Source: Chryseobacterium sp. JM1
GTDB lineage: Bacteria > Bacteroidota > Bacteroidia > Flavobacteriales > Weeksellaceae
Reading direction: 5' to 3'
Assembly (NCBI RefSeq): GCF_000737715.1
Contig: NZ_JPRN01000007.1
Location: 1-64,000, forward strand
Length of the DNA: 64,000 nt
The position numbers and the translations under genes were made by a program. Under the pieces are notes generated by a model. That model did not search any database. It worked only from the letters and a program-made list of their open reading frames with translations, and was not told where the DNA came from. Each line of letters begins with the position of its first letter. Positions within the stretch are counted from its first letter, which is position 1. Shown one piece after another: positions 1 to 64,000 of the stretch.

Positions 1-537
1 ATTGGATTTTGTAGCATTATTTTCCCAAATAGTGGTGGTCACGAATTGAAAGACATCGTTTCCTATATTAACACCATATTCAAATTTAACAGGTTGGGTG
101 TTCCAGGCATTTCCTACTTGCTTCTGTTCCAAAATTCTATCTAATGGAGAATTTTCCAGTATTTTCTCTGAAAAAATCTTTTCTGAGCCGTAAATATCGG
201 GTTGGGTTGCATTCGCTAATGGTGTTGACACTATTGCTCCATTCACGGTTCCTGATTGTGGAACAGGTAAGTAATCTTTGGTCTGCCTTCCGTACTGATC
301 GTATTCAATATGGGTAACAACGTCTCTTCCCAAAGGAGAAGCTTTTATGTTCACCACCTGTTTAGGTCTTCCAAGACCATCTATATACTGAACGGTTTCT
401 GAAGTTTTTGTCGGTTGGCCGCCTGCATTATAATCAAGATAGGATTTAGAATACACATAGTTTTCTCCCTGGGTAAGCTGGGCATTCACGGAATGAGCCA
501 TCAGCAAAGCCCCGATGGGAATGATTATTTTTTTCAT
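1..537 (-). CDS. DUF6443-type RHS-like surface protein, N-terminal part (runs off the window)
   Basis: This is the first 179 codons of a secreted protein whose 3' end lies outside the window. It begins MKKIIIPIGALLMAHSVNAQ, a signal peptide with a likely cut after the Ala-Gln region, followed by LTQGENYVYSKSYLDY and VQYIDGLGRPKQVVNIKAS. That opening is characteristic of DUF6443 domains at the head of Bacteroidota RHS-repeat proteins, which are usually exported, often by T9SS, and sometimes carry C-terminal toxins. The C-terminal end cannot be seen, so toxin status is unknown. Its ATG overlaps the TGA of the upstream RHS-like gene (ATGA), implying translational coupling with 534-3896. Confidence 0.8.
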   Translation of the reverse strand, partial: MKKIIIPIGALLMAHSVNAQLTQGENYVYSKSYLDYNAGGQPTKTSETVQYIDGLGRPKQVVNIKASPLGRDVVTHIEYDQYGRQTKDYLPVPQSGTVNGAIVSTPLANATQPDIYGSEKIFSEKILENSPLDRILEQKQVGNAWNTQPVKFEYGVNIGNDVFQFVTTTIWENNATKSN

Positions 538-3500
538 GGTTGTGTGTAGTTTTTATAGTTATATTGGTATTCTTTCGCGATTCTGTATCCACCATTTTTA
601 TCCAGCTGTTTTACTTCTTTCAGTCGGTTTGCAGTGTCGTAGGTGTAAATTTCTCTCATTCCGGACGGTGGAGTGATGCTGGTTACACCAATTAATGGAT
701 TGTAAGTATACGTACTGATCTGATATCCTGATAATGCAGAATTGTTTCTAAACAGATCTAAAGCTGCAACCAATGATTGTTCGGAAGCCTCTGTACCCAA
801 CTGCGCATCATTGTCTGAGGCATTGACGATGTTATCAATTAATGACTGGCTGATATCTGATAGTTTCGCGCCTTCAATTTTAGCAATGGGCTGGGTTTTA
901 CTGTAACCCCAGATTACAGTCGTAGAAATTCCGGCTTTTGTAGTGTATTGCTGTATGTTTCCTTTGGAATCATATCTGTCATAAGTAGCTTCGGTAGATG
1001 GTGCATTGTTTTGAAGGTCATAGGAAACAGATGATAAAGGAAGCACCAGAGAAGCGCTGTTGTTTGTAATTTCAGCAACGGTTTTCGGATAAATGGTTTC
1101 TGTTCTCGACAACGTTTTTGTAATATTTCCAATCTTCTGCGTTGTTGAAGTTTCCAGAGGAAGTCCTATCATATTCTTACTGATCATCAACTGATTGCCT
1201 TTTTCATGGGCATATTGGTAGGTGGTTTCTGTGACCATATGGTCTGAAGTTTTTGCCGTTACGGTTTTCACGTTCATAGGTTTATTGATATCCGTATCGT
1301 AGTAAGCTGATTGGGTAACCGTTTCTACGACTCTATTTCCAGGGAAATATTCTGTCGTTTTAGATTCAGTATTTTCAACCTTACCCGAATTGATCGCTAA
1401 AATTTCTTTATTTACTAAATATATATGGCCATAAATGGTCTCATGTGTACTACTCGTTATTCTTTTGGGATATTTTACAATATCCAGATTTAAAGCAAAT
1501 CCCATTTGGTTGGGATCTCCGGTAATAAATCCGGCTTTAGGGTTTTTTAGATTATTAAAGGCATATTTATTAGTTTGAACTCTCAAAGTATCACCCAGCT
1601 TATTTAAGATGATACTTTTTTCCAGCAATCCATTTTTCCAGTCATCATAATTGGAATAAATGTGGGTGTACATTTTATCACTGTCTGAAGTGTTGACCTT
1701 TGAAAATATATTGATGCTTTCTCCCAAATCATTATACTCTGTTACTTGCTTATAAGTAATAACATCTGAAGAACCATAGCTGTTATAACTGGTGCTTGAG
1801 TTATTAATAACAAGATATTTTTGAACATACGGGGGATATATTTCAGCTCCCTCGTTGTTAAGTTCAGAATATCTTTTCAGTAAACTTGTATATTGAAAAG
1901 GCATATTCAGAACGCCGCTGCTTTTATTGGTATTGGTAGCCGGATCGAAGGTTTCGTATTTATAATTGTAGGCATTTACAATGCTGTTTTCATTTTTATC
2001 TTCAATTTTTTTAATTCTAAGCCCTCCAATCGGAACGTTGGTATTCACCGTGTTATATTTTCCATACTCTACATCTATTGCATATCCGCACTGGCATTTA
2101 CCCTGTCGGGATAAAGATATGTTGAATACATTATTCGAGGGATACAGTTCAAATACAGCCGGTTTTCCATTAGTCCCATAATTCTGCCCCATAACCATAG
2201 CATTCCCATAGCAGGAGGTATCATGAACCTGACTGGTTTCGTCATCTACATTGTTTTGACAGGTATTCCCAAATGTCAGTTTGATCTTAGAAGCTACTTT
2301 TCCATCAAAGAAACTTTGTGGAATAGTGACGGTTTGGGTTACATCTCCAAAATCATCACTGAATCCCCCTGTTCCTGTAGGTTCGCTCATTACCGTGGCA
2401 AAATTGTCTAGATATCCCCATTGATAATTTGATTTTGTGAAAAATTTACTGGCGTTTTCATAATACAGATTTTTACTTCCACCGGTTGGATATTCAATTT
2501 TATTTAAAATACCAATCTGTGCATAGGTCGGATTGGTATCACGATTCCTGGTATATTGAGGTTTTACAGAAACATTTTCACTTGGGGATACATAATCTGT
2601 ATAAACCTGATCGGGAAGATTGTATGAGCCTTCACTGGAATTAGTAGAATTAATATATCCCCAATAGTCATCATTATTAGAATTACGGGCAGGAAAGGGA
2701 ATACTTTCATTATAATAAAATTTATAATAATTATTCTGCAGGTCATCATAAACGTTCAATAGCTTCAGCCTGTAATTCTGAAAATCAGTACCGTTATTTG
2801 AAGTAAAATAAGAATAATTCATGTGATAATTCTTGATAATCTTTCCATAATTATCTTTCACAAGAACCTGACGCAGCGCCACACCATTATTGCCCGAAAG
2901 GTCTTTTCTTATACTTGTTCCGTCAGAAAAAGGCAATCCGTCATTAGAATAATTGAAATATACAGTTCCGTCGGGAAAAATAATTTTTGTAATTAATTTC
3001 TCCATACTGGCTGCTGTTCCTGTATACCTTTCATATTCAGGTAAATTAGGTGGCAGATTTACATCTGTCATAACGTTTTTAGTGATATCAATATTTACTT
3101 TTTCAGTAATACTTTTTTCCTCATAGGAGTATGATTTTGCATATTCGAATAAAATCCTCTTATTATTTGCAGTTCTGATACTATCAACCTGATAAAGTGT
3201 TTGTGAGCCAGAACTTGTACTTCCCGGAACACCTGAGTCTAATAATGTAGAGTTCTTTGTACTTAAGAAATAGGTAGCTCCGTCCGTGCCTACAATTTTG
3301 ATATTCTTTTTGTTATTTGTAGCGGTAATCAACAGATCCTCATGAGGAATCGTATATCCTGTATCGTTATTAAAAATAAAGCTTCCTCCTCCCAATGGCA
3401 GGGAATAATTGAACATATCGGGTCTTGTATCATATACCCCTTCATAATGATCAGCCACGACTTGTCGGAGCTCATTTTCGTGCATACTTATATCAACAAG

Positions 3501-3896
3501 TTTGGATAATATCGTATTGACATTTTTAGTATACATTGAAGAATACTTGTCATCTTTATCCACAATATTCTGGTTGATGCTGCCGGGAATATTTAAAGAC
3601 CAGCCTAAGCCTGCAGTACTGGCCACCTCATTTAATTTTATTCCGCCGGTATTATATGACAGGGAAACAGGAATATTAATCCCATCCACATTCACAGTAT
3701 AAAAAGGAATATTGATATTGGCTTTTCCTCTAAACATATCAACCGGAAGCTTCCCCACTTTGTCCATTGCATATGCATTCGCGGAAGTAGGAAAAGCGAC
3801 AATATTTTTTTTCTGTGTACTGTAATCTCCCACTCCGGATTGACTGTATCCGGTAGAAAAAATATAAATAAATAATAGTATAAAAACTTTTTTCAT
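534..3896 (-). CDS. Large secreted RHS/YD-repeat-like protein
   Basis: A 1120-residue exported protein with an N-terminal signal peptide (MKKVFILLFIYIFSTGYSQ). The first 120 residues contain FPTSANAYAMDKVGKLPVD and VSLSYNTGGIKLNEVAS, typical of Bacteroidota proteins that precede DUF6443/RHS proteins. The last 150 residues contain IWGYSKTQPIAKIEGA and a YD-like repeat (EIYTYDTANRLKEVKQLDK). The middle has many beta-rich YxxY segments resembling RHS shell repeats. It starts 6 bases after the stop of the T9SS type A gene and overlaps the next gene by 4 bases, so the three genes form one operon. A role in a surface-exposed or cargo-encapsulating shell is inferred from the family; no catalytic motif was seen. 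Confidence 0.75.
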   Translation of the reverse strand: MKKVFILLFIYIFSTGYSQSGVGDYSTQKKNIVAFPTSANAYAMDKVGKLPVDMFRGKANINIPFYTVNVDGINIPVSLSYNTGGIKLNEVASTAGLGWSLNIPGSINQNIVDKDDKYSSMYTKNVNTILSKLVDISMHENELRQVVADHYEGVYDTRPDMFNYSLPLGGGSFIFNNDTGYTIPHEDLLITATNNKKNIKIVGTDGATYFLSTKNSTLLDSGVPGSTSSGSQTLYQVDSIRTANNKRILFEYAKSYSYEEKSITEKVNIDITKNVMTDVNLPPNLPEYERYTGTAASMEKLITKIIFPDGTVYFNYSNDGLPFSDGTSIRKDLSGNNGVALRQVLVKDNYGKIIKNYHMNYSYFTSNNGTDFQNYRLKLLNVYDDLQNNYYKFYYNESIPFPARNSNNDDYWGYINSTNSSEGSYNLPDQVYTDYVSPSENVSVKPQYTRNRDTNPTYAQIGILNKIEYPTGGSKNLYYENASKFFTKSNYQWGYLDNFATVMSEPTGTGGFSDDFGDVTQTVTIPQSFFDGKVASKIKLTFGNTCQNNVDDETSQVHDTSCYGNAMVMGQNYGTNGKPAVFELYPSNNVFNISLSRQGKCQCGYAIDVEYGKYNTVNTNVPIGGLRIKKIEDKNENSIVNAYNYKYETFDPATNTNKSSGVLNMPFQYTSLLKRYSELNNEGAEIYPPYVQKYLVINNSSTSYNSYGSSDVITYKQVTEYNDLGESINIFSKVNTSDSDKMYTHIYSNYDDWKNGLLEKSIILNKLGDTLRVQTNKYAFNNLKNPKAGFITGDPNQMGFALNLDIVKYPKRITSSTHETIYGHIYLVNKEILAINSGKVENTESKTTEYFPGNRVVETVTQSAYYDTDINKPMNVKTVTAKTSDHMVTETTYQYAHEKGNQLMISKNMIGLPLETSTTQKIGNITKTLSRTETIYPKTVAEITNNSASLVLPLSSVSYDLQNNAPSTEATYDRYDSKGNIQQYTTKAGISTTVIWGYSKTQPIAKIEGAKLSDISQSLIDNIVNASDNDAQLGTEASEQSLVAALDLFRNNSALSGYQISTYTYNPLIGVTSITPPSGMREIYTYDTANRLKEVKQLDKNGGYRIAKEYQYNYKNYTQP

Positions 3897-3902
3897 CTTA
3901 GT

Positions 3903-5537
3903 TTATTTCTTAATTAATTTCGCACTCGCTGTCTTATTCGTATCTGTCTTTATCGTCACCAGATAAGCCCCCTGAATCAGATTCTGCGTATTGATCTTCG
4001 TCACCTTATTCTTCGTCTTCAAGCTCTGAAGTTGTCTTCCACCCATATCGTACAGAATAATATCAGCTTCCTTAAAACCTTGCCCTGAGCCTGTCGAAGG
4101 GTCAAAGCCTATTTCTACATAAGCATAATCTGAAACCGGATTCGGATAGATCTTGATGTCTTGTTTTTCAATTAATTTATTGATCTGGCTGTCCCCTAGT
4201 TTCACGATCTTCCAGTTTTCTTTTCCAAGCTCTTCTGCACTAGTTCCTGCCAGGATGATGGAGCCATCTCTGTTTAATTTGATATCTGAAAGTCTTTCCT
4301 CTTTTTTCCTGGATTCTCCTTTCACATATTTTCTCCACGCTTCATTTCCGTCTTGGTTGAGATAAAGCATCCAAAACGTTTCATCGTCTGTTTGTATTTT
4401 TCCTTCTGCCTGCGTATAACCTCCTAAAAGAATTCCTTTTGAAGATTTATCATCTGCTGAATGAAGAACACTCATCCCCATCAGAATATCACGGTTCTTG
4501 AAATTGAAAGATTTCTGCCAGATTTCATCACCTATTTCATTTAAAGAAATTAGCCAAAGATCTGTTCCTTCCTCAATGCCTACCGTTTTATTTCCTGACC
4601 TTTCAGATCTGGATTCTCCACCGATTAAATATCCTGCTGATGTTAAGGCTAATGTTCTGATATGATCATCACCTTTTCCTCCATAGTTCTTTTCCCATTC
4701 CACTTTTCCGGTTTTGTCGAGTTTGACGATCCAGTAGTCGCCCTCGCCGAAATTATCCGTAGACTTACCGGTTCGGGATACGGGATACGAGGTTGCCGAA
4801 GACAATTTATCCGTGGAACCCGAAACCCGGATCCCGGAACTTCTCGAGTAAATTCCCAACAAGGCTCCACCATCTCTGGTAGGAATTATTTTCTCCACTT
4901 CATCCAAGCCTTTTCCGCCTAAAACCGTTTCAGAAAGAACCTTTCCGTTTTTATCCAGTTTTGAGATCCAAACATCTTTTGAACCGTAACCGCTAGTTCC
5001 CTGAGGCTCTCGAAGGGAACTTTGTCTGTTTCCTGCCACAAAAAATCCAAGATCCGTAGTTTGGATAACCGATCGTGCTTCCTCATCAGAAGAACTTCCC
5101 AGTGTTTTCTGCCAAAGCTCATCTCCGAATTCATTGATTCTGATCAGCCAGATATCAGATCCGCCTTTGGAATCTTCTTTTTTATCGAGTCCCTTTCCGG
5201 AATAGGAAGTTCCGGCCAGAAGAAATCCTCCTTCCTGAGTGGCTACGGAGGCTGACAAATAATCGTGGTTTTGACCTGAGAAATATTTTTCCCAGATCTG
5301 CTCACCTTGTTGGTTCAGTTTGATTAAATGGAAATCGTAACCGTTGTTTTGCTTTCCTGTTCCCTGAGGCTCTCGAAGGGAACTTCCTGAAATAAGATAT
5401 TGCTGATCAATAGTCGTGGTCACCTGGCTTAGAAAATTCTGTGTAGAAGATCTGATGTCTTTCTGCCACAATACTTCCTGGGCAGAAAGCCCCAGAAGCG
5501 TGCACAAGATCAATGCACCGGAGTAGAATTTCTTCAT
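3903..5537 (-). CDS. T9SS type A sorting-domain protein with beta-propeller-like repeats
   Basis: A 544-residue secreted protein. It has a signal peptide (MKKFYSGALILCTLLGLSAQ), then about six to seven repeats of the form GGSDIWLIRINEFGDELWQK, a repeat typical of Bacteroidota WD-like or propeller proteins. A C-terminal T9SS type A sorting domain (about residues 462-544) begins KIYPNPVSDYAYVEI and ends ASAKLIKK. It should cross the outer membrane through T9SS, whose core genes gldKLMN are in this window. The coding sequence carries four in-frame palindromic insertions, annotated separately, located in loops before the D-W strand of the repeats or near the sorting domain. It is the first gene of the operon and has a good Bacteroidota promoter just upstream. 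Confidence 0.85.
   Translation of the reverse strand: MKKFYSGALILCTLLGLSAQEVLWQKDIRSSTQNFLSQVTTTIDQQYLISGSSLREPQGTGKQNNGYDFHLIKLNQQGEQIWEKYFSGQNHDYLSASVATQEGGFLLAGTSYSGKGLDKKEDSKGGSDIWLIRINEFGDELWQKTLGSSSDEEARSVIQTTDLGFFVAGNRQSSLREPQGTSGYGSKDVWISKLDKNGKVLSETVLGGKGLDEVEKIIPTRDGGALLGIYSRSSGIRVSGSTDKLSSATSYPVSRTGKSTDNFGEGDYWIVKLDKTGKVEWEKNYGGKGDDHIRTLALTSAGYLIGGESRSERSGNKTVGIEEGTDLWLISLNEIGDEIWQKSFNFKNRDILMGMSVLHSADDKSSKGILLGGYTQAEGKIQTDDETFWMLYLNQDGNEAWRKYVKGESRKKEERLSDIKLNRDGSIILAGTSAEELGKENWKIVKLGDSQINKLIEKQDIKIYPNPVSDYAYVEIGFDPSTGSGQGFKEADIILYDMGGRQLQSLKTKNKVTKINTQNLIQGAYLVTIKTDTNKTASAKLIKK
4083..4101. repeat. Short palindromic repeat inside a gene (copy 3)
   Basis: CCCTGAGCCTGTCGAAGGG has CCCT/AGGG-type arms and lies in frame in the T9SS type A gene, encoding part of PSTGSGQG at about residues 479-487, close to the start of the sorting domain. 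It is a variant of the same motif found at 4996 and 5359. The motif family occurs dispersed in many bacterial genomes (recalled, not searched). Confidence 0.6.
4769..4846. repeat. In-frame 78 bp element with imperfect terminal inverted repeats
   Basis: The left end GGTTCGGGATACGGGATACG (4770-4789) and the right end CGAAACCCGGATCCCGGAAC (4821-4840) are imperfect inverted copies. The element adds about 26 residues (around 231-256) to one propeller repeat of the T9SS type A protein, rich in Ser, Thr and Arg and unlike the other repeats. The reading frame is kept. This resembles small non-autonomous palindromic elements that spread into coding sequences. Confidence 0.55.
4996..5020. repeat. Short palindromic repeat inside a gene (copy 2)
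   Basis: The 25-base sequence has ends GTTCCCT and AGGGAAC around a GAGGCTCTCGA core, identical base for base to the copy at 5359-5383. On the coding (minus) strand it reads SSLREPQGT, at about residues 172-180 of the T9SS type A protein, in a loop before a D-W strand. Confidence 0.65.
5359..5383. repeat. Short palindromic repeat inside a gene (copy 1)
   Basis: Identical to the repeat at 4996-5020 and read in the same frame (SSLREPQGT, about residues 51-59). It sits at the equivalent loop of another propeller repeat. The two perfect copies stand in otherwise diverged repeats, so they are later than the repeat duplications or have been homogenised. Confidence 0.65.
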
Positions 5538-5581
5538 CTTTTGTGTATTTTTAGTTTAAGATTAGCTTGTATATTTTGCGG

Positions 5582-5611
5582 CAAAATTAACACTTTTTAA
5601 CGCATTCCAAA
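5582..5611 (-). promoter_or_regulatory. Bacteroidota-type promoter of the RHS operon
   Basis: On the minus strand a -33 TTTG (5608-5611), an 18-base spacer and a -7 TAATTTTG (5582-5589) match the sigma-ABfr-type consensus TTTG-N19-TAnnTTTG. Transcription would begin near 5575, about 40 bases before the ATG at 5537. Confidence 0.7.
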
Positions 5612-5719
5612 TCCCTGAATTAAGATTTAATCTAAGTTTTAATTAAGCGATATATTATTAACACTTTACCAATTAACTGATGAACAAAATTAATCCCATA
5701 GCACGACAGAACGTGTCGC

Positions 5720-5758
5720 ATAAAAATAAAAAGGACCGACCCCCGAAAGGATCAGCCC
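5720..5758 (-). terminator. Terminator of the RND efflux operon
   Basis: On the minus strand GGGCTGATCC pairs with GGGTCGGTCC (10 bp with G-U pairs) around a UUUCGG loop, followed by TTTTTATTTTTA. It lies about 40 bases after the outer-membrane factor gene. Confidence 0.8.
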
Positions 5759-5796
5759 AAAACATTAACTGTTTTTATTGATAGAATTATGATTTC

Positions 5797-7239
5797 TTAT
5801 TTCCAGCCACCGCCTAAACTTTTGTAAATATCTACAACGGTACTTAGCTGTTGCTGTTTGGCTTCGATCAGCTCCATTTTCGCATCCAGCGCATCCCTTT
5901 GATTCAGAAGAACTTCAAGATAATCTGCTCTTGAATTCCTGAACAATTGGTTCGCAATGTCAATCGACTGATCCAGCGCTTTTGTTTCCTGCGACTTCAT
6001 CTGATAGTATTGATCTATATTTTTAACCTTTGACATCAGATTAGCCACATCCAGATACGCATGCAAAATCGTTTTGTCATACTCGTATAACGACTGGATC
6101 TGTCTCGCATCCGCGGTCTGGAAGTTCGCTTTGATGGCGCTTTTATTAATCAGAGGTCCTGCTAATTCTCCAGCCAGATTATAAGCGATGGATTCCGGCA
6201 TTTTAACCAAATAAGAAGGTTTAAAAGCTTCCAGCCCTAACGTTGCAGAGATCTCCAGTGACGGATAAAACTCTTTTCTCGCAGCCTGTACATCCAGTTT
6301 TGCCGCTTTCAATTCAAGTTCAGCCTGTTTGATATCCGGACGGTTAGCCAGTAACTGAGACGGTATTCCCGTATACACAGTCTGTGGCATCGTAGACATA
6401 AAGCTTTCCTTAGCCCTTACAATAGGTTGCGGATATCTTCCCAGAAGCGCATTGATCTCGTTTTCTTTCTCCGTAATATTCTGACGGATCGTGTATTCCG
6501 AAGCTTTGGATTTTGCCAGTTCAGCTTCAAATTTCTTCACAGCCAGCTCCGTAGCCGCAGCAGCTTCTTTCTGAATTTTGGAAATTTCCAGTGCTCTTTC
6601 CTGCAGCTTAATATATTGCTGAATAATATCCAGCTGATTATCCAAAGCCAGCAATTCATAATAATTGTCTGCTACTTCTTCAACAAGGCTGGACAGAACG
6701 AAGTTTTTACCCTCAACTGTAGAAAGGTAATGAGCAACAGCTGATTCCTTCTCAGTTCTGAGCTTTTTCCAGATATCAATCTCCCAGTTCGCCATGAATC
6801 CTCCTTCAAAATTCCCCAGCGGATCCGGCATTTCTCTTCCGGGTTCTATTTCCGTAGTGGCATCACCGGCGCCTTCGCTGGTATAACGTCCGGCTTTTTT
6901 AAGACCGGCTCCTATTCCGGCTGAAACAGTTGGGCTTAGTTTTCCTTTTTTCGCTAAAACACTGCTTTTCGCCATTTCAATCTGCTGAAGCGTGATCAGT
7001 AATTCCTGATTGTTTTTTAAAGCAGTTTCAATTAAGCTTACCAGATTCGGATCTGTAAAAAACTGTCTCCATGGAGTTGTACCACTGTTTGCATTGGCAT
7101 CCTGCTGCTCTTCCTGATTGAAATTCTGAGGCAGGTTTTCTTTTACTTCATCTTTTATAACCGTGGCCATTGGAGCTCTACAGCCTGTGAGTACAAGCGA
7201 TAGAGCAATGGCTGCTATATATTTATTATAAATCTTCAT
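5797..7239 (-). CDS. Outer-membrane factor of an RND efflux pump (OprM/CusC/NodT family)
   Basis: A 480-residue outer-membrane lipoprotein with lipobox LTGC (Cys20) and two OEP/TolC repeats covering about residues 55-475. It has the coiled-coil helices and a conserved second-repeat segment, GIPSQLLANRPDIKQAELEL, at about 290-310. It would form the trimeric exit duct for the inner-membrane pump encoded just upstream. Its start overlaps the stop of the pump gene by 14 bases, and a strong terminator follows, so it is the last gene of an adaptor-pump-duct operon. Substrates cannot be read from sequence; family members export drugs, detergents or solvents. Confidence 0.93.
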   Translation of the reverse strand: MKIYNKYIAAIALSLVLTGCRAPMATVIKDEVKENLPQNFNQEEQQDANANSGTTPWRQFFTDPNLVSLIETALKNNQELLITLQQIEMAKSSVLAKKGKLSPTVSAGIGAGLKKAGRYTSEGAGDATTEIEPGREMPDPLGNFEGGFMANWEIDIWKKLRTEKESAVAHYLSTVEGKNFVLSSLVEEVADNYYELLALDNQLDIIQQYIKLQERALEISKIQKEAAAATELAVKKFEAELAKSKASEYTIRQNITEKENEINALLGRYPQPIVRAKESFMSTMPQTVYTGIPSQLLANRPDIKQAELELKAAKLDVQAARKEFYPSLEISATLGLEAFKPSYLVKMPESIAYNLAGELAGPLINKSAIKANFQTADARQIQSLYEYDKTILHAYLDVANLMSKVKNIDQYYQMKSQETKALDQSIDIANQLFRNSRADYLEVLLNQRDALDAKMELIEAKQQQLSTVVDIYKSLGGGWK

Positions 7240-10200
7240 GTTTGTTATCGTGTTGATAAGGTTCAGTTTGTTCTGTTAAAGGATTCTCTTCTTCATATCT
7301 TGCCAGCCTCGATTTCTCTGCAATAGTTCCGAAAATATAATACAGTCCCGGAATAATCATCAGTCCGAAAATAGTTCCTATCAGCATTCCTCCTGCTGCT
7401 GCCGTACCAATCGTTCGGTTTCCTACAGCTCCCGGTCCGGTGGCCATTACCAACGGAATAAGACCCGCGATGAAGGCAAATGAAGTCATCAGGATCGGAC
7501 GGAAACGGATGGCCGCCCCTTCGATAGCTGCCTGTGCTACAGGAATTCCTTCTTCTGCTTTCTTCTGAACGGCAAATTCGACGATCAATACAGCATTTTT
7601 ACCCAGCAGACCAATCAACATGACCATCGCCACCTGAGCGTAAATATTGTTTTCAAGGCCTAATAATTTCAGGCATAAGAATGCTCCGAAAATACCTGTA
7701 GGAAGGGATAAAATCACCGGCAACGGCAGGATAAAGCTTTCATACTGCGCTGCAAGAATCAGATACACAAATCCAAGACAGACTAAGAAAATAAATACCG
7801 CTTCATTTCCTCTGCTCACCTCGTCTTTAGAGATACCCGCCCAGTCGATACCGAAACCTCTCGGAAGTGTTTTATCAGCAACTTCCTGAATCGCTTTAAT
7901 GGCCTGTCCACTACTGTATCCCGGCGCAGGAGTACCACTTACTTCTGCGGAGTTATACATATTGTGTCTTGTGATCTCTGACAATCCATATACTTTCTGC
8001 ATTTTCATAAAATCAGAATACGGAACCATCTGTTCTTTATCATTTTTCACATACAATTTCAGCAGATCGGTAGGCAGTGCACGGTATTGCGGCCCAGCCT
8101 GTACAATCACTTTATACGGTCTGTCGAAACGGATGAAACTGGTCTCATAGTTGGAACCGATCAATGTGGACAGGTTATCCATCGCACTTTGGATCGTTAC
8201 CCCTTTCTGCTCGGCAAGATCATTATCCACTTTCAGCATGTACTGAGGGAAACTTGCAGAATAGAAGGTAAATGCAGACCCAAGTTCAGGGCGTTTCTTC
8301 AGTTCTTTAACAAAATCATTACTTACCTGCTCCATTTTATGGTAATCTCCACTTCCTGCTTTATCCAGCAAACGGAGTTCGAAACCTCCTGCAGCACCAT
8401 AACCCGGAATGGAAGGCGGCTGGAAGAATTCTATGTTAGCACCAGGAATATTCTTGGCTTTTTCCTCGAGCTTTTCAATGATTTCTGCGGCAGATTCCTT
8501 ACGTTCTTCCCAACTTTTAAGGTTGATCAGACACGTTCCAGAGTTGGATCCCGTACCTTCTGTCAGGATTTCATAACCAGCCAGTGAAGAAACGGACTGT
8601 ACCCCATCGATATCTTCAGATTCTCTTAATAATTCTTTCGCAATCTGATTCGTTCTTTCCAGAGTAGATCCCGGAGGTGTCTGGATAATCGCATAAATCA
8701 TCCCCTGATCTTCCGCCGGAATAAATCCTGAAGGAAGTGAGTTGCTTAAGAAGAATGTACAGGCACAGAATGCCAGTAATAAAGGAAGTGTAATGGATTT
8801 TTTCTTAACTGTTTTGTTAAGCATTTTCTCATATCTTCCTGCTCCTTTCGTGAATAAATTGTTGAATTTATCTAAGAAAATAGTAATCGGTGTTTTCTTT
8901 TTAGCTTTTCCGTGGTGATTTCTTAAGATCAAAGCACATAAAGCCGGAGTCAGTGTCAAAGCTACAACCCCTGAAAGGATGATCGCTGAAGCCATCGTAA
9001 TGGAAAACTGACGGTAAAATACCCCAACCGGACCTGACATAAATGCAATCGGAATAAATACGGATGCCATTACCAAAGTGATCGCGATAATCGCCCCACT
9101 GATTTCATGCATCGCTTCTTCCGTAGCTTTTAAAGGTGAGAGTCCTTTTTCTTCCATCTTGGCATGGACAGCTTCAATCACCACAATCGCATCATCGACG
9201 ACGACCCCGATGGCCATTACCAATGCAAATAGTGAGATCATGTTCAGCGTAATTCCAAATGCGGACATGACTGCAAATGTTCCAACCAGTGAAACAGGAA
9301 CCGCCAGCGCCGGAATTAAGGTCGAACGCCAGTCTCCAAGGAACAGGAATACCACAATGGCTACCAGAATAAAGGCTTCAAATAAGGTATGAATTACCTT
9401 TTCCATGGATGCATCCAGGAATCTTGAAACGTCATAACTGATGTCATAGTGCATTCCTTTCGGAAAGTTATTTTTCTCAAGATCTTTCATCAAAGTTTTC
9501 ACATTTTTGATAACGTCACTTGCATTGGAACCGTAAGACTGTTTTACTGTAATCGCGGCAGAAGGTTTTCCGTTCAGTGTAGAATAGATATCATACATGG
9601 AAGAACCGAATTCTATATCCGCTACATCTTTTAATCTTACAAATTCTCCTCCCGGTTTTGCTTTCAGGATAATATTTCCATAATCTTTTTCATTGTTGAA
9701 ACGTCCGGAATATTTCAGAATATATTCGAAAGACTGGGAACGTTTTCCTGAACTTTCTCCCGTTTTACCCGGAGAAGCTTCCAAACTCTGCTGGTTCAGG
9801 GACTCCATTACTTCGTCTGCGGAAATATTGTAAGCGGTAAGTCTGTCCGGTTTAAGCCAGATACGCATTGCATATTCACGGGTTCCGAGGATATCTGCGA
9901 AACCTACTCCACTTACCCTTCTCAATTCGGACATCACGTTGATATCAGCATAGTTGAAAAGGAATTTCTGGTCAGCTTTGGGATCGTCACTGTACAGGTT
10001 AATGTACATCAACATGTTGGGTTCTTCACGGGTAATTTTTACCCCTTCACGCACTACAAGCGGCGGAAGTTTGTTGACCACGGAAGATACACGGTTTTGA
10101 ACGTTTACTGCGGCTACATTGGGATCTGTTCCAAGATCAAATACGATCTGAATGGATGCTTCCCCGTCATTACCGGCATCGGACGTCATATATTTCATAC

Positions 10201-10420
10201 CCGGAACTCCGTTCAGTCCTCTTTCGAGGGGAATAACTACCGATTTAATCAATAGTTCGTTGTTGGCTCCCGGATATTCTGCGGTGATATTTACTTTTGG
10301 GGGTGAAATGGAGGGAAACTGGGTCACTGGAAGTTTTACCAGCGACAGAACTCCCATAAATACGATGATCAGTGAGATCACGATAGACAGAACAGGTCTG
10401 CGGATGAATTTCTTAAACAT
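7226..10420 (-). CDS. RND multidrug efflux permease, HAE1 (AcrB) family
   Basis: A 1064-residue inner-membrane proton antiporter, full length for the AcrB family. Visible hallmarks are the N-terminal FIRRPVLSIVISLIIVFMG, the TM4 proton-relay pair in GVVVDDAIVVIEAVHAKM (near residue 410), the periplasmic loops containing PPGSTLERTNQ and TPAPGYSSGQAIKAIQEVAD, and the TM10 Lys in LIGLLGKNAVLIVEF. The charged relay residues D-D and K place it in the hydrophobic and amphiphilic drug group rather than the metal HME group. It is the middle gene of the adaptor-pump-duct operon. An extended cytoplasmic tail follows the last membrane helix. Confidence 0.95.
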   Translation of the reverse strand: MFKKFIRRPVLSIVISLIIVFMGVLSLVKLPVTQFPSISPPKVNITAEYPGANNELLIKSVVIPLERGLNGVPGMKYMTSDAGNDGEASIQIVFDLGTDPNVAAVNVQNRVSSVVNKLPPLVVREGVKITREEPNMLMYINLYSDDPKADQKFLFNYADINVMSELRRVSGVGFADILGTREYAMRIWLKPDRLTAYNISADEVMESLNQQSLEASPGKTGESSGKRSQSFEYILKYSGRFNNEKDYGNIILKAKPGGEFVRLKDVADIEFGSSMYDIYSTLNGKPSAAITVKQSYGSNASDVIKNVKTLMKDLEKNNFPKGMHYDISYDVSRFLDASMEKVIHTLFEAFILVAIVVFLFLGDWRSTLIPALAVPVSLVGTFAVMSAFGITLNMISLFALVMAIGVVVDDAIVVIEAVHAKMEEKGLSPLKATEEAMHEISGAIIAITLVMASVFIPIAFMSGPVGVFYRQFSITMASAIILSGVVALTLTPALCALILRNHHGKAKKKTPITIFLDKFNNLFTKGAGRYEKMLNKTVKKKSITLPLLLAFCACTFFLSNSLPSGFIPAEDQGMIYAIIQTPPGSTLERTNQIAKELLRESEDIDGVQSVSSLAGYEILTEGTGSNSGTCLINLKSWEERKESAAEIIEKLEEKAKNIPGANIEFFQPPSIPGYGAAGGFELRLLDKAGSGDYHKMEQVSNDFVKELKKRPELGSAFTFYSASFPQYMLKVDNDLAEQKGVTIQSAMDNLSTLIGSNYETSFIRFDRPYKVIVQAGPQYRALPTDLLKLYVKNDKEQMVPYSDFMKMQKVYGLSEITRHNMYNSAEVSGTPAPGYSSGQAIKAIQEVADKTLPRGFGIDWAGISKDEVSRGNEAVFIFLVCLGFVYLILAAQYESFILPLPVILSLPTGIFGAFLCLKLLGLENNIYAQVAMVMLIGLLGKNAVLIVEFAVQKKAEEGIPVAQAAIEGAAIRFRPILMTSFAFIAGLIPLVMATGPGAVGNRTIGTAAAGGMLIGTIFGLMIIPGLYYIFGTIAEKSRLARYEEENPLTEQTEPYQHDNKHEDL

Positions 10421-10442
10421 ACTGCTTCGTTTTACGAGTAGA

Positions 10443-11528
10443 CTACTCTGCTTTTAGTTTCAATGACTGAAGAACTTTTTTAGGATCCTGGAATTTGGAC
10501 TGTATTTTCTGGTCATCTTTTACCTTCTGTACCCCTTCTAAAAGGATTTTATCTCCCTCGGCAAGCCCTGATCCTACCACATAAAGATCGGGCAGTTCGT
10601 AAGCTACTTTTATGTTTCTGGATTTTGCTTTTCCATTTTTATCGATGATGAATACATATTTCTGATCCTGAATTTCATACGTCGCTTTCTGTGGAATGAT
10701 CAACGCATTATGTACAGGCATCGTCATCTGTACTTTTCCGGTTTCCCCGTTTCTAAGGAGCTTATCCGGATTCGGGAATTTTGCTCTGAAGGCAATATTT
10801 CCTGTTTCGTTGTCGAATTCTCCTTCTATGGTCTGGATTTCTCCTTTCTGAGGAAGCATTTCTCCATTAGCCATAATCAAAGATACCTCCTTGCTTCCTC
10901 TGTCGGCAACATGGGTCTGATAGGTTAAATATTCCGGTTCTGAAACGTTAAAATAACTGTAAACGTTGGTGTTGTCTGATAAAGAGGTTAGCAAATCTCC
11001 TTCGTCTACAAGGCTTCCTAATTTTAAAGGAATTCTGTTGATCACCCCTGAAAACGGAGCTTTAATATCTGTAAAAGATAAATGAATCTGAGCCAGTTTC
11101 ATTTCAGCATTGGCAGCATCTAACTTTGCTTTAGCCATTGCTCTTTCGTTTTTAGAAACAATGTTGTTACTCGCAAGTGTGCTGGCATTTTTCAGTTCAA
11201 TACTTGCCTGCTCCACTTCAGCTTTGGCTTTCAATAATTCAGCCTGGTACAGCTGAGGCATAATTCTAAACAGGGTTTGTCCTGCCTGTACATACTGGCC
11301 TTCGTCTACATAAATTTTTTCAAGAAATCCTTTTTCCTGTGCACGGAGTTCAATGTTTTTCACAGATTGGATTTGGGCTACGTATTCTTTGTTGATTACC
11401 GTGTCCATTTTGACAGGGCTGGTGACGGGATATACTGTGGCTTCTTCTTTTTCTTCTTTCTTCTGACTGCAGCCAACAGTCAATAAAAGGATGCTTATCG
11501 CAATGCCTGAGGCAACTCTTTTGATCAT
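10443..11528 (-). CDS. RND efflux periplasmic adaptor lipoprotein
   Basis: A 361-residue membrane-fusion protein of the AcrA/MexA type. It has a lipobox LTVGC (Cys20), a lipoyl half-motif (GFLEKIYVDEGQYVQAGQTL, about 67-86), a short alpha-hairpin, the second lipoyl half (IKAPFSGVINRIPLKLGSLV), then beta-barrel and membrane-proximal domains. It links the inner-membrane pump to the outer-membrane duct. It is the first gene of the operon, with 22 bases to the pump gene. No TetR-type regulator is adjacent, and no clear -7 box was found in the upstream 150 bases. Confidence 0.93.
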   Translation of the reverse strand: MIKRVASGIAISILLLTVGCSQKKEEKEEATVYPVTSPVKMDTVINKEYVAQIQSVKNIELRAQEKGFLEKIYVDEGQYVQAGQTLFRIMPQLYQAELLKAKAEVEQASIELKNASTLASNNIVSKNERAMAKAKLDAANAEMKLAQIHLSFTDIKAPFSGVINRIPLKLGSLVDEGDLLTSLSDNTNVYSYFNVSEPEYLTYQTHVADRGSKEVSLIMANGEMLPQKGEIQTIEGEFDNETGNIAFRAKFPNPDKLLRNGETGKVQMTMPVHNALIIPQKATYEIQDQKYVFIIDKNGKAKSRNIKVAYELPDLYVVGSGLAEGDKILLEGVQKVKDDQKIQSKFQDPKKVLQSLKLKAE

Positions 11529-11676
11529 AATTCTAGAGTTTAATATAAATTCGTTAATGTTTTGAATGGGAATAAACGGTAATGGAATTCCTGCATCGTC
11601 ATGATTACCGGCATAAACAATGCAGTAGATCTCCCGCCCGGAATCCGGACAGAAAAGCGATCACGAAAAATAACTT

Positions 11677-12066
11677 TTAGATTCTGATAGAACGGATCAG
11701 AATGAATGTTTTAACATTGGAATACAGCGAAAGAAAACCATTGATAGTGGGTTTTCTGCTTTTAGAAGAACGAAGACCAAAAATATAGACAAGACTGAAT
11801 ACACCGGCAAATACAGCAATCATCTGAATGGTATCAGACAACTGAAAACTATCTTCAGCAATCTCTAAAGTGGAATTATCAATATTGTCTGCCATCTGCT
11901 GTACCGAGAGCTTTTCAAAAGTCTGGTTCAGGCGGTTGGCTTTTTTGGGCAAATGATGAGAAACATGACCGGAATAGTCATTTCGAAGTGTTTTGACATC
12001 GAGTCTGCTTTCTACTACGAAGAGCAGAAAAAGGCCGGTCAAAAAATATACTAATACGTTTCTCAT
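11677..12066 (-). CDS. Small membrane protein of unknown function
   Basis: About 129 residues from the ATG at 12066 (MRNVLVYFLTGLFLLFVVES). It has an N-terminal hydrophobic segment, a polar middle of about 60 residues, and a second hydrophobic segment (IQMIAVFAGVFSLVYIFGL), so probably two membrane helices with the middle outside the cytoplasm. An ATG at 12087 would lie upstream of a good -7 box (12077-12084), so the later start is preferred; the mRNA would then be almost leaderless. I do not recognise the family. It lies upstream of the efflux operon on the same strand, about 150 bases away. Confidence 0.55.
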   Translation of the reverse strand: MRNVLVYFLTGLFLLFVVESRLDVKTLRNDYSGHVSHHLPKKANRLNQTFEKLSVQQMADNIDNSTLEIAEDSFQLSDTIQMIAVFAGVFSLVYIFGLRSSKSRKPTINGFLSLYSNVKTFILIRSIRI

Positions 12067-12076
12067 TTTGAAGTGG

Positions 12077-12084
12077 CAAATGTA
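12077..12084 (-). promoter_or_regulatory. -7 box of the small membrane protein gene
   Basis: TACATTTG on the minus strand matches TAnnTTTG and ends 11 bases before the ATG at 12066. No matching -33 TTTG was found at the usual distance. Confidence 0.45.
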
Positions 12085-12530
12085 CACTTAGAAATGCATA
12101 CCCTCATAATAGATTAACAAAATTTAACGCTCCTTTAAATTAGCTGAATGCAAGAAAACACACATTTTTTTCTTATGAAACACGGTGAAACGTCATTCAA
12201 TTTTAACAATTACAGGTATAAACAACGTAAAATCCATTTTTATTATAAATTTTAAACGTAATATTTAATTTAAGTAATAATAAATTACTTTCAAAAATGG
12301 TTAACGTACCTTAAAATTTGAATTGAAAATTAATTATTATTTAAAAATCTAATATTGATTAATATTAATCATAATAATTTGTATATTTATGAAAAATTAT
12401 CAGTAATTAATTAACAATTCGGTACAGTTATTCAATTTAATAGAAGTGTTTTATTTTTAAACTTTTATACGATTTATAACCGGAATATTTAATTTTTTAT
12501 GACTTATTTTTAAAACTAACCAACCACTAT
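12085..12530. other. Gene-free AT-rich stretch
   Basis: Very AT-rich sequence without an open frame of useful length on either strand and without a tRNA-like or repeat structure that I can recognise. It separates the efflux locus from the small leader-like ORFs and lipoproteins downstream. Confidence 0.5.
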
Positions 12531-12534
12531 AACC

Positions 12535-12582
12535 ATGAAAACTTTAATTGTGAAAAACATAATATGTTCTGCAGGCCTTTAA
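12535..12582 (+). CDS. Possible 15-residue leader peptide
   Basis: ATG to TAA encodes MKTLIVKNIICSAGL. The start resembles that of small heavy-metal-binding (HMA) domains, but the frame ends at once. Its stop lies inside the left arm of the CTTTAATT/AATTAAAG inverted repeat (12577-12584 and 12599-12606), and a Rho-independent terminator follows at 12626. This is the arrangement of an attenuation leader or a short RNA, but no regulated gene follows closely. A decayed HMA gene is an alternative. Confidence 0.3.
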   Translation: MKTLIVKNIICSAGL

Positions 12583-12625
12583 TTCTGCATCGACATTCAA
12601 TTAAAGATCTTATTTGACCACTGCA

Positions 12626-12655
12626 GAGAGCTGACTTTTTCGGTTCTCTTTTTTT
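12626..12655 (+). terminator. Intrinsic terminator after the short leader-like ORF
   Basis: GAGAGCTG (12626-12633) pairs with CGGTTCTC (12641-12648) over 8 bp with two G-U pairs and is followed by seven T. No annotated gene ends just upstream, which suggests a short transcript starting in the AT-rich region. Confidence 0.6.
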
Positions 12656-12735
12656 ATTACTTCTCAAAAAAATAAAGCTTCACGGGTATGATTTAAATCA
12701 TTTTTTACTGTGTATCAGCATTATAGAATTTTTAA

Positions 12736-12743
12736 TACTTTTG
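12736..12743 (+). promoter_or_regulatory. -7 box upstream of a broken small ORF
   Basis: TACTTTTG, followed by CAGCA, fits the Bacteroidota -7 consensus. A transcript would start near 12750, 20 bases before the GTG at 12770. A -33 element is not clear. Confidence 0.4.
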
Positions 12744-12769
12744 CAGCACATTAAAACAACAAATAGAAC

Positions 12770-12881
12770 GTGAAAAAAAACTGTACTTTTTTATTCTTAC
12801 AACCGGCTGTTTAAACCAGTATTCCAACGGTTACCCGCTCAGCAAATCTTTATTGAACAGACTTACTTTTATAGGTTATAA
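12770..12881 (+). pseudogene. Small ORF interrupted at an A8 tract
   Basis: GTG followed by eight A gives only 14 codons in frame. Removing one A would join it to an open frame of about 36 residues (containing KKTVLFYSYNRLFKPVF) that ends at 12881. It could be a decayed gene, a slippage-controlled short peptide, or chance; I do not recognise the peptide. Confidence 0.2.
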
Positions 12882-13029
12882 AAGAATACTGTAAAGGAGG
12901 CGTAAAGCTTAACAGATAGAAATATCAGATTAATTTATGTAAAATTAACACATATTTAATAAAAATATTTGTAAATTTATATAGTATTAATATCACAATT
13001 CATGACACACCTTCAAATCACTTATCACT

Positions 13030-13422
13030 ATGAAAAAATTATTTACATCGGTTCTTATGGGGCTGGCAGTCCTTTCCTCAACAGCGTGTAAGCATCCCGG
13101 CAAAGAAGCCGAAGCACTTACTGAAGCTGCACCTGAAAACAAAGATGAGATCTCAAAAGACATTTTCACGGACAATTACGGGGAAAAAATTGAAGTCACC
13201 ATCAACCACACAAAAAACACAGCAACTGTTCATCTGGAAGGCAAAACGTATGATCTTAAGAAAAGCGATGCTCTTCCTGAATATACGGCCAGTAATGAAG
13301 AATATCAGTATTCGGATATCAAAGGAAATATTACTTTACTGAAAAAAAATGTAGATATGGTTCTGTTTCATGCCAAGCGTGACCCTAAAGGATCCGGATC
13401 TACAAAGATGGCTTCCTATTAA
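13030..13422 (+). CDS. MliC-like small lipoprotein
   Basis: A 130-residue lipoprotein: signal peptide with lipobox STAC (Cys20), a charged linker, then a compact beta-domain from about residue 48. The pattern NYGEKIEVTINHTKNTATVH, LEGKTYDLKK, YSDIKGNITLLKK resembles the MliC/PliC C-type lysozyme inhibitor fold (DGxxxxVxY...AxLxLxGKxYxL). The disulfide cysteines of classical MliC are missing, so inhibition of lysozyme is only inferred. It stands alone, 45 bases before the META-domain lipoprotein gene on the same strand, and the two may be co-transcribed. Confidence 0.6.
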   Translation: MKKLFTSVLMGLAVLSSTACKHPGKEAEALTEAAPENKDEISKDIFTDNYGEKIEVTINHTKNTATVHLEGKTYDLKKSDALPEYTASNEEYQYSDIKGNITLLKKNVDMVLFHAKRDPKGSGSTKMASY

Positions 13423-13467
13423 TCCGAAGCCTTAACATACTACCCAACCCACACAAAATAATAAACT

Positions 13468-13902
13468 ATGAAAAATTTGTATTACTATTTATCTGCCCTT
13501 TTTTTACTGGTATTTCTTACGGGATGTAAGACGCCACCGGCACAGAAAACGACAACAGATATCATGGGAAAAACATGGAAACTTACGGAACTGAACGGAC
13601 AGCCCATCAAGCTTAAGAATCCTAAAAGCAATCCTTATTTCAAGCTCAATACGGAAGGTATGAGATATGAAGGTAACGGCGGCTGTAATGGCGTTGGAGG
13701 CACTTTCGAGATCAAACCTGAAATGATGAGAATCAAATTTAATCAGGGAATGTCTACGATGATGGCCTGTGATGATCTTGAAACGGAACAGCTGTTCACA
13801 AAAGCTTTGCTTGCTGCGGATAATTATTCTGTCAATGGCAATACACTGACCTTAAACAAGGCGAGAATGGCCCCTTTGGCTAAATTTGTTCTTCAGCCTT
13901 AA
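13468..13902 (+). CDS. META-domain lipoprotein (HslJ-like)
   Basis: A 144-residue lipoprotein with lipobox LTGC (Cys20) and one META domain from about residue 33 to 142. Typical features are GKTWKLTELNGQPI, the glycine-rich GNGGCNGVGGTFEI, and MACDDLETEQLFTKALLAAD. Two Cys residues (in GGCNG and MACDD) probably form the conserved META disulfide. HslJ-type proteins are linked to heat and novobiocin tolerance in E. coli, but the biochemical role is unknown. A terminator follows after about 25 bases. Confidence 0.85.
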   Translation: MKNLYYYLSALFLLVFLTGCKTPPAQKTTTDIMGKTWKLTELNGQPIKLKNPKSNPYFKLNTEGMRYEGNGGCNGVGGTFEIKPEMMRIKFNQGMSTMMACDDLETEQLFTKALLAADNYSVNGNTLTLNKARMAPLAKFVLQP

Positions 13903-13927
13903 TTGAATTTAAAATTTTACGATATAC

Positions 13928-13961
13928 AAAGGTGGCTTGAATTTCTCAGCCACCTTTTTTT
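13928..13961 (+). terminator. Terminator after the META-domain gene
   Basis: AAAGGTGGCT (13928-13937) and AGCCACCTTT (13948-13957) form a perfect 10 bp stem followed by a T tract. It lies between two convergent genes and may serve both. Confidence 0.85.
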
Positions 13962-14214
13962 ATTTCTTATAGATCATATAACTTACCAGCAGACTTATAT
14001 TGACCAAAACAGCAAATGCATTTGACAAAATAATAGGCAATTCGTCTTTCTTAAAACCATACCATACCCAAAGCGAAAGTCCTGAAATAAGGACCAACAG
14101 CATGACCAGAGAAATATCGTCCACATTCTTCTCTTTGATCACCTTGATCAGTTGGGGAATCATGGAAATGGAGGTAAGTACTCCGGCTACGATACCAAGG
14201 ATATTTTCATTCAT
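13960..14214 (-). CDS. SemiSWEET-type sugar transporter
   Basis: An 84-residue protein with three membrane helices and the PQ-loop motif SISMIPQLIKV (Pro20-Gln21) in helix 1, the size and layout of bacterial SemiSWEETs, which dimerise to move sugars across the inner membrane. The second segment contains LSLWVWYGF and the last helix NAFAVLVNISLLVSYMI. The substrate is unknown. It lies downstream of the FAD oxidoreductase gene (48 bases) on the same strand and may share its transcript. Confidence 0.85.
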   Translation of the reverse strand: MNENILGIVAGVLTSISMIPQLIKVIKEKNVDDISLVMLLVLISGLSLWVWYGFKKDELPIILSNAFAVLVNISLLVSYMIYKK

Positions 14215-14262
14215 AGTTTAATTTTTTTTTTGGCTGATGAATTCTGGCTTCTAGTTTTTGGC

Positions 14263-15297
14263 TTATTTAAATCTGTCACTTGAAACTTCTTCATGTAACG
14301 GTATATTCTCTTCAATAAACTGATACAGACTATGAGAGAAATAGCAGCCATTCAGAATTCCTCTTGCTCCCAGGCCATTGAAAACATACAGGTTTTTGAA
14401 TGATTCATGTCTTCCGATGATGGGTCTTCTGTCCTTGACAGTTGGTCTGAAGCCAAAGTTTACTTCTTCTACTTCAAAATCATACGGATAAATTTCAGAC
14501 AGACCGTTCACGAGCTGTGCTACTGCGGATTCGTCTACATGATGATGCAATTGCTCTCTGTCGTATGTTCCGCCGTAGAAATGAAGTCCGTTATCTGTCG
14601 GGAACAGGAAATGTTTTTTCTTAATAGTAATATCTTTCGGAATAGATTCTGAAAGTTTTACTTTGATATGGTGTCCTTTATTCGGAACTACTGCAATATC
14701 TGAAAAGAAAGGATTTTCTTTTACGCCCATTCCTTCACAGAATATAATATTTTTAAACTGAAGGTCTTTGTAAATTCCTTCAGAAGTTTCAACTTTTCCA
14801 TAATCGAATTTTTCTCTGACCAGAAATTTATTTTTTTCTAAAAAATCAAATAGATCCATGAAAAACCCACTTACTTTCAGTCTGGCAGACTGATTGACCT
14901 TTCCGGTGTTAAAGTCGTTTTTTACTACCTCTAAATGATCGAATTTTTCATCAAGAAAGCTGGAAAGTTCTTCACTTTTGGATTTCTTTACCCAAAGGTT
15001 CTGTTCATTCTCATCATGAAAGATTCTGTGGATCGGTGAATCGATCAGATAATTTTTCCCGGTATAGGATTTTATCTCTGCTAAAGTATCTTTAAGAAAG
15101 TCGATCTGTTCCTGTGCTTTCCAGAATGTCGTGAATTTTTTGAGCACTACAGGATTGATTATTCCTGCAGAAACCTGGGAAGCACTCCTTCTTCCTTCTG
15201 AGAAAAGGACAAAAGATTTGTTATGCTTGATTAACTGATGAGCGAAAAACAGCCCCGCATATCCGTCTCCAACGATGATATAGTCTATATGTTTCAT
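14263..15297 (-). CDS. FAD-dependent oxidoreductase (DAO family)
   Basis: A 344-residue flavoprotein. The N-terminus has the dinucleotide-binding motif VGDGYAGLF (GxGxxG at residues 10-15), followed by a DAO-type substrate domain. The C-terminus carries the second FAD-contact segment FNGLGARGILNGCYFS. It resembles the oxidase part of MnmC and glycine oxidase homologues, but no methyltransferase domain is present and the substrate cannot be named. The ATG lies immediately after the gld operon terminator, with no clear ribosome-binding site. Confidence 0.75.
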   Translation of the reverse strand: MKHIDYIIVGDGYAGLFFAHQLIKHNKSFVLFSEGRRSASQVSAGIINPVVLKKFTTFWKAQEQIDFLKDTLAEIKSYTGKNYLIDSPIHRIFHDENEQNLWVKKSKSEELSSFLDEKFDHLEVVKNDFNTGKVNQSARLKVSGFFMDLFDFLEKNKFLVREKFDYGKVETSEGIYKDLQFKNIIFCEGMGVKENPFFSDIAVVPNKGHHIKVKLSESIPKDITIKKKHFLFPTDNGLHFYGGTYDREQLHHHVDESAVAQLVNGLSEIYPYDFEVEEVNFGFRPTVKDRRPIIGRHESFKNLYVFNGLGARGILNGCYFSHSLYQFIEENIPLHEEVSSDRFK

Positions 15298-15298
15298 A

Positions 15299-15330
15299 AT
15301 AAAAAAAACCTGAGTAAAAGTACTCAGGTT
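15299..15330 (-). terminator. Terminator of the gld operon
   Basis: AACCTGAGTA and TACTCAGGTT form a perfect 10 bp stem with a 4-base loop. On the minus strand it is followed by eight T. It closes gldKLMN about 25 bases after the gldN stop. Confidence 0.9.
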
Positions 15331-15353
15331 TTATATAAATATCAAGTGAAATC

Positions 15354-16292
15354 TTAGTAATTCCACATATCATTTTCCATACTAAGGATCTGATTTTTGA
15401 TTCTTTCGCTTTCAGCTAACTGATCGTCAGCATCTTTAGGGATATAGTCCTTGATCGTACCATCACCTAAACCGCTTGATGATTTGTAAATAACTGAAGA
15501 GAATCTTCTTGCATTGATGATATCATCGAATGAAAGGTCAGCAGAAGAGTTTTTTCTGTTGTACACAAAGTTGTTGGCCAACACATCTCTAGCATTCGGA
15601 TAGAAGATCCAGAACAGGTCGATAAGCTCGTCATTACTTGCAATCGGCTTACCATCTGGTCCAATAACTCCCTGTACAGCTGGATCTGGTCCCATTGCTG
15701 CAATACCAAGAGGTCTGTATTTCATCTGTCCGTCTCTCTTATCGATAAACCACATACCCATGATTTTAAGAACTTTTACTTTATCAGTAGTGGTCTTGAA
15801 AACGTCGGTATATTCTTTTTTCTCCTGATCAGTTAATTGTCTTCCGGAGTTAAGGATATCAATAGCAGCATCATTGATGATTACTTTTTCCAGTCTCTTC
15901 TGGATACCTTCCGGCGTTAATTTCACCGTAAAGTTTTCGTCATCATAAACCTGCTCGATCTTTCCGCTTAAAGCAGCATCCAATAATAACTGGTACAGAG
16001 ATCTTGTAGGTGTAGCCAAAAGTCCATCCGGATTGTCATAGTAGAAAGGCTGGTTGATCTTATCATTCATGTCAATGATCTCCCATACAAACATACTCTT
16101 AAAGATATCTTTATCTTCTACAAAACCATATTCAAGAGGCTTTACTGTCTTATCAATAATAGTATCACCAACTTTTTGTTTGTTTTCCTCTCTCATCTGT
16201 CTGAACTCTTCCGGAGAAGCTGCGTTCAGAATAGTCTGGGATAAAGCGAATCCCGAAACTAATACTAAAAGGGTGCTAATATATTTTTTCAT
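15354..16292 (-). CDS. gldN: Gliding motility / T9SS protein GldN
   Basis: A 312-residue periplasmic protein with a signal peptide (MKKYISTLLVLVSGFALSQ). The segments VKPLEYGFVEDKDIFKSMFV, WEIIDMNDKINQPFYY and TRSLYQLLLDA are hallmarks of GldN (PorN). With GldK it forms the periplasmic ring of the type IX secretion system attached to the outer membrane. It is the last gene of gldKLMN, 20 bases after gldM, and is closed by a strong terminator. A GldO paralogue is possible in some flavobacteria, but the operon position supports GldN. Confidence 0.95.
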   Translation of the reverse strand: MKKYISTLLVLVSGFALSQTILNAASPEEFRQMREENKQKVGDTIIDKTVKPLEYGFVEDKDIFKSMFVWEIIDMNDKINQPFYYDNPDGLLATPTRSLYQLLLDAALSGKIEQVYDDENFTVKLTPEGIQKRLEKVIINDAAIDILNSGRQLTDQEKKEYTDVFKTTTDKVKVLKIMGMWFIDKRDGQMKYRPLGIAAMGPDPAVQGVIGPDGKPIASNDELIDLFWIFYPNARDVLANNFVYNRKNSSADLSFDDIINARRFSSVIYKSSSGLGDGTIKDYIPKDADDQLAESERIKNQILSMENDMWNY

Positions 16293-16312
16293 AATAAATT
16301 ACAATTTTAGTC

Positions 16313-17905
16313 CTATGGAATATTAATGATTATAGGAGTAATGTTTTTAATAACCTGACCGTCCAGACCTTGAGCCGTAACTTTAATATCAAATATTGAA
16401 ACTACATCTCCTGATCTAAGATTTTTCACTAATCCAGCGGCATCATTTAATGAACTTCCGTGAACTAATAATGCTGCTCTACCTGGTACTCTAACCATAA
16501 ACTGAGTTACAGTGAATGAAACCGGGAAGTCAAAGTCAGGAATTGCTGCCTGTACCGTTTGATTCTGGATAGACGTAGCCGGCATAGATACCATACTCTG
16601 TCCTCTGATCTGTCCTTGCGGCGGTGGTACATTCTTAATTCTATACTCAAATACCTGTGATACAGATTTTCCGTAAGGATCTGTTCCTGATAATGTCAGT
16701 TTAACTGTATTACCCGAAGTAGGCTTCACACTCCATTTTCCTGGACCTGTATTTTTTACAGATGCTCCCGGAGCAGATAGTGAAAGTTTAGAATTGTCAG
16801 CCCCTAAGATTGATCCTGACACAGGGTTCTCAAGTCCTCTATACATTACATTCATCTTATCCGCAGAAAGCAATAATCCTTTTTCAAGTTTTACTTCTCT
16901 TGGTCCTGCGATTACGTTATACGTGTGCGTCCATGGGAAACTTTGAGGTTTTCCTGAAGCATCCGTTAAAGTAATTGTTCCACCCAGTTTGTGCTCGCCG
17001 ATACCAGAACCTGAAATAGAGGTAATCCCTTTTCCGTTCTCTACTCTGCTTACCCCTGAGATAGCGATCTTGTTACTTGTAGAATAAGTACCCAACATTA
17101 CTTTTACTTCAGCCTGTTTTCCTGCCTGGATATCCACCGGACCTGAAACGATAGGCTCGTAACTTGAGAATTTGATACTTGCATCCACTTTCTCCTGAAG
17201 TAATAATGCCAATGCATCAGACTGTACGTTTCTCGCATCATTCTGGATGATCTCTAAATTAGAAATCGCAGCGATCAACGGCTGGTGATAGAATTTATTC
17301 TGAAACCAAGTCTTGTCATTCGGAGATTTTCCTTTTGGATATTCAGCGATCAAAGATTTATTAGCTCTGTCTACTAAGTCTTTCAGCTGAGGATTGTTTC
17401 CAAAAGTAGCATTGATGTAATTTCTTACGTCGTCAATTTTAGCTTTTAAATCTAAAGCTCCTTTTGAAGGCGTATTCTCTTCTCCTTCTTTGAAGAAATA
17501 TTCCGTAGTTGCTTCATTATTATTCAGCGCTGCGAAATTTTCGCTTACATCAATTTCTTTTCCTGTTTTTGGATCTTTATCATGAAAATCTGAAGTCTTT
17601 TTTAAAGCATCCTTAATATCCTGAGCAGATTTTACTAAGACATCAATTTTACCTTTTAAAACTTTATAATTTCCCCAAGGCTGTGCATAAGTATCTGGTA
17701 CCTGCATTGCTTTAGCCTCAAGGGTTTTTTCGAATATTTTTTCGTTCTTATTTTCTGTTAAAGTTCTTGTTTCATTCAATGCTCTGGTAGAGTCATAATA
17801 TGATCTGATGATTTCTGCATCAATATTTAGGGCCATCATCGCGATGAACACCAAATACATTAGGTTGATCATCTTCTGACGAGGGGTCTGTTTTCCTTGT
17901 GCCAT
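16313..17905 (-). CDS. gldM: T9SS motor protein GldM
   Basis: A 530-residue protein with one N-terminal membrane helix (MINLMYLVFIAMMALNIDAEI, starting at residue 12) and a long periplasmic part built of four domains. It spans the periplasm from GldL to the GldKN ring and transmits the motor's rotation. The opening MAQGKQTPRQKMINLMYLVF is diagnostic, including the Glu after the membrane helix region. Length and order match F. johnsoniae gldM. It follows gldL by 53 bases. Confidence 0.96.
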   Translation of the reverse strand: MAQGKQTPRQKMINLMYLVFIAMMALNIDAEIIRSYYDSTRALNETRTLTENKNEKIFEKTLEAKAMQVPDTYAQPWGNYKVLKGKIDVLVKSAQDIKDALKKTSDFHDKDPKTGKEIDVSENFAALNNNEATTEYFFKEGEENTPSKGALDLKAKIDDVRNYINATFGNNPQLKDLVDRANKSLIAEYPKGKSPNDKTWFQNKFYHQPLIAAISNLEIIQNDARNVQSDALALLLQEKVDASIKFSSYEPIVSGPVDIQAGKQAEVKVMLGTYSTSNKIAISGVSRVENGKGITSISGSGIGEHKLGGTITLTDASGKPQSFPWTHTYNVIAGPREVKLEKGLLLSADKMNVMYRGLENPVSGSILGADNSKLSLSAPGASVKNTGPGKWSVKPTSGNTVKLTLSGTDPYGKSVSQVFEYRIKNVPPPQGQIRGQSMVSMPATSIQNQTVQAAIPDFDFPVSFTVTQFMVRVPGRAALLVHGSSLNDAAGLVKNLRSGDVVSIFDIKVTAQGLDGQVIKNITPIIINIP

Positions 17906-17958
17906 TCTCTTTTCTTTTGTTTTTGATTAAGTAGTTAAATTTCAGAAATGGTTAGGAA

Positions 17959-18651
17959 TTAAGACTTCATAGCAGTAAGCATACCACCATAAACTCTATT
18001 TAAGCTGTTAAGATTAGTTGTTAAACCTTGTAACTCTTGATTGAATTTTTCAGATTGCTCTGCAGACTTCTGCATATCTGCTACATATTTATTAGCAAAT
18101 TCAGATTGTCTTTTACCGCTTTCAAGCTGCATTACATATAAAGCGTTCATACTTTCCATATGCTGAGCTGCTTTGTTAAGCTGATCATTATATTTATGAG
18201 TAGAAGCAGATACATCCACAGTCTGGTTGATCTGGTCTACAGAGTTAGAGAACTTGTCAATACCAGTTCTCAGTCTGTCGAACAACTGAACATCCAGTTT
18301 AGCATCCTGAAGCATTTTGTCTAATTTGTTTGAAAGAGAATTTTCTAATTCTGCAAAATGCTGAGCATTATTTTTAGATGAAACATTAGAATGTAAAGGA
18401 TTTGGGTTAGCATGCTTATCTAATAGTTCAGGATAAACATTCTCCCATGCATAAGATTCTTCTGATTTTGGAGGGTCGAATGCAAAAATGATAAAGATAA
18501 TAGCCTCCGTAATAAGTCCCACAGTAAGAGCGATATTACCATTAATTGGTCCCAAGGTAATGTGAGTAATTTTAAGCCAAGCTCCAAGAATTACAATTGC
18601 AGCACCGAATGAATAAAAGAAATTCATCCAAGCATCTTTAGTCTTAAACAT
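17959..18651 (-). CDS. gldL: T9SS motor protein GldL
   Basis: A 230-residue inner-membrane protein. Two membrane helices lie near residues 10-30 and 37-58 (FFYSFGAAIVILGAWLKITH and TVGLITEAIIFIIFAFDPP); the second carries the conserved Glu (LITEAI) thought to couple proton flow. A cytoplasmic coiled-coil-rich tail follows. It forms a pentameric proton channel with GldM that powers type IX secretion and gliding. It is the second gene of the operon, 61 bases after gldK. Confidence 0.96.
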   Translation of the reverse strand: MFKTKDAWMNFFYSFGAAIVILGAWLKITHITLGPINGNIALTVGLITEAIIFIIFAFDPPKSEESYAWENVYPELLDKHANPNPLHSNVSSKNNAQHFAELENSLSNKLDKMLQDAKLDVQLFDRLRTGIDKFSNSVDQINQTVDVSASTHKYNDQLNKAAQHMESMNALYVMQLESGKRQSEFANKYVADMQKSAEQSEKFNQELQGLTTNLNSLNRVYGGMLTAMKS

Positions 18652-18712
18652 ATTAAGTTAGTTTTTTTAATGTTAAATAAAATTGTTATTGAAAAATAGT
18701 TGTCCGGTTAAA

Positions 18713-20134
18713 TTATCTGTTAACTCTTCTTGGCTTAACAGCTGCTTCAGGAATATCCTGTACAGTTCTGAATCCGATATAGCTTCTTGCGGAATCTTTT
18801 CTTTCCCAATCTCTAGCACCTGTCATAAGGGCATATCCTATATCTTTCCAAGATCCACCTCTTACTGATCTCTTCGTATCCTTTGTATCTTTCGTAGAAG
18901 GATTTAAAGTAGATGAGAATCCGTAAGAAGAGTTGTTATACGCAGATGCTGTCCATTCAGAAACGTTTCCAGCCATATCAAATAACCCAAATCCATTTTT
19001 CTTAAATTTCTTTACTGGAGCTGTATATGTATAAGTACCTTTTTTCTCGTCTTCCATGTAGTTACCTCTCTTCGGTTTGAAGTTCGCCAGGTAGCAACCT
19101 CTGTCATCCATTAAATATGGACCACCCCAAGGGTAAGTAGCGTTTTGCATTCCACCTTTTGCAGCGTATTCCCACTCAATCTCTGTAGGAAGACGGAACT
19201 GCAATGGTCTTTGTTTTCTTCTTTTTAAGCTTTCGTTGTAATCCGTTTTCAGTTTAGATCTGAAGTAGCAGTATGCTCTCGCCTGATCCCAGGTTACCCC
19301 TACTACAGGATAATCTTTGTAGGCTTTGTGCCAGAAATACTGTTCGAACAACGGCTCGTTGTAAGTAAAGTGGAAATCATTTACCCATACCGTAGTATCA
19401 GGATAGATGGCAATGCTTGAACTCTTAAGGTAGTTGGCTCCTCTTTCGTTGTCAGCAAGTGCGGCATCCATATCTCCCCACTGATAGCTGTATTTTAGTT
19501 TACTAACGTCTAAAATTCTTTCGTTTCCTATTCTGGAAGAAGCAGGCAGATACATAGACTCTAAAACTTCCGCATATTCTACATCAGGGTACTTTCCAGT
19601 GCTCCAATGTAATGGGATTTTCCAGTCTAATTTTTTGCTTGCATCATAACTTCCGTCATCTCTTCCTCCCTGGCCTTCTAAATATTCTTGATAAGGTGTT
19701 AAATTTTCTTCTTTTTTAGCAAGGTATGCATAGTCTCCTATACTTGCTCCTCTACGTCCACCTTCTTCACCGCCTTCCCCAGCAGCTTCGGCCAATAGAG
19801 TTCTCGCAATGGAATCTCTCACATAATTGATAAATACCCTGTACTCCGCGTTGGTAGTTTCCGCTTCATCCATGAAGAAAGAGGAGACCGTAACAGTTTT
19901 CAATGATGCTTTTTCAGGGGTATTTGTTGGATCCTGATCAGCAAGACCAGCCACAAATGAACCTGCTGGAATAGCCACCATTCCGAATGGTCTTTCCGCA
20001 ACAAATGATTTCGTTTTTTCTCTTGGTATCAATTCTCCTTTCGTTCCAGGCTTCCCTACAGAAGAACTGCCACCACCTGAACAAGATACTGATGCTACCG
20101 ACGCAGACAATAATAAAAGAAATATCCTTTTCAT
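18713..20134 (-). CDS. gldK: T9SS outer-membrane lipoprotein GldK
   Basis: A 473-residue lipoprotein with Cys18 after a hydrophobic signal (ASVASVSC). It has a formylglycine-generating-enzyme-like fold (about 50-455) marked by PFGMVAIPAGSFVAGLADQD, FFMDEAETTNAEYRVFINYV, LPTEIEWEYAAKGG, GLFDMAGNVSEWT and SVRGGSWKD. It forms the outer-membrane-attached ring with GldN. It is a structural relative of sulfatase-modifying enzymes, not an enzyme itself. It opens the gldKLMN operon, 109 bases after glmS; a possible -7 box (TATATTTA) is at 20157-20164. Confidence 0.95.
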   Translation of the reverse strand: MKRIFLLLLSASVASVSCSGGGSSSVGKPGTKGELIPREKTKSFVAERPFGMVAIPAGSFVAGLADQDPTNTPEKASLKTVTVSSFFMDEAETTNAEYRVFINYVRDSIARTLLAEAAGEGGEEGGRRGASIGDYAYLAKKEENLTPYQEYLEGQGGRDDGSYDASKKLDWKIPLHWSTGKYPDVEYAEVLESMYLPASSRIGNERILDVSKLKYSYQWGDMDAALADNERGANYLKSSSIAIYPDTTVWVNDFHFTYNEPLFEQYFWHKAYKDYPVVGVTWDQARAYCYFRSKLKTDYNESLKRRKQRPLQFRLPTEIEWEYAAKGGMQNATYPWGGPYLMDDRGCYLANFKPKRGNYMEDEKKGTYTYTAPVKKFKKNGFGLFDMAGNVSEWTASAYNNSSYGFSSTLNPSTKDTKDTKRSVRGGSWKDIGYALMTGARDWERKDSARSYIGFRTVQDIPEAAVKPRRVNR

Positions 20135-20242
20135 GTTAATTTTTATAATTAAGCCGTAAATATATAATTTTTTTAAGAAACTTTTAAGATTTTTTTTGAA
20201 ATAACGGAAGAAATCTAAATTTATTTTATTTACAACTGTTTT

Positions 20243-22096
20243 TTATTCTACGGTTACTGATTTTGCCAGGTTTCTCGGCTGATCTACATTGGCCCCTCGG
20301 TATACAGCAATGTAGTAAGCTAATAGCTGTAGAGGCACTGATGCAACGATCGGTGAGAAACATTCTGAAGTCTCCGGAATTTCAATAACATAATCTGCCA
20401 TTGCACTTACCTGCTTGTCTCCTTTATTAACGACAGCAATGACTTTTCCTTTTCTGGCCTTAATCTCCTGAACATTACTCACAATCTTATCATAGTGTCC
20501 TTTTTTTGGTGCAATGATAACGATTGGCATGTTCTCATCGATAAGGGCGATAGGTCCGTGTTTCATTTCTGCTGCAGGATATCCTTCTGCGTGAATATAA
20601 GAGATTTCCTTCAGCTTAAGGGCACCTTCCAATGCTGCAGGATAGTTGTATCCTCTTCCTAAATAAAGGAAATTGGTAGCGCTGATAAAGTCTTTAGCAA
20701 TATTCTGAGTAAGCTCGTGTGTCGTACTTAATACTTCTTCGATCTTTTTAGGAATAGCATCCAGTTCAGCGATTAAGCTCATGAATTCAGCATTTCCTAA
20801 GTTACCGTTATGTTTCCCCAGTTTAAATGCAATCAATGTAAGGATCGTAAGCTGTGCTGTAAATGCTTTTGTAGAAGCTACACCGATCTCAGGACCTGCA
20901 TGCGTATACGAACCTGCATCTGTAATCCTTGCAATGGAAGAATCCACTACATTACAGATACCATATATAAATGCTCCTTTTTCTTTGGCTAATTTCAAAG
21001 CAGCCATCGTATCTGCAGTTTCTCCTGACTGGGAGATAGCAATCACCACGTCTTTATCTGTGATAATCGGGTTTCTGTATCTGAATTCTGATGCATATTC
21101 CACTTCTACCGGAATTCTTGCATATTCTTCAATAAGATATTCCCCGATAAGACCTGCGTGCCATGAAGTACCACAAGCGATGATGATAATTCTGTTGGCA
21201 TTTTTGAATTTCTCTAAATGATCCCAGATCCCAGCCATTTTGATAATCCCTTCGTCTACAAGAAGTCTCCCTCTCATCGTGTCGTGTATGGATTTAGGCT
21301 GTTCAAAGATTTCTTTAAGCATGAAATGCTCATAGCCACCTTTTTCTATCTGCTCTAAGCTTAATTTAAGCTCCTGAATCTCAGGTTCAATTTTAGAGTT
21401 ATCATTAATCGTTCTGATGTCTACCCCATTTTCCAATGAAATAGTAGCCATATGTCCCTCTTCAAGATAGATCGCCTCTTTTGTAAATTCTACGAAAGGA
21501 GAGGCATCAGAAGCAATAAAGTACTCTTTATCACCAAGTCCTATGGCTAGCGGAGAACCTAATCTTGCTACCACCAATACGCCCGGATAATCTTCGTGAA
21601 GTACTGTGATAGCGTATGCTCCGTATACTTCATTCAAAGCATATCTCACCGCTGTAGGGAAGTCTATTTCTGAATTCACATCCATGAAATACTGGATAAG
21701 ATTTACCAGAACTTCCGTATCTGTTTCGGATTTAAATGTAAATCCTTTTTCAGTAAGCATTGTTTTAATGGTATCATAGTTTTCGATAATACCGTTATGG
21801 ACAAGGGCTATTTTTTCATTATTTGACAAATGCGGGTGTGAGTTTCTGTCACTTGGAACCCCGTGAGTGGCCCAACGGGTGTGGCCCATTCCTATTTTAG
21901 CTGTCCCTTTTAACTGCGCCGAAATATTGACTAAGTCATCTACTTTACCCTTTGTTTTTTCTACTTCAAATTTCTTATTTGAACCTTCCAAAACAATCCC
22001 TGCACTGTCATATCCTCTATATTCTAATCTTCTAAGACCGTTGATCACAATGTCATACGCATCCTGAAATCCTGTATATCCTACAATTCCGCACAT
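20243..22096 (-). CDS. glmS: Glucosamine-6-phosphate synthase
   Basis: A 617-residue enzyme that makes glucosamine-6-phosphate from fructose-6-phosphate and glutamine, the entry to UDP-GlcNAc for peptidoglycan. The N-terminal amidotransferase begins MCGIVGYTG with Cys2 as nucleophile and has the RWATHG segment. Two SIS domains follow (IACGTSWHAG, AISQSGETADT). The C-terminus ends PRNLAKSVTVE, as in active GlmS. It follows the DUF4270 gene by 18 bases, in the order starch-synthase-like, DUF4270, glmS. No glmS ribozyme-like leader was seen. Confidence 0.97.
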   Translation of the reverse strand: MCGIVGYTGFQDAYDIVINGLRRLEYRGYDSAGIVLEGSNKKFEVEKTKGKVDDLVNISAQLKGTAKIGMGHTRWATHGVPSDRNSHPHLSNNEKIALVHNGIIENYDTIKTMLTEKGFTFKSETDTEVLVNLIQYFMDVNSEIDFPTAVRYALNEVYGAYAITVLHEDYPGVLVVARLGSPLAIGLGDKEYFIASDASPFVEFTKEAIYLEEGHMATISLENGVDIRTINDNSKIEPEIQELKLSLEQIEKGGYEHFMLKEIFEQPKSIHDTMRGRLLVDEGIIKMAGIWDHLEKFKNANRIIIIACGTSWHAGLIGEYLIEEYARIPVEVEYASEFRYRNPIITDKDVVIAISQSGETADTMAALKLAKEKGAFIYGICNVVDSSIARITDAGSYTHAGPEIGVASTKAFTAQLTILTLIAFKLGKHNGNLGNAEFMSLIAELDAIPKKIEEVLSTTHELTQNIAKDFISATNFLYLGRGYNYPAALEGALKLKEISYIHAEGYPAAEMKHGPIALIDENMPIVIIAPKKGHYDKIVSNVQEIKARKGKVIAVVNKGDKQVSAMADYVIEIPETSECFSPIVASVPLQLLAYYIAVYRGANVDQPRNLAKSVTVE

Positions 22097-22114
22097 ATTC
22101 TGTCTAGTGTTTTT

Positions 22115-23710
22115 TTATTTTTTAATACCGTAAGTGATGTATAACTGAATTCTTTCTTTAGTCTTACTTGCATCTGAGCCTACAAAAACAGCTCTTTCCA
22201 TTTCAAATGCTCTGTTAGTAGATTTGAATCCGGCTAATGGTCCTGCCGCTGTAGCTACAAACTGTCCCATATTGATAACCAATGGATTGTTGGTCCCAGT
22301 ACCATTTTCCACAATATCTTTTACTGTTTTCGTTACTGTGAATTCATAATAAGATGGGTCCGCGCTGTAATTAAGCCATGTGAAACCTGCTGCAATATCA
22401 GGAAGATATGCTGTAGGAGTAAATACTCCTGCCGTTTCCAGTGAAGGAAGAATAGTAACGTTATTACCTGTTGCTCTTCTTAATTTATTTTTCCAGACTT
22501 CATCTACATAAAGTCTGATCTTAGCACTTACGATGGCTGCTTTATTATCCTTATACAATGCTTTTAGCTCGTTGATGGTAGCATCCGGAATCTTTACCGC
22601 GATAGAAGGTCCTCCCATCCCCTGTAAGTATAGCTTTTCATTTCCTACATTTTGGTTGATCCCAGCTATGGCTTTCCCCCATTCAGATGTGTCATTGCTA
22701 TATTCATACTTTCCGATACGTGCATTCCCTACACCTCCTCTCAATAATAATTTGAATGAAGACTGTGGTCTTGTGATCGTACCGTTGTCGTTCTTTTCGT
22801 TGGTATAATACATGATTACTTCCATGTTATCCGGAGAGAACTGGAAAAGATACCCATCCGTTTCGTCTACAGAAAGTTTGATTCCTTTGAAATATCTGAT
22901 AAAGTTAGCTGCATCCTGAAGTTCAGGCTTACCACTCTTATCAAGGATTTTAGTCTGGAAGAAATCATTGTTCAAACGAATTCTAAATCCTGCATCTGCT
23001 GCAAATAAGGTTGAGTTGTCAGATTTTTTAGTGACGGTAACAGCTTTTACATTTCCGTCAAATACGGCAGAACCTAATGCTGTCCCAGTTCCCACAGTTA
23101 CATTGGAATATTTGAAATCATTAGAGTTGGCATCCAGGAAAGTGGTTACTTCATCTACATTAATGTGCAGCAGTGTATTGGTTCCTCCTGTCTTAGTTTT
23201 ACCATATTTCACTCTGTAATCAACAGGATAAGTCTTGATATCCGTAGAAACAGGTGTAGATACGGTCCCTATCAATATATTTTCATCTTTGGCACCCGGA
23301 GCTTTCACCGAATCCGCTACATATTGAGGTTTCATCACCAATACTACGGAATCTACTTTTGGGTTTTTTCCAAAATCAAAATTGTCACTGCTCATTCTCA
23401 ACTGAGAGATAAACGATGCTTTCTGCATTCCGAACTGTGGCTCGGAAAAAGCTCCGATAATTCCAGCAGAAGTAGAGACTCCCGTGCTATTGATAAGACT
23501 GAAAAGTCTTCCGGCATCACTTCGTATAGAGTCATTATTATTGATATTATAAGCAACAAGGGGATATGATGTTACATTCCCCTCTGCAGCACCGTCCAGA
23601 AACAGCTGCTCACCCAGCGAATCCGCTTCCGGTTCACAGTTATAAAGAAGAGCACTTCCTAAAACCGCCACAAAAAGCATGGCAAAAGTCCTTTTAACAG
23701 TATGAGTCAT
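22115..23710 (-). CDS. DUF4270 family secreted protein
   Basis: A 531-residue protein with an N-terminal signal segment and Cys26 in ALLYNCEPEADSLGEQL, a plausible lipoprotein start. The arrangement of LFSLINSTGVSTSAGIIGAF, VDSVVLVMKP, FRIRLNNDFFQ and SKIRLYVDE is that of DUF4270, a Bacteroidota family of surface or periplasmic beta-rich proteins. The function is unknown. It is conserved next to glmS and the starch-synthase-like gene in flavobacteria, suggesting a link to cell envelope carbohydrate. The gene lies 13 bases after the upstream gene. Confidence 0.85.
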   Translation of the reverse strand: MTHTVKRTFAMLFVAVLGSALLYNCEPEADSLGEQLFLDGAAEGNVTSYPLVAYNINNNDSIRSDAGRLFSLINSTGVSTSAGIIGAFSEPQFGMQKASFISQLRMSSDNFDFGKNPKVDSVVLVMKPQYVADSVKAPGAKDENILIGTVSTPVSTDIKTYPVDYRVKYGKTKTGGTNTLLHINVDEVTTFLDANSNDFKYSNVTVGTGTALGSAVFDGNVKAVTVTKKSDNSTLFAADAGFRIRLNNDFFQTKILDKSGKPELQDAANFIRYFKGIKLSVDETDGYLFQFSPDNMEVIMYYTNEKNDNGTITRPQSSFKLLLRGGVGNARIGKYEYSNDTSEWGKAIAGINQNVGNEKLYLQGMGGPSIAVKIPDATINELKALYKDNKAAIVSAKIRLYVDEVWKNKLRRATGNNVTILPSLETAGVFTPTAYLPDIAAGFTWLNYSADPSYYEFTVTKTVKDIVENGTGTNNPLVINMGQFVATAAGPLAGFKSTNRAFEMERAVFVGSDASKTKERIQLYITYGIKK

Positions 23711-23723
23711 TAAAAATGTGTTT

Positions 23724-24494
23724 TTAATAAAGTTGGTTTATAGAATCTACGTCTACGTATTCTGATTTCGGAGCTGAAGTTTCCTTGAAACCCTGATCAA
23801 GATCCTCATCCAGGAACTCGTCTCCTTTTACGACCATGTCTACGTAATTCATACTTTCGATAACAAAATTTTTGATTGTCGGATTATCTAACGCTTTTAA
23901 TCCGGAAATATTATCGAATGCCAATTTCTCAGCGATATTTTTATCAAGATCCGCGTCTTTCTCATTGTATAAAGAAAGTACGATTTTGGCGTCTTTGAAA
24001 TAAGTATCGGATTCGTAATATGTTTTAAGGTAAATTGGAACGAAAGAAGACATCCATCCGTTCAGGTGGATTACATCCGGTACCCAGTTCAGCTTTTTGA
24101 TGGTCTCGATAACACCTCTTGCAAAGAAGATCGCTCTTTCGTCGTTATCATCGAAAGGATTCCCTTCGTCATCGACATAGTATTGCTTTCTTTTGAAGTA
24201 TTCTTCGTTGTCAATAAAGTAAACCTGAAGTCTTTCCCCCGGAAGAGACGCTACTTTAATAATCAAAGGCTGGTCCAGGTCATTGATAATAATGTTCATT
24301 CCCGAAAGACGGATCACCTCATGAAGTTGGAATTTTCTTTCACTTATTTGTCCAAATCTTGGCATAAAAACTCTTACATCATTGCCTTCATTGTGCATCT
24401 TAAGTGCCATTTTGTTTACCACTGCAGCCATATTCGTATCTTCCTGATATGGATACATCTCTGTAGTAATGTACAGTATTTTTTGATTCGGCAT
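23724..24494 (-). CDS. Starch/glycogen synthase N-terminal domain protein
   Basis: A 256-residue protein equivalent to the N-terminal Rossmann domain of GT5 glycogen synthases (KILYITTEMYPYQEDTN, AAVVNKMALKMHNEGNDVRV, FMPRFGQI, WVPDVIHLNGWMSSFVPIYL). It lacks the C-terminal GT1-type domain that binds ADP-glucose, and the usual KxGGL motif is replaced by EDTNMAAV. It is therefore unlikely to be a complete glycogen synthase. The C-terminus is acidic (DEDLDQGF). First gene of the operon with DUF4270 and glmS; panC is divergent. Confidence 0.75.
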   Translation of the reverse strand: MPNQKILYITTEMYPYQEDTNMAAVVNKMALKMHNEGNDVRVFMPRFGQISERKFQLHEVIRLSGMNIIINDLDQPLIIKVASLPGERLQVYFIDNEEYFKRKQYYVDDEGNPFDDNDERAIFFARGVIETIKKLNWVPDVIHLNGWMSSFVPIYLKTYYESDTYFKDAKIVLSLYNEKDADLDKNIAEKLAFDNISGLKALDNPTIKNFVIESMNYVDMVVKGDEFLDEDLDQGFKETSAPKSEYVDVDSINQLY

Positions 24495-24533
24495 AAATTT
24501 CTATCTATATTTTTGTAAAAATGCTTTAATGTG

Positions 24534-24541
24534 CAAAATTA
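24534..24541 (-). promoter_or_regulatory. -7 box for the starch-synthase-like/DUF4270/glmS operon
   Basis: TAATTTTG on the minus strand, 40 bases before the ATG at 24494, fits TAnnTTTG. A -33 TTTG at the usual spacing is not clear. Confidence 0.5.
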
Positions 24542-24637
24542 CAAAAAAACATCCAACATTATTTTAATTAACATTATTTTACGATAATTCCTATTTCCAA
24601 ATTATTAAAAACTCATATAATTATGTGATATTTTTAG

Positions 24638-24645
24638 TATTTTTG
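24638..24645 (+). promoter_or_regulatory. -7 box for panC
   Basis: TATTTTTG lies 21 bases before the panC ATG and fits the TAnnTTTG consensus. The -33 position has only a weak match. Confidence 0.4.
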
Positions 24646-24665
24646 AATTAGTATTAAAATAAACT

Positions 24666-25514
24666 ATGGAAGTTATAAAGAACAAGAAAACCCTTCAGGA
24701 TTTCATTGAAAGACAGAAAGAAATGGGAAAAAAGATAGGCTTTGCCCCTACTATGGGTGCGCTCCATAACGGCCACCTTTCCCTGTATGAAGAAGCCAGA
24801 AAAGATAATGACCTCGTAATTTCTTCAATTTTTGTAAATCCAACCCAATTTAATAATCCGGAAGACCTGGAAAAGTACCCGAGAGATATCAACAGGGATA
24901 TTCTGATCCTCAAAAACTCAGGATTAGTAGATGCTGTGTACATTCCCGAGGTAGCTGATATCTATCCTGAAAAAACAGAAAGTCAGCATTATGATTTTGA
25001 CGGACTGGAAAATGAAATGGAAGGCAAATCAAGACCGGGGCACTTTGACGGCGTAGGAACCGTGGTAGAAGAGCTTTTCAGACAGATCAAACCGGACAAT
25101 GCCTATTTCGGGGAAAAAGACTTTCAACAGCTTGCTATTATTAAGAAAATGGTAGAAAAGAAGCAGCTTCCGGTAAAAGTAACAGGTGTTTCTATTTACA
25201 GAGCGGAAAACGGCCTTGCTTTGAGCTCAAGAAACCAAAGACTTCATGAAGACCGAAGAGAAGCTTCAAAAGTGATTTATCAGACGTTAATTAAAGTAAA
25301 CGACTGGTTCCGGACCGTTACTATTCCTGAAATAAAAGAAAGAGTGACAGATATTTTTGATCATGAGCACGGAATGAAATTAGAATATTTCCTGATCGCT
25401 GATGAAGACACCCTGAAGGAAACCGATTTTTTCTATAAAGACAGAAAATACAGAGCATTCATCGTAGTTGTAGTAGATGGCGTACGATTAATTGACAATA
25501 TGCATCTCGATTAA
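24666..25514 (+). CDS. panC: Pantothenate synthetase
   Basis: A 282-residue cytoplasmic enzyme joining pantoate and beta-alanine with ATP, the last step to pantothenate for coenzyme A. It has the HIGH-like motif PTMGALHNGHLSL, the pantoate site FVNPTQFNNPEDLEKYPRD, GHFDGVGTVVEELF, YFGEKDFQQLAII, and the KMSKS-like SSRNQRL. Length fits the family. It is monocistronic, divergent from the starch-synthase-like operon, and ends with a strong terminator. No panB or panD lies nearby. Confidence 0.97.
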   Translation: MEVIKNKKTLQDFIERQKEMGKKIGFAPTMGALHNGHLSLYEEARKDNDLVISSIFVNPTQFNNPEDLEKYPRDINRDILILKNSGLVDAVYIPEVADIYPEKTESQHYDFDGLENEMEGKSRPGHFDGVGTVVEELFRQIKPDNAYFGEKDFQQLAIIKKMVEKKQLPVKVTGVSIYRAENGLALSSRNQRLHEDRREASKVIYQTLIKVNDWFRTVTIPEIKERVTDIFDHEHGMKLEYFLIADEDTLKETDFFYKDRKYRAFIVVVVDGVRLIDNMHLD

Positions 25515-25560
25515 TATTAAACACCTGTTCAACAAAATTGCGCTGGTATACATTAATAAA

Positions 25561-25600
25561 AGAAAAGCTCTGATCTTATAGACCGGAGCTTTTCTTTTGA
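25561..25600 (+). terminator. Terminator of panC
   Basis: AGAAAAGCTC (25561-25570) and GAGCTTTTCT (25586-25595) form a perfect 10 bp stem followed by TTTGAT, with further pairing inside. It lies about 45 bases after panC. Confidence 0.8.
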
Positions 25601-25617
25601 TATAAGGTAAATATATA

Positions 25618-25652
25618 TAAAAAAAATCAAAGGTCTCTTGAGGAAACCTTTG
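25618..25652 (-). terminator. Terminator of the first tRNA-Lys unit
   Basis: On the minus strand AAAGGTTTC pairs with GAGACCTTT (one G-U pair) around a 5-base loop, followed by GATTTTTTTT. It is a near copy of the terminator at 25880-25916; differences in the stem keep base pairing. Confidence 0.8.
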
Positions 25653-25707
25653 ATACACCAAATCACAAAATATTAATATGAAAAAAATTTACTTTTCAGT
25701 AAACTTG

Positions 25708-25780
25708 TGACCCGGCTGGGATTCGAACCCAGGACCCATACATTAAAAGTGTATTGCTCTACCAGCTGAGCTACCGAGTC
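25708..25780 (-). tRNA. tRNA-Lys (anticodon TTT), copy 1
   Basis: A 73-base tRNA with acceptor stem GACTCGG/CCGGGTC, discriminator A, D loop AGCTCAGCTGGTAGAGC, anticodon loop CTTTTAA and T loop TTCGAAT. No CCA is encoded. It has its own promoter (25833-25863) and terminator (25618-25652) and is identical in sequence to the two other copies. Confidence 0.97.
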
Positions 25781-25832
25781 GGTCACTTTATCAACGATTG
25801 CATTTGAATAATAACCTTCGTTTTAGGAGGTG

Positions 25833-25863
25833 CAAAGATACAACTTTTTTTTACTCCTGCAAT
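25833..25863 (-). promoter_or_regulatory. Promoter of tRNA-Lys copy 1
   Basis: On the minus strand ATTG (25860-25863), a 19-base spacer and TATCTTTG (25833-25840) followed by CACC. The region from the -7 box to the tRNA resembles that of copy 3. Confidence 0.65.
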
Positions 25864-25879
25864 AGTTAATATAAGTTTT

Positions 25880-25916
25880 TTTTATAAAAATCAAAGGTCT
25901 CTTGCGGAGACCTTTG
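25880..25916 (-). terminator. Terminator of the Lys-Leu-Lys tRNA unit
   Basis: On the minus strand AAAGGTCTC and GAGACCTTT form a perfect 9 bp stem around CGCAA, followed by GATTTTTAT. It ends the transcript reading tRNA-Lys copy 3, tRNA-Leu and tRNA-Lys copy 2. Confidence 0.8.
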
Positions 25917-26046
25917 AAACACCAAATCACAAAATATTAATATGAAAAAAATTTACTTTTCAGTAAACTTGTGACCCGGCTGGGATTCGAACCCAGGACC
26001 CATACATTAAAAGTGTATTGCTCTACCAGCTGAGCTACCGAGTCGG
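25884..26046. repeat. Second copy of a duplicated terminator and tRNA-Lys segment
   Basis: About 160 bases (terminator hairpin, 55-base spacer, tRNA-Lys) repeat the segment at 25620-25782 with an offset of 264 bases and very few differences. The spacer, including AAATCACAAAATATTAATAT, is identical, so the duplication is recent or kept uniform by gene conversion. Confidence 0.85.
25972..26044 (-). tRNA. tRNA-Lys (anticodon TTT), copy 2
   Basis: Identical 73-base copy of the tRNA-Lys at 25708-25780. It has no promoter of its own in the 55 bases to tRNA-Leu, so it is probably cut from a precursor with tRNA-Leu and tRNA-Lys copy 3. Confidence 0.97.
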
Positions 26047-26099
26047 CCACAATTAAAAATGAAATAAATTCATTAATAATCATTAAATATTCGTTGCAG

Positions 26100-26182
26100 T
26101 GCCTGCGACTGGACTCGAACCAGCACATCCTTAGGAAACCACCCCCTCAAGATGGCGTGTCTACCAATTTCACCACGCAGGC
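26100..26182 (-). tRNA. tRNA-Leu (anticodon GAG)
   Basis: An 83-base class II tRNA: acceptor GCCTGCG/CGCAGGC with discriminator A, D loop GAAATTGGTAGAC, anticodon stem CCATC/GGTGG with loop TTGAGGG (anticodon GAG), long variable arm containing TTTCCTAAGGATGT, and T loop TTCGAGT. No CCA is encoded. It lies between tRNA-Lys copies 2 and 3. Confidence 0.96.
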
Positions 26183-26220
26183 ATTAAAAATTACAAAAAT
26201 CTAGTAATCTTTTTCGCTTG

Positions 26221-26293
26221 TGACCCGGCTGGGATTCGAACCCAGGACCCATACATTAAAAGTGTATTGCTCTACCAGCTGAGCTACCGAGTC
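26221..26293 (-). tRNA. tRNA-Lys (anticodon TTT), copy 3
   Basis: Identical 73-base copy of the other tRNA-Lys genes. It lies first behind the promoter at 26347-26377 and heads the Lys-Leu-Lys unit. Confidence 0.97.
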
Positions 26294-26346
26294 GGTCACT
26301 TTATTTACGATTTACATTTGAATAATGTCCCTCGTTTTCAGTGGTG

Positions 26347-26377
26347 CAAAGATATGTGTTTTTTCGTTATCTCAAAA
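26347..26377 (-). promoter_or_regulatory. Promoter of the Lys-Leu-Lys tRNA unit
   Basis: On the minus strand TTTTG (ending at 26377), an 18-base spacer and TATCTTTG (26347-26354) followed by CACC give an almost perfect Bacteroidota promoter about 50 bases before tRNA-Lys copy 3. Confidence 0.75.
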
Positions 26378-26407
26378 CTTTTTTGCAAATTTGTTTAAAA
26401 AAAATTC

Positions 26408-26923
26408 ATGGTTATTTCACTGATCGGATACATGGGATGTGGCAAATCTCACATTTCCAAAATATTAAGCGACAAAATAAATTTTAGACTAATTGACCTC
26501 GATAAAGAGATTTCCAGGAGAAATAAATTAACCATTCCTGAGATTTTCGAAAAAAAGGGTGAAATCCACTTTAGAAAGCTGGAACGAGAGGCCTTGGAAG
26601 AGATTCTTGCATCGGAAGAAAATCTGGTTTTAAGCCTTGGAGGAGGAACTCCGGTTTACTACAATAATATGGAGATTATCAATAATAGTTCTAAAAGTAT
26701 ATTTTTAAGAGCGTCTGTCAATACTTTATATGAAAGACTGACCAAACAGAAAGAAAAAAGGCCTTTAATAGCCAACATTTCTGATGAAGATCTGCCGGAA
26801 TTTATTGCGAAGCATTTATTTGAACGAAATATATTTTACAGTAAAGCACAGTTCAGTGTCAATACAGATTCCAGAGATCCAGATGACATTGTGCAGGAAA
26901 TAGTAGAAAAGCTCTATCTCTAG
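26408..26923 (+). CDS. aroK: Shikimate kinase
   Basis: A 171-residue kinase that phosphorylates shikimate at O3 in aromatic amino-acid synthesis. It has the Walker A motif GYMGCGKS (residues 7-14), the substrate-binding DLDKEISRR with its Asp pair, GEIHFRKLEREAL, the LSLGGGTP motif, and the lid arginine region KEKRPLI. Length is normal for the AroK/AroL family. It is divergent from the tRNA cluster and ends in a terminator whose right arm contains the stop codon. Confidence 0.95.
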   Translation: MVISLIGYMGCGKSHISKILSDKINFRLIDLDKEISRRNKLTIPEIFEKKGEIHFRKLEREALEEILASEENLVLSLGGGTPVYYNNMEIINNSSKSIFLRASVNTLYERLTKQKEKRPLIANISDEDLPEFIAKHLFERNIFYSKAQFSVNTDSRDPDDIVQEIVEKLYL

Positions 26924-26932
26924 AGCTTTTTT
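26907..26932 (+). terminator. Terminator overlapping the aroK stop codon
   Basis: AAAAGCTCTA (26907-26916) and TAGAGCTTTT (26921-26930) form a perfect 10 bp stem with a TCTC loop and run into T. The aroK stop codon TAG (26921-26923) is the first three bases of the right arm, so ribosomes finishing aroK cover the hairpin. Confidence 0.85.
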
Positions 26933-26935
26933 ATG

Positions 26936-27388
26936 TTAATCTTCGTTTTCGGAACTGTCATTTTCGGGTCCTTCTGCTGTTTCACCAAAGAAATCATCCC
27001 AGTCTGTAAAGTCTGAGGCAATATCATTTCCTATATACTCATCCATATCTCTCCGGTCTCTTTTGGTAGGCCTACCCTCCCCTTTAATTCTGTAATAGTC
27101 CTGTGACATTTTACGGAGTTTTAATAATTCATACTGCTCCTTGTCCGTCACATCCTGTATGTGAAGGGAAACCAGCTTTGCTCCCAGCCTGCTTTTAGGA
27201 ATCTGGATAACCTTTATTTTGTAATCGATCTGATTTTTGCGGATTTTAATAACATCTCCTACTTTTACCTCTTTAGACGACTTTACGGCAGACGTTCCTA
27301 TCGAAACTCTGTTCTTCTTAATTTCCTCTGTTGCAATACTTCTCGTCTTATAAAAACGAATGCACCATAAAAATTTATCTATTCTCAT
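26936..27388 (-). CDS. hslR: S4-domain RNA-binding protein, Hsp15 family
   Basis: A 150-residue protein with an S4 RNA-binding domain at residues 1-60 (MRIDKFLWCIRFYKTRSIAT, VGDVIKIRK) as in Hsp15/HslR. The middle has a basic segment (GEGRPTKRDRRDMDEYIG), and the C-terminal 25 residues are strongly acidic (WDDFFGETAEGPENDSSENE). Hsp15 rescues 50S subunits carrying a stalled peptidyl-tRNA. It is convergent with aroK, only 12 bases away. Confidence 0.85.
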   Translation of the reverse strand: MRIDKFLWCIRFYKTRSIATEEIKKNRVSIGTSAVKSSKEVKVGDVIKIRKNQIDYKIKVIQIPKSRLGAKLVSLHIQDVTDKEQYELLKLRKMSQDYYRIKGEGRPTKRDRRDMDEYIGNDIASDFTDWDDFFGETAEGPENDSSENED

Positions 27389-27443
27389 AATTTTTTATAC
27401 TTTTGCCGTTATATTATTTGTAAAGTAATTAAAGTTTTTTGAA

Positions 27444-28199
27444 ATGAAAAAAATATTTTTATATATCCTTGCGGGATCTTTATGTTTTTCTGCATGTAAG
27501 AAAGATGATGAAGTTGAAACTTATAAAGAACCGGATGACATTTCCGTTCAAAACAGTTATGACGATCAGGCCATTAAGAAGTTTATGAGCGAAAATTATC
27601 TGGATGCTCAGGGAAATATAAAAGCTTTCAGCACGACAGATACCAGTGATGACAATGAAAAAAAATTATCTGATCTGCCCTATGAGACACTTCCTTCCGG
27701 AACGATATACATTATGAGACAAGGCGCACAGCCAGCAGCTGGCACGGGTAAGGATATTAAACCTGGAGACGTTCTTACCATTATGATGAGAGCTACTGCC
27801 TATTTAGCAGCCACCAGTACAGACGGAAATGTTTCTTTTATTTCTAATATTATTATAGCCAATACCATCAACGGTACCGGACTTCCAATCGTTGACCCAA
27901 CGTTTTACTATGTTAAAAATAAAGTGTTAACTGATGCAACTGCAGGAGTAGCACAACAGAGAAGTTACTACGAAATAGAAGGGTTCCAGGAAGCCATTCA
28001 AAAATTTAAAGCGTTTGACAATCTTCCGAATGGAAGCCCTTACAATCTTCAAGGCGTTATTATAGTTCCATCAAAAGCTGCTTTTGCAAGAGATCCGCAT
28101 TTTACCTATAATGTGAACAATTATACGTTAAGAAATAATTCTATCGTATTCAATTTTCAGGTCTACGGAAGCAGAGACAGACTTGACAGTGAGAAATAA
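27444..28199 (+). CDS. FKBP-like lipoprotein
   Basis: A 251-residue lipoprotein with SACK lipobox (Cys19) and an FKBP-like domain in the second half: DIKPGDVLTIMMRATAYL, then EGFQEAIQKFKAFDNL and GVIIVPSKAAFARDP, which match the G-x-E-A and IPS-xxAxxR parts of FKBP-type prolyl isomerases. Several active-site aromatics of FKBP are not evident, so isomerase activity is uncertain. Related flavobacterial lipoproteins occur near gliding genes (GldI type). It starts 55 bases from hslR, divergent, and ends in a strong bidirectional terminator. Confidence 0.6.
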   Translation: MKKIFLYILAGSLCFSACKKDDEVETYKEPDDISVQNSYDDQAIKKFMSENYLDAQGNIKAFSTTDTSDDNEKKLSDLPYETLPSGTIYIMRQGAQPAAGTGKDIKPGDVLTIMMRATAYLAATSTDGNVSFISNIIIANTINGTGLPIVDPTFYYVKNKVLTDATAGVAQQRSYYEIEGFQEAIQKFKAFDNLPNGSPYNLQGVIIVPSKAAFARDPHFTYNVNNYTLRNNSIVFNFQVYGSRDRLDSEK

Positions 28200-28220
28200 A
28201 TTTTAGAAAAAAAATAAAGA

Positions 28221-28250
28221 AACCGCCTTCAGATGAAGGCGGTTTTTGTT
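28221..28250. terminator. Bidirectional terminator
   Basis: AACCGCCTTC and GAAGGCGGTT form a perfect 10 bp stem with a 4-base loop; T-rich tracts follow on both strands. It serves the convergent FKBP-like and GltB-like genes. Confidence 0.9.
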
Positions 28251-28263
28251 TTTGTATGCTTTT

Positions 28264-29781
28264 TTAATATTTTGCTTTCTGCTTCACATTTCCTAAAATA
28301 TCAGGGAAATAAAGGTCTGCCAGATGATCGAACTCATCTCCTCTCATAAACATGGTGGCATCTACTTCTTCGTAAGAACTTCTTCCTGCCGCTGCAATCA
28401 GCTCATTACAGGTATGCAACGTATTTTTGTGGAAATGGTATACCCTTTCACTCTTATCGGTAACATCGAGGCCTTTAACCAGCATTTTATCCTGAGTAGC
28501 AACACCTGTAGGACAATTGTTATTGTTACATCTTAAAGCCTGGATACAGCCTAGTGAGAACATAAACCCTCTTGCGTTATTACACATATCCGCACCCATT
28601 GCTACGGCTCTCAGAATATCTAAACTTGTCAATACTTTTCCGCTGGCAATTACTCTTAATTTGCTTCTTAAATTGTAATTGTTCAGTGTTCTGTTGACAA
28701 AAATCAAAGCAGGCTCCAAAGGCATCCCTACTCCATCCGAGAATTCCGGCGGTGCAGCTCCTGTTCCTCCTTCTGCTCCATCGATCGTAATAAAATCAGG
28801 GTAGATTTTTAAAACATTCATCTGTACGCAAATATCTTCGAATTCCTTGGTATCACCGATACAAAGTTTAAAACCAACCGGTTTTCCTCCTGAAAGCTCT
28901 CTCAGCTGCTGAACAAACCTCAAAAGACCTGCAGCATCAGAAAATGAACTGTGCGATGGCGGTGAAATAACGGTCATTCCCGGAGTGACGTGACGAATCT
29001 TTGCAATTTCCGGTGTATTCTTCACACCCGGAAGCACACCACCATGTCCCGGCTTTGCCCCTTGAGACAGCTTAATTTCCACCATCTTTACATTGGGAAG
29101 GGTAGAATACTGTTTAAACAGTTCAGGGTTAAATTTCCCTTCTTCATTACGGCAGCCGAAATATCCGGTCCCGATCTGCCAGCAAAGGTCACCTCCTTCC
29201 ATGTGATAGGGAGAAATACCTCCTTCTCCTGTGTTATGGTAGAAATTTCCTTTTTTAGCGCCTCTGTTTAAAGACATTTGTGCCCTGTCACTCAACGCTC
29301 CAAAACTCATCGCTGAGATATTGAAAAGTGAAGCATGGTAAGGCTGTGTACACTGTTCTCCGCCTACCCAAACTCTTGGCAGTTCTTCTACCGGAGACTT
29401 CGCATAGATGGAATGCTTGATTCCTTCATATTTTCTGTGATTAACTTCTAACTGTGTTCCAAAAGCGACAGTGTCACTCAAGTTCTTGGCACGTCTGTAT
29501 ACTGCAGAACGCTGGTTTCTGGGAAATGGCTTCCCATCGGTCTCCCTTTCGATGAAATACTGCTGCATTTCTGGTGAAATACTTTCGAAAAAGTACCTGA
29601 AGTATCCCAAGACCGGGAAGTTCCTCAAAATAGCGTGTTTCGACTGATAAGCATTGTAAACACCCAATGCATAGATGGCAGTTAACAGGATGGGTATCCA
29701 ATAATGCGCTCTGATCAGTAATGCGACAATCCATGTAGCAGTTACTAATACAATTCCCCAAGATAAAAACTTATCTCTCAT
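28264..29781 (-). CDS. FMN-binding glutamate synthase family protein
   Basis: A 505-residue membrane-anchored member of the GltB central-domain family. Two hydrophobic N-terminal segments (about 8-44) precede the FMN-binding barrel with GEGGISPYH, GAKPGHGGVLPG, SPPSHSSFSD, TIDGAEGGTGAAPPEFSDG and the Cys-rich CNNNNCPTGVATQ for a [3Fe-4S]-like site. It lacks the glutaminase domain, so it is not a complete glutamate synthase and its substrate is unknown. It may share a transcript with mtaB, 52 bases upstream. Confidence 0.85.
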   Translation of the reverse strand: MRDKFLSWGIVLVTATWIVALLIRAHYWIPILLTAIYALGVYNAYQSKHAILRNFPVLGYFRYFFESISPEMQQYFIERETDGKPFPRNQRSAVYRRAKNLSDTVAFGTQLEVNHRKYEGIKHSIYAKSPVEELPRVWVGGEQCTQPYHASLFNISAMSFGALSDRAQMSLNRGAKKGNFYHNTGEGGISPYHMEGGDLCWQIGTGYFGCRNEEGKFNPELFKQYSTLPNVKMVEIKLSQGAKPGHGGVLPGVKNTPEIAKIRHVTPGMTVISPPSHSSFSDAAGLLRFVQQLRELSGGKPVGFKLCIGDTKEFEDICVQMNVLKIYPDFITIDGAEGGTGAAPPEFSDGVGMPLEPALIFVNRTLNNYNLRSKLRVIASGKVLTSLDILRAVAMGADMCNNARGFMFSLGCIQALRCNNNNCPTGVATQDKMLVKGLDVTDKSERVYHFHKNTLHTCNELIAAAGRSSYEEVDATMFMRGDEFDHLADLYFPDILGNVKQKAKY

Positions 29782-29833
29782 GAATGTAGTTATTTAAAGT
29801 TAAAATAAATTTAGTGGAATTTTCGCAAAGAGA

Positions 29834-31180
29834 CTACGCTTTTGCTAAAAAACTTTCGAAGGATGACTGCACAGAAACCGTGCCATCTGACAGGATTTTT
29901 TCTAAATTTAGAAATTCAATCTGATTAACGAATGCGGGATCAAAATCTTTCTGGACTCTCACGTAGTTTTCTGTGAAGCCATACATTTTGCCGTCTTTAT
30001 TTTCGTGCTCCCAAAGAACAGGAAGCGTTTTTCCAAGTTGAGTCTGATAAAATGCCATTTTCTTCTTCTCAGAAAGTATTCTCAGCATTTTATTTCGTTT
30101 TTTTCTTTCAGGGATAGGAACGACACCGTCCATATCTGCTGCTTCCGTATTTTCTCTTTCAGAATAGGTAAATACATGAAGATAAGTGATAGGAAGTTCA
30201 TTCAGGAAATTATAGGTCTCCATGAATTTCTCTTCGGTTTCACCCGGAAATCCTACAATAACATCTACACCAATAGCCGCATCAGGCATTACCTCGCGGA
30301 TCTTATTCACTCTGTCGTTGTAGAGTTTCGTAAGATAACGGCGTTTCATTTTTTTCAACAGATCATCGCATCCCGACTGTAGCGGAATGTGGAAATGGGG
30401 AACAAAACTTTTGCTTTTTGAAACAAGGTCAATACTTTCGTCTTTCAAAAGATTCGGCTCAATGGAAGAAATACGTATTCTTTCGATACCTTCTACCTGA
30501 TCAAGCTCTGAAATTAAGTCCAGGAAAGTATGTTCGTGTCTTTTATTCCCGAATTCACCTTTACCATAATCACCGATATTCACACCGGTAAGAACGATTT
30601 CTTTGATGTCTCTTTCAGCAATTTCTCTGGCATTTTTAATGACGTTCTCGATGGTGTCTGAACGTGAAATTCCTCTTGCCAGCGGAATGGTACAGTAGGT
30701 ACATTTGTAGTCGCATCCGTCCTGTACTTTCAGGAAAGCTCTTGTTCTGTCACCAATTGAATAGCTTCCGATAAAGAAATCGGTTTCTTCAATTTCGCAT
30801 GAATGAACAATTCCTTCATTATCCCTTTTTTCCAGGTCGTCAAGGTAGCTTAGGATATTGAATTTTTCTTTCGCTCCCAAGACAAGATCCACTCCATTGA
30901 TTTGTGAAATCTCTTCAGGTTTCAACTGTGCGTAACATCCGACAATCACCACCAGCCCTTCCGGATTGGCTTTCATTGCTCTCTTCACGTGAAGTTTACA
31001 CTCACGGTCAGCGTTTTCAGTTACCGAACAGGTATTGATCACATAAACATCTGCCTTATCATCAAAACTTACTTTGTCATAACCTGCATCTGTTAATTGA
31101 CGGGCAATAGTAGATGTTTCCGCAAAATTTAATTTGCAGCCAAGTGTATGAAATGCGGCAGTTCCGTGAAAAGTAGACAT
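29834..31180 (-). CDS. mtaB: tRNA t6A37 methylthiotransferase MtaB
   Basis: A 448-residue radical-SAM enzyme that turns t6A37 into ms2t6A in tRNAs reading ANN codons. The N-terminal UPF0004 cluster cysteines are in HTLGCKLN, INTCSVT and VVGCYAQL. The radical-SAM CxxxCxxC is in DGCDYKCTYCTIPLARG, and a TRAM-like end follows. The ATG at 31180 is preferred over one 84 bases further upstream because a -7 box (TATCTTTG, 31207-31214) lies between them and an AGGAG site precedes 31180. Confidence 0.92.
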   Translation of the reverse strand: MSTFHGTAAFHTLGCKLNFAETSTIARQLTDAGYDKVSFDDKADVYVINTCSVTENADRECKLHVKRAMKANPEGLVVIVGCYAQLKPEEISQINGVDLVLGAKEKFNILSYLDDLEKRDNEGIVHSCEIEETDFFIGSYSIGDRTRAFLKVQDGCDYKCTYCTIPLARGISRSDTIENVIKNAREIAERDIKEIVLTGVNIGDYGKGEFGNKRHEHTFLDLISELDQVEGIERIRISSIEPNLLKDESIDLVSKSKSFVPHFHIPLQSGCDDLLKKMKRRYLTKLYNDRVNKIREVMPDAAIGVDVIVGFPGETEEKFMETYNFLNELPITYLHVFTYSERENTEAADMDGVVPIPERKKRNKMLRILSEKKKMAFYQTQLGKTLPVLWEHENKDGKMYGFTENYVRVQKDFDPAFVNQIEFLNLEKILSDGTVSVQSSFESFLAKA

Positions 31181-31206
31181 TTTATTACTCCTGAATTTTC
31201 TGGGTG

Positions 31207-31214
31207 CAAAGATA
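31207..31214 (-). promoter_or_regulatory. -7 box of mtaB
   Basis: TATCTTTG followed by CACCC on the minus strand, 27 bases before the chosen ATG, identical in core to the tRNA promoters. It fixes the gene start downstream of it. Confidence 0.6.
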
Positions 31215-31250
31215 GTAATTTTAATAATAATTCTGAATCGATTCAGTCTA

Positions 31251-31838
31251 TTATTTATATTCATCCCTTATTTCAGGGCTGTTTTGAAAGCATACGGGCG
31301 ATGAATTGGAATCTGTATTTTCAATGGAAAACCGGTCTTTCATTTCATTATTAAATTCCTGAGACTTATTTCTTTCAATGGAAAGGGTTTTCCAGTGATC
31401 ATTCTTCATCATTTTCGCAATGTAAACGATCTGTCCGATATGATAGGGATAATGAGCCAACTGACGGCAGACTGCATCCAAAACCGAATGGGCCTCACCT
31501 CTTAAATACACGGTATGGTGTATATTTTCATCATTAATCTGATCCAAACCTTCAAAAAGACATTTCCAGCCCGCTTCCCAGCAGTCGATCACTTCCTGTT
31601 TGGCTGTAAAGGTATTCACAAATTCATCATCGCGGTTGCGCCACGGCTTTTCTCCGTCTTCTGTCAGGAAATTCGTCCATCTTGACAGCATATTTCCACC
31701 GATATGTTTTACGATGACGGCAATGGAATTACTTTCATCATTATACTGCCAGAAGATCTGTTCATCAGAAAGCTGTCCGAATGATTTATCCCCGAGAGAT
31801 TTATAGTACTGAAACCGTTTTATAAAAAGATCTTTCAT
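31251..31838 (-). CDS. DUF1572 / DinB-like protein
   Basis: About 195 residues from the ATG at 31838 (MKDLFIKRFQYYKSLGDKSF); an earlier ATG adds seven hydrophobic residues and is less likely. It is helical, with the DinB/DUF1572 pattern: IAVIVKHIGGNMLSRWTNFL near residue 45, and HYPYHIGQIVYIAKM with the second His set. The His residues in KHIGG and YHIGQ fit the metal triad of DinB-fold proteins. The DinB family includes thiol transferases; the specific reaction is unknown. Its stop lies 36 bases upstream of the mtaB -7 box. Confidence 0.8.
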   Translation of the reverse strand: MKDLFIKRFQYYKSLGDKSFGQLSDEQIFWQYNDESNSIAVIVKHIGGNMLSRWTNFLTEDGEKPWRNRDDEFVNTFTAKQEVIDCWEAGWKCLFEGLDQINDENIHHTVYLRGEAHSVLDAVCRQLAHYPYHIGQIVYIAKMMKNDHWKTLSIERNKSQEFNNEMKDRFSIENTDSNSSPVCFQNSPEIRDEYK

Positions 31839-31898
31839 GATAGTAAAAATAAAAACCAAGTTAGCAATTTTCCCGTATATATAAGGTAAACAGCAAAC

Positions 31899-32258
31899 AT
31901 GGTGTGTAAAATAAATGACTTTATGAAGGATCTGAATTCGTTAAAAATTGAACATCTTGAAAAATGGTTCACCGACGAAAGCACGATCTGGATTCCTCCC
32001 TCCAAAGAAATTTCAGGAAAGAACAGGATTTTAGCCTTATTCAGAGCGATATTCAGGCGCTATGATTCAATAGAATGGCAGGTTTTTGAAATTTTTCCTT
32101 TGGGTAATCAGAGGTATTTTTACCAGACAAAATCTTATGGAAGTATGATTAACAAAGGAGTTTACGAAAACAATATCTGTACAATCGTTCATTTTTCACA
32201 GGAAGGAAAAATCATTTATCTGTCTGATTATTTTAAGGATACAAAAGCCTTCAATTAA
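31899..32258 (+). CDS. NTF2-like (SnoaL-type) protein
   Basis: A 119-residue cytoplasmic protein with the cone-shaped NTF2-like fold pattern: an N-terminal helix, FTDESTIWIPPSKEISGKNR, LFRAIFRRYDSIEWQVFEIF, then beta strands ending VHFSQEGKIIYLSDYFKD. Family members include isomerases, hydrolases and polyketide cyclases, but no catalytic residue set can be assigned. It is divergent from the DUF1572 gene. Confidence 0.7.
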   Translation: MVCKINDFMKDLNSLKIEHLEKWFTDESTIWIPPSKEISGKNRILALFRAIFRRYDSIEWQVFEIFPLGNQRYFYQTKSYGSMINKGVYENNICTIVHFSQEGKIIYLSDYFKDTKAFN

Positions 32259-32278
32259 ATTTCACTCTCATAAAAGAA

Positions 32279-32306
32279 TAAAACCACTTCTTTCGAAATG
32301 GTTTTA
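32279..32306. terminator. Bidirectional terminator
   Basis: AAAACCA and TGGTTTT arms with an inner TTC/GAA pair and one mismatch, between the convergent NTF2-like and T9SS type B genes. Confidence 0.65.
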
Positions 32307-32332
32307 CCTCAATAGTTTATTATTAAAAAAGC

Positions 32333-34432
32333 TTAATCTCTGTTTTTAACCACAATCCAACCTGAATATTTAATTGGTGTGCTCATTTTATCATTCTCGT
32401 TCCAGCCCACAGAATACCAGTAGTTTCCTGTCGGAACTTTTACACCTCCTCTGGTAGTTCCTTCCCATTTGTAACCGGTAGATTTATCCACCTGGAAGAT
32501 CATATTTCCATAACGGTCAAAGATATTCATGACTAGGTTTTTCTTGTTTGCCAAGGCCGAATAATCAATAATATCATTATATCCGTCACCGTTTGGCGTG
32601 ATGACATTTACAAGATTAGGCACCACGATGCTGATATCTATAGGATCACAGTCGTAAGAATCTTTTACATATATCGTAGCATCTCCTCTTTTAAGGTTAG
32701 TAAATACATTGGAATCCTGCCAGTTGATATTATCCAAAGAATATTTGTAAGCCGGTGTCCCTCCTATCACATATACCGTAACCGTTGTGTTTGAAATTTC
32801 AATATTTGAAACCACAGGCTGCTCGGAAGGATATACTTTTACATTCTGCACCACCGTACAGTCGCCGGTTTTAAGTTTTACCCAATAGGTTCCTACACCA
32901 ACATTGGTGATCGCCTGCGTTGTCGCTCCGGTACTCCATAGATAGCTGTTGAATCCAGGGCCTGCATCCAGCGTTGTTTTGTCTTCCACACAAATGATTT
33001 TGTCTTTAAGAGTGGTTGAATAAACAGGCGGAATCACTACCAGTGTTACTTTAGCGATATTATAACAGCCCTGAGCATTGGAAACCCTTACATACACCAC
33101 TCCGCTTGGAGCAATATAGGCTGTACCCGTTAAAATTTCATTAGTCTGATTCGCAGCATCCGTTGCCGAAGGATAATATTTTTTCACTGCGCCGGTTACT
33201 CCGGTTACAGGTGCAGAAGTAAGATTGAAAGATGCCGTAGACGGACTGCTCTCGATAGAACATGATCTCAAAGTAGCGTCCGCCACCGTCACTACAGGAT
33301 GAAATTTCAATGTGATCTGTGCAATGCCGCTGCATCCGAATGTGGAAGTCACTTTTACGTAAATCGTTGCTTCAGCAGAAATAAATGCTGTCGGATTCGT
33401 GATTTCATTGATACCTGCATTCAGATCTGAAAGCGTGTTGTAGTATTTTTTTGTTACCGTCGGATCTGCAAAAACGTCCGCGGTAGTAAGGTCATACAGT
33501 GCGGTTCCTGCATTATTATTGTTACATTGGGTCAACGTAGCATTTTTCGTGGTGATTTTACCGTCTCTGAATTTAAAGGTTCCAATCTGTTTACACTTAT
33601 TAAGCGGACTGGTCGGATTGGTCGGATCTGTGTAGCCAATGCTGTAGTAGTACACGGAAGTCATATTGACCAAAGTCGGAACGGTAATGGCATTATTTCC
33701 GGTTAACGCATCATTCTGGCTTGTGTGGTAACTTACATAAAAATTAGGATTTCCGTTAAGAATTCCCGCAGTCAGTGTAGAAAAATCAAATACAGCCGGA
33801 TTAACGCATACCACTACTTCTCTCGGATCTGCAGGGTTAGCCGCAGGAACTCCCGGAGGCGTAAACGGATAAGGCTGTGTAGCCGGATCTGTAAACGGAG
33901 ATGCCAGTGTTGCCGTACCGCCCCATGTTAAAGCAAAAGGAGCTATCGTAGGATTAAAGACATCCACCCAGTTATCGATGTATAAATAATAGGTTTGACC
34001 TGCCAGAACATCCATATATCTGCAATACGGTGTTGGTGAGCCCCCAAGTGCATTGGTAATGGTACTGGTCATATTCATTCCCGTAGATGCTCCCACTCCA
34101 ACAACTGTCGCCGCATTACAGCGAATGGGCGAACCCAGGCTTCCGCAAGAAACATTAGGCCCATAAATGGCCCAGTCATAATCAGCATTCGGATCATTGG
34201 GAACCAGATCAAAAGTAAGCGTTCCACTGGTGGCAATGGTAATTTTATACCAGATTGAATTATGCTCACCGGATGACAGACATCCTCCCAGGTTTTCATT
34301 CACAGCGCCAATTCCCAGAGGGCTATAGGTAATATTAGAGTTTCCGCAGACCGCAAGGGCCGTAGCGCAGTCTGCCTGAGCAAAGAAAGCACGCGATATA
34401 CCGAAAAAAATAAGAAGTAAAAGTTTTTTCAT
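32333..34432 (-). CDS. T9SS type B sorting-domain surface protein
   Basis: A 699-residue secreted protein: signal peptide (MKKLLLLIFFGISRAFFAQ), an N-terminal module with WYKITIATSGTLTFDLVPND and YDWAIYGP typical of flavobacterial adhesins, then several PKD/SprB-like beta repeats (e.g. CGNSNITYSP; the ITLKFHP and TLVVIPP strand ends). The C-terminal about 90 residues are the type B gliding-motility domain (VITPNGDGYNDIIDYSA, IFDRYGNMIFQ, YKWEGTTRGGVKVPTGNYW). It is a likely T9SS cargo displayed on or released from the surface. It stands alone between two terminator regions. Confidence 0.9.
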   Translation of the reverse strand: MKKLLLLIFFGISRAFFAQADCATALAVCGNSNITYSPLGIGAVNENLGGCLSSGEHNSIWYKITIATSGTLTFDLVPNDPNADYDWAIYGPNVSCGSLGSPIRCNAATVVGVGASTGMNMTSTITNALGGSPTPYCRYMDVLAGQTYYLYIDNWVDVFNPTIAPFALTWGGTATLASPFTDPATQPYPFTPPGVPAANPADPREVVVCVNPAVFDFSTLTAGILNGNPNFYVSYHTSQNDALTGNNAITVPTLVNMTSVYYYSIGYTDPTNPTSPLNKCKQIGTFKFRDGKITTKNATLTQCNNNNAGTALYDLTTADVFADPTVTKKYYNTLSDLNAGINEITNPTAFISAEATIYVKVTSTFGCSGIAQITLKFHPVVTVADATLRSCSIESSPSTASFNLTSAPVTGVTGAVKKYYPSATDAANQTNEILTGTAYIAPSGVVYVRVSNAQGCYNIAKVTLVVIPPVYSTTLKDKIICVEDKTTLDAGPGFNSYLWSTGATTQAITNVGVGTYWVKLKTGDCTVVQNVKVYPSEQPVVSNIEISNTTVTVYVIGGTPAYKYSLDNINWQDSNVFTNLKRGDATIYVKDSYDCDPIDISIVVPNLVNVITPNGDGYNDIIDYSALANKKNLVMNIFDRYGNMIFQVDKSTGYKWEGTTRGGVKVPTGNYWYSVGWNENDKMSTPIKYSGWIVVKNRD

Positions 34433-34603
34433 AGATATACAGTTTTTGGTGAATATAATGTGAAAAACACACGGTATGCATTGATTTACAACACATACAT
34501 CAAATATACCTATATTTTAATCACAAACAATGGATTTTTAAAAATCTTAAATTATTTTAAATAAAAACATAAAATAATTACGATATAATCGAATAAATAG
34601 CGA

Positions 34604-35401
34604 CTATTTTATACTTGTAATATTCCCACAAAGATTTTCAAGGTGAAAGATTTTATGGAACGGACTCTTTACTTCCTGCAAATGCTCTTTATCCTGAATA
34701 AACGTATATCTTGACGCTATGGAATTCATATCTGATACAATCACGAGCCAGCATTCATCTACCGAAGTATCATAATAAGGGAACTTTTCATTTTTCTTAT
34801 CAATAAGGTCGAGGATCTTTTCGGAGCAGAGTTCGTCAAAAAGATTCATGCTGTATTCATGGGTAATGAAAACATTTCTGCGGTGAAAAGATTTTCGCAT
34901 CCCCTTTACACAGCCTACTGGTTTGTTCTTTTTGATGCTTTTGTAAATATTGATGATATTTTCTTCCTGTTCTTCTATATTATCAAATTTAATATTTGGG
35001 TGGAATTCTAAAAAATAAACACCACGGTACTTCGCGGTGTCTTCCTGTTCTAATACTATTTCTGCCTGACGGAACATCTTATTCAAGGTACTTTCTACCT
35101 TTTTCATTTCCAGATGATTGATCACTTCGGTCAATTCTATTCCGATCTTTTTGTCGTTGAGTTTGGCGATAAAGTCGGGACTTTCGCAGGTGAGGTCTTC
35201 AAATTTCACATCGGGGAAATGATGCATAAAAGAATTAAGCAGCAGAATCTCTGACTTTTTTCTGTATTTTTCGCGGTCATGAAGTAGAGATTCGTCTATT
35301 TTACGGTGATACTTTTCCATCGGCTTTTTTTTCAAATGCCGGTTCATGTAGTATAGGCTCAGATTCTTTATTAAATCTTCATCAGAAAATGTCTTTTTCA
35401 T
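34604..35401 (-). CDS. Uncharacterised protein with a PD-(D/E)XK-like segment
   Basis: About 265 residues from the ATG at 35401 (MKKTFSDEDLIKNLSLYYMN); a GTG 30 bases upstream is less likely. A segment near residues 65-90, ESPDFIAKLNDKKIGIELTE, looks like the PD...(D/E)xT core of restriction-endonuclease-fold proteins, with Thr where Lys is usual. The rest is rich in Lys and Glu, with no signal peptide or membrane segment. I do not recognise a named family, and a nuclease role is only a structural guess. It stands alone and is divergent from glgP. Confidence 0.5.
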   Translation of the reverse strand: MKKTFSDEDLIKNLSLYYMNRHLKKKPMEKYHRKIDESLLHDREKYRKKSEILLLNSFMHHFPDVKFEDLTCESPDFIAKLNDKKIGIELTEVINHLEMKKVESTLNKMFRQAEIVLEQEDTAKYRGVYFLEFHPNIKFDNIEEQEENIINIYKSIKKNKPVGCVKGMRKSFHRRNVFITHEYSMNLFDELCSEKILDLIDKKNEKFPYYDTSVDECWLVIVSDMNSIASRYTFIQDKEHLQEVKSPFHKIFHLENLCGNITSIK

Positions 35402-35604
35402 GGGTGATTTTTTTATGTGACCAAAGAACACATGCCATAATGGTTCTCACCGTTAGAAGTTTTTGATTTTCAAAAATTTACCTATTAAAGGTAAGTAAAA
35501 AAACTATTCAGCAGATACTTTTAAATGAATTTATCAAATAATTAATGTAGAGTTTATTTTCATAATCAATACCTTTAGTCCTCAAAATATAAACACTATG
35601 ATTT

Positions 35605-37260
35605 ATGGATTTTAAAAATTTTAAAATACCTTACAACATCAATCCACAATATTCTAAAAAAGCCGCTTATTTTTCGATGGAATTTGCCATTGAACAGGTT
35701 TTAAAAATATATTCGGGAGGCTTGGGATTCCTCGCAGGATCTCATATGAGAAGTGCATACAATCTGAAACAGGATCTTATCGGGATCGGAATTCTCTGGA
35801 AGTTTGGCTATTACGATCAGGCCAGAAACCATGACCAGACCCTTCAGCCGGTATGGACAAAAAAAATGTACAGCTTCCTGGAAGACACCGGAATAAAATT
35901 CCAGATCGAGATCCACAGCGCACCGGTATGGGTGAAAGTATGGTACCTTGATCCTGAGATTTTCAATACAGCCCCGATGTTTTTCCTTTCTACAGATGTC
36001 CCGGAAAACGATCATGTCTCCAAAACGATCTGTCACAAATTATATGATGCGAATGAGTCTACAAAGCTGGCTCAATATATCCTGCTGGGAAAAGGAGGCG
36101 CCAAATTACTGGATGAAATGAACGCGGAAAGAGATGTATACCATCTGAATGAAGCCCACGGACTTCCCGCCGCATTCTATCTTCTGAAAAAATACAATGG
36201 AGATCTGAACAGGGTAAAAGAGAAACTGGTTTTCACTACCCACACTCCTGAAGAGGCAGGAAATGAAAAACACAATCTGAAACTGTGTTATGATATGTCT
36301 TATTTCTCAGGTTTTAGTATGCAGGACGTAAAAAGCATTGAGGGAACAGATGACGATCGTTTCAACCATTCTTTATGTGCTTTGAAAATGGCCAGAATGG
36401 CCAATGGTGTTTCCCAGCTGCATGGCGTGGTTTCAAGAGCAATGTGGAGTAAATATCCTGGAATATGCGAAATTACTTCTATTACCAACGCTCAGGAATT
36501 CAAATACTGGTCAGATAAACCTCTTTATAACGCCAAAGACGAAAATGACACAACTGTTTTCGATTACCGCAAAAAACATTTAAAGAAGAGACTTTTCACC
36601 ATTGTGGCTGATCAGACGGGAAATTTATTCAATCCTAATATTTTCACCATTGTCTGGGCCAGAAGATTTGCGGGCTACAAACGTGCAGACCTACTTTTAC
36701 ATGATAAAGAAAGATTCTACAAATTACTGAATAACCCGAAATATCCGGTACAGATTATTTGGTCCGGGAAACCATATCCGATGGATTATTCTGCGATTTC
36801 CACCTTCAACACCCTGGTAGAAGAAAGCAAGAATCATAAAAATATGGCTGTTCTTACAGGTTATGAACTGGCATTAAGTAAATCGATGAAGCAAGGTTCT
36901 GATTTATGGCTCAACAACCCTCGAGTACCGAGAGAAGCTTCCGGAACTTCAGGAATGTCAGCAGCTATGAACGGATCTGTGAACCTTTCTACCGATGACG
37001 GATGGATTCCTGAGTTTGCAAAACCGGGAGAAAATTCATTCGTCGTTCCAAAAGCAGACTATATGAATATGAGCATCTACGAACAGGATACTTATGATCT
37101 GAATGCTTTGTATGATATCCTTGAAAAAGAAATTCTACCTATGTATTATGACAATCCGGATCAATGGAGAAAGATTCAGTATAATGCGATGAATGATGTT
37201 CAAGAGCACTTTAACAGCGACCGAATGGCAGACGAATATTATAAAATTCTATATAAATAA
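35605..37260 (+). CDS. glgP: Short-form alpha-glucan phosphorylase homologue (GT35)
   Basis: A 551-residue protein of the short alpha-glucan phosphorylase family. Hallmarks are AAYFSMEFAIEQVLKIYSGG, LGFLAGSHMRSAYNL, VYHLNEAHGLPAAFYLL, FTTHTPEEAGNEKH, IFTIVWARRFAGYKRADLLL and PREASGTSGM. The PLP-binding lysine of classical phosphorylases (GTGNMKFML) aligns with Ser452 in GTSGMSAAMNG, so PLP-dependent phosphorolysis is doubtful. Related Bacteroidota proteins share this feature as I recall them. The gene stands alone with a strong terminator; no other glycogen gene is adjacent. Confidence 0.75.
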   Translation: MDFKNFKIPYNINPQYSKKAAYFSMEFAIEQVLKIYSGGLGFLAGSHMRSAYNLKQDLIGIGILWKFGYYDQARNHDQTLQPVWTKKMYSFLEDTGIKFQIEIHSAPVWVKVWYLDPEIFNTAPMFFLSTDVPENDHVSKTICHKLYDANESTKLAQYILLGKGGAKLLDEMNAERDVYHLNEAHGLPAAFYLLKKYNGDLNRVKEKLVFTTHTPEEAGNEKHNLKLCYDMSYFSGFSMQDVKSIEGTDDDRFNHSLCALKMARMANGVSQLHGVVSRAMWSKYPGICEITSITNAQEFKYWSDKPLYNAKDENDTTVFDYRKKHLKKRLFTIVADQTGNLFNPNIFTIVWARRFAGYKRADLLLHDKERFYKLLNNPKYPVQIIWSGKPYPMDYSAISTFNTLVEESKNHKNMAVLTGYELALSKSMKQGSDLWLNNPRVPREASGTSGMSAAMNGSVNLSTDDGWIPEFAKPGENSFVVPKADYMNMSIYEQDTYDLNALYDILEKEILPMYYDNPDQWRKIQYNAMNDVQEHFNSDRMADEYYKILYK

Positions 37261-37285
37261 TCAAATCAGAATTTGATTTACCCAT

Positions 37286-37321
37286 AAAAAATTCCGTGAA
37301 AACATTTTCACGGAATTTTTG
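37286..37321 (+). terminator. Terminator after glgP
   Basis: AAAATTCCGTGAAAA and TTTTCACGGAATTTT form a perfect 15 bp stem followed by T. It lies between convergent genes. Confidence 0.9.
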
Positions 37322-37331
37322 TTATTGAAAG

Positions 37332-37517
37332 TTATTCTTTTTTCTTCTTCGGTACTTTTAAGCCTTTTTCTTTAGCTTCGGAAATACCTATGGCAATGGC
37401 CTGTTTTCTGTCGGTCACTTTTTCTCCGGAAGAGGATTTCAATTTCCCCTCTTTGAATTCGTGCATTACCTTTCCTACTTTGTCCTGAGCTTTTTCTGAG
37501 TATTTGGTTTTGCTCAT
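37332..37517 (-). CDS. DUF6496 small basic protein
   Basis: A 61-residue Lys-rich cytoplasmic protein (MSKTKYSEKAQDKVGKVMHE, RKQAIAIGISEAKEKGLKVP). The pattern matches DUF6496, found in many bacteria and often in stress-related settings; the function is unknown. It follows the 157-residue gene by 11 bases and is probably in one transcript with it. Confidence 0.8.
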   Translation of the reverse strand: MSKTKYSEKAQDKVGKVMHEFKEGKLKSSSGEKVTDRKQAIAIGISEAKEKGLKVPKKKKE

Positions 37518-37528
37518 GATAAAAAAAT

Positions 37529-38002
37529 TTAAGATTTTGGCAGGGAAACCCCTAATTCATAAACTTCAGCATGCTTCAAATATTTTGAGCGTTCTCTGGA
37601 AGTCACCGATTCAAAATGGTCATTCTTAATCACAATGATCGGGTCTTCTATATTTTCAATTTCAAAACTGGCGAAATACCTTTCATCCGGGCTGGTTTTA
37701 TCTTTGCTGGCCTTTATTTTCTGCAGCTCATCGGCATATTTTCTAAACCCCGGATCAGACGAATGGATAAATTTGTACTCATCGCCTGCATATACGTAGT
37801 AATGAAGTTTTTTCTCGATCAATCCGGCTTCATCTGTAATCTGAGGATTGTCATTTCCATCTTTAAACCCAACTTCTACCAAAATTCCTCCTTTTTTATT
37901 GGCACATTCTTCCGCATCCTTAAAACTTGAAAATCCGGTATAGACAATCTGATCGGCCAAAACATAGCGATTCAGTTTCTGGTTGTATGCATTCGTTTCC
38001 AT
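37529..38002 (-). CDS. Hypothetical protein
   Basis: A 157-residue soluble protein without signal or membrane segments. It starts METNAYNQKLNRYVLADQIV and contains the phrase FSSFKDAEECANKKGGILVE, KLHYYVYAGDEYKFIHSSDP and YFASFEIENIEDPIIVIKND. The mixed alpha/beta look and high charge suggest a cytoplasmic protein; I recognise no family. Likely co-transcribed with the DUF6496 gene. Confidence 0.55.
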   Translation of the reverse strand: METNAYNQKLNRYVLADQIVYTGFSSFKDAEECANKKGGILVEVGFKDGNDNPQITDEAGLIEKKLHYYVYAGDEYKFIHSSDPGFRKYADELQKIKASKDKTSPDERYFASFEIENIEDPIIVIKNDHFESVTSRERSKYLKHAEVYELGVSLPKS

Positions 38003-38133
38003 AATTATTATTTAATTTGATTGTAATGGAATACATTCAATTTTTTTGCCAAATTGTTAATTTTAAAAAATTCACCAGTGTATGACTTTTTTTATTACTT
38101 TAGAACTTCAAATCTTACAACTAATATTTTATC

Positions 38134-38322
38134 ATGAAAAATCTTAAAAAGATCGCAAGAGAGCAATTAAAAAAAGTACAGGGAGGTGGCCTTCCGGGAA
38201 TGAAAAGATGTTCAGATCCGGTTACCTGTCAAACCATGATGTGGTATGCTGTACCACCAATGCAGAACTCATGCAACCCAACACTTCCGGTTTGTCTTAC
38301 GGAGCTGAATCCACCGGAGTAA
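38134..38322 (+). CDS. GG-leader bacteriocin-like peptide precursor
   Basis: A 62-residue peptide with a typical leader, MKNLKKIAREQLKKVQGG, ending in a double glycine at residues 17-18, followed by a 44-residue core with four Cys (RCSDPVTCQ, NSCNPTLPVC) and several Pro. Chryseobacterium genomes carry many small ORFs with MKNLKKL-type leaders annotated as bacteriocin-like. No peptidase-containing transporter or modification enzyme is adjacent, so export must be encoded elsewhere if it is a RiPP or bacteriocin. It stands alone upstream of the DPP IV-like gene. Confidence 0.65.
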   Translation: MKNLKKIAREQLKKVQGGGLPGMKRCSDPVTCQTMMWYAVPPMQNSCNPTLPVCLTELNPPE

Positions 38323-38402
38323 GAATAATTTATAAAATAACAACGAAAACAGGATCTTAGGGTTCTGTTTTTCTTTTATGTGGTTATATGAGTAAGAATT
38401 AT

Positions 38403-38410
38403 TAAATTTG
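38403..38410 (+). promoter_or_regulatory. -7 box of the DPP IV-like gene
   Basis: TAAATTTG, 19 bases before the ATG at 38429, fits TAnnTTTG. The -33 region has only a partial match. Confidence 0.4.
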
Positions 38411-38428
38411 GAATCATTAAAATTAGAA

Positions 38429-40558
38429 ATGAAAAAATTACTCTTAACTCTTACTGTGGCTGTGGTATTCCATAATGTATCGGCACAGGAAATCACTTTA
38501 GATAAAATATATTCAGGATACTACCGTGGTAAAGGCATTGCGGGTATTGCATCCATGAAGAACGGCGAAAACTATCTGGTCATTGAACCTACAGGAATTG
38601 CCAAGTATTCGTACAAAACTTCACAAAAAGAAGGCAATATTGTTGACGGTAAATTTGAGAGCTATGAATTCTCTGATGATGAATCAAAAATTCTTCTTTT
38701 AAAGGAGAGCCAGCCGATCTACAGACATTCTTTCCTTGGGAAATTTGATGTAAAAGATCTGAACTCCGGAAAAACGATCAGCTTAAATGAAGGCAAAACA
38801 GTGCAGGAGCCAAGATTCTCCCCTGATGCCACCAAAGTAGCATTTATTGCAGAAAATAATTTATTCTATCAGGATCTGACCTCAGGAAAAATCACTCAAA
38901 TTACCAGTGACGGTAAGAAAAATTCTATCATCAACGGTCTTGCAGACTGGGTGTATGAGGAAGAATTCGGGCACGCAAGACAATATGAGTGGACCAAGAA
39001 TTCTGATGCGGTAGTTTTTGTAAAATCTGACGAAAGCCAGGTTCCGGAAATCTATATTCCTATCTATGGAAAACAGCTTTACCCGGCTGAAATGCGCTAC
39101 AAGTATCCTAAAGCGGGAGAAAAAAACGCTGTCGTTTCTGCTCAGTTATATCGTCTTGATAGCGGAAAAACGATGCCGTTGAATTTAAATTCTTTCAAAA
39201 ACTATTATATTCCGAACGTTATTCAGACGGCAAAACCTGATGAAATCGTCCTTGTAACCTCTGAAAGAATTCAGAATGCTTCTGATATTTTAAAGGTTAA
39301 TACCAAAACGGGAGCGATCCAGAAATTATTCACCGAAACGGATGATAAATGGATTGATACAGACAGCCCGACTCTTGAATTCCTTGAGGATGATTCTTTC
39401 CTTTGGGCTTCTGAAAGAGACGGAAACCGTCACCTTTACTGGTACGATAAAGATGGAAAGCTTAAAAAGCAGATCACCAAAGGAAACTGGGAAGTAACTG
39501 ACTATTATGGATTCAATCCAAAATCTAAAGAAGTTTACGTTCAGACCACTGAAAAAGGAAGCATCAACAAAGTCGTTTCCAAAGTAAATATAGAAAACGG
39601 AAAATCCCAGCTGATCTCCAATGCAGAAGGAAATAATTCTGCCAACTTCAGCAAAAACTACAGCTATTTCATCGAAACATCTTCTGCGGCTTCAAAACCT
39701 TACACTTTTGTTTTAAAAGACGGAAACGGAAAGACGGTAAAAGAACTTCAGAATAATAATGATCAGCTTCAGAAATTAAAGGCTGATAATTTTTCGGAGA
39801 AAGAATTCATCACCATTCCAAATGATGCGGGAGATCAGATGAATGCCTGGATCATCAAGCCTAAGAACTTTGATCCGAATAAAAAATATCCTCTCTTTAT
39901 GTTCCAATATTCCGGACCGGGATCACAGCAGGTGGCCAATTCATGGGATACAGGAAATACTTTATGGTTTAATCATTTGGTACAGAAAGGATATATCGTT
40001 GCTTGCGTAGATGGTCGTGGAACAGGTTATAAAGGAACTAAGTTCAAGAAAGTTACCTACATGAATTTAGGAAAATACGAGATTGAAGATCAGATCACCG
40101 CTGCAAAATGGTTCGGAAACCAGTCTTATATTGACAAAACGAGAATCGGAATGTTCGGATGGAGCTTCGGTGGATATATGACCAGTTTAGCGATGACTAA
40201 AGGTGCGGATGTTTTCAAAGCGGGAATCGCTGTAGCACCGGTAACCAACTGGAGATATTATGATTCTGTATACACGGAGCGATTCATGAGAACGCCTCAG
40301 GAAAATCCGGACGGATATGATAAAAACTCACCTACAGAATATGCTAATCTGCTCAAAGGTAAATTCCTTCTCATCCACGGAACAGCCGATGACAACGTAC
40401 ATTTTCAGAATTCTATGGAATTCTCTGAAGCATTGATCCAGAATAAAAAACAGTTCGATTTCATGGCTTATCCGGATAAAAACCACGGAATTTATGGCGG
40501 ACAGACAAGACCGCAGCTGTATCAGAAAATGACGGATTTTATTTTGAATAACTTGTAA
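38429..40558 (+). CDS. S9 family peptidase (DPP IV / prolyl tripeptidyl peptidase type)
   Basis: A 709-residue secreted serine peptidase. The signal peptide is MKKLLLTLTVAVVFHNVSAQ; the start at 38429 is preferred over a TTG seven codons earlier because it begins the signal. An N-terminal eight-bladed propeller (about 30-460) includes the DPP IV-type WVYEEEFGHARQYEW with its Glu-Glu pair binding the substrate N-terminus. The C-terminal hydrolase has the nucleophile GWSFGGYM, Asp in GTADDNVHFQ and His in NHGIYGG. It removes N-terminal Xaa-Pro dipeptides or related tripeptides, probably in the periplasm or at the surface. Confidence 0.93.
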   Translation: MKKLLLTLTVAVVFHNVSAQEITLDKIYSGYYRGKGIAGIASMKNGENYLVIEPTGIAKYSYKTSQKEGNIVDGKFESYEFSDDESKILLLKESQPIYRHSFLGKFDVKDLNSGKTISLNEGKTVQEPRFSPDATKVAFIAENNLFYQDLTSGKITQITSDGKKNSIINGLADWVYEEEFGHARQYEWTKNSDAVVFVKSDESQVPEIYIPIYGKQLYPAEMRYKYPKAGEKNAVVSAQLYRLDSGKTMPLNLNSFKNYYIPNVIQTAKPDEIVLVTSERIQNASDILKVNTKTGAIQKLFTETDDKWIDTDSPTLEFLEDDSFLWASERDGNRHLYWYDKDGKLKKQITKGNWEVTDYYGFNPKSKEVYVQTTEKGSINKVVSKVNIENGKSQLISNAEGNNSANFSKNYSYFIETSSAASKPYTFVLKDGNGKTVKELQNNNDQLQKLKADNFSEKEFITIPNDAGDQMNAWIIKPKNFDPNKKYPLFMFQYSGPGSQQVANSWDTGNTLWFNHLVQKGYIVACVDGRGTGYKGTKFKKVTYMNLGKYEIEDQITAAKWFGNQSYIDKTRIGMFGWSFGGYMTSLAMTKGADVFKAGIAVAPVTNWRYYDSVYTERFMRTPQENPDGYDKNSPTEYANLLKGKFLLIHGTADDNVHFQNSMEFSEALIQNKKQFDFMAYPDKNHGIYGGQTRPQLYQKMTDFILNNL

Positions 40559-40566
40559 AACTAATA

Positions 40567-41010
40567 ATGAACAGGATTATTTTATTAGCATTTATTATAT
40601 CTTCATGGTCAATAAGCGCTCAGACAAAAGCAATAACAGAAGACGGAAAGGAAGTTGTTCTTTTTGAAAATAAAACATGGAAGTATGTTAATGAAAGTGA
40701 CGAAAAAACTCTCGAAACCATTACAACCAATGACCAATTATTTGAAAAGACAAAAGAATCCACTTTTTTAATAAGAAGTAAGAATGTTGATGGCGGTTTT
40801 TATTATAATCCAAAAAGCTGGAAAATTGTAAAAGCTCCAGGAAATGTTTCTTTTGTAGAATATGCATTCAGTAATAATTCTAATTCTGCGGTATATTCAT
40901 TATTTGGAAGTGAAATTCTGCCAGTTCAGAGTTTGAAAAATTTAAAAGATATTCTGATTCCTATGATCCAGAGAAATACAGATTATTTTAGATTAAAAAG
41001 ATTAGTTTGA
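40567..41010 (+). CDS. Small secreted protein, probably 3'-truncated
   Basis: A 147-residue product with a signal peptide (MNRIILLAFIISSWSISAQ), followed by AITEDGKEVVLFENKTWKYV, a start common to Bacteroidota periplasmic proteins of about 250 residues as I recall them. It ends abruptly with RNTDYFRLKRLV, where relatives continue with another 80-100 residues. The break lies exactly where mobile-element genes begin, so truncation by insertion is likely. It starts 8 bases after the peptidase gene, same strand. Confidence 0.55.
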   Translation: MNRIILLAFIISSWSISAQTKAITEDGKEVVLFENKTWKYVNESDEKTLETITTNDQLFEKTKESTFLIRSKNVDGGFYYNPKSWKIVKAPGNVSFVEYAFSNNSNSAVYSLFGSEILPVQSLKNLKDILIPMIQRNTDYFRLKRLV

Positions 41011-41312
41011 CCTAAATAGGTTCATTAAGAGTAGATTACAAGAATGGAAAATGCTATCGGTAACGATTTAGTAATGGTGCTTACTGCACTTGCTTTCACT
41101 TGATTACCTTGTAAATCATTAATGCAAATGTAATAAATTAATGGGTAAAGTACATTACTGCTTTACCCATTTTTTCATCTAAGTTCTATGAAAAAATCCC
41201 CCCATAGGGTGTAATCTGTGATATTGGTTTCAAGATTATTTCCAAATTTTGGCTTATATACAATAATTGTAACTCCGAAACAAATAGTGCTAACTTTTAA
41301 AATGATTACGCT
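41011..41312. other. Junction region between chromosome and mobile element
   Basis: About 300 bases without a convincing gene. A 19-codon ORF (MENAIGNDLVMVLTALAFT, 41044-41103) precedes a perfect terminator hairpin. TTACATTTGC, read on the minus strand at about 41125-41134, resembles the GTAnnTTTGC core used by CTnDOT-type integrases, but such matches are common by chance. The true attachment site cannot be fixed from this end alone. Confidence 0.4.
41140..41176 (+). terminator. Terminator upstream of rteC
   Basis: AATGGGTAAAG (41140-41150) and CTTTACCCATT (41161-41171) form a perfect 11 bp stem followed by TTTT. It would isolate the element from chromosomal read-through. Confidence 0.85.
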
Positions 41313-42158
41313 ATGGAAATCGTATTGAGTAAAATATTATCGCAAATTAGGTATCAGGAAGATAAACTTTCATCTCAAATGTTGCCAACATCGGAAGAAG
41401 CATATCAAATGACCTTATTCCTTAATGAAATGTTGTGTTCCATAAAAACCCAAGTCGTACAGACTGGATTTACAGATGAACAGCAAGAGATAGAATTTTT
41501 CAAAAATATCAAACCGCAAGTTTTAGGTAAACTCATATACTATAACAAAGTATTCCGTATTGAAACAACTTGTCCGGTGAGTAATGGGGAAATACACCAA
41601 AGCTATTATGAGAACCTATTAAAATCGCTGAAATCAGAATATAAAGAGAGTATATGCAATGAAGATTTTTACAGGTACTATCGTACAGGAAGGACTGACC
41701 GAGATCATTCTTTTTTCAGGCTCGGGCAAATCAATTACCACGATGGCTTAAAGAGTGGCGTATTTGAAATCGACCTTAGTTTTTCAACATACTATGATAA
41801 CAAGATAGCTCATATTATAGCGAACGAATTACTTTATACTTATATGATTGCTAAAATAAATCCTGAAGAAAATCCAGATTTGATTTTAATAAATGGAGAT
41901 GCAAATAAAGATATTTCGTGGACAAATACTCAAAATGCCCTTATCGAACTTATATATGCTTTATATGCTTCAAATTCCATTGCTTATGGAAAAATAGGTA
42001 TTAGAAAATTAGCTTTGATTTTCCAGGTGTTATTCCGAACGCCCTTAAACGATATACATCATTCTTTCCATAGAATGAAAACAAGAGCAGGTTCTCGAAC
42101 GGCATTTTTAGATCAGCTCAAAATATCCCTTGAAGAGTATATGGACAAAGACCTTTAG
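41313..42158 (+). CDS. rteC: RteC-type regulator (copy 1)
   Basis: A 281-residue protein of the RteC family. It starts MEIVLSKILSQIRYQEDKL and contains the family segments KPQVLGKLIYYNKVFRIET, NEDFYRYYRTGRTDRDHSFF, RLGQINYHDG, DISWTNTQNALIELIYALYA and the C-terminal DIHHSFHRMKTRAGSRTAFL. In CTnDOT, RteC activates the excision operon by binding upstream of xis2c. Here it lies just upstream of two xis-like genes on the same strand, the same order, so the same role is inferred. It ends with a terminator. Confidence 0.88.
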   Translation: MEIVLSKILSQIRYQEDKLSSQMLPTSEEAYQMTLFLNEMLCSIKTQVVQTGFTDEQQEIEFFKNIKPQVLGKLIYYNKVFRIETTCPVSNGEIHQSYYENLLKSLKSEYKESICNEDFYRYYRTGRTDRDHSFFRLGQINYHDGLKSGVFEIDLSFSTYYDNKIAHIIANELLYTYMIAKINPEENPDLILINGDANKDISWTNTQNALIELIYALYASNSIAYGKIGIRKLALIFQVLFRTPLNDIHHSFHRMKTRAGSRTAFLDQLKISLEEYMDKDL

Positions 42159-42177
42159 TTGTTTCATTACAGTTTTT

Positions 42178-42212
42178 AAGAGCAGAACATTTTTTGTACT
42201 GCTCTTTTATTT
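42178..42212 (+). terminator. Terminator of rteC
   Basis: AAGAGCAG (42178-42185) and CTGCTCTT (42199-42206) with a 13-base loop, followed by TTAT. It lies 20 bases after the rteC stop. Confidence 0.75.
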
Positions 42213-42360
42213 GCCCATAAATGCCAATTGGCAAATGTCAGTAAAACTCCATTAAGAAATATCTTAAATGCTCCAAAACCCTTATTAAACAAGGGTTTCT
42301 CATAATTGTAAAAATTTTCAAAAAACCGCCTAACCAATTGGCGAGGGTTGGCGGACAAAC
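42213..42360 (+). promoter_or_regulatory. Palindrome-rich control region before the excision-type operon
   Basis: It contains the perfect palindrome TGCCAATTGGCA (about 42224-42235) and a bulged inverted repeat CCGCCTAACC/GGTTGGCGG (42326-42335 and 42346-42354) enclosing CCAATTGG-like sequence. A near-consensus -7 (GAATTTTG) lies about 20-30 bases before the HTH gene. By position these are candidate RteC operators, since CTnDOT RteC binds inverted half-sites upstream of xis2c. The sites themselves are inferred. Confidence 0.45.
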
Positions 42361-42408
42361 ACTGCCACCTTTGAGAATTTTGCATTGTAAACATTAAGGA
42401 GCAATGCG

Positions 42409-42762
42409 ATGAAAATAATCACAATCGAAGAAGAAGCGTGGCAACAGCTCAACAGCCGTATTAATGCCATTGCTGATTACCTGAAAAGATTAGACAACAC
42501 AAGCTATGATGACTTGTGGCTTAACAATCACGAGGTATGCCAATACCTGCACATCAGTGAAAAAACTCTATGGCGTATGCGGACCAAAGGCGAGATAGCA
42601 TACTCGAAAATCTACGGTCAATATTTCTACACTATTGGAGCCATTAAGGATATGCTCAATGCCAATGCTATACAAAGCAGTGATGAATTTGTACAGGAAT
42701 TAATGGCAAAAGGCAAAAGCTATATGGAAAAAGGCAGAAGACTAAAATCCGACAAACCCTAA
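42409..42762 (+). CDS. xis2c: HTH excision-type protein (Xis2c-like)
   Basis: A 117-residue protein with a MerR/excisionase-type helix-turn-helix of the HTH_17 kind: LWLNNHEVCQYLHISEKTLW, RMRTKGEIAYSKIYGQYFYT. A good ribosome-binding site (TAAGGAG) precedes the ATG. By order (rteC, two HTH proteins, DUF3945 protein, topoisomerase) it corresponds to Xis2c of CTnDOT, which bends DNA with the integrase to promote excision. The symbol rests on this synteny. Confidence 0.75.
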   Translation: MKIITIEEEAWQQLNSRINAIADYLKRLDNTSYDDLWLNNHEVCQYLHISEKTLWRMRTKGEIAYSKIYGQYFYTIGAIKDMLNANAIQSSDEFVQELMAKGKSYMEKGRRLKSDKP

Positions 42763-42773
42763 AAAGTGTGGCT

Positions 42774-43067
42774 ATGAATATTGATAGAATGGAATTTATA
42801 GCGTGGATGGAACGCTTAATGGGTCGCCTTGATATGCTGGGCGATAATATAGATGAACTGCAAAGGAAACGCAACAGCATAGACGGCGAAGAATTATTGG
42901 ATAATCAAGACTTATTGCAAATGCTGAAAATCAGCAACCGCTCCCTGCAACGGTATCGCTCCATTGGCAAGCTACCCTATTATACGATAAGCGGAAAACT
43001 GTATTACAAGTTGTCCGATGTGCATCAGTTCATAAGAGAGAGCTTTAACCCTCCTCCTAAGAAATGA
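42774..43067 (+). CDS. xis2d: HTH excision-type protein (Xis2d-like)
   Basis: A 97-residue paralogue of the preceding protein with the same HTH layout: LLDNQDLLQMLKISNRSLQR, YRSIGKLPYYTISGKLYYK. The ATG at 42774 is used; a GTG two codons earlier (42768) is equally possible. It starts 11 bases after the first HTH gene. In CTnDOT the second small HTH protein Xis2d is essential for excision. Confidence 0.75.
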   Translation: MNIDRMEFIAWMERLMGRLDMLGDNIDELQRKRNSIDGEELLDNQDLLQMLKISNRSLQRYRSIGKLPYYTISGKLYYKLSDVHQFIRESFNPPPKK

Positions 43068-43070
43068 AAG

Positions 43071-43107
43071 CCAATGAACGCCAAATACTGCCTTTGAGTG
43101 CCACATC
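43071..43107. repeat. Degenerate copy of the element's 45 bp repeat
   Basis: The sequence AACGCCAAATACTGCC followed by TGCCACATC shares both ends with the better-conserved 45 bp repeats at 51436 and 52141, but lacks part of the middle. It lies between the xis2d-like and DUF3945 genes. Confidence 0.4.
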
Positions 43108-43165
43108 GGGCGAGGCAGTGAACGCTTATTTTACTTTCGGCGATGAACTTTAAATTTTTCAGATT

Positions 43166-44623
43166 ATGACCGAAGAAACAACAAACAAACAGGAAATGCC
43201 CGAACAACTATCGGACATATTATTGGTGCTGGATAAAGATAAAATGAAAATCCAAGCAGTAAAGAGCATTGACAAAAACGGGAAAATGGAAACTGTTGAC
43301 CCCACAAAAAAGAACCAAAATCAGTTTATGCGTGTGGACAAGCACGGCGATTTCTTTTCAAATTTCTTCTCCAACTTTATCAGCCAACTGAAAAACCCGA
43401 CCAACTTTTCATTTTTCAAAGTACCCGAACCTATCGCCGTAGAAAAGGCAAAGGAAATGCAGAAACAAGTTGACAAGCCTACACCGGAGGGCGAAAAAGT
43501 GATGAAAGAACACGAAATAAAAACCGACACACAAGAGAATAATAAACAAGAAAATAAAAATGATATGGCAACAGCACAAACAACACCGGAAACAAGCGAA
43601 TACCGCTATAAGCCGGAGCAGATTGATTGGGACACAATGAAAAATCTCGGATTGAGCAAGGAATACCTCGAAAAAAGAAACCTGCTCGACCCTTTGTTAC
43701 GAGGTTTTAAAACCAACGAACTTGTACCAGTAGGCATTAACCTCGGAGGTTCTATCCTCCGCACAGATGCCCGTCTGTCTTTACAGCAGGGCGAAGGCGG
43801 AAATGTTATCGTGGCAATACACGGTATCAAAAAAGAACCTAATCTGCACTTTGAGTTCTTCGGACATAAGTTTACGGATGAAGACAAGAAAAACCTGCTC
43901 GAAACAGGCAATATGGGGCGTGTGGTTAATCTAATCAATTCTAAAACAGGAGAACTGATGCCATCCATTATCAGTGTGGACCGGCTGACCAATGAGCTTA
44001 TTGCACTAAAGACAGATTTCATAAAAATTCCTGACGAAATTAAGGGCGTAAAGCTGAATGAAAAGCAAAAGCAAACCTTAATGGAGGGTAAGCCGCTTCA
44101 GTTAGACGGAATGATTTCTAAAAAGGGAACTGAATTTTCGGCAACCGTACAGTTCAATGCAGACAAGCGCTATGTTGAATTTATGTTTGACAGAAGCAAC
44201 TCTAATCAGCAAGCACAAAGCAGGGGGCAGAATAACCAACAAAGTCAGCCGCAGGAAGCTCCAAGAACATTCAGAGGTAAGGAACTGACAGATGAGCAAC
44301 ATAAGGATTTTAAAGCCGGACAAACCGTCTATATTGACGGATTGAGGGATAAAAAAGGGCAGCCATATCAGGGTTACATCACTTTCAATAGAGAAACCGG
44401 AAAAACCAATTTTGAATTTCCTAATAAATATAAGGAAAGGGTTAAACCCACCGAAGCTCATAAAACGCAAACTGCCGTCAATTCGGAGGGCAAGACCAAC
44501 GAAGCGACCAAAAACATCAAAGAGCCTTTGAAGTCGGAGCAACAAAGACCGAAAAACAAACAGCAGCAGGAACAACAGGAAAAGCTCAAAGCTCCTGCAA
44601 AGTCCAAAGGCAGAAAAATGTAG
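43166..44623 (+). CDS. DUF3945/DUF4099 domain protein of Bacteroidota ICEs (orf3-like)
   Basis: A 485-residue hydrophilic protein. A DUF4099-like segment lies near 150-220 (YKPEQIDWDTMKNLGLSKEY, PLLRGFKTNELVPV), and repeats of the DUF3945 type follow (DEIKGVKLNEKQKQTLMEGK, GKELTDEQHKDFKAGQTVYI, DGLRDKKGQPYQGYITFNRE). The C-terminus is a long Gln/Lys-rich low-complexity tail. In CTnDOT the equivalent orf3 lies between xis2d and exc and is not required for excision; its function is unknown. It ends 6 bases before the topoisomerase gene. Confidence 0.85.
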   Translation: MTEETTNKQEMPEQLSDILLVLDKDKMKIQAVKSIDKNGKMETVDPTKKNQNQFMRVDKHGDFFSNFFSNFISQLKNPTNFSFFKVPEPIAVEKAKEMQKQVDKPTPEGEKVMKEHEIKTDTQENNKQENKNDMATAQTTPETSEYRYKPEQIDWDTMKNLGLSKEYLEKRNLLDPLLRGFKTNELVPVGINLGGSILRTDARLSLQQGEGGNVIVAIHGIKKEPNLHFEFFGHKFTDEDKKNLLETGNMGRVVNLINSKTGELMPSIISVDRLTNELIALKTDFIKIPDEIKGVKLNEKQKQTLMEGKPLQLDGMISKKGTEFSATVQFNADKRYVEFMFDRSNSNQQAQSRGQNNQQSQPQEAPRTFRGKELTDEQHKDFKAGQTVYIDGLRDKKGQPYQGYITFNRETGKTNFEFPNKYKERVKPTEAHKTQTAVNSEGKTNEATKNIKEPLKSEQQRPKNKQQQEQQEKLKAPAKSKGRKM

Positions 44624-44629
44624 TAAAGT

Positions 44630-46714
44630 ATGAAAACAATCATTGCAGAAAAACCAAGCGTAGCAAGGGAAATAGCCGGACTTGTGGGAGCATCCGAGAA
44701 AAAGGACGGCTACCTGACAGGCAACGGCTATTTTGTTACGTGGGCATTCGGACACCTTATCGGGTTGGGAATGCCAGAAGATTATGGAATATCAGGATTT
44801 GATAAATCAACCTTGCCAATACTGCCCAATCCCTTTTTGCTGACCGTTCGGAAAATTAAAAAAGACAAAGGTTATACAGCCGATACAGGTGCATTAAAGC
44901 AGCTGAAAGTTATTGAACAGCTTTTTAACCGTAGCAACAGTATTATAGTGGCTACCGATGCAGGACGTGAAGGCGAACTCATTTTCAGGTACATTTATGA
45001 ATACCTGAAATGCAACAAGCCCTTTGAACGCCTTTGGATAAGCTCACTAACAGAAAAAGCCATTAAACAAGGTTTTGATAATCTTAAAGACGGGACAGCA
45101 TTTGACGGATTATACCAAGCAGCACAAGGCAGGAGCCGTGCCGATTGGCTGGTAGGCATCAATGCTACACAGGCATTGAGCATTGCGGCAGGTAATGGGA
45201 TTTATTCGCTCGGAAGAGTGCAAACGCCTACACTCGCTTTGATATGTAAACGCTATCTGGAAAACACGAGTTTCTCGGTAAAGAAATATTGGCAGATACA
45301 GTTATCGCACAACAAGGAGTTCATTGATTTTAAAAGTATCGCCACAACCAAATGGGAAGACCAAAAGTTAGCCGATGATACGCTGAAATCTATTCAACGG
45401 AGTGGAATGGCAACGGTTACATCAATGGAAACCAAAAGCGTTACAGAGCAACCACCTTTGCTGTTTGATCTTACGGGGCTACAAAAAGAAGCCAACAAAA
45501 AACTCAACCTCTCTGCGGAAGAAACGCTCAATATTGCCCAAAGCCTTTACGAAAAGAAGTTTATCACTTATCCACGTACAGGAAGCAAATACATACCCGA
45601 AGATATGTGGGCAGAGATCCCTAACCTTGTGAGGGCTTTGCAGGACAGAGAAACCTGTAGGCAAGCCGTATCAAAAGTGAAATGGGGACGGTTCAATAAA
45701 CGCATCGTAAACGACCTGCGTGTTACCGACCATCACGGATTATTGATAACGGATAAAATCCCGTCTGCATTATCTGCAAAGGAAAATGCAGTTTATGATA
45801 TGGTTGCCTTTCGGTTGCTCGAAGCCCTTTCACAGGCCTGTGTCAAAGAGATAGCCGATGTCGGTTTGCAGGTGTCGCATTACGATTTTGCGGCAAAAGG
45901 CTGTAAAATCATAGAAGCGGGTTGGCGTGGCATCAAAGGTAGTTTCTCCGATGATGATACCGAACCGATACAAGATTTGCCCGAACTGAAAAAAGGTGAT
46001 GAACTCAAAATCAAGGAAGCTGCCGTTTTGGAAAAGAAGACAAAACCGCCAGTACTTTATACTGAAGCCGGGCTTTTGTCGGCTATGGAAAGTGCAGGAA
46101 AGGAAATCGAAAATGAAGATGAGCGCAAGGCTTTACAAAATATCGGTATCGGTACTCCGGCTACAAGAGCTGCAATAATCGAAACCCTGTTTACCCGCAA
46201 TTATATCCAACGAGAAAAGAAGTCCTTAATCCCTACCGAAAAGGGATTGCAGGTCTATGAATTGGTCAAAGACCGAAAGATTGCGGACGTGGCAATGACT
46301 GCCGAATGGGAACTCGCATTGCAGAAAATTGAGAACAACGAAGCGGATGCAGATGCATTTCAAAAGGAAATGGAAAATTATGCTTCATCTATTACCAATG
46401 AATTACTGCAAACTTCCATCGCCCAAAACCACCTGCCCAAATTGGTTTGCCCGAAATGCAAAAGCCAACAACTCATTATCCGTGATAAAATCGTGAAGTG
46501 TCCAGATGAGGGTTGTAATTGGGTGCAGTTCCGCAATGTGTGCGGCGTACAAATTGGTCTAGCCGATATTGAAAGCCTTGTCAGTAAAGGAAAAACTTCA
46601 CTCATAAAAGGAATGAAAAGCAAGGCGGGTAAGAAATTCGATGCTTTCATCGTGTTGAATGAGGATTACAATACCTCCTTTGAATTTGCTAAAAATAAAA
46701 GCTACAAAAAGTAA
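44630..46714 (+). CDS. topB: Type IA DNA topoisomerase III (Exc-like)
   Basis: A 694-residue topoisomerase. The TOPRIM domain begins MKTIIAEKPSVAREIAGLVG and contains VATDAGREGELIFRYIYEYL. The active-site Tyr is in KKFITYPRTGSKYIPEDMW. A C-terminal zinc-ribbon-like segment carries CPKCKSQQL and CPDEGCNW. In CTnDOT the equivalent protein, Exc, is encoded after xis2c, xis2d and orf3 and is part of the excision operon. It overlaps the ORF6N gene by one base (TAATG). Confidence 0.93.
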   Translation: MKTIIAEKPSVAREIAGLVGASEKKDGYLTGNGYFVTWAFGHLIGLGMPEDYGISGFDKSTLPILPNPFLLTVRKIKKDKGYTADTGALKQLKVIEQLFNRSNSIIVATDAGREGELIFRYIYEYLKCNKPFERLWISSLTEKAIKQGFDNLKDGTAFDGLYQAAQGRSRADWLVGINATQALSIAAGNGIYSLGRVQTPTLALICKRYLENTSFSVKKYWQIQLSHNKEFIDFKSIATTKWEDQKLADDTLKSIQRSGMATVTSMETKSVTEQPPLLFDLTGLQKEANKKLNLSAEETLNIAQSLYEKKFITYPRTGSKYIPEDMWAEIPNLVRALQDRETCRQAVSKVKWGRFNKRIVNDLRVTDHHGLLITDKIPSALSAKENAVYDMVAFRLLEALSQACVKEIADVGLQVSHYDFAAKGCKIIEAGWRGIKGSFSDDDTEPIQDLPELKKGDELKIKEAAVLEKKTKPPVLYTEAGLLSAMESAGKEIENEDERKALQNIGIGTPATRAAIIETLFTRNYIQREKKSLIPTEKGLQVYELVKDRKIADVAMTAEWELALQKIENNEADADAFQKEMENYASSITNELLQTSIAQNHLPKLVCPKCKSQQLIIRDKIVKCPDEGCNWVQFRNVCGVQIGLADIESLVSKGKTSLIKGMKSKAGKKFDAFIVLNEDYNTSFEFAKNKSYKK

Positions 46715-47595
46715 TGGAAAATAAGCCTGCCATTAGTCCAAAGGAAATCAAGAACCTGATTTATACCATACGTGACAAGCAAGTGATGTTGGACAGCGAC
46801 CTTGCGGTTTTGTATCAAGTAGAAACAAAAAACCTTAATAAAGCTGTAAAACGGAATATTGATAGGTTTCCTGAAAAATTTTGTTTTCAACTGACCGTTG
46901 AGGAAGTCGATTTTTTGAGGTTCCAATTTGGAACCTCAAACGTGGGGCGAGGTGGAAGACGTTATCTTCCCTACGTTTTCGGCGAACAAGGAATAGCAAT
47001 GTTGAGTACTGTGCTTCGATCCGATGTGGCTGTAAAGGTCAGTATTGAAATTATGGATGCGTTTGTAGAAATGCGTAGAATGCTCATCAGCAATGCTTCC
47101 CTCTTTCATCGCTTGGATAAAATTGAGCTGAAACAATTAAAAGCCGATCAGAAGATTGAGGAGATTTTCAAGGCTTTGGAAAGCGACAAACTCTACAGCG
47201 AAAAAGGTGTTTTTTACAACGGGCAGGTCTTTGATGCCTATACCTTTGTTGCGGATATTGTCCGAAGTGCCAAAAGCTCCATTATCCTGCTCGATAATTA
47301 TGTAGATGATACCGTACTGACCTTATTGGGGAAACGCAACACTAATGTGACCGCAACTATCTACACCAAAACCATCAGCAGTCAGCTACGGTTGGATGTA
47401 CAACGGTACAACAGCCAATATCCCCCTATCGACGTAAAGATTTTCTCCGATGCACACGACCGCTTTTTGATAATAGACCAAACAGAACTGTACCATATCG
47501 GAGCATCGCTCAAAGACCTGGGCAAAAAATGGTTTGCCTTTTCGAGAATGGATATTGAGGTAGGCAGGATGCTCCAAATTCTCAACAACACATAA
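46714..47595 (+). CDS. ORF6N-domain protein with PLD-like C-terminal domain
   Basis: A 293-residue protein. The N-terminal 130 residues are an ORF6N/KilA-N-type DNA-binding domain (YTIRDKQVMLDSDLAVLYQV, RNIDRFPEKFCFQLT, GGRRYLPYVFGEQGIAMLST). The C-terminal half contains SIILLDNYVDDTVLTLL and a HxRx4D motif (HDRFLIID) followed by HIGASLKDLG, similar to one HKD half-site of phospholipase D-like nucleases with Arg for Lys. Only one such motif is present, so activity would need a dimer. It is translationally coupled to topB. Confidence 0.75.
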   Translation: MENKPAISPKEIKNLIYTIRDKQVMLDSDLAVLYQVETKNLNKAVKRNIDRFPEKFCFQLTVEEVDFLRFQFGTSNVGRGGRRYLPYVFGEQGIAMLSTVLRSDVAVKVSIEIMDAFVEMRRMLISNASLFHRLDKIELKQLKADQKIEEIFKALESDKLYSEKGVFYNGQVFDAYTFVADIVRSAKSSIILLDNYVDDTVLTLLGKRNTNVTATIYTKTISSQLRLDVQRYNSQYPPIDVKIFSDAHDRFLIIDQTELYHIGASLKDLGKKWFAFSRMDIEVGRMLQILNNT

Positions 47596-47597
47596 AA

Positions 47598-47627
47598 CAA
47601 AACCCTCCGAAATTCAAGAGGGTTTTG
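47598..47627. terminator. Terminator between ORF6N and H1-like genes
   Basis: CAAAACCCTC (47598-47607) and GAGGGTTTTG (47618-47627) form a perfect 10 bp stem; on the minus strand TTTTA follows. It lies between convergent genes. Confidence 0.75.
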
Positions 47628-47629
47628 CT

Positions 47630-47806
47630 TTAGCCTTTAGATGCTTCCAAAGATGCCTTTCTGAACTCCTTTAAAAGTTTTTCCAATTCAAGAGAAGCCT
47701 TGCGTGCTCTTGTACCTGCCGCTTTGTTTCCTTTTCCTGCCTGTAATTCAGCATCTGCTTTCAGTGTTTCAAAGCTCGCATTGATTTTTTCGATTAGTTC
47801 ATTCAT
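47630..47806 (-). CDS. Histone H1-like protein (copy 1)
   Basis: A 58-residue Lys/Ala-rich helical protein starting MNELIEKINASFETLKADAE and continuing with GKGNKAAGTRARKASLELEK. It matches the Bacteroidota histone H1-like (Hc1-type) small DNA-binding family. It is nearly identical to the gene at 51197-51373: the coding part differs in only a few residues (S-F-E-T-L for S-Y-E-A-L; Q-A-G-K for Q-A-E-K), and the 3' flank with its terminator is similar too. Confidence 0.85.
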   Translation of the reverse strand: MNELIEKINASFETLKADAELQAGKGNKAAGTRARKASLELEKLLKEFRKASLEASKG

Positions 47807-47901
47807 TATGGTAATGGATTAAAAATTTCAACACAAAAATAGAAAAAAATAATTTCACTGTCTTGCTATGTTAATTCGGACTTGTATGTTAGCGGAAGTT
47901 T

Positions 47902-48489
47902 TTATTGTTCGCCTTTTAGCTCTTCGATGAAATGTTCTCCTAATGGAGAAAGCCGGTAACCTACATTGTGGCTTATGGTCAAGCCTAAATTTTTCAGTTT
48001 TCGGATATTTAGTTTTAGCCATTCTTTTTCAAAGCCTGTCAATTTTGCAATACCTATGGCGTGTAAATTGGGATTGTCTTTTATCGTCAACAGGATTTTT
48101 TCAGTCCAATGACCTTGTTTACTGTAAAGGTCTAAACGCTCTAATCTACCTTTTAACTCTTCAAATTGCTGTTCTGACAATCCTGTTTGCTCCCTCAACT
48201 TAATTCGTGGGTCTTCGGCATGATAACGAACGGATATTTTAAAAATAGTTCCTGTGCTGTTGTGGGTAAATGATTTTAGCAACTGCTTTTTTTCCGTAAA
48301 GCCTGCCTGTACTGCTTCTTTGTCGCTTATATCATTTTCGCTTACAGCTTCAATCTTGCCGATTTCGAGCAAACCAACAGATGTATGCAAAAGGCTTCCG
48401 GTTTTAACGGAAACCTTTTGCCACTTACGAAATGCCAAAGTGATTTCTCCCGATTTAATACCTTGCAGGTGTACTCCCTTAAATAGCAT
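47902..48489 (-). CDS. ASCH-domain protein with winged-helix C-terminus
   Basis: A 195-residue protein. Residues 1-70 (MLFKGVHLQGIKSGEITLAF, RKWQKVSVKTGSLLHTSVG, LLEIGKIEAVSENDIS) follow the PUA-like ASCH fold that binds RNA or modified bases. The C-terminal part (LLTIKDNPNLHAIGIAKLTG, FEKEWLKLNIRKLKNLGLTI) looks like a winged helix. ASCH proteins are linked to RNA or nucleotide metabolism; the role here is unknown. It follows the NmrA-like gene by 2 bases and is surely co-transcribed. Confidence 0.65.
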   Translation of the reverse strand: MLFKGVHLQGIKSGEITLAFRKWQKVSVKTGSLLHTSVGLLEIGKIEAVSENDISDKEAVQAGFTEKKQLLKSFTHNSTGTIFKISVRYHAEDPRIKLREQTGLSEQQFEELKGRLERLDLYSKQGHWTEKILLTIKDNPNLHAIGIAKLTGFEKEWLKLNIRKLKNLGLTISHNVGYRLSPLGEHFIEELKGEQ

Positions 48490-48491
48490 AA

Positions 48492-49346
48492 TTATAATTC
48501 TTTTACATACTTGTTCAAATCAAATGACTTTCTACCAAGCAATTTTTCAAGTGTACTGTCCACATGTGAAAATTCGCCTATCTTAATCCCGTTGGCCATA
48601 CTGACCAATAAATCCACGACTTCGACAGGTATTTGATAGCTAATCAGTTCTTCTCTGAAAACTTCATCCGAAATATCAACGTGGTTTACGGTTATACTTT
48701 TTTCTTTACTTATCACCCCTGCCAATTCATCAAATGAATATGCTGTGTTACCTGTTATTTCATAGGTCTGGTTTCCATGTGCATTTCCCGTTAATACGTT
48801 TGCAATGGCTTCCGCTATGTCTGTCCGTGATACAAAACTTACTTTTCCGCTTCCCGATGGATAACGGATTTCGTTCGTTTGCAAGGCATTTCCAATCAGT
48901 TCGGGTATGGCTTCCATATACATGCTGTTTCTGAAAAAGGTATAAGGGATATTTGTTCTCCTTATCAGTTCTTCCGTATAGTATTGTGTTTGCGTTCCTT
49001 GAAAAACGGTATTTGGTCGGGCTTGCACCATACTTGTATAAACAATGTGCTTTACGTTGTTTTCCACGATTGCGTTTACTACATTTTTTTCCTGTTGTTT
49101 GGCTGTTTCTGTATCCACCCCAATAGTAGATATTTGCAATACTGTCTCTACGCCTTTGAAGACCTCTTTAAGTGTGTTGTAATCGTTGTAATCCGCTTGT
49201 CTGGTGGTTACGCCCTTTTCCTTAAATTCATTTACCGTTTCGGGGTTTCTGACAATGGCAACAATATCGGTCGGTGCGACTTTCTGTAACAAAAATTGAA
49301 TGGTCGATTTGCCTAAATTTCCGTTTGCTCCTGTAATGGCTATCAT
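48492..49346 (-). CDS. NmrA-family NAD(P)-dependent reductase
   Basis: A 284-residue atypical short-chain dehydrogenase. The N-terminal MIAITGANGNLGKSTIQFLL has the GxxGxxG nucleotide motif, followed by VAIVRNPETVNEFKEKGVT and the NmrA-type IVYTSMVQARPN and ITGNTAYSFDELAGVIS. It is closest to QorB-like quinone oxidoreductases, which reduce quinones with NADPH. It forms a two-gene operon with the ASCH protein gene, within the cargo segment between the two H1-like genes. Confidence 0.85.
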   Translation of the reverse strand: MIAITGANGNLGKSTIQFLLQKVAPTDIVAIVRNPETVNEFKEKGVTTRQADYNDYNTLKEVFKGVETVLQISTIGVDTETAKQQEKNVVNAIVENNVKHIVYTSMVQARPNTVFQGTQTQYYTEELIRRTNIPYTFFRNSMYMEAIPELIGNALQTNEIRYPSGSGKVSFVSRTDIAEAIANVLTGNAHGNQTYEITGNTAYSFDELAGVISKEKSITVNHVDISDEVFREELISYQIPVEVVDLLVSMANGIKIGEFSHVDSTLEKLLGRKSFDLNKYVKEL

Positions 49347-49505
49347 AACTTTAATTTTTCTGTAAAATTAACAGCCTTGCTTTACTGAAAATTGGATAAA
49401 ACCGACAACCGGAGGAATTGCGAGGAAGAGGAGTTTAGTAAATTTGAGTACGACAACTTCAATCGTCATTTTCGAGGATATCCGTAAATTGCTTATATTC
49501 GCAGT

Positions 49506-49583
49506 ATGGAAAAGTCAGATTAGCATATACAAAGAAAATAGTTTCTTATTGAGGCAATATCTTATTGCCCTGTTTTTCTATTG
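49506..49583 (+). promoter_or_regulatory. Leader with 5-codon ORF and attenuator-like hairpin before catB
   Basis: A 5-residue ORF (ATGGAAAAGTCAGATTAG, MEKSD) at 49506-49523 is followed by a hairpin GGCAATA/TATTGCC (49553-49559 and 49563-49569) with a T-rich tract, then catB at 49609. A -7-like TATATTCG lies just before the ORF (about 49493-49500). This is the layout of antibiotic-controlled translational or transcriptional attenuation; Bacteroides tetQ is known to use a very short leader peptide. The mechanism here is inferred. Confidence 0.5.
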
Positions 49584-49608
49584 TATTTATTTTTAAAAAT
49601 ATGCTAAA

Positions 49609-50244
49609 ATGATGAATTTTTTCGAAAGCCCTTTTAAAGGCAAAATAATCAAAGACCACATCACGAACCCGAACATTATTGCCGGGAAATATTCTTACTA
49701 TTCGGGTTACTACCACGGACATTCTTTTGATGATTGCGCACGTTATCTATTCCCTGACAGAAGCGATATTGATAAACTGATTATAGGTTCGTTTTGTTCT
49801 ATCGGAAGCGGAGCCAGTTTTATCATGGCGGGAAACCAAGGTCATCGGTACGATTGGATATCCAGTTTCCCTTTCTTTTACATGATGGAGCAGGTCGATA
49901 GTTTCAAAGGAGCTGTTGATGGATTTGCAGGTGTCGGGAACACGGTCGTCGGTAACGATGTTTGGATTGGTAGTGAAGCCATGATTATGCCCGGTGTGAC
50001 GATTGGGGATGGTGCAGTCGTTGGTAGCAGAGCCTTAGTTACCAAAGATGTTGCCCCTTATACAATAGTCGGGGGTAATCCTGCAAAACCAATAAAAAAG
50101 AGATTTACAGACGATGAAATCGAAATGCTCTTAGAAATTGAATGGTGGAACTGGGAGGAAAAAGTTTTGGCAGAAGCTATTCCTTTAATCTGCACTGGGG
50201 ATGTAAAATCGCTTTATGAGTTTTACTACAAACAGGTGAAATAG
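49609..50244 (+). CDS. catB: Type B chloramphenicol acetyltransferase (xenobiotic acetyltransferase)
   Basis: A 211-residue trimeric hexapeptide-repeat acetyltransferase. Nearly the whole CatB signature is present: [58 protein letters not shown], the catalytic His in [27 protein letters not shown], and [13 protein letters not shown]. It acetylates chloramphenicol at the 3-hydroxyl with acetyl-CoA. Location in an ICE cargo segment indicates acquired resistance; activity against other xenobiotics is possible. It has its own upstream leader and a downstream terminator. Confidence 0.93.
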
Positions 50245-50250
50245 CTATTT

Positions 50251-50280
50251 TAAGTCCCCTAAGCGGGGACTTATTATTTT
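50251..50280 (+). terminator. Terminator of catB
   Basis: AAGTCCCC (50252-50259) and GGGGACTT (50265-50272) form a perfect 8 bp stem followed by ATTATTTT. Confidence 0.85.
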
Positions 50281-50330
50281 AAAATCGGAACTTTTTCACT
50301 TTACACCTGCTTAGCAGAACCGAAAGGCGA

Positions 50331-51125
50331 TTAAATCTTCCATTCGGGAAAGTTCGCTACCTGCTCGTTCGCCTGACGTAAGAAGCGTTTCGGACTTGTT
50401 CCCGAAAATTCTTTGAACTCTCTGATAAAGTGCGATTGGTCGTAATAATTGCATTGATAGGCAATGTCGGTCAGCTTGTCAAATTGGGTTTGGCGTATAT
50501 TTTCTAAAGCTAATTGAAAGCGGTTTATCCTTGTATATAGGTTGGGGGATATACCTATATGCTGTTTAAAATACCGTTCTAATGAACGTTCGGATAGGTT
50601 CAGTTCACTCTGTATTTTTGGTAAACTCACTCCTTTTTGAAGCTGTGCGGTTGCAAAATTTACTTTTTCATTTTCGGTACTTCTTTGTTCAGCAAGATGT
50701 ATCAAAAAGGAAGACAGCAACTCTATTCTCTGGTTGGAAGAAGTCGTATCGGAAAGCTGGTCAGTTATATTGGTATTAACCAGTTCGTCTATGCTAATAT
50801 GTTGATTTGTCAACTCATTAGCATCTACTCCAAAAATGGATTTTAATGCGGTCGGTTCAAAATAAACGCCAATGTTTCGGAAACTTTTTATTGCTCTGTG
50901 TTCTGTGTATCGTGTAGTCTGCCCATATAAAAACAATTGCGGTAACTCTTGATTGTCTTTATCATGGAATGCTTTTTTGCTTTCCTGAAAAATAAGTCCG
51001 GGCAAGCCGTCCGACATTATCTTGAACGTTTTTTGAGAAAAGTCTAAACTATCGTCTTCCAATATCCAAAAATAGCGAACGTATTTCCGCAGGGGTGCTG
51101 TTGGATATATTTGTTGATAGTTCAT
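50331..51125 (-). CDS. AraC-family transcriptional regulator
   Basis: A 264-residue regulator. The N-terminal part (YPTAPLRKYVRYFWILEDDS, DGLPGLIFQES, GQTTRYTEHRAIKSFRNIGV) is the DUF6597-type effector region common in Bacteroidota AraC proteins. The C-terminal AraC domain has two HTHs: VSLPKIQSELNLSERSLERY and KLTDIAYQCNYYDQSHFIRE, with FKEFSGTSPKRFLRQ. It sits with the NmrA-like reductase in the cargo segment; control of that gene is plausible but not shown. It is convergent with catB. Confidence 0.88.
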   Translation of the reverse strand: MNYQQIYPTAPLRKYVRYFWILEDDSLDFSQKTFKIMSDGLPGLIFQESKKAFHDKDNQELPQLFLYGQTTRYTEHRAIKSFRNIGVYFEPTALKSIFGVDANELTNQHISIDELVNTNITDQLSDTTSSNQRIELLSSFLIHLAEQRSTENEKVNFATAQLQKGVSLPKIQSELNLSERSLERYFKQHIGISPNLYTRINRFQLALENIRQTQFDKLTDIAYQCNYYDQSHFIREFKEFSGTSPKRFLRQANEQVANFPEWKI

Positions 51126-51162
51126 TTTACCTGTTCATTTTGCTGCATCATTACAATTATAC

Positions 51163-51192
51163 TAAATAAATCCTCCAGATTTAGGAGGGTTT
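51163..51192 (-). terminator. Terminator of H1-like copy 2
   Basis: AATCCTCC and GGAGGGTT arms (one T-G pair) around ATTTA-type loop; on the minus strand TTTATTTAG follows. It is a diverged copy of the terminator at 47598-47627. Confidence 0.7.
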
Positions 51193-51196
51193 TGTT

Positions 51197-51373
51197 TTAG
51201 CCTTTAGATGCTTCTAAAGAGGCTTTTCTGAACTCTTTTAAAAGTTTCTCCAATTCAAGGGATGCTTTGCGTGCTCTCGTACCAGCCGCTTTGTTTCCTT
51301 TTTCTGCTTGTAATTCTGCATCAGCTTTCAACGCTTCATAGCTTGCATTGATTTTTTCGATTAGTTCATTCAT
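51197..51373 (-). CDS. Histone H1-like protein (copy 2)
   Basis: A 58-residue basic protein (MNELIEKINASYEALKADAE, EKGNKAAGTRARKASLELEK) of the same H1-like family as 47630-47806. The two genes read in the same direction, are close in sequence, and have similar terminators, so they form a direct repeat bracketing the ASCH, NmrA, catB and AraC genes. Confidence 0.85.
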   Translation of the reverse strand: MNELIEKINASYEALKADAELQAEKGNKAAGTRARKASLELEKLLKEFRKASLEASKG

Positions 51374-51435
51374 TATGATGGTGAATTAAATTTTGTAAGG
51401 CACAAAAATACTCTTTTAACGCTATAATATACTAT

Positions 51436-51480
51436 CCATTACGCCAAATACCGCCCCTCAAAGCCAAACCCTGCCACATT
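51436..51480. repeat. 45 bp direct repeat upstream of MT-A70 gene
   Basis: Begins CCATTACGCCAAATACCGCC and ends AACCCTGCCACATT. It matches the repeat at 52141-52185 at about 40 of 45 positions and lies 705 bases from it; the MT-A70 gene is between them. Confidence 0.8.
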
Positions 51481-51552
51481 CATAGCTTCTCTTTTTCCCT
51501 TTGATACTTTAGCCATCGTAATTGAAAAAGTATCTATTAAAGTTGGAAAGCA

Positions 51553-52140
51553 ATGCATGTGAAAGCAAAGAAATACGATGTCATATATGCCGACCCACCG
51601 TGGCAATACAAGGTATGGAGCAAGAAAGGAGCCGGAAGAAGTGCGGAAAGTCATTATCAGACCCAAAGTCCTGAGTTTTTAAAGGGGATGAATATACAGG
51701 CTATTGCCGGAACCAATTGTATACTTTTTATGTGGGCTACTTTTCCCTGTTTGGAGCAGGCATTGGAACTCGGAAAAGCCTGGGGATTTACCTACAAGAC
51801 CGTCGCTTTTACGTGGATAAAGACAAACCGGAACAATGCAACCATTTTTGCCGGAATGGGTTATTACACCCGTGCCAATGCGGAAATAGTTCTGTTGTTT
51901 ACCAAAGGTAAGCCCCTTACCCGTCAGGCAAAAGATGTCCCGCAGGTACTTGTATCTCCACGGGGCAGGCATTCAGAGAAGCCCGATGAGATAAGAAAAC
52001 GTATTGTCCGCCTGTTTGGAGAAGTGGACAGAGTGGAGCTCTTTGCAAGGCAAAGCCCGATGCAGGATAACGATAATACTTTTGAGGGTTGGGACGTATT
52101 CGGCAATGAAATAGATAATTCCATAGAAATCCCCGAATAA
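51553..52140 (+). CDS. MT-A70 family N6-adenine methyltransferase
   Basis: A 195-residue methyltransferase. It starts MHVKAKKYDVIYADPPWQYK with the catalytic DPPW, followed by GRSAESHYQTQSPEFLKGMN, ILFMWATFPCLEQALELG, VAFTWIKTNRNNATIFAGMG and the SAM-binding tail LFARQSPMQDNDNTFEGWDV. Prokaryotic MT-A70 proteins methylate N6 of adenine in DNA; no restriction partner is adjacent, so an orphan methylase that protects or marks the element is likely. Direct repeats flank it exactly, the right one starting at the base after its stop codon. Confidence 0.88.
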   Translation: MHVKAKKYDVIYADPPWQYKVWSKKGAGRSAESHYQTQSPEFLKGMNIQAIAGTNCILFMWATFPCLEQALELGKAWGFTYKTVAFTWIKTNRNNATIFAGMGYYTRANAEIVLLFTKGKPLTRQAKDVPQVLVSPRGRHSEKPDEIRKRIVRLFGEVDRVELFARQSPMQDNDNTFEGWDVFGNEIDNSIEIPE

Positions 52141-52185
52141 CCATTACGCCAAATCCTACCTCTCAAAGCCAAACCCTGCCACATC
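52141..52185. repeat. 45 bp direct repeat downstream of MT-A70 gene
   Basis: Begins CCATTACGCCAAATCCTACC and ends AACCCTGCCACATC, in the same orientation as the repeat at 51436-51480. It abuts the TAA of the MT-A70 gene. Confidence 0.8.
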
Positions 52186-52206
52186 TTTAAAGGGTCTTAC
52201 CTACTG

Positions 52207-52249
52207 CTATAATTTTAGGCTTTACGCAAAATTCAAAACAAAATTATAG
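52207..52249 (+). promoter_or_regulatory. Inverted repeat at the DUF1896 start
   Basis: CTATAATTTT (52207-52216) and AAAATTATAG (52240-52249) are perfect inverted repeats with a 23-base spacer, ending one base before the ATG of the DUF1896 gene. In RNA this 10 bp stem would hide the ribosome-binding region; on DNA it could be an operator. Confidence 0.5.
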
Positions 52250-52250
52250 T

Positions 52251-52688
52251 ATGGATACACAGCAAAAAGACCTATCGTATTTCAGATTACGACTGCAAGA
52301 ACTACTAAACAGCAGCTTCCCCGAAAAGGCACACGACCAGAAATTTATTGAGCAGCGTTCATCGTGGGCTGCCAATGCCTACGAGGGTGCGTTCCGCTCC
52401 GGAAATGCTATCGACCAATGCAACGAAATAGCCAATTACATACTTTTCGAGGGGCTTCACTTTTCCAAGTTTGATACGGTTTTCCAAGTGGTCTGCAATG
52501 AGTTTGATACCCTGATGGCAGACGAGGAATTGCGACCGTTCGCCCTTAATATGCTCCCTGTCTGCGAGCCTGTTTTTTTAAGATATACACTAACCGATGA
52601 TTTCGCCTACGGTTATGAGTTTGATTTACTCTATACCGAAATAACCGGAACCATCGCAATATGGATAACCGAAAATGGGCTTCAGTAA
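52251..52688 (+). CDS. DUF1896 family protein
   Basis: A 145-residue soluble protein ([60 protein letters not shown]). It matches DUF1896, a family found in Bacteroidota conjugative elements directly before the large methylase-helicase gene, as here (14-base overlap). Function unknown; the coupling suggests a partner of the following protein. Confidence 0.85.
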
Positions 52689-55600
52689 AAAGCAACATCT
52701 CCAACAGAACATTGATGCCCTGCAAATTGCTTTTAAACTGGAAAAGGAGAAACGACAAGCCACCGTAGGCGAAAGATTGCTAATGATGCAATACAGCGGA
52801 TTTGGCGGTCTTAAATTCGTGTTGAACCCCATAGCGAACGAAATAGACATCAATAATTGGAGAAAAACAGAACACGACCTTTTCCCGATTACGCAGGAAC
52901 TCCACCAACTACTCAAAGAAAATTCAGAAGACGAAAAGCAATACCGCAGGTATGTGGACAGTATGAAAAGCTCCGTACTGACGGCTTTTTATACACCGCC
53001 ACAGGTCATAGATGCGATTTCCGCAACTTTGCGTGAAAGCGGTGTGAAGATTGATAAATTTCTCGAACCCTCCGCTGGTATCGGCTCGTTTATACAATCC
53101 TTTTCGGAAAACCAACAACCCAAAATTACTGCCTATGAAAAGGATTTGCTGACAGGTAAGGTTTTAAAACAGCTTTATCCCGAAAGCACTATCCGTATAA
53201 GCGGTTTTGAGGAAATCCCCGAAAAGGAACAAAACAGCTATGATGTAGTCGCAAGTAATATTCCGTTTGGCGATACCTCCGTATTCGATTTATCCTTTTC
53301 CCGAAGTAAGGACAATGCAAAAGTACAGGCTTCCCGAAGCATCCATAACTATTTCTTTCTGAAAGGAAATGATATGCTCCGTGAGGGTGGTTTACAAGCG
53401 TTCATTACCTCGCAAGGCGTTTTAAACAGCCCGAAGAATGAGCCGATACGGAGGGCGTTAATGGAGAACAATAATTTGGTTTCGGTTGTGCGGTTGCCCA
53501 ACAACCTGTTTACAGATTATTCTGGTACGGAAGTCGGAAGCGATTTGATAATCCTGCAAAAGAATACGGAAAAACAAAGTCTGACTGAAACAGAAGAACT
53601 GTTTTGCCAAAGCAAACAGACCAAATACAATACGCCAAGCAATGCTTTCTTTCGGAATGGAACGAGAGTAATCCATACCGACCGTAAAATTGACACCGAC
53701 CCCTACGGACAACCTGCAATCATCTATACCCATAAAGACGGTGTGGACGGCATTGCCAAAGATTTGAAGCAAATGCTTTCCGAAGATTTTGGAAAGCACC
53801 TGAATTTGGCTTTGTACAAAGGCGAACGCAAAAATAAACCTATAATACAAATTCCGGTTGAGCCAAAGGTAACACCTCCGGTTGTTGAACCCATAATCAT
53901 TCAGCAAAAGCCACAACCTGCACCAACTGCGACAATTCATCAGGAAAGTCCGCAGGAACTGAAACAGTTAAGCATCTTTGACCTGTTTGAAAATGCGGGT
54001 GATCCTGTAATGGTGGTTGCTCCCCCCAAAAAAGCCACGCAAGCCAAAAGACAAACCGCTAAAAAAAGAGGTGGTACAATAGGTCGCCAAACTGACCTGT
54101 TCGGCGGTGGGATGCAACAACCTTATATACCGCCAAAATCTAACGGTACACCACCAGTAAATGGCAAAAAACAGGAAGCTATCGGCGATTTGTTTTCACA
54201 AGCAAACGGGAATGTCCAAGCGGACACGCCAGCCATTCCCAAAATGCCAATTAACACCATTCCCGAACCTGCTCCGTACAGTGGCGAACTGCAACCGTTC
54301 CACCGAAACGACTGCCTTGTCGTGGATAACGGTTGGGTCGGTCATCTGCAAGAAGTAGATACCGCAGACGGTACGGCTGTTTTTCATCCCTTGCAACTGT
54401 CGTCCTTGCAGAAAGCAAGAGCCGAAGCGTATATCGGAGTGCGTGATGTTTACCAACAGCTTTACAATAAAGAAGCGGAGCTTCAGACCGAACATAAGGA
54501 AGAAAGGGAAACACTTAACCGCCTTTACGATGCCTTTGTCAAAAGGTACGGAAATCTCAATAGTGCGGATAATATCAAGCTCATCAAAACGGACAGTGCA
54601 GGTAAAGAAATACCCTATCTGGAGCGTGTCGTTGGCGGTGTAATCCATAAAGCAGATATATTCAACCGTCCTGTAAGTTTTTCTACCGCAACCATTGCAA
54701 CGGACAATCCCGAAGAAGCGTTATCGGCTTCACTGAACAAATATGGAAGCGTGGATTTGGACTTTATGTCCGAAATCAGCGGTATGCCTGCTGATGCTTT
54801 GAAAGAAGCCTTACACGGTCGCATCTACTACAATCCATTGCAAAAGGAATATGAAATATCTGAACGCTGGGTTGCGGGCAATGTAGTGGAGAAAGCCAAT
54901 GAATTAAGAGATTACCTCGAAAGCAATCCCGATGATACCGAAGCCAAAGAAAGCCTTATCGTATTAGAGGAAGCCCGACCAAGACGTATCGAATTTGAGG
55001 AACTCGATTTTAATCTGGGTGAACGCTGGATACCCGCAGGTATTTATGCCCGATTTGCATCGCACCTGTTCGATGCGGAAGTCCGTGTACATTATTCGGA
55101 TAGTGCCGATGACTTTTCCGTCACCTGCAAACAGAAGAACGTACATATCTGGGATAAATATGCGGTCAAAGCCAAAAGCCGGACGTATGACGGGATTGCT
55201 CTGCTCAAACACGCCCTTGTCAATACCACGCCCGATATTTCAAAGACAGTAGATGTAGATGGCAAAGAGGTCAAGGTGCGGGATATGGAAGCCATACAAA
55301 TGGCGAATACCAAAATAGACGAAATCCGAACCGCCTTTACCGATTGGCTCCACGCCCAAAACGATGAGTTTAAAACAAAGCTTACCGAACAATACAACGA
55401 TACCTTTAACTGCTTCGTCCGACCGAACTATGACGGCTCACATCAGGAGTTTCCGGGATTAGACCGTAAGGGATTGGAAATTGAAGACCTGTATTCGAGC
55501 CAAAAGGATGCCGTTTGGATGATAAAGCTGAACAACGGTGCTATCTGCGACCACGAAGTAGGTGCAGGAAAGACGTTGATAATGTGTACGGGTGCACAGG

Positions 55601-58101
55601 AAATGAAGCGTTTGGGCTTAGCCCACAAACCGATGATAATCGGACTGAAAGCCAATATACCCGAAATTGCCGAAGCCTACCGCACCGCCTATCCCCACGC
55701 CAAAATTTTATACCCCGGCATTGATGATTTCACGCCCGAAAAACGTCTGCGGATTTTCGGCGATATTAAGAACAACGAGTGGGATTGCGTGATACTAACA
55801 CACGACCAATTCGGAATGATACCCCAATCGCCCGAAATACAAAAGGAAATTCTGCAAATCGAATTGGACAGCGTAGAGGAAAACCTTGATGTTATGCGAA
55901 GTCAAGGCGAAGACATAACGCAATGGATGCTAAAGGGAGCGGAAAAACAAAAGGAAAACCTCGAAGTAAAGCTGAAAACCCTGCAACACGACATTGAGAA
56001 CCGCAAAGATGATATTGTGGACTTCAAAATGATGGGCATAGACCATTTGTTTGTGGACGAAAGCCACCAATTCAAAAACCTGACGTTCAACACAAGGCAT
56101 TCAAGGGTTGCGGGATTGGGCAATCAACAGGGAAGCCAAAAGGCACTGAACCTGCTGTTTGCCATACGTACTATACAAGAGCGTATTGATGCGGATATGG
56201 GTGCGACCTTTCTTTCAGGTACAACCATTAGCAATTCGCTGACTGAATTATACCTACTCTTTAAATACCTGCGACCACGGGCATTGGCAAAACAGGGCAT
56301 TAATTCCTTTGATGCGTGGGCAGCGATTTATGCCAAGAAAACAACCGATTATGAATTTTCGGTGGCTAACAATATCGTCGCAAAAGAGCGTTTCCGCTAC
56401 TTTATCAAAGTGCCGGAACTGGCTCAATTTTACTCCGAAATTACGGATTACCGTACTGCTGAAATGATTGGCATAGATCGCCCCGAAAAGAACGAGATAT
56501 TCTATAACATACCGCCTACGCCTGACCAGGAAGTGTTCATTCAAAAGCTGATGGAGTTTGCCAAAACGGGCAAAGGCGAATTATTAGGCAGGGAACCGCT
56601 ATCCAAAAAGGAGGAAAAAGCAAAGATGCTCATTGCTACGGACTATGCCCGTAAGATGTCTTTGGATATGCGAATGGTAAGCCCCCATTACAAAGACCAC
56701 CCCGATAACAAGGCTTCGCATTGTGCCAATAGTATTGCCAAGTATTACCACAAATTCAACGCACAGAAAGGAACGCAATTCGTTTTCTCTGATTTGGGAA
56801 CGTACAAGCCTAACGAATGGAATATCTACTCCGAAATCAAACGTAAGCTGGTAGAAGACCACGGCATACCTGCACACGAAATCCGCTTTATACAGGAAGC
56901 GAAAAACGACAAGCAACGAAAGGCACTTATAAAGGGAATGAATGACGGTACAATTCGTGTGCTGTTCGGTTCTACGAGTATGTTAGGCACAGGCGTAAAC
57001 GCACAAAAAAGAGCCGTTGCCGTACATCATCTGGATACGCCGTGGCGACCGTCTGACCTTGCCCAAAGGGACGGTCGGGCTATCCGTAAAGGCAATGAAA
57101 TCGCTAAACATTTTAACAATAACAAAGTGGATATAATTATATATGCAGTAGAAAAATCATTGGACAGCTACAAATTCAACCTGCTGTACAACAAACAGCT
57201 ATTCATTAACCAACTAAAATCCAACAATCTCGGCAAACGGACAATTGACGAGGGCAGTATGGACGAAAAATCGGGTATGAACTTCTCGGAATACGTGGCT
57301 ATCCTTATGGGAAATACAGACCTGTTGGATAAAGCTAAAATAGAAAAGCAGATTGCGGGATTGGAGAGCGAACGGCAATCGTTCAACCGTTCAAAATCAA
57401 GTGCCAGATATAAATTGGAAGATTATACGGCAGAATTGAACAAAGCCCAATCCCGATTTGACCGTATGAGCCTCGATTGGAATAATCTACAAGGGCGTAT
57501 CCAAAAACGTTATGATGGCACTATTGCCAACCTTATTAAATTGGACAGCTTGTCACCCAATGCGGATATAAAACAAATCGGAGCAAAACTCAATCAGCTT
57601 GCGGACAAATCCCGTACAGGTGGGGATTATGAAGAAATCGGAAGCCTTTACGGTTTTCAGCTTTTGGTAAAAACGGAAATGTCGCAAAAAGAGGGCGTGG
57701 ATATTCGGGTAAACCGTTTTCTGATACAGGGCGAGGGCAATATCAAATACGCCTACAACAACGGTATCATCGCTAAGGATGAGAAATTGGCATCTATGAA
57801 TTTCCTCAACGCATTGGAAAAACTGCCTGCCTACATTGAAGAGGAGCAGAAGAAAATTGCCGAAATTCAAAAGGATTTACCTGTTCTGCAAGAAGTGCTG
57901 AACGGTGCGTGGAGCAAGGAAAGCCGATTGAGCGAATTGAAAACGGAGCTGGCTGCTGTTGAGCGGAAAATACAATTATCGCTCACGCCCGAAACAAAAG
58001 GAGAACCTGCGGAACAAGCCGAAGAAAAGCAAGAAACGCCAAAGATTTCAGAAAGTATTGTCCGTACAAAAGGTGTTCATATGCCAAGAGGGATATTGTA
58101 A
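52675..58101 (+). CDS. Giant N6-adenine methylase / SNF2-type helicase fusion
   Basis: A 1808-residue protein of the ICE methylase-helicase kind. The N-terminal methylase (about 100-260) has SAM-binding [15 protein letters not shown] and the catalytic NPPY-like ASNIPFGD. A linker with [20 protein letters not shown] follows. The C-terminal helicase has Walker [20 protein letters not shown]-box variant [25 protein letters not shown], and motif [16 protein letters not shown] coiled coil lies near the end. Related proteins are conserved in CTnDOT-like elements; a role in protecting or processing transferred DNA is proposed, not proven. It overlaps DUF1896 by 14 bases. Confidence 0.9.
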
Positions 58102-58106
58102 GGATC

Positions 58107-58931
58107 TTAGTTTATCCTTTCGTCATCTTCATCCATCTTTCTGATCAAAGCGTCACGTAAGCTGTCAAGGAATTTAGTCCGGTTTATTTTTCGGGATTTA
58201 AGTTCCATAAATGTATGATAGAAATCGCCCAAACTAATATTGAAAGTGTTTTCAAATGTTTTGGCGATAGCTATTATATCTGCATTTCCAAAAGCACCTT
58301 GTGAATGCAGTGCATAAATCAATTCGGTTAATGCAGTTTTGCTTTCTGTCCAATTTAAGGAAGAACGGTAAAGTGATTTCTGCTGATTGTTATTATTCAG
58401 TTGGTCTTCAATATAAACTTGTATCAGGTCATTAGCTATAATCTTTGCTGCCTTATAGTCGTGAGAGGTGGAAAATCTATGATCAGTTTCAAAGTAAACC
58501 GTATCCAATGTCAGTTTTATATCGTGTCTGCCCCGAAGGAACAGCTTTTCATCAATAAATGAGTTGTTAGTGCGGTAATATTTATAAAATTCAAGATTAT
58601 TGTCAAAATACCTTTTTAGCTTTTTCAATTCTTCATTGAGGTATTTCCTGATAGCTTTTGTATCGTTTGGTTTCTTTGTTTCGATTTTGTAAATGGCATT
58701 GTAGTAGATGAGCTTTGCTACAATAGCAGGTTTTTGATGTTTGAAAAAATGAATTTCAACGTCAGTATTCTTAAATCCGTTCTTCAAAACGTACTCTTTT
58801 ACTTCAGACAAAGAGCCAACAATAAGTTCTATGATGATTTCAATACGTTGTATGGAATAATCCGATTCAATTTCAATATCCTGAATATCGTGTTCAAGTT
58901 TGTGTAGTATTCTGTTATAGGTTATATCCAT
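58107..58931 (-). CDS. RteC-type regulator (copy 2)
   Basis: About 274 residues from the ATG at 58931 (MDITYNRILHKLEHDIQDIE), which lines up with the start of RteC copy 1; an ATG 12 codons upstream is an alternative. Shared family segments are KPAIVAKLIYYNAIYKIETK, LEFYKYYRTNNSFIDEKLF, STSHDYKAAKIIANDLI, LNWTESKTALTELIYALHS and GDFYHTFMELKSRKINRTKF. It is clearly a paralogue, not a recent copy. It lies convergent with the giant methylase-helicase and downstream of the TonB receptor and thioredoxin genes on the same strand. Confidence 0.85.
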   Translation of the reverse strand: MDITYNRILHKLEHDIQDIEIESDYSIQRIEIIIELIVGSLSEVKEYVLKNGFKNTDVEIHFFKHQKPAIVAKLIYYNAIYKIETKKPNDTKAIRKYLNEELKKLKRYFDNNLEFYKYYRTNNSFIDEKLFLRGRHDIKLTLDTVYFETDHRFSTSHDYKAAKIIANDLIQVYIEDQLNNNNQQKSLYRSSLNWTESKTALTELIYALHSQGAFGNADIIAIAKTFENTFNISLGDFYHTFMELKSRKINRTKFLDSLRDALIRKMDEDDERIN

Positions 58932-58977
58932 AGCTTTTATCAAATGTGAGAAAATAGACCAATGCATTTAAGAAGCT

Positions 58978-59445
58978 TTATCTGGACTCTTCAATAGCTT
59001 TTAGTAATTCCTTAATCTCTAAAGGCTTTAATACTCCATTATATCTGAATAGAACCTGATATTTACTATCCAGTAAAACCCAGGTCGGGAAACCTATATT
59101 CTCTGATCCGTTCAGGGCAATAGCAAGTTCGTGAATACCTGATGATAATCCTGTAGCTTTGTATTGAAAGGTCTTTTGGTTAAATACAATAGAGTCCTTA
59201 CTTTCGGCATTGAATATTATATAATAGAAGTTATCCGCTTGTTTCTGAAAGTCTTTGTTTTTTGCCAATTGGTTTTTCTGCATCTGGCAGTATTTACACC
59301 AATCGGTGGAAAGCAGTATAAGTATTGGTTTCTGCTTGGTTTGCATAATGCTATCGACATCTTCAATAGCAAAAGATTCTGTTTGGGCGGTAGCGATACC
59401 ACCCAAACAGAAAATCATAATAATAACTAATCCAAATCTCTTCAT
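58978..59445 (-). CDS. Secreted thioredoxin-fold protein
   Basis: A 155-residue periplasmic protein with a signal peptide (MKRFGLVIIMIFCLGGIATA) and a thioredoxin fold with active site WCKYC (Cys50, Cys53) in ILLSTDWCKYCQMQK and the cis-Pro strand IGFPTWVLLDS. Such proteins reduce or isomerise disulfides, or serve metal handling. It lies 14 bases after the TonB receptor, which has a CxxC motif in its plug, so the two may act together. Confidence 0.85.
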   Translation of the reverse strand: MKRFGLVIIMIFCLGGIATAQTESFAIEDVDSIMQTKQKPILILLSTDWCKYCQMQKNQLAKNKDFQKQADNFYYIIFNAESKDSIVFNQKTFQYKATGLSSGIHELAIALNGSENIGFPTWVLLDSKYQVLFRYNGVLKPLEIKELLKAIEESR

Positions 59446-59459
59446 TCTTGAACGCTCAA

Positions 59460-61742
59460 TTAAAAAAGGTTGTAGCGGAAGCCCAAAAACCCTCTTATTC
59501 CTTGGTTGGGACCATATACATAAGATGGGTCAAATGTTAATCCGTAAGGATTATCCGGTGTTACCATCGCCTGTCCGTTACCATCAAATTGTACATTTTG
59601 GTCAAAAGGATCATTGGCTCTTGCTATGATAAACGGATTTCCTTTGTTGGGAGTCCAGTTCAAAAGGTTTTTAACACCACCATATATTTCTATGTTCTTT
59701 CCGATTTTCTTGGTTAATTGAATATTCTGTATGCTCCACCAAGGAGAATATTCACTACGTGGATCAGTATCGCTTAACAGTGGTAAACGCATCGGGCCAT
59801 ATAAGTTTCCTGTATAGTCAATCGTCAATCCGATATTTCTAAAAGTATAACCAATGTTCCATGTTCCTGTAAATTTCTCTGTAAATAATTGTCTTACTTT
59901 TTCACCTTCTTCTTTACTGTACACATCCATTGCCGTGGCTCCTGCTAAAATTTTTAATCCATTAGGAAAAACAACATCAATGTTTAAGGAAATACCTTGA
60001 GATACAGCGTGTCCGTCTAAGTTATCATAGATGATCTTATTTGGATCTGTATCATAATCAGCTATAATCTTGTTGGTAAAATAGGTATAGAAAGCAGTAG
60101 CATCTAAACCGATAAAGGTGTTCCCTGCGTTTATCTTTTTTACAAAGTTCAGGTTACCATTCCAGGAAGTTTCCGGTTTAAGATCGTTGATAAAAACTAC
60201 TTCCCTTGCACCGGTCAGTGCAGCGTGATCTTCCGTAAACACATTGGCTACACGGTAACCGTTACCAAAACCTAAGCGTAAAACATTGTTTTTATTTTCA
60301 GAACTCCATTTATAATTCACACGAGGGGTAAGGATACTTCCGTGAAGCGAGTTATAGTCATATCTCATCCCCAATAATACCTTGTTATTGTCATTAAATG
60401 TTATCTCATCCTGTATAAATATTCCTGGCAGATTGGTATGTGTCGGTTTGTTTTTGTCTAAATCTGCTGCATCAGCGGTTGCTGGTGTATTATCATCATA
60501 ATAAGTGTAACGGTATGCAAGACCTGTCAATAAATCGTGTTTTCCCAATGTTTTAAACCACGTCAACTGTCCAAAAGCTATTTTCTGGTCAGCCATATAG
60601 GGAGTGTTTCCATAAACTGAATTTTGATCGTGTCCGTTAGCACTGAATTGGAAAAATATCTTTTCACTTACAGGAAGCTGATAATTTCCCATAAGCTCCC
60701 AACGGCTGGTATAAATGCTTTCTCCATACACTTCATCACCACCTCTGTATTTCTTTTCCCAATTCATTTCTCCACCCCAACGGTCTTCATATACGTATCT
60801 TCCTGCCAGAGTAAAAACCCTATTGTCTTTTCTGTCAAAGCTCCATTTATTGAATACTGAAATTCGGTTTTGCAAGGTAACATCCGTAAAGTTGTCATTG
60901 TTATTGTCAATAGGGTTGCTGTAATTGAAATAGTTTACGCCTAAAAGCGATTGAGCTTTTTTCCCTACGGAAAATTTGGCTGCTAAATCTGCATTTACCT
61001 CTGCCCAAGTCGTACCAAATACATCGGCTGAAATGATAGGAGCATTACCCGGTCTTTTTGTAATAACGTTAATCAGACCACCAACAGCCTCACTACCGTA
61101 CAGGGTAGAAGCGGGTCCTTTTACTACTTCGATACGGTCAATCAGGGCTTGCGGTATTCCGCTTAATCCGTACACAGTTGATAGACCACTGACAATAGGC
61201 ATTCCGTCTATCAATATCATTGTGTAAGGTCCTTCCAATCCGTTGATATGAATATCGCCCGTATTACAAACATTACAGTTTAGCTGCGGACGTACACCAT
61301 TTATATTTTGGAGTGCATCAAAGAGCGAAGGCGTAGGATTAGCCTTGAAGAATTTTGAGGTATAAACTTCTACAGGCACAGGGCTTTCCAGTTTGGATAC
61401 TTCTTTCATTGTTGCTGTAATAACAACTTCTCCTAATTCACTTGATTTTTCATCAAGCGTAAAGTCTTTAGAAACAGATTCACTGTTTACTGTTATAGTT
61501 TCTTTGTAAATACTATAACTGATATGGTTTACTTCAATTTCCCAAGTTCCAAAGGGTACGTTTTCCAAAACATAATTTCCCTGATTATCCGAAGTTGTTC
61601 CAATTTTTAATTTTGGAATACGGATAGATGTTGCGTCGAGAGATGTACCTGTTACATCTGATATTTTACCGGATATTTTACCTGTTTGGGCTATTGCACA
61701 GACAGAGAATAGTGCAAAGACTATACTGAGTAAATGTTTCAT
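59460..61742 (-). CDS. TonB-dependent outer-membrane receptor
   Basis: A 760-residue receptor: signal peptide (MKHLLSIVFALFSVCAIAQ), a CarboxypepD-regulatory-like domain (about 22-100; GKISGKISDVTGTSLDATSI), a plug with PQLNCNVCNTGDIHINGLEG (Cys156, Cys159), ILIDGMPIVSGLSTVYGLSG and RIEVVKGPASTLYGSEAVGG, then the beta-barrel ending in Phe (FLGFRYNLF). The CxxC in the plug is unusual and suggests binding of a soft metal or a metal chelate. It is controlled by the promoter-operator at 61882-61913, next to a DtxR-family gene. Confidence 0.93.
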   Translation of the reverse strand: MKHLLSIVFALFSVCAIAQTGKISGKISDVTGTSLDATSIRIPKLKIGTTSDNQGNYVLENVPFGTWEIEVNHISYSIYKETITVNSESVSKDFTLDEKSSELGEVVITATMKEVSKLESPVPVEVYTSKFFKANPTPSLFDALQNINGVRPQLNCNVCNTGDIHINGLEGPYTMILIDGMPIVSGLSTVYGLSGIPQALIDRIEVVKGPASTLYGSEAVGGLINVITKRPGNAPIISADVFGTTWAEVNADLAAKFSVGKKAQSLLGVNYFNYSNPIDNNNDNFTDVTLQNRISVFNKWSFDRKDNRVFTLAGRYVYEDRWGGEMNWEKKYRGGDEVYGESIYTSRWELMGNYQLPVSEKIFFQFSANGHDQNSVYGNTPYMADQKIAFGQLTWFKTLGKHDLLTGLAYRYTYYDDNTPATADAADLDKNKPTHTNLPGIFIQDEITFNDNNKVLLGMRYDYNSLHGSILTPRVNYKWSSENKNNVLRLGFGNGYRVANVFTEDHAALTGAREVVFINDLKPETSWNGNLNFVKKINAGNTFIGLDATAFYTYFTNKIIADYDTDPNKIIYDNLDGHAVSQGISLNIDVVFPNGLKILAGATAMDVYSKEEGEKVRQLFTEKFTGTWNIGYTFRNIGLTIDYTGNLYGPMRLPLLSDTDPRSEYSPWWSIQNIQLTKKIGKNIEIYGGVKNLLNWTPNKGNPFIIARANDPFDQNVQFDGNGQAMVTPDNPYGLTFDPSYVYGPNQGIRGFLGFRYNLF

Positions 61743-61881
61743 TGATATTTTAATTATTAAATGATTATTGAAAAGTTTAAAAATGTTAAGAGTAGGATTA
61801 CGTTTATGGGCTATTGGGGTAATGGAAAAGGTTTGTATCTCTCATATTGTTTTGACTATCTATATTTAAAATTTAGTCTTG

Positions 61882-61913
61882 CAAAATTAGTAAGTTAGAT
61901 GATACTAACAAAA
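61882..61913 (-). promoter_or_regulatory. Promoter of the TonB receptor gene
   Basis: On the minus strand TTTTG (61909-61913), a 19-base spacer, and TAATTTTG (61882-61889), followed by CAAGA. This is a full match to the Bacteroidota consensus. The operator half-sites GTTAG and CTAAC (61894-61909) lie in the spacer. Confidence 0.8.
61894..61909. promoter_or_regulatory. Candidate metal-repressor operator in the TonB receptor promoter
   Basis: GTTAGATGATACTAAC is an inverted repeat with 5 bp arms GTTAG/CTAAC and 6 bp spacing, between the -33 and -7 boxes of the receptor gene. The half-site resembles those of DtxR/IdeR boxes (TTAGGTTAGCCTAACCTAA, known from actinobacteria). A repressor bound here would block transcription. 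Confidence 0.65.
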
Positions 61914-61919
61914 TAATTT

Positions 61920-61946
61920 CTAACTTTGTTGTTAGGTAGCACTAAT
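61920..61946. promoter_or_regulatory. Candidate operator of the DtxR-family gene
   Basis: CTAAC (61920-61924), GTTAG (61931-61935) and CTAAT (61942-61946) are spaced 11 bp apart, continuing the half-site pattern seen at 61894-61909. They lie just upstream of the -7 box of the regulator gene, fitting autoregulation. Confidence 0.6.
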
Positions 61947-61952
61947 ATTTGA

Positions 61953-61960
61953 TACTTTTG
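61953..61960 (+). promoter_or_regulatory. -7 box of the DtxR-family gene
   Basis: TACTTTTG only 4 bases before the ATG. Transcription starting 5-7 bases downstream would begin at about the first base of the start codon, so the mRNA would be leaderless or nearly so. Confidence 0.5.
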
Positions 61961-61964
61961 CCTT

Positions 61965-62633
61965 ATGATATCACATACGGAAGAAAATTACCTGAAGGTT
62001 TTATATAATTTGACCAGCTTAAAAGGAGAAGCGAGTGTCAACGACATCAGTAAGCAGTTGGATATTAAAATGCCTACGGTAAACAGTATGATGAAAAGGC
62101 TGGCAGAAAAGGAATTGGTAGTTTATGAAAGTTACAAACCACTGAAACTAACTGATGAAGGAAAAAAACTGGCAGCACTCATTATAAGAAAACACAGATT
62201 AACGGAAATGTATCTGGTTGAAAAGATGGGATTCGGCTGGGAACAAGTTCATAATATAGCGGAACAGATAGAACATATTCAAGCACCCGAATTTTTTGAA
62301 AAGATGGATGAATTACTCGGCTTCCCGAAAGTAGATCCACACGGTTCGCCTATCCCCGATGCCGAGGGTAATATTGCATCAGATAGTTACGTTAAATTAA
62401 GCGATTGCAAAGTTGGTGATACGGTTACTTTTATGGCAGTACAGCCGTCTTCTGAAGATTTATTAAAATTCCTGACCAGCCGTGAACTTTCTTTAGGGCT
62501 TGAACTCAAAATAAAGCAAATTGAACCTTTTGATGGTAGTATGGCTATAAGCTATGGTAGTAAGGAAAACGAGATGCTAAGCAGCAAAGTTTGCGATAAA
62601 TTACTTGTGAGTAAGAAACGTAAAAAGAAATAG
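61965..62633 (+). CDS. DtxR/MntR-family metal-dependent repressor
   Basis: A 222-residue repressor: N-terminal winged helix (EENYLKVLYNLTSLKGEASV, NDISKQLDIKMPTVNSMMKR), dimerisation and metal domain (RKHRLTEMYLVEKMGFGWEQ, VHNIAEQIEHIQ), and a C-terminal SH3/FeoA-like domain (KLSDCKVGDTVTFMAVQPSS). The ligands in KHRLTE, VHNIAEQIEH resemble DtxR/MntR; position 8 is Asn and 11 Lys where MntR has Asp and Glu. The metal may be Fe(II) or Mn(II). It is divergent from the TonB receptor gene and very likely represses it. Confidence 0.9.
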   Translation: MISHTEENYLKVLYNLTSLKGEASVNDISKQLDIKMPTVNSMMKRLAEKELVVYESYKPLKLTDEGKKLAALIIRKHRLTEMYLVEKMGFGWEQVHNIAEQIEHIQAPEFFEKMDELLGFPKVDPHGSPIPDAEGNIASDSYVKLSDCKVGDTVTFMAVQPSSEDLLKFLTSRELSLGLELKIKQIEPFDGSMAISYGSKENEMLSSKVCDKLLVSKKRKKK

Positions 62634-62664
62634 CTGAACCTCATTTGTAATTTCGGTTCAGCTA
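62631..62664. other. Hairpin overlapping the stop of the DtxR-family gene
   Basis: TAGCTGAACC (62631-62640) and GGTTCAGCTA (62655-62664) form a perfect 10 bp stem with a 14-base loop. The TAG stop is the first three bases of the stem. No T tract follows on either strand, so it may be a processing or stability hairpin rather than a terminator. Confidence 0.6.
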
Positions 62665-62690
62665 CGATTCAATGCAATAAGTCAATCGGT

Positions 62691-63509
62691 TTATTTCTTC
62701 AAAACAACTGTCCTTTCAATCGAAGTATTTTCGCCCATTAAAGCATTTCCTGAAGCATCCACCAAAGTCAGCTTTATCCTGTTTTCGCCAAGTGGTAAGC
62801 CCTCTATTTTGTATGGTTGCCAGTTGTCCAACATAAACGATTCGCCGTTGATTTCCGCCTTGACTTTATTTCCATCTTTAGAAAGTTCAGTGTTCAGTAT
62901 ATAAAAATCTAAAAGCACAGCTTTGGTGTCGTTTCCTGTATATTCACCTTTCGGACGGCTGTAAAACAACATAGGTGTTTTGGGTAATTCCAATTCCTGA
63001 AACTTACCGTCTTCGGTTATTTTAAAACGTTTCAATACGAAAGCACCGGATTCTTTTATGGATTCGTGGTAAGATCGGGAAAGGAAAGACAGCAGGTAAT
63101 GTTCTGTACCTTTTTTCAATTTCACATCGTGTGCCGGTTTGTACAAAGCTGTATAAGGAGAGTTGTCCAAAATAAAATGGATATGCTGTCCGTCGTGCGA
63201 ATTTGCCAGATGATGTGTGTTATGGTCTTCGGTAGCTTCGGTAAGCGTAAAGTTTTCGATACCATAATTCACTTTGAATAAAACTGAATCAGGAGAGCTT
63301 GTTTCTGTTGTTTGAATATCCGATATTTTCAGTGTTGCTCCCGGAAAGGCTTTGGAGTGTTCCACGGGAGATACCAAAATGCTGTTTTCTTTTATTTCTT
63401 CAGAGGTTTGATTCTTGTTTTCTTTTTGTGTTTTATTGTTACATCCCGCCAATAACATTATTCCAATGGCACTTATTCCTATAAATCTGATTTTGTAATT
63501 CATTTTCAA
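62691..63509 (-). CDS. His-rich lipoprotein
   Basis: A 272-residue lipoprotein with lipobox LLAGC (Cys23) and a His-rich central part (EDHNTHHLANSHDGQHIHFI, LDNSPYTALYKPAHDVKLKK). The second half contains LPKTPMLFYSRPKGEYTGND and the DNWQPYKIEGLPLGENRIKL Ig-like end. The His clusters fit metal binding, and the neighbour upstream on the same strand (10 bases) is a metal ABC permease, so it may be a periplasmic metal carrier. The family name is not known to me. Confidence 0.65.
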   Translation of the reverse strand: MKMNYKIRFIGISAIGIMLLAGCNNKTQKENKNQTSEEIKENSILVSPVEHSKAFPGATLKISDIQTTETSSPDSVLFKVNYGIENFTLTEATEDHNTHHLANSHDGQHIHFILDNSPYTALYKPAHDVKLKKGTEHYLLSFLSRSYHESIKESGAFVLKRFKITEDGKFQELELPKTPMLFYSRPKGEYTGNDTKAVLLDFYILNTELSKDGNKVKAEINGESFMLDNWQPYKIEGLPLGENRIKLTLVDASGNALMGENTSIERTVVLKK

Positions 63510-63519
63510 AATATTTTAA

Positions 63520-64000
63520 TTAAACATTGCTTTCCTGTAATTGAGAAAGTTCATTTTCAATTAGCTTCCTTTTCTTATATTTTACCACAAACTTCGTGTA
63601 AACAAAAACAACAGCAAACACAACACCTGTCATTAACGCCATACATCCGGCAATGGAAGCATTGAGCCAATACGCCAGCCAATATCCGGTAAATGAAACC
63701 AGGATACCGATACCGACAGTAATAAAAAGCATTTTCTTTAAGTTTTCCGTCAGCAAATAAGCCGTTGCAGGCGGACCAATAAGAAACGTAATGACCAATA
63801 TCGCACCAACGGATTCAAACGCACTCACAGTTGTAAAAGACACAGCCGCCATCAGCAGGTAGTGCCATAATGCAGTAGAAATCCCGATCGCAGATGCAAA
63901 TGACGGGTCGAATGAAGTCAGTTTCAACTCTTTGTACCCGAAATAGATAAACAGTATAACGAGCAATAACACTACCGAAAGTATGTACACAGGTTTGGGA
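63520..64000 (-). CDS. Metal ABC transporter permease, C-terminal part
   Basis: The last about 160 residues of an ABC-3 (ZnuB/MntB) permease; the frame is open to the window edge (PKPVYILSVVLLL). Several membrane helices are seen (ILSVVLLLVILFIYFGY, LWHYLLMAAVSFTTVSAF, VGAILVITFLIGPPATAYLL, FITVGIGILVSFTGYWLAYW, CMALMTGVVFAVVFVY), including the ESVGAILVITFLI and GPPATAY family motifs. It should carry Mn, Fe or Zn into the cell with an ATPase and binding protein encoded beyond the window. Confidence 0.88.
   Translation of the reverse strand, partial: PKPVYILSVVLLLVILFIYFGYKELKLTSFDPSFASAIGISTALWHYLLMAAVSFTTVSAFESVGAILVITFLIGPPATAYLLTENLKKMLFITVGIGILVSFTGYWLAYWLNASIAGCMALMTGVVFAVVFVYTKFVVKYKKRKLIENELSQLQESNV

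Follow-up and report, generated by a model that had tools for sequence, protein, structure and literature searches.

Intergenic-type repeats in the loops of a multi-copy family of predicted secreted propeller proteins of Chryseobacterium

The host gene and its neighbour

Within the 64,000 nucleotides of Chryseobacterium sp. JM1 DNA analysed here (contig NZ_JPRN01000007.1; hereafter the window), positions 3903 to 5537 of the minus strand hold an open reading frame of 544 codons that belongs to a multi-copy gene family and that we call the host gene. A profile search recognized a T9SS sorting domain (Por_Secre_tail, 43.3 bits against a cut-off of 27) at the C-terminus of its 544-residue product, which by this domain would be T9SS cargo and is predicted to be secreted. 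The AF2 model of the protein (mean pLDDT 73.2, pTM 0.78, 49 sequences in the alignment) consists of repeated four-strand units followed by a C-terminal beta domain, and the order of its strands suggests a beta-propeller of seven blades. The top fold match of this model was CylK (PDB 7fh6 and 7ron; E 5.5e-18, TM 0.59 by query length, rmsd 6.2), an alkylating enzyme with a propeller to judge from the entry titles, and the likeness extends to the sequence of host residues 61-200 (E 6.5e-14). The match is limited to a single CylK domain (chain residues about 515-657) and, unlike CylK, the host protein carries its T9SS sorting domain after the matched domain.

Downstream on the same strand, from 534 to 3896, lies a gene for 1120 residues that looks RHS-like by eye; it gave no Pfam match at 0.001 and holds no copy of the repeat core described below. 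This companionship is frequent: of 80 Chryseobacterium loci examined, 75 have a relative of the RHS-like gene behind the host-family gene, in the same orientation. The family itself is widespread in the genus, where 163 of 173 genomes gave matches at E<=1e-100, from 1 to at least 8 in each; for relatives in named genomes the best 80 of 478 were used, all of them titled Chryseobacterium. The source genome holds six full or nearly full copies, one frameshift-split (C3), and five fragments at contig ends.

Repeats inside the host gene

Several repeats lie within this coding sequence, all on its minus strand. A 25-nt REP-like hairpin, GTTCCCTGAGGCTCTCGAAGGGAAC, occupies positions 5359 to 5383 in the loop after repeat 1 (loop B; low-confidence residues 57-65 of the model), and an identical copy is found at 4996 to 5020 in the loop after repeat 3 (loop A; residues 175-184), both encoding SSLREPQGT. 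A relative of their 19-nt core, CCCTGAGCCTGTCGAAGGG, lies at 4083 to 4101 in loop F of the C-terminal domain (low-confidence residues 481-486), as part of a 24-nt insert (4077 to 4100, edges accurate to about 1 nt either way) that reads PSTGSGQG. Finally, a 78-nt block at 4769 to 4846, in loop C after repeat 4 (low-confidence residues 234-263), is made of degenerate 7-nt units of the GGGATAC and GGGTTTC type. The positions of these four repeats, their frame-keeping placement inside one open gene of 544 codons and the encoded peptides (SSLREPQGT twice, PSTGSGQG once) agree with the initial annotation of this DNA, and the core gives three matches at <=2 mismatches in the window, where shuffled sequence would lead one to expect 0.01.

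Other parts of that description need amendment. The elements had been called palindromes. The 25-mer forms a hairpin on either strand, with 6 and 4 of 200 shuffles folding equally well; this hairpin is imperfect, with 7 outer and 3 inner pairs, and the 19-mer by itself folds no better than shuffles. The repeats had also been placed before the D-W strand of the propeller units, and this does not apply to the copy at 4083, which lies in the C-terminal domain and precedes no D-W strand of a blade. As for the 78-nt block, it folds beyond shuffles on one strand (z -2.5) and not on the other (z -0.8).

Loops and reading frames across the family

Comparison of 118 distinct family members, some of them partial, revealed that their length variation is concentrated in a few loops, namely B (residue ~56), A (171-181), C (230-257), D (359-365), E (379) and F (478-489). 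Loops B, A, C and E are the equivalent inter-repeat loop after repeats 1, 3, 4 and 6, and its counterparts behind repeats 2 and 5 keep their sequence, with model confidence low there also. In the predicted structure, the low-confidence segments 57-65, 175-184, 234-263, 379-383 and 481-486 correspond to loops B, A, C, E and F and none of them to loop D, and three other segments of low confidence (114-125, 312-323 and 408-411) carry no repeat. The gappy alignment at the loops may partly explain the low confidence of the model.

At <=2 mismatches the core was matched 78 times in 48 of the 118 genes, the reversed pattern never, and every match is in the sense orientation within loop B, A, E or F. 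Two reading frames are used: 42 matches read SLREPQG, TLRQAQG and the like, and 36 read PSTGSG, PSRASG, PSTSSG and the like. Since one conserved DNA sequence is thus read in two frames, a conserved peptide does not explain its conservation. The remaining 70 members have no copy of the core, and their loops differ as well. The set of 118 genes is a non-random one, composed of high scorers and of loci picked for the core, and it comprises open frames of >=300 codons only. Such a filter could hide copies that break the frame, and all fetched DNA was therefore scanned again. This yielded 83 distinct in-family copies of the inner core, 80 of them in open frames of >=300 codons and 3 cut by the ends of the fetched stretches, with no frame-breaking copy seen among the 83. 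As to orientation, 82 are sense and one is antisense, counts that refer to copies related by descent and not to independent events. The antisense copy is a 25-mer in loop A of a gene of genome G161 (locus L378), where it reads SLRLSKGT in frame.

Filled and empty loops in the source genome

At <=1 mismatch the source genome contains ten copies of the core (eight exact, two with one mismatch), and all ten lie in paralogues of the host family: three in C5, three in C7, two in C23 and one each in C13 and C30. At two mismatches, the 33 further matches equal the 33 of the reversed control, and no intergenic copy with the tag described below was found at <=3 mismatches, the in-gene copy itself excepted. 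It follows that the supposed intergenic source is seen only in relatives of this strain. An element dispersed through the source genome was accordingly rejected, and the genome search proposed at the outset does find the motif repeated, although only inside the host family.

The paralogues provide alleles both with and without the insertions. The 24-nt insert encoding PSTGSGQG is present in C7, C5 and C23, and absent from C20a, C10, C15 and C3 and from the partial C30, C24 and C20b. In loop A, SLREPQGT occurs in C7, C5 and C30, it is missing from C23, C10, C15 and C3, and other residues are found in C20; at the site of the 78-nt block, C10, C15 and C3 have a short loop instead. Loop F is the sole loop with a clean insertion, a 24-nt presence or absence at which no target duplication was noticed, and in loops A, B and E the filled and empty alleles differ in neighbouring codons too. 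The loops are thus not filled by the same residues in all orthologues, and the motifs do recur in the genome, though within one family; either finding in the opposite sense would have made them ordinary loop sequence.

The hairpin outside the family

Extended to related genomes, the search found the exact core in 59 of 173 genomes of the genus, with a reversed control of 0 in all. Thirty first-hit loci, one per genome, divide into 11 within the host family, 2 in a urocanate hydratase context and 17 in no frame longer than 164 codons. These 17 non-family loci hold 18 copies, in which the stem is preceded by a TGTCA tag (T in 15, G in 12, T in 15, C in 15 and A in 16 of 18) and followed by mixed bases, mostly T or C and then T, C or A. 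An inverted partner, CAGCCTGACA, lies <=45 nt upstream in 9 of the 18. The in-gene copies of the family, which are single or in tandem, have no TGTCA tag.

A 13-nt inner core was also followed in 65 distinct contexts that do not occur among the 118 genes, and there the three flanking pairs show complementarity 62, 59 and 62 times. Of these pairs the innermost is nearly always C-G and the other two swap among C-G, G-C and T-A; the first stem position is A-T in 27 of the 65, the second is C-G, G-C or T-A, and the stem is interrupted by a GA/GA step. Within the family, all 68 contexts have this core antisense to the gene, with the hairpin as defined on the template strand, and the three stem pairs are complementary in 67, 66 and 61 of them. 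The hairpin loop was fixed at 5 nt in the search pattern. Beyond the genus, an exact CYTGT form was found in 30 of 395 genomes and 22 of 170 genera of a Bacteroidota sample (reversed control 0), one genome holding 193 copies.

Of the two urocanate hydratase loci, L068 carries the core in frame within a gene identified by sequence search, and L080 shares the same peptide context only. The TLRQAQG of L068 coincides with a 5-residue gap in its alignment with the best solved urocanate hydratase.

The TGTCA tag, the covarying stem and the frequent inverted partner identify the core outside the family as a REP close to the CGTC type. As described by Di Nocera et al. 2013 (PMC3733652), CGTC-tagged REPs have an unpaired CGTC (or TGTC, CCTC) tag at one end, a stem of 8-9 bp with complementary A-T at its first and second positions, a loop of 4-5 nt and a CCA-like tail, and they occur predominantly as head-to-head dimers; the Rickettsia elements RPE-4 and RPE-6 are placed in the same super-family. 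The non-family copies resemble them in being small hairpins with a TGTC-type tag and, in half of the 18, an inverted partner, their 5-nt loop being set by the search pattern, and both groups have units inside genes and no evident dedicated transposase. In contrast to that description, the copies found here show neither a second A-T pair in the stem nor a CCA tail, the in-gene copies are untagged, the 25-nt form has a longer stem, and 11 of the 13 in-gene copies among the first-hit loci belong to one gene family. RPE-4 and RPE-6 share with the core an in-frame position within open reading frames, whereas RPEs sit in various unrelated genes and the core of the source genome sits ten times out of ten in one paralogous family. 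The RAYT/REPIN system of GTAG REPs also comprises hairpins that are often in inverted pairs; in contrast, the core has no GTAG tag (TGTCA being found outside the family) and is present in some genomes without a Y1 transposase gene. In this regard, Y1-type transposases were detected in 153 of the 173 genus genomes, and the core was found in 55 of these 153 and in 4 of the 20 others, which is no clear link (Fisher p 0.21).

Heptanucleotide repeats

The 78-nt block had been described as an element with terminal inverted repeats, and this did not survive closer comparison: it is heptamer-repeat DNA of variable length and content. Matches at a lag of 7 nt reach 0.427 in loop C (100 distinct sequences), 0.544 in loop D and 0.36 in loop B against 0.274 in conserved parts of the gene, and loops A and F have no such period (0.249 and 0.277). 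The period and the variable length and content of the loop indicate that the block is not a discrete unit. A MITE-like mobile element is not supported on these grounds, the loop varying in both respects among the 118 members and one strand folding no better than shuffles. A 20-nt piece of the block has 14 matches in the genome at <=3 mismatches, and its reversed control has 0. Five of the 14 belong to the family; the other nine are located in no frame longer than 135 codons and in repetitive surroundings, and the non-coding DNA of those nine loci gives a lag-7 value of 0.344, for a choice biased towards 7-nt-type matches by the way the loci were picked.

A second unit accounts for loop D, where (AAGARYC)n matches the genome 39+37 times, in part with overlaps, and its reversed control gives 0; family genes account for four of these matches. 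Of 30 loci fetched for the 76 matches, 23 distinct ones were checked and 21 are intergenic by a 100-codon rule. As AAGARYC is mostly intergenic, loop D is an intergenic-type repeat read as protein. The 7-nt arrays are local: the non-coding DNA of the window has no 7-nt period, a strict scan for arrays came out empty for the window and gave 4 across 80 loci, and mean lag-7 values in the non-coding DNA of the window, of the 80 loci and of L057-L086 are hardly above background. In one survey (PMC4679880), heptanucleotide repeats are reported as the most abundant class in most genomes, and its TAACTGA-type arrays are likewise 7-nt direct repeats, mostly intergenic and also present in five Bacteroidetes; compared with these, the units described here are degenerate, several kinds stand side by side, and they also form protein loops. 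The dispersed 7-nt arrays of the source genome are a second subject that deserves separate study.

Spread of the 25-nt form among paralogues

The 25-nt form, with a loop of GCTCT or GTTCT, has a longer stem and no tag. In 320 genomes of the taxonomic family it was found 28 times, in 11 genomes that all belong to one genus, and all 28 copies lie in the host gene family. This confinement points to a spread among paralogues, and the 25-nt form probably spread mainly in this way and not by repeated transposition. Copying on a local scale is visible as well: one gene has the identical 25-mer at two of its loops, core copies stand in tandem within loop B of L197, L198 and L200, loop B of L199 has two, and in three family members a second hairpin sequence, SSLPFDSAQGKLPQGT or a one-residue variant of it, is nested in the first at loop A.

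Taken segment by segment, the closest relative belongs to the same genome for 46-63 of 82 genes; some genes, L018 of the source genome among them, are clearly nearest to a gene of another species. In 48 of 54 genes the nearest same-genome partner differs from one part of the gene to another, and 100 column shuffles gave 42.3 such genes on average and 46 at most. Identity varies between segments with a variance of 0.116, for which the shuffles gave a mean of 0.037 and a maximum of 0.058. Judged on these sequence comparisons, the mosaic pattern may be read as the outcome of duplication and gene conversion. As to partner changes the signal is a modest one, and unequal rates along the gene may lie behind the larger excess of variance.

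Origin of the loop sequences

The reading that we favour, with a probability of roughly 0.7, is that REP and 7-nt repeats were captured in frame in exposed loops and then spread mainly by duplication and exchange among paralogues. Two repeats of intergenic type, a REP hairpin (CCCT-GA-G-N5-C-GA-AGGG) and degenerate 7-nt arrays, would have entered loops able to tolerate added polar residues, so that insertions keeping the frame and reading as Ser/Thr/Gly/Gln-rich peptides survive. The captured repeat would then be carried further by gene duplication and by exchange between the paralogues of each genome, with inter-loop copying and local tandem duplication adding to its spread in place of repeated transposition. 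A direction from intergenic DNA to gene is suggested by the wide occurrence of the hairpin outside the family; the mechanism of spreading is likewise deduced, and selection on the loops would be mainly a matter of tolerance and not of use. The antisense 25-mer of L378 requires an inversion or a separate insertion and counts against paralogue copying alone.

Slippage is the first alternative, according to which local tandem duplication expands the loops and their likeness to intergenic DNA reflects a shared mutational bias towards 7-nt units. The tandem cores of loop B, the 7-nt period of loops C and D (weaker in B) and the abundance of heptanucleotide repeats reported in PMC4679880 all fit such a process. 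It does not account for one 19-nt hairpin recurring across loops and species, and the unit matched by loop D is a specific one whose 76 partly overlapping matches are dispersed in the genome. We regard slippage as unlikely. Slightly less credit is due to an active invasion of the Rickettsia type, in which a palindromic element keeps transposing and the host family is simply where survivors are seen. Likeness to the Rickettsia elements had been proposed at the outset, and it stands as far as in-frame, DNA-level repeats and a CGTC-type hairpin are concerned, but a spread into genes generally, as in Rickettsia, is not supported. In-frame copies at several sites, in two frames and once in the opposite orientation, speak for continued transposition, as do the copy in urocanate hydratase with its like context in a second genome and the wide distribution of Y1-type transposases. 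Against it stand the restriction of the core to one family in the source genome and of the 25-nt form to that family in 320 genomes, the sense orientation of 82 of the 83 distinct in-family copies, the loop F insertion, at which no target duplication was noticed, and the want of a clear link with Y1 transposases, one of the four core-bearing genomes that have no such gene holding 11 copies.

A third alternative is that the repeats are used as recombination sites, through which paralogues swap loops and diversify an exposed face of the protein. It would account for the recurrence of variability at one inter-repeat loop (B, A, C and E), for the mosaic paralogues and for the identical 25-mer in two loops of one gene; however, the loops of the 70 core-less members differ nonetheless, and repeats 2 and 5 are followed by equivalent loops that are conserved, which leaves this use of the repeats doubtful. 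More speculative still is the idea that one propeller face is a putative diversity-generating site, for which REP hairpins and 7-nt arrays would serve as portable loop modules and as exchange homology; if true, a multi-copy secreted protein would keep altering its exposed surface, perhaps the face that meets the RHS-like partner. That these are ordinary loop sequences, shaped by selection or convergence at the protein level with no DNA element involved, is very improbable. The polar peptides suit loops and many core-less loops vary too, but one 19-nt DNA sequence is translated as SLREPQG/TLRQAQG in one frame and as PSTGSG/PSRASG in another, at different loops, and once antisense; outside the family the core comes with a tag that is peculiar to it there and a covarying stem. 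The two-frame reading and the reversed controls (0 in 173 genomes) led us to reject chance and plain loop sequence alike.

Significance

No published report of these repeats in Chryseobacterium was found at the level of titles and the opening lines of abstracts, and the letters of the core had no match in literature text. REPs within genes are known; what is new here is a family of surface proteins with two kinds of intergenic repeat in its loops. In-gene REPs have so far been listed in assorted, mostly unrelated proteins, and whether they matter has therefore been hard to ask. In this family one set of repeats is either present or absent at a small set of loops, and empty alleles occur naturally. 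This permits asking how non-coding repeats turn into protein, what lets certain orientations and frames persist, and whether exchange between paralogues spreads the repeats. The family probably offers a clear example of 'junk' DNA turned into protein, with intergenic-type repeats in the exposed loops of predicted secreted propeller proteins.

Genomic context of the propeller genes

In the window, the member of the propeller family (3903-5537, minus strand), a multi-copy predicted beta-propeller gene with a T9SS sorting domain, is accompanied by a gene of 1120 aa without Pfam match (534-3896, minus strand), which we take to be RHS-like. At 75 of 80 loci the propeller gene is followed by a relative of this neighbour, and the two genes together look like a multi-copy cassette. 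The copy number of the propeller family is uncertain, because five contigs of the assembly (C9, C13, C20, C24 and C30) end inside family members. One paralogue (L049; contig C3, 107584-109120) is split by a frameshift, with the break between the length-variable loops D and E. Elsewhere in the window, outer-membrane factor and RND-type efflux genes were recognized by eye at 5797-10420 (minus strand), with no relation to the loop repeats.

Composite arrays of 7-nt units

A search of the JM1 genome with AAGARYC, the 7-nt unit forming loop D, brought to light composite arrays in many contigs, mixing several degenerate 7-nt units (for example loci L338, L353, L354 and L364, around 1500). The order of units was similar across them, running from AATGGTG-type through AAGARYC and CAGAYNT to CAACTAG and AACTCTC types; we know of no description of such arrays. 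At L350, L357 and L361, near-perfect (CAACTAG)n arrays lie downstream of AAGARYC units.

The REP core in other genes and genomes

The only antisense in-gene copy seen was a 25-mer, the longer-stem form of the 19-nt REP hairpin core; it occupies loop A in a member of the propeller family from G161 (L378, around 1506) and is read SLRLSKGT. The core also occurs in frame, read HTLRQAQGT, in a urocanate hydratase gene (L068, 675-2675, minus strand), and the same surrounding peptide context was found in a second genome (L080). A genome from the same class (G537, locus L303) carries 193 exact copies of the core and is a good place for defining the full REP element.
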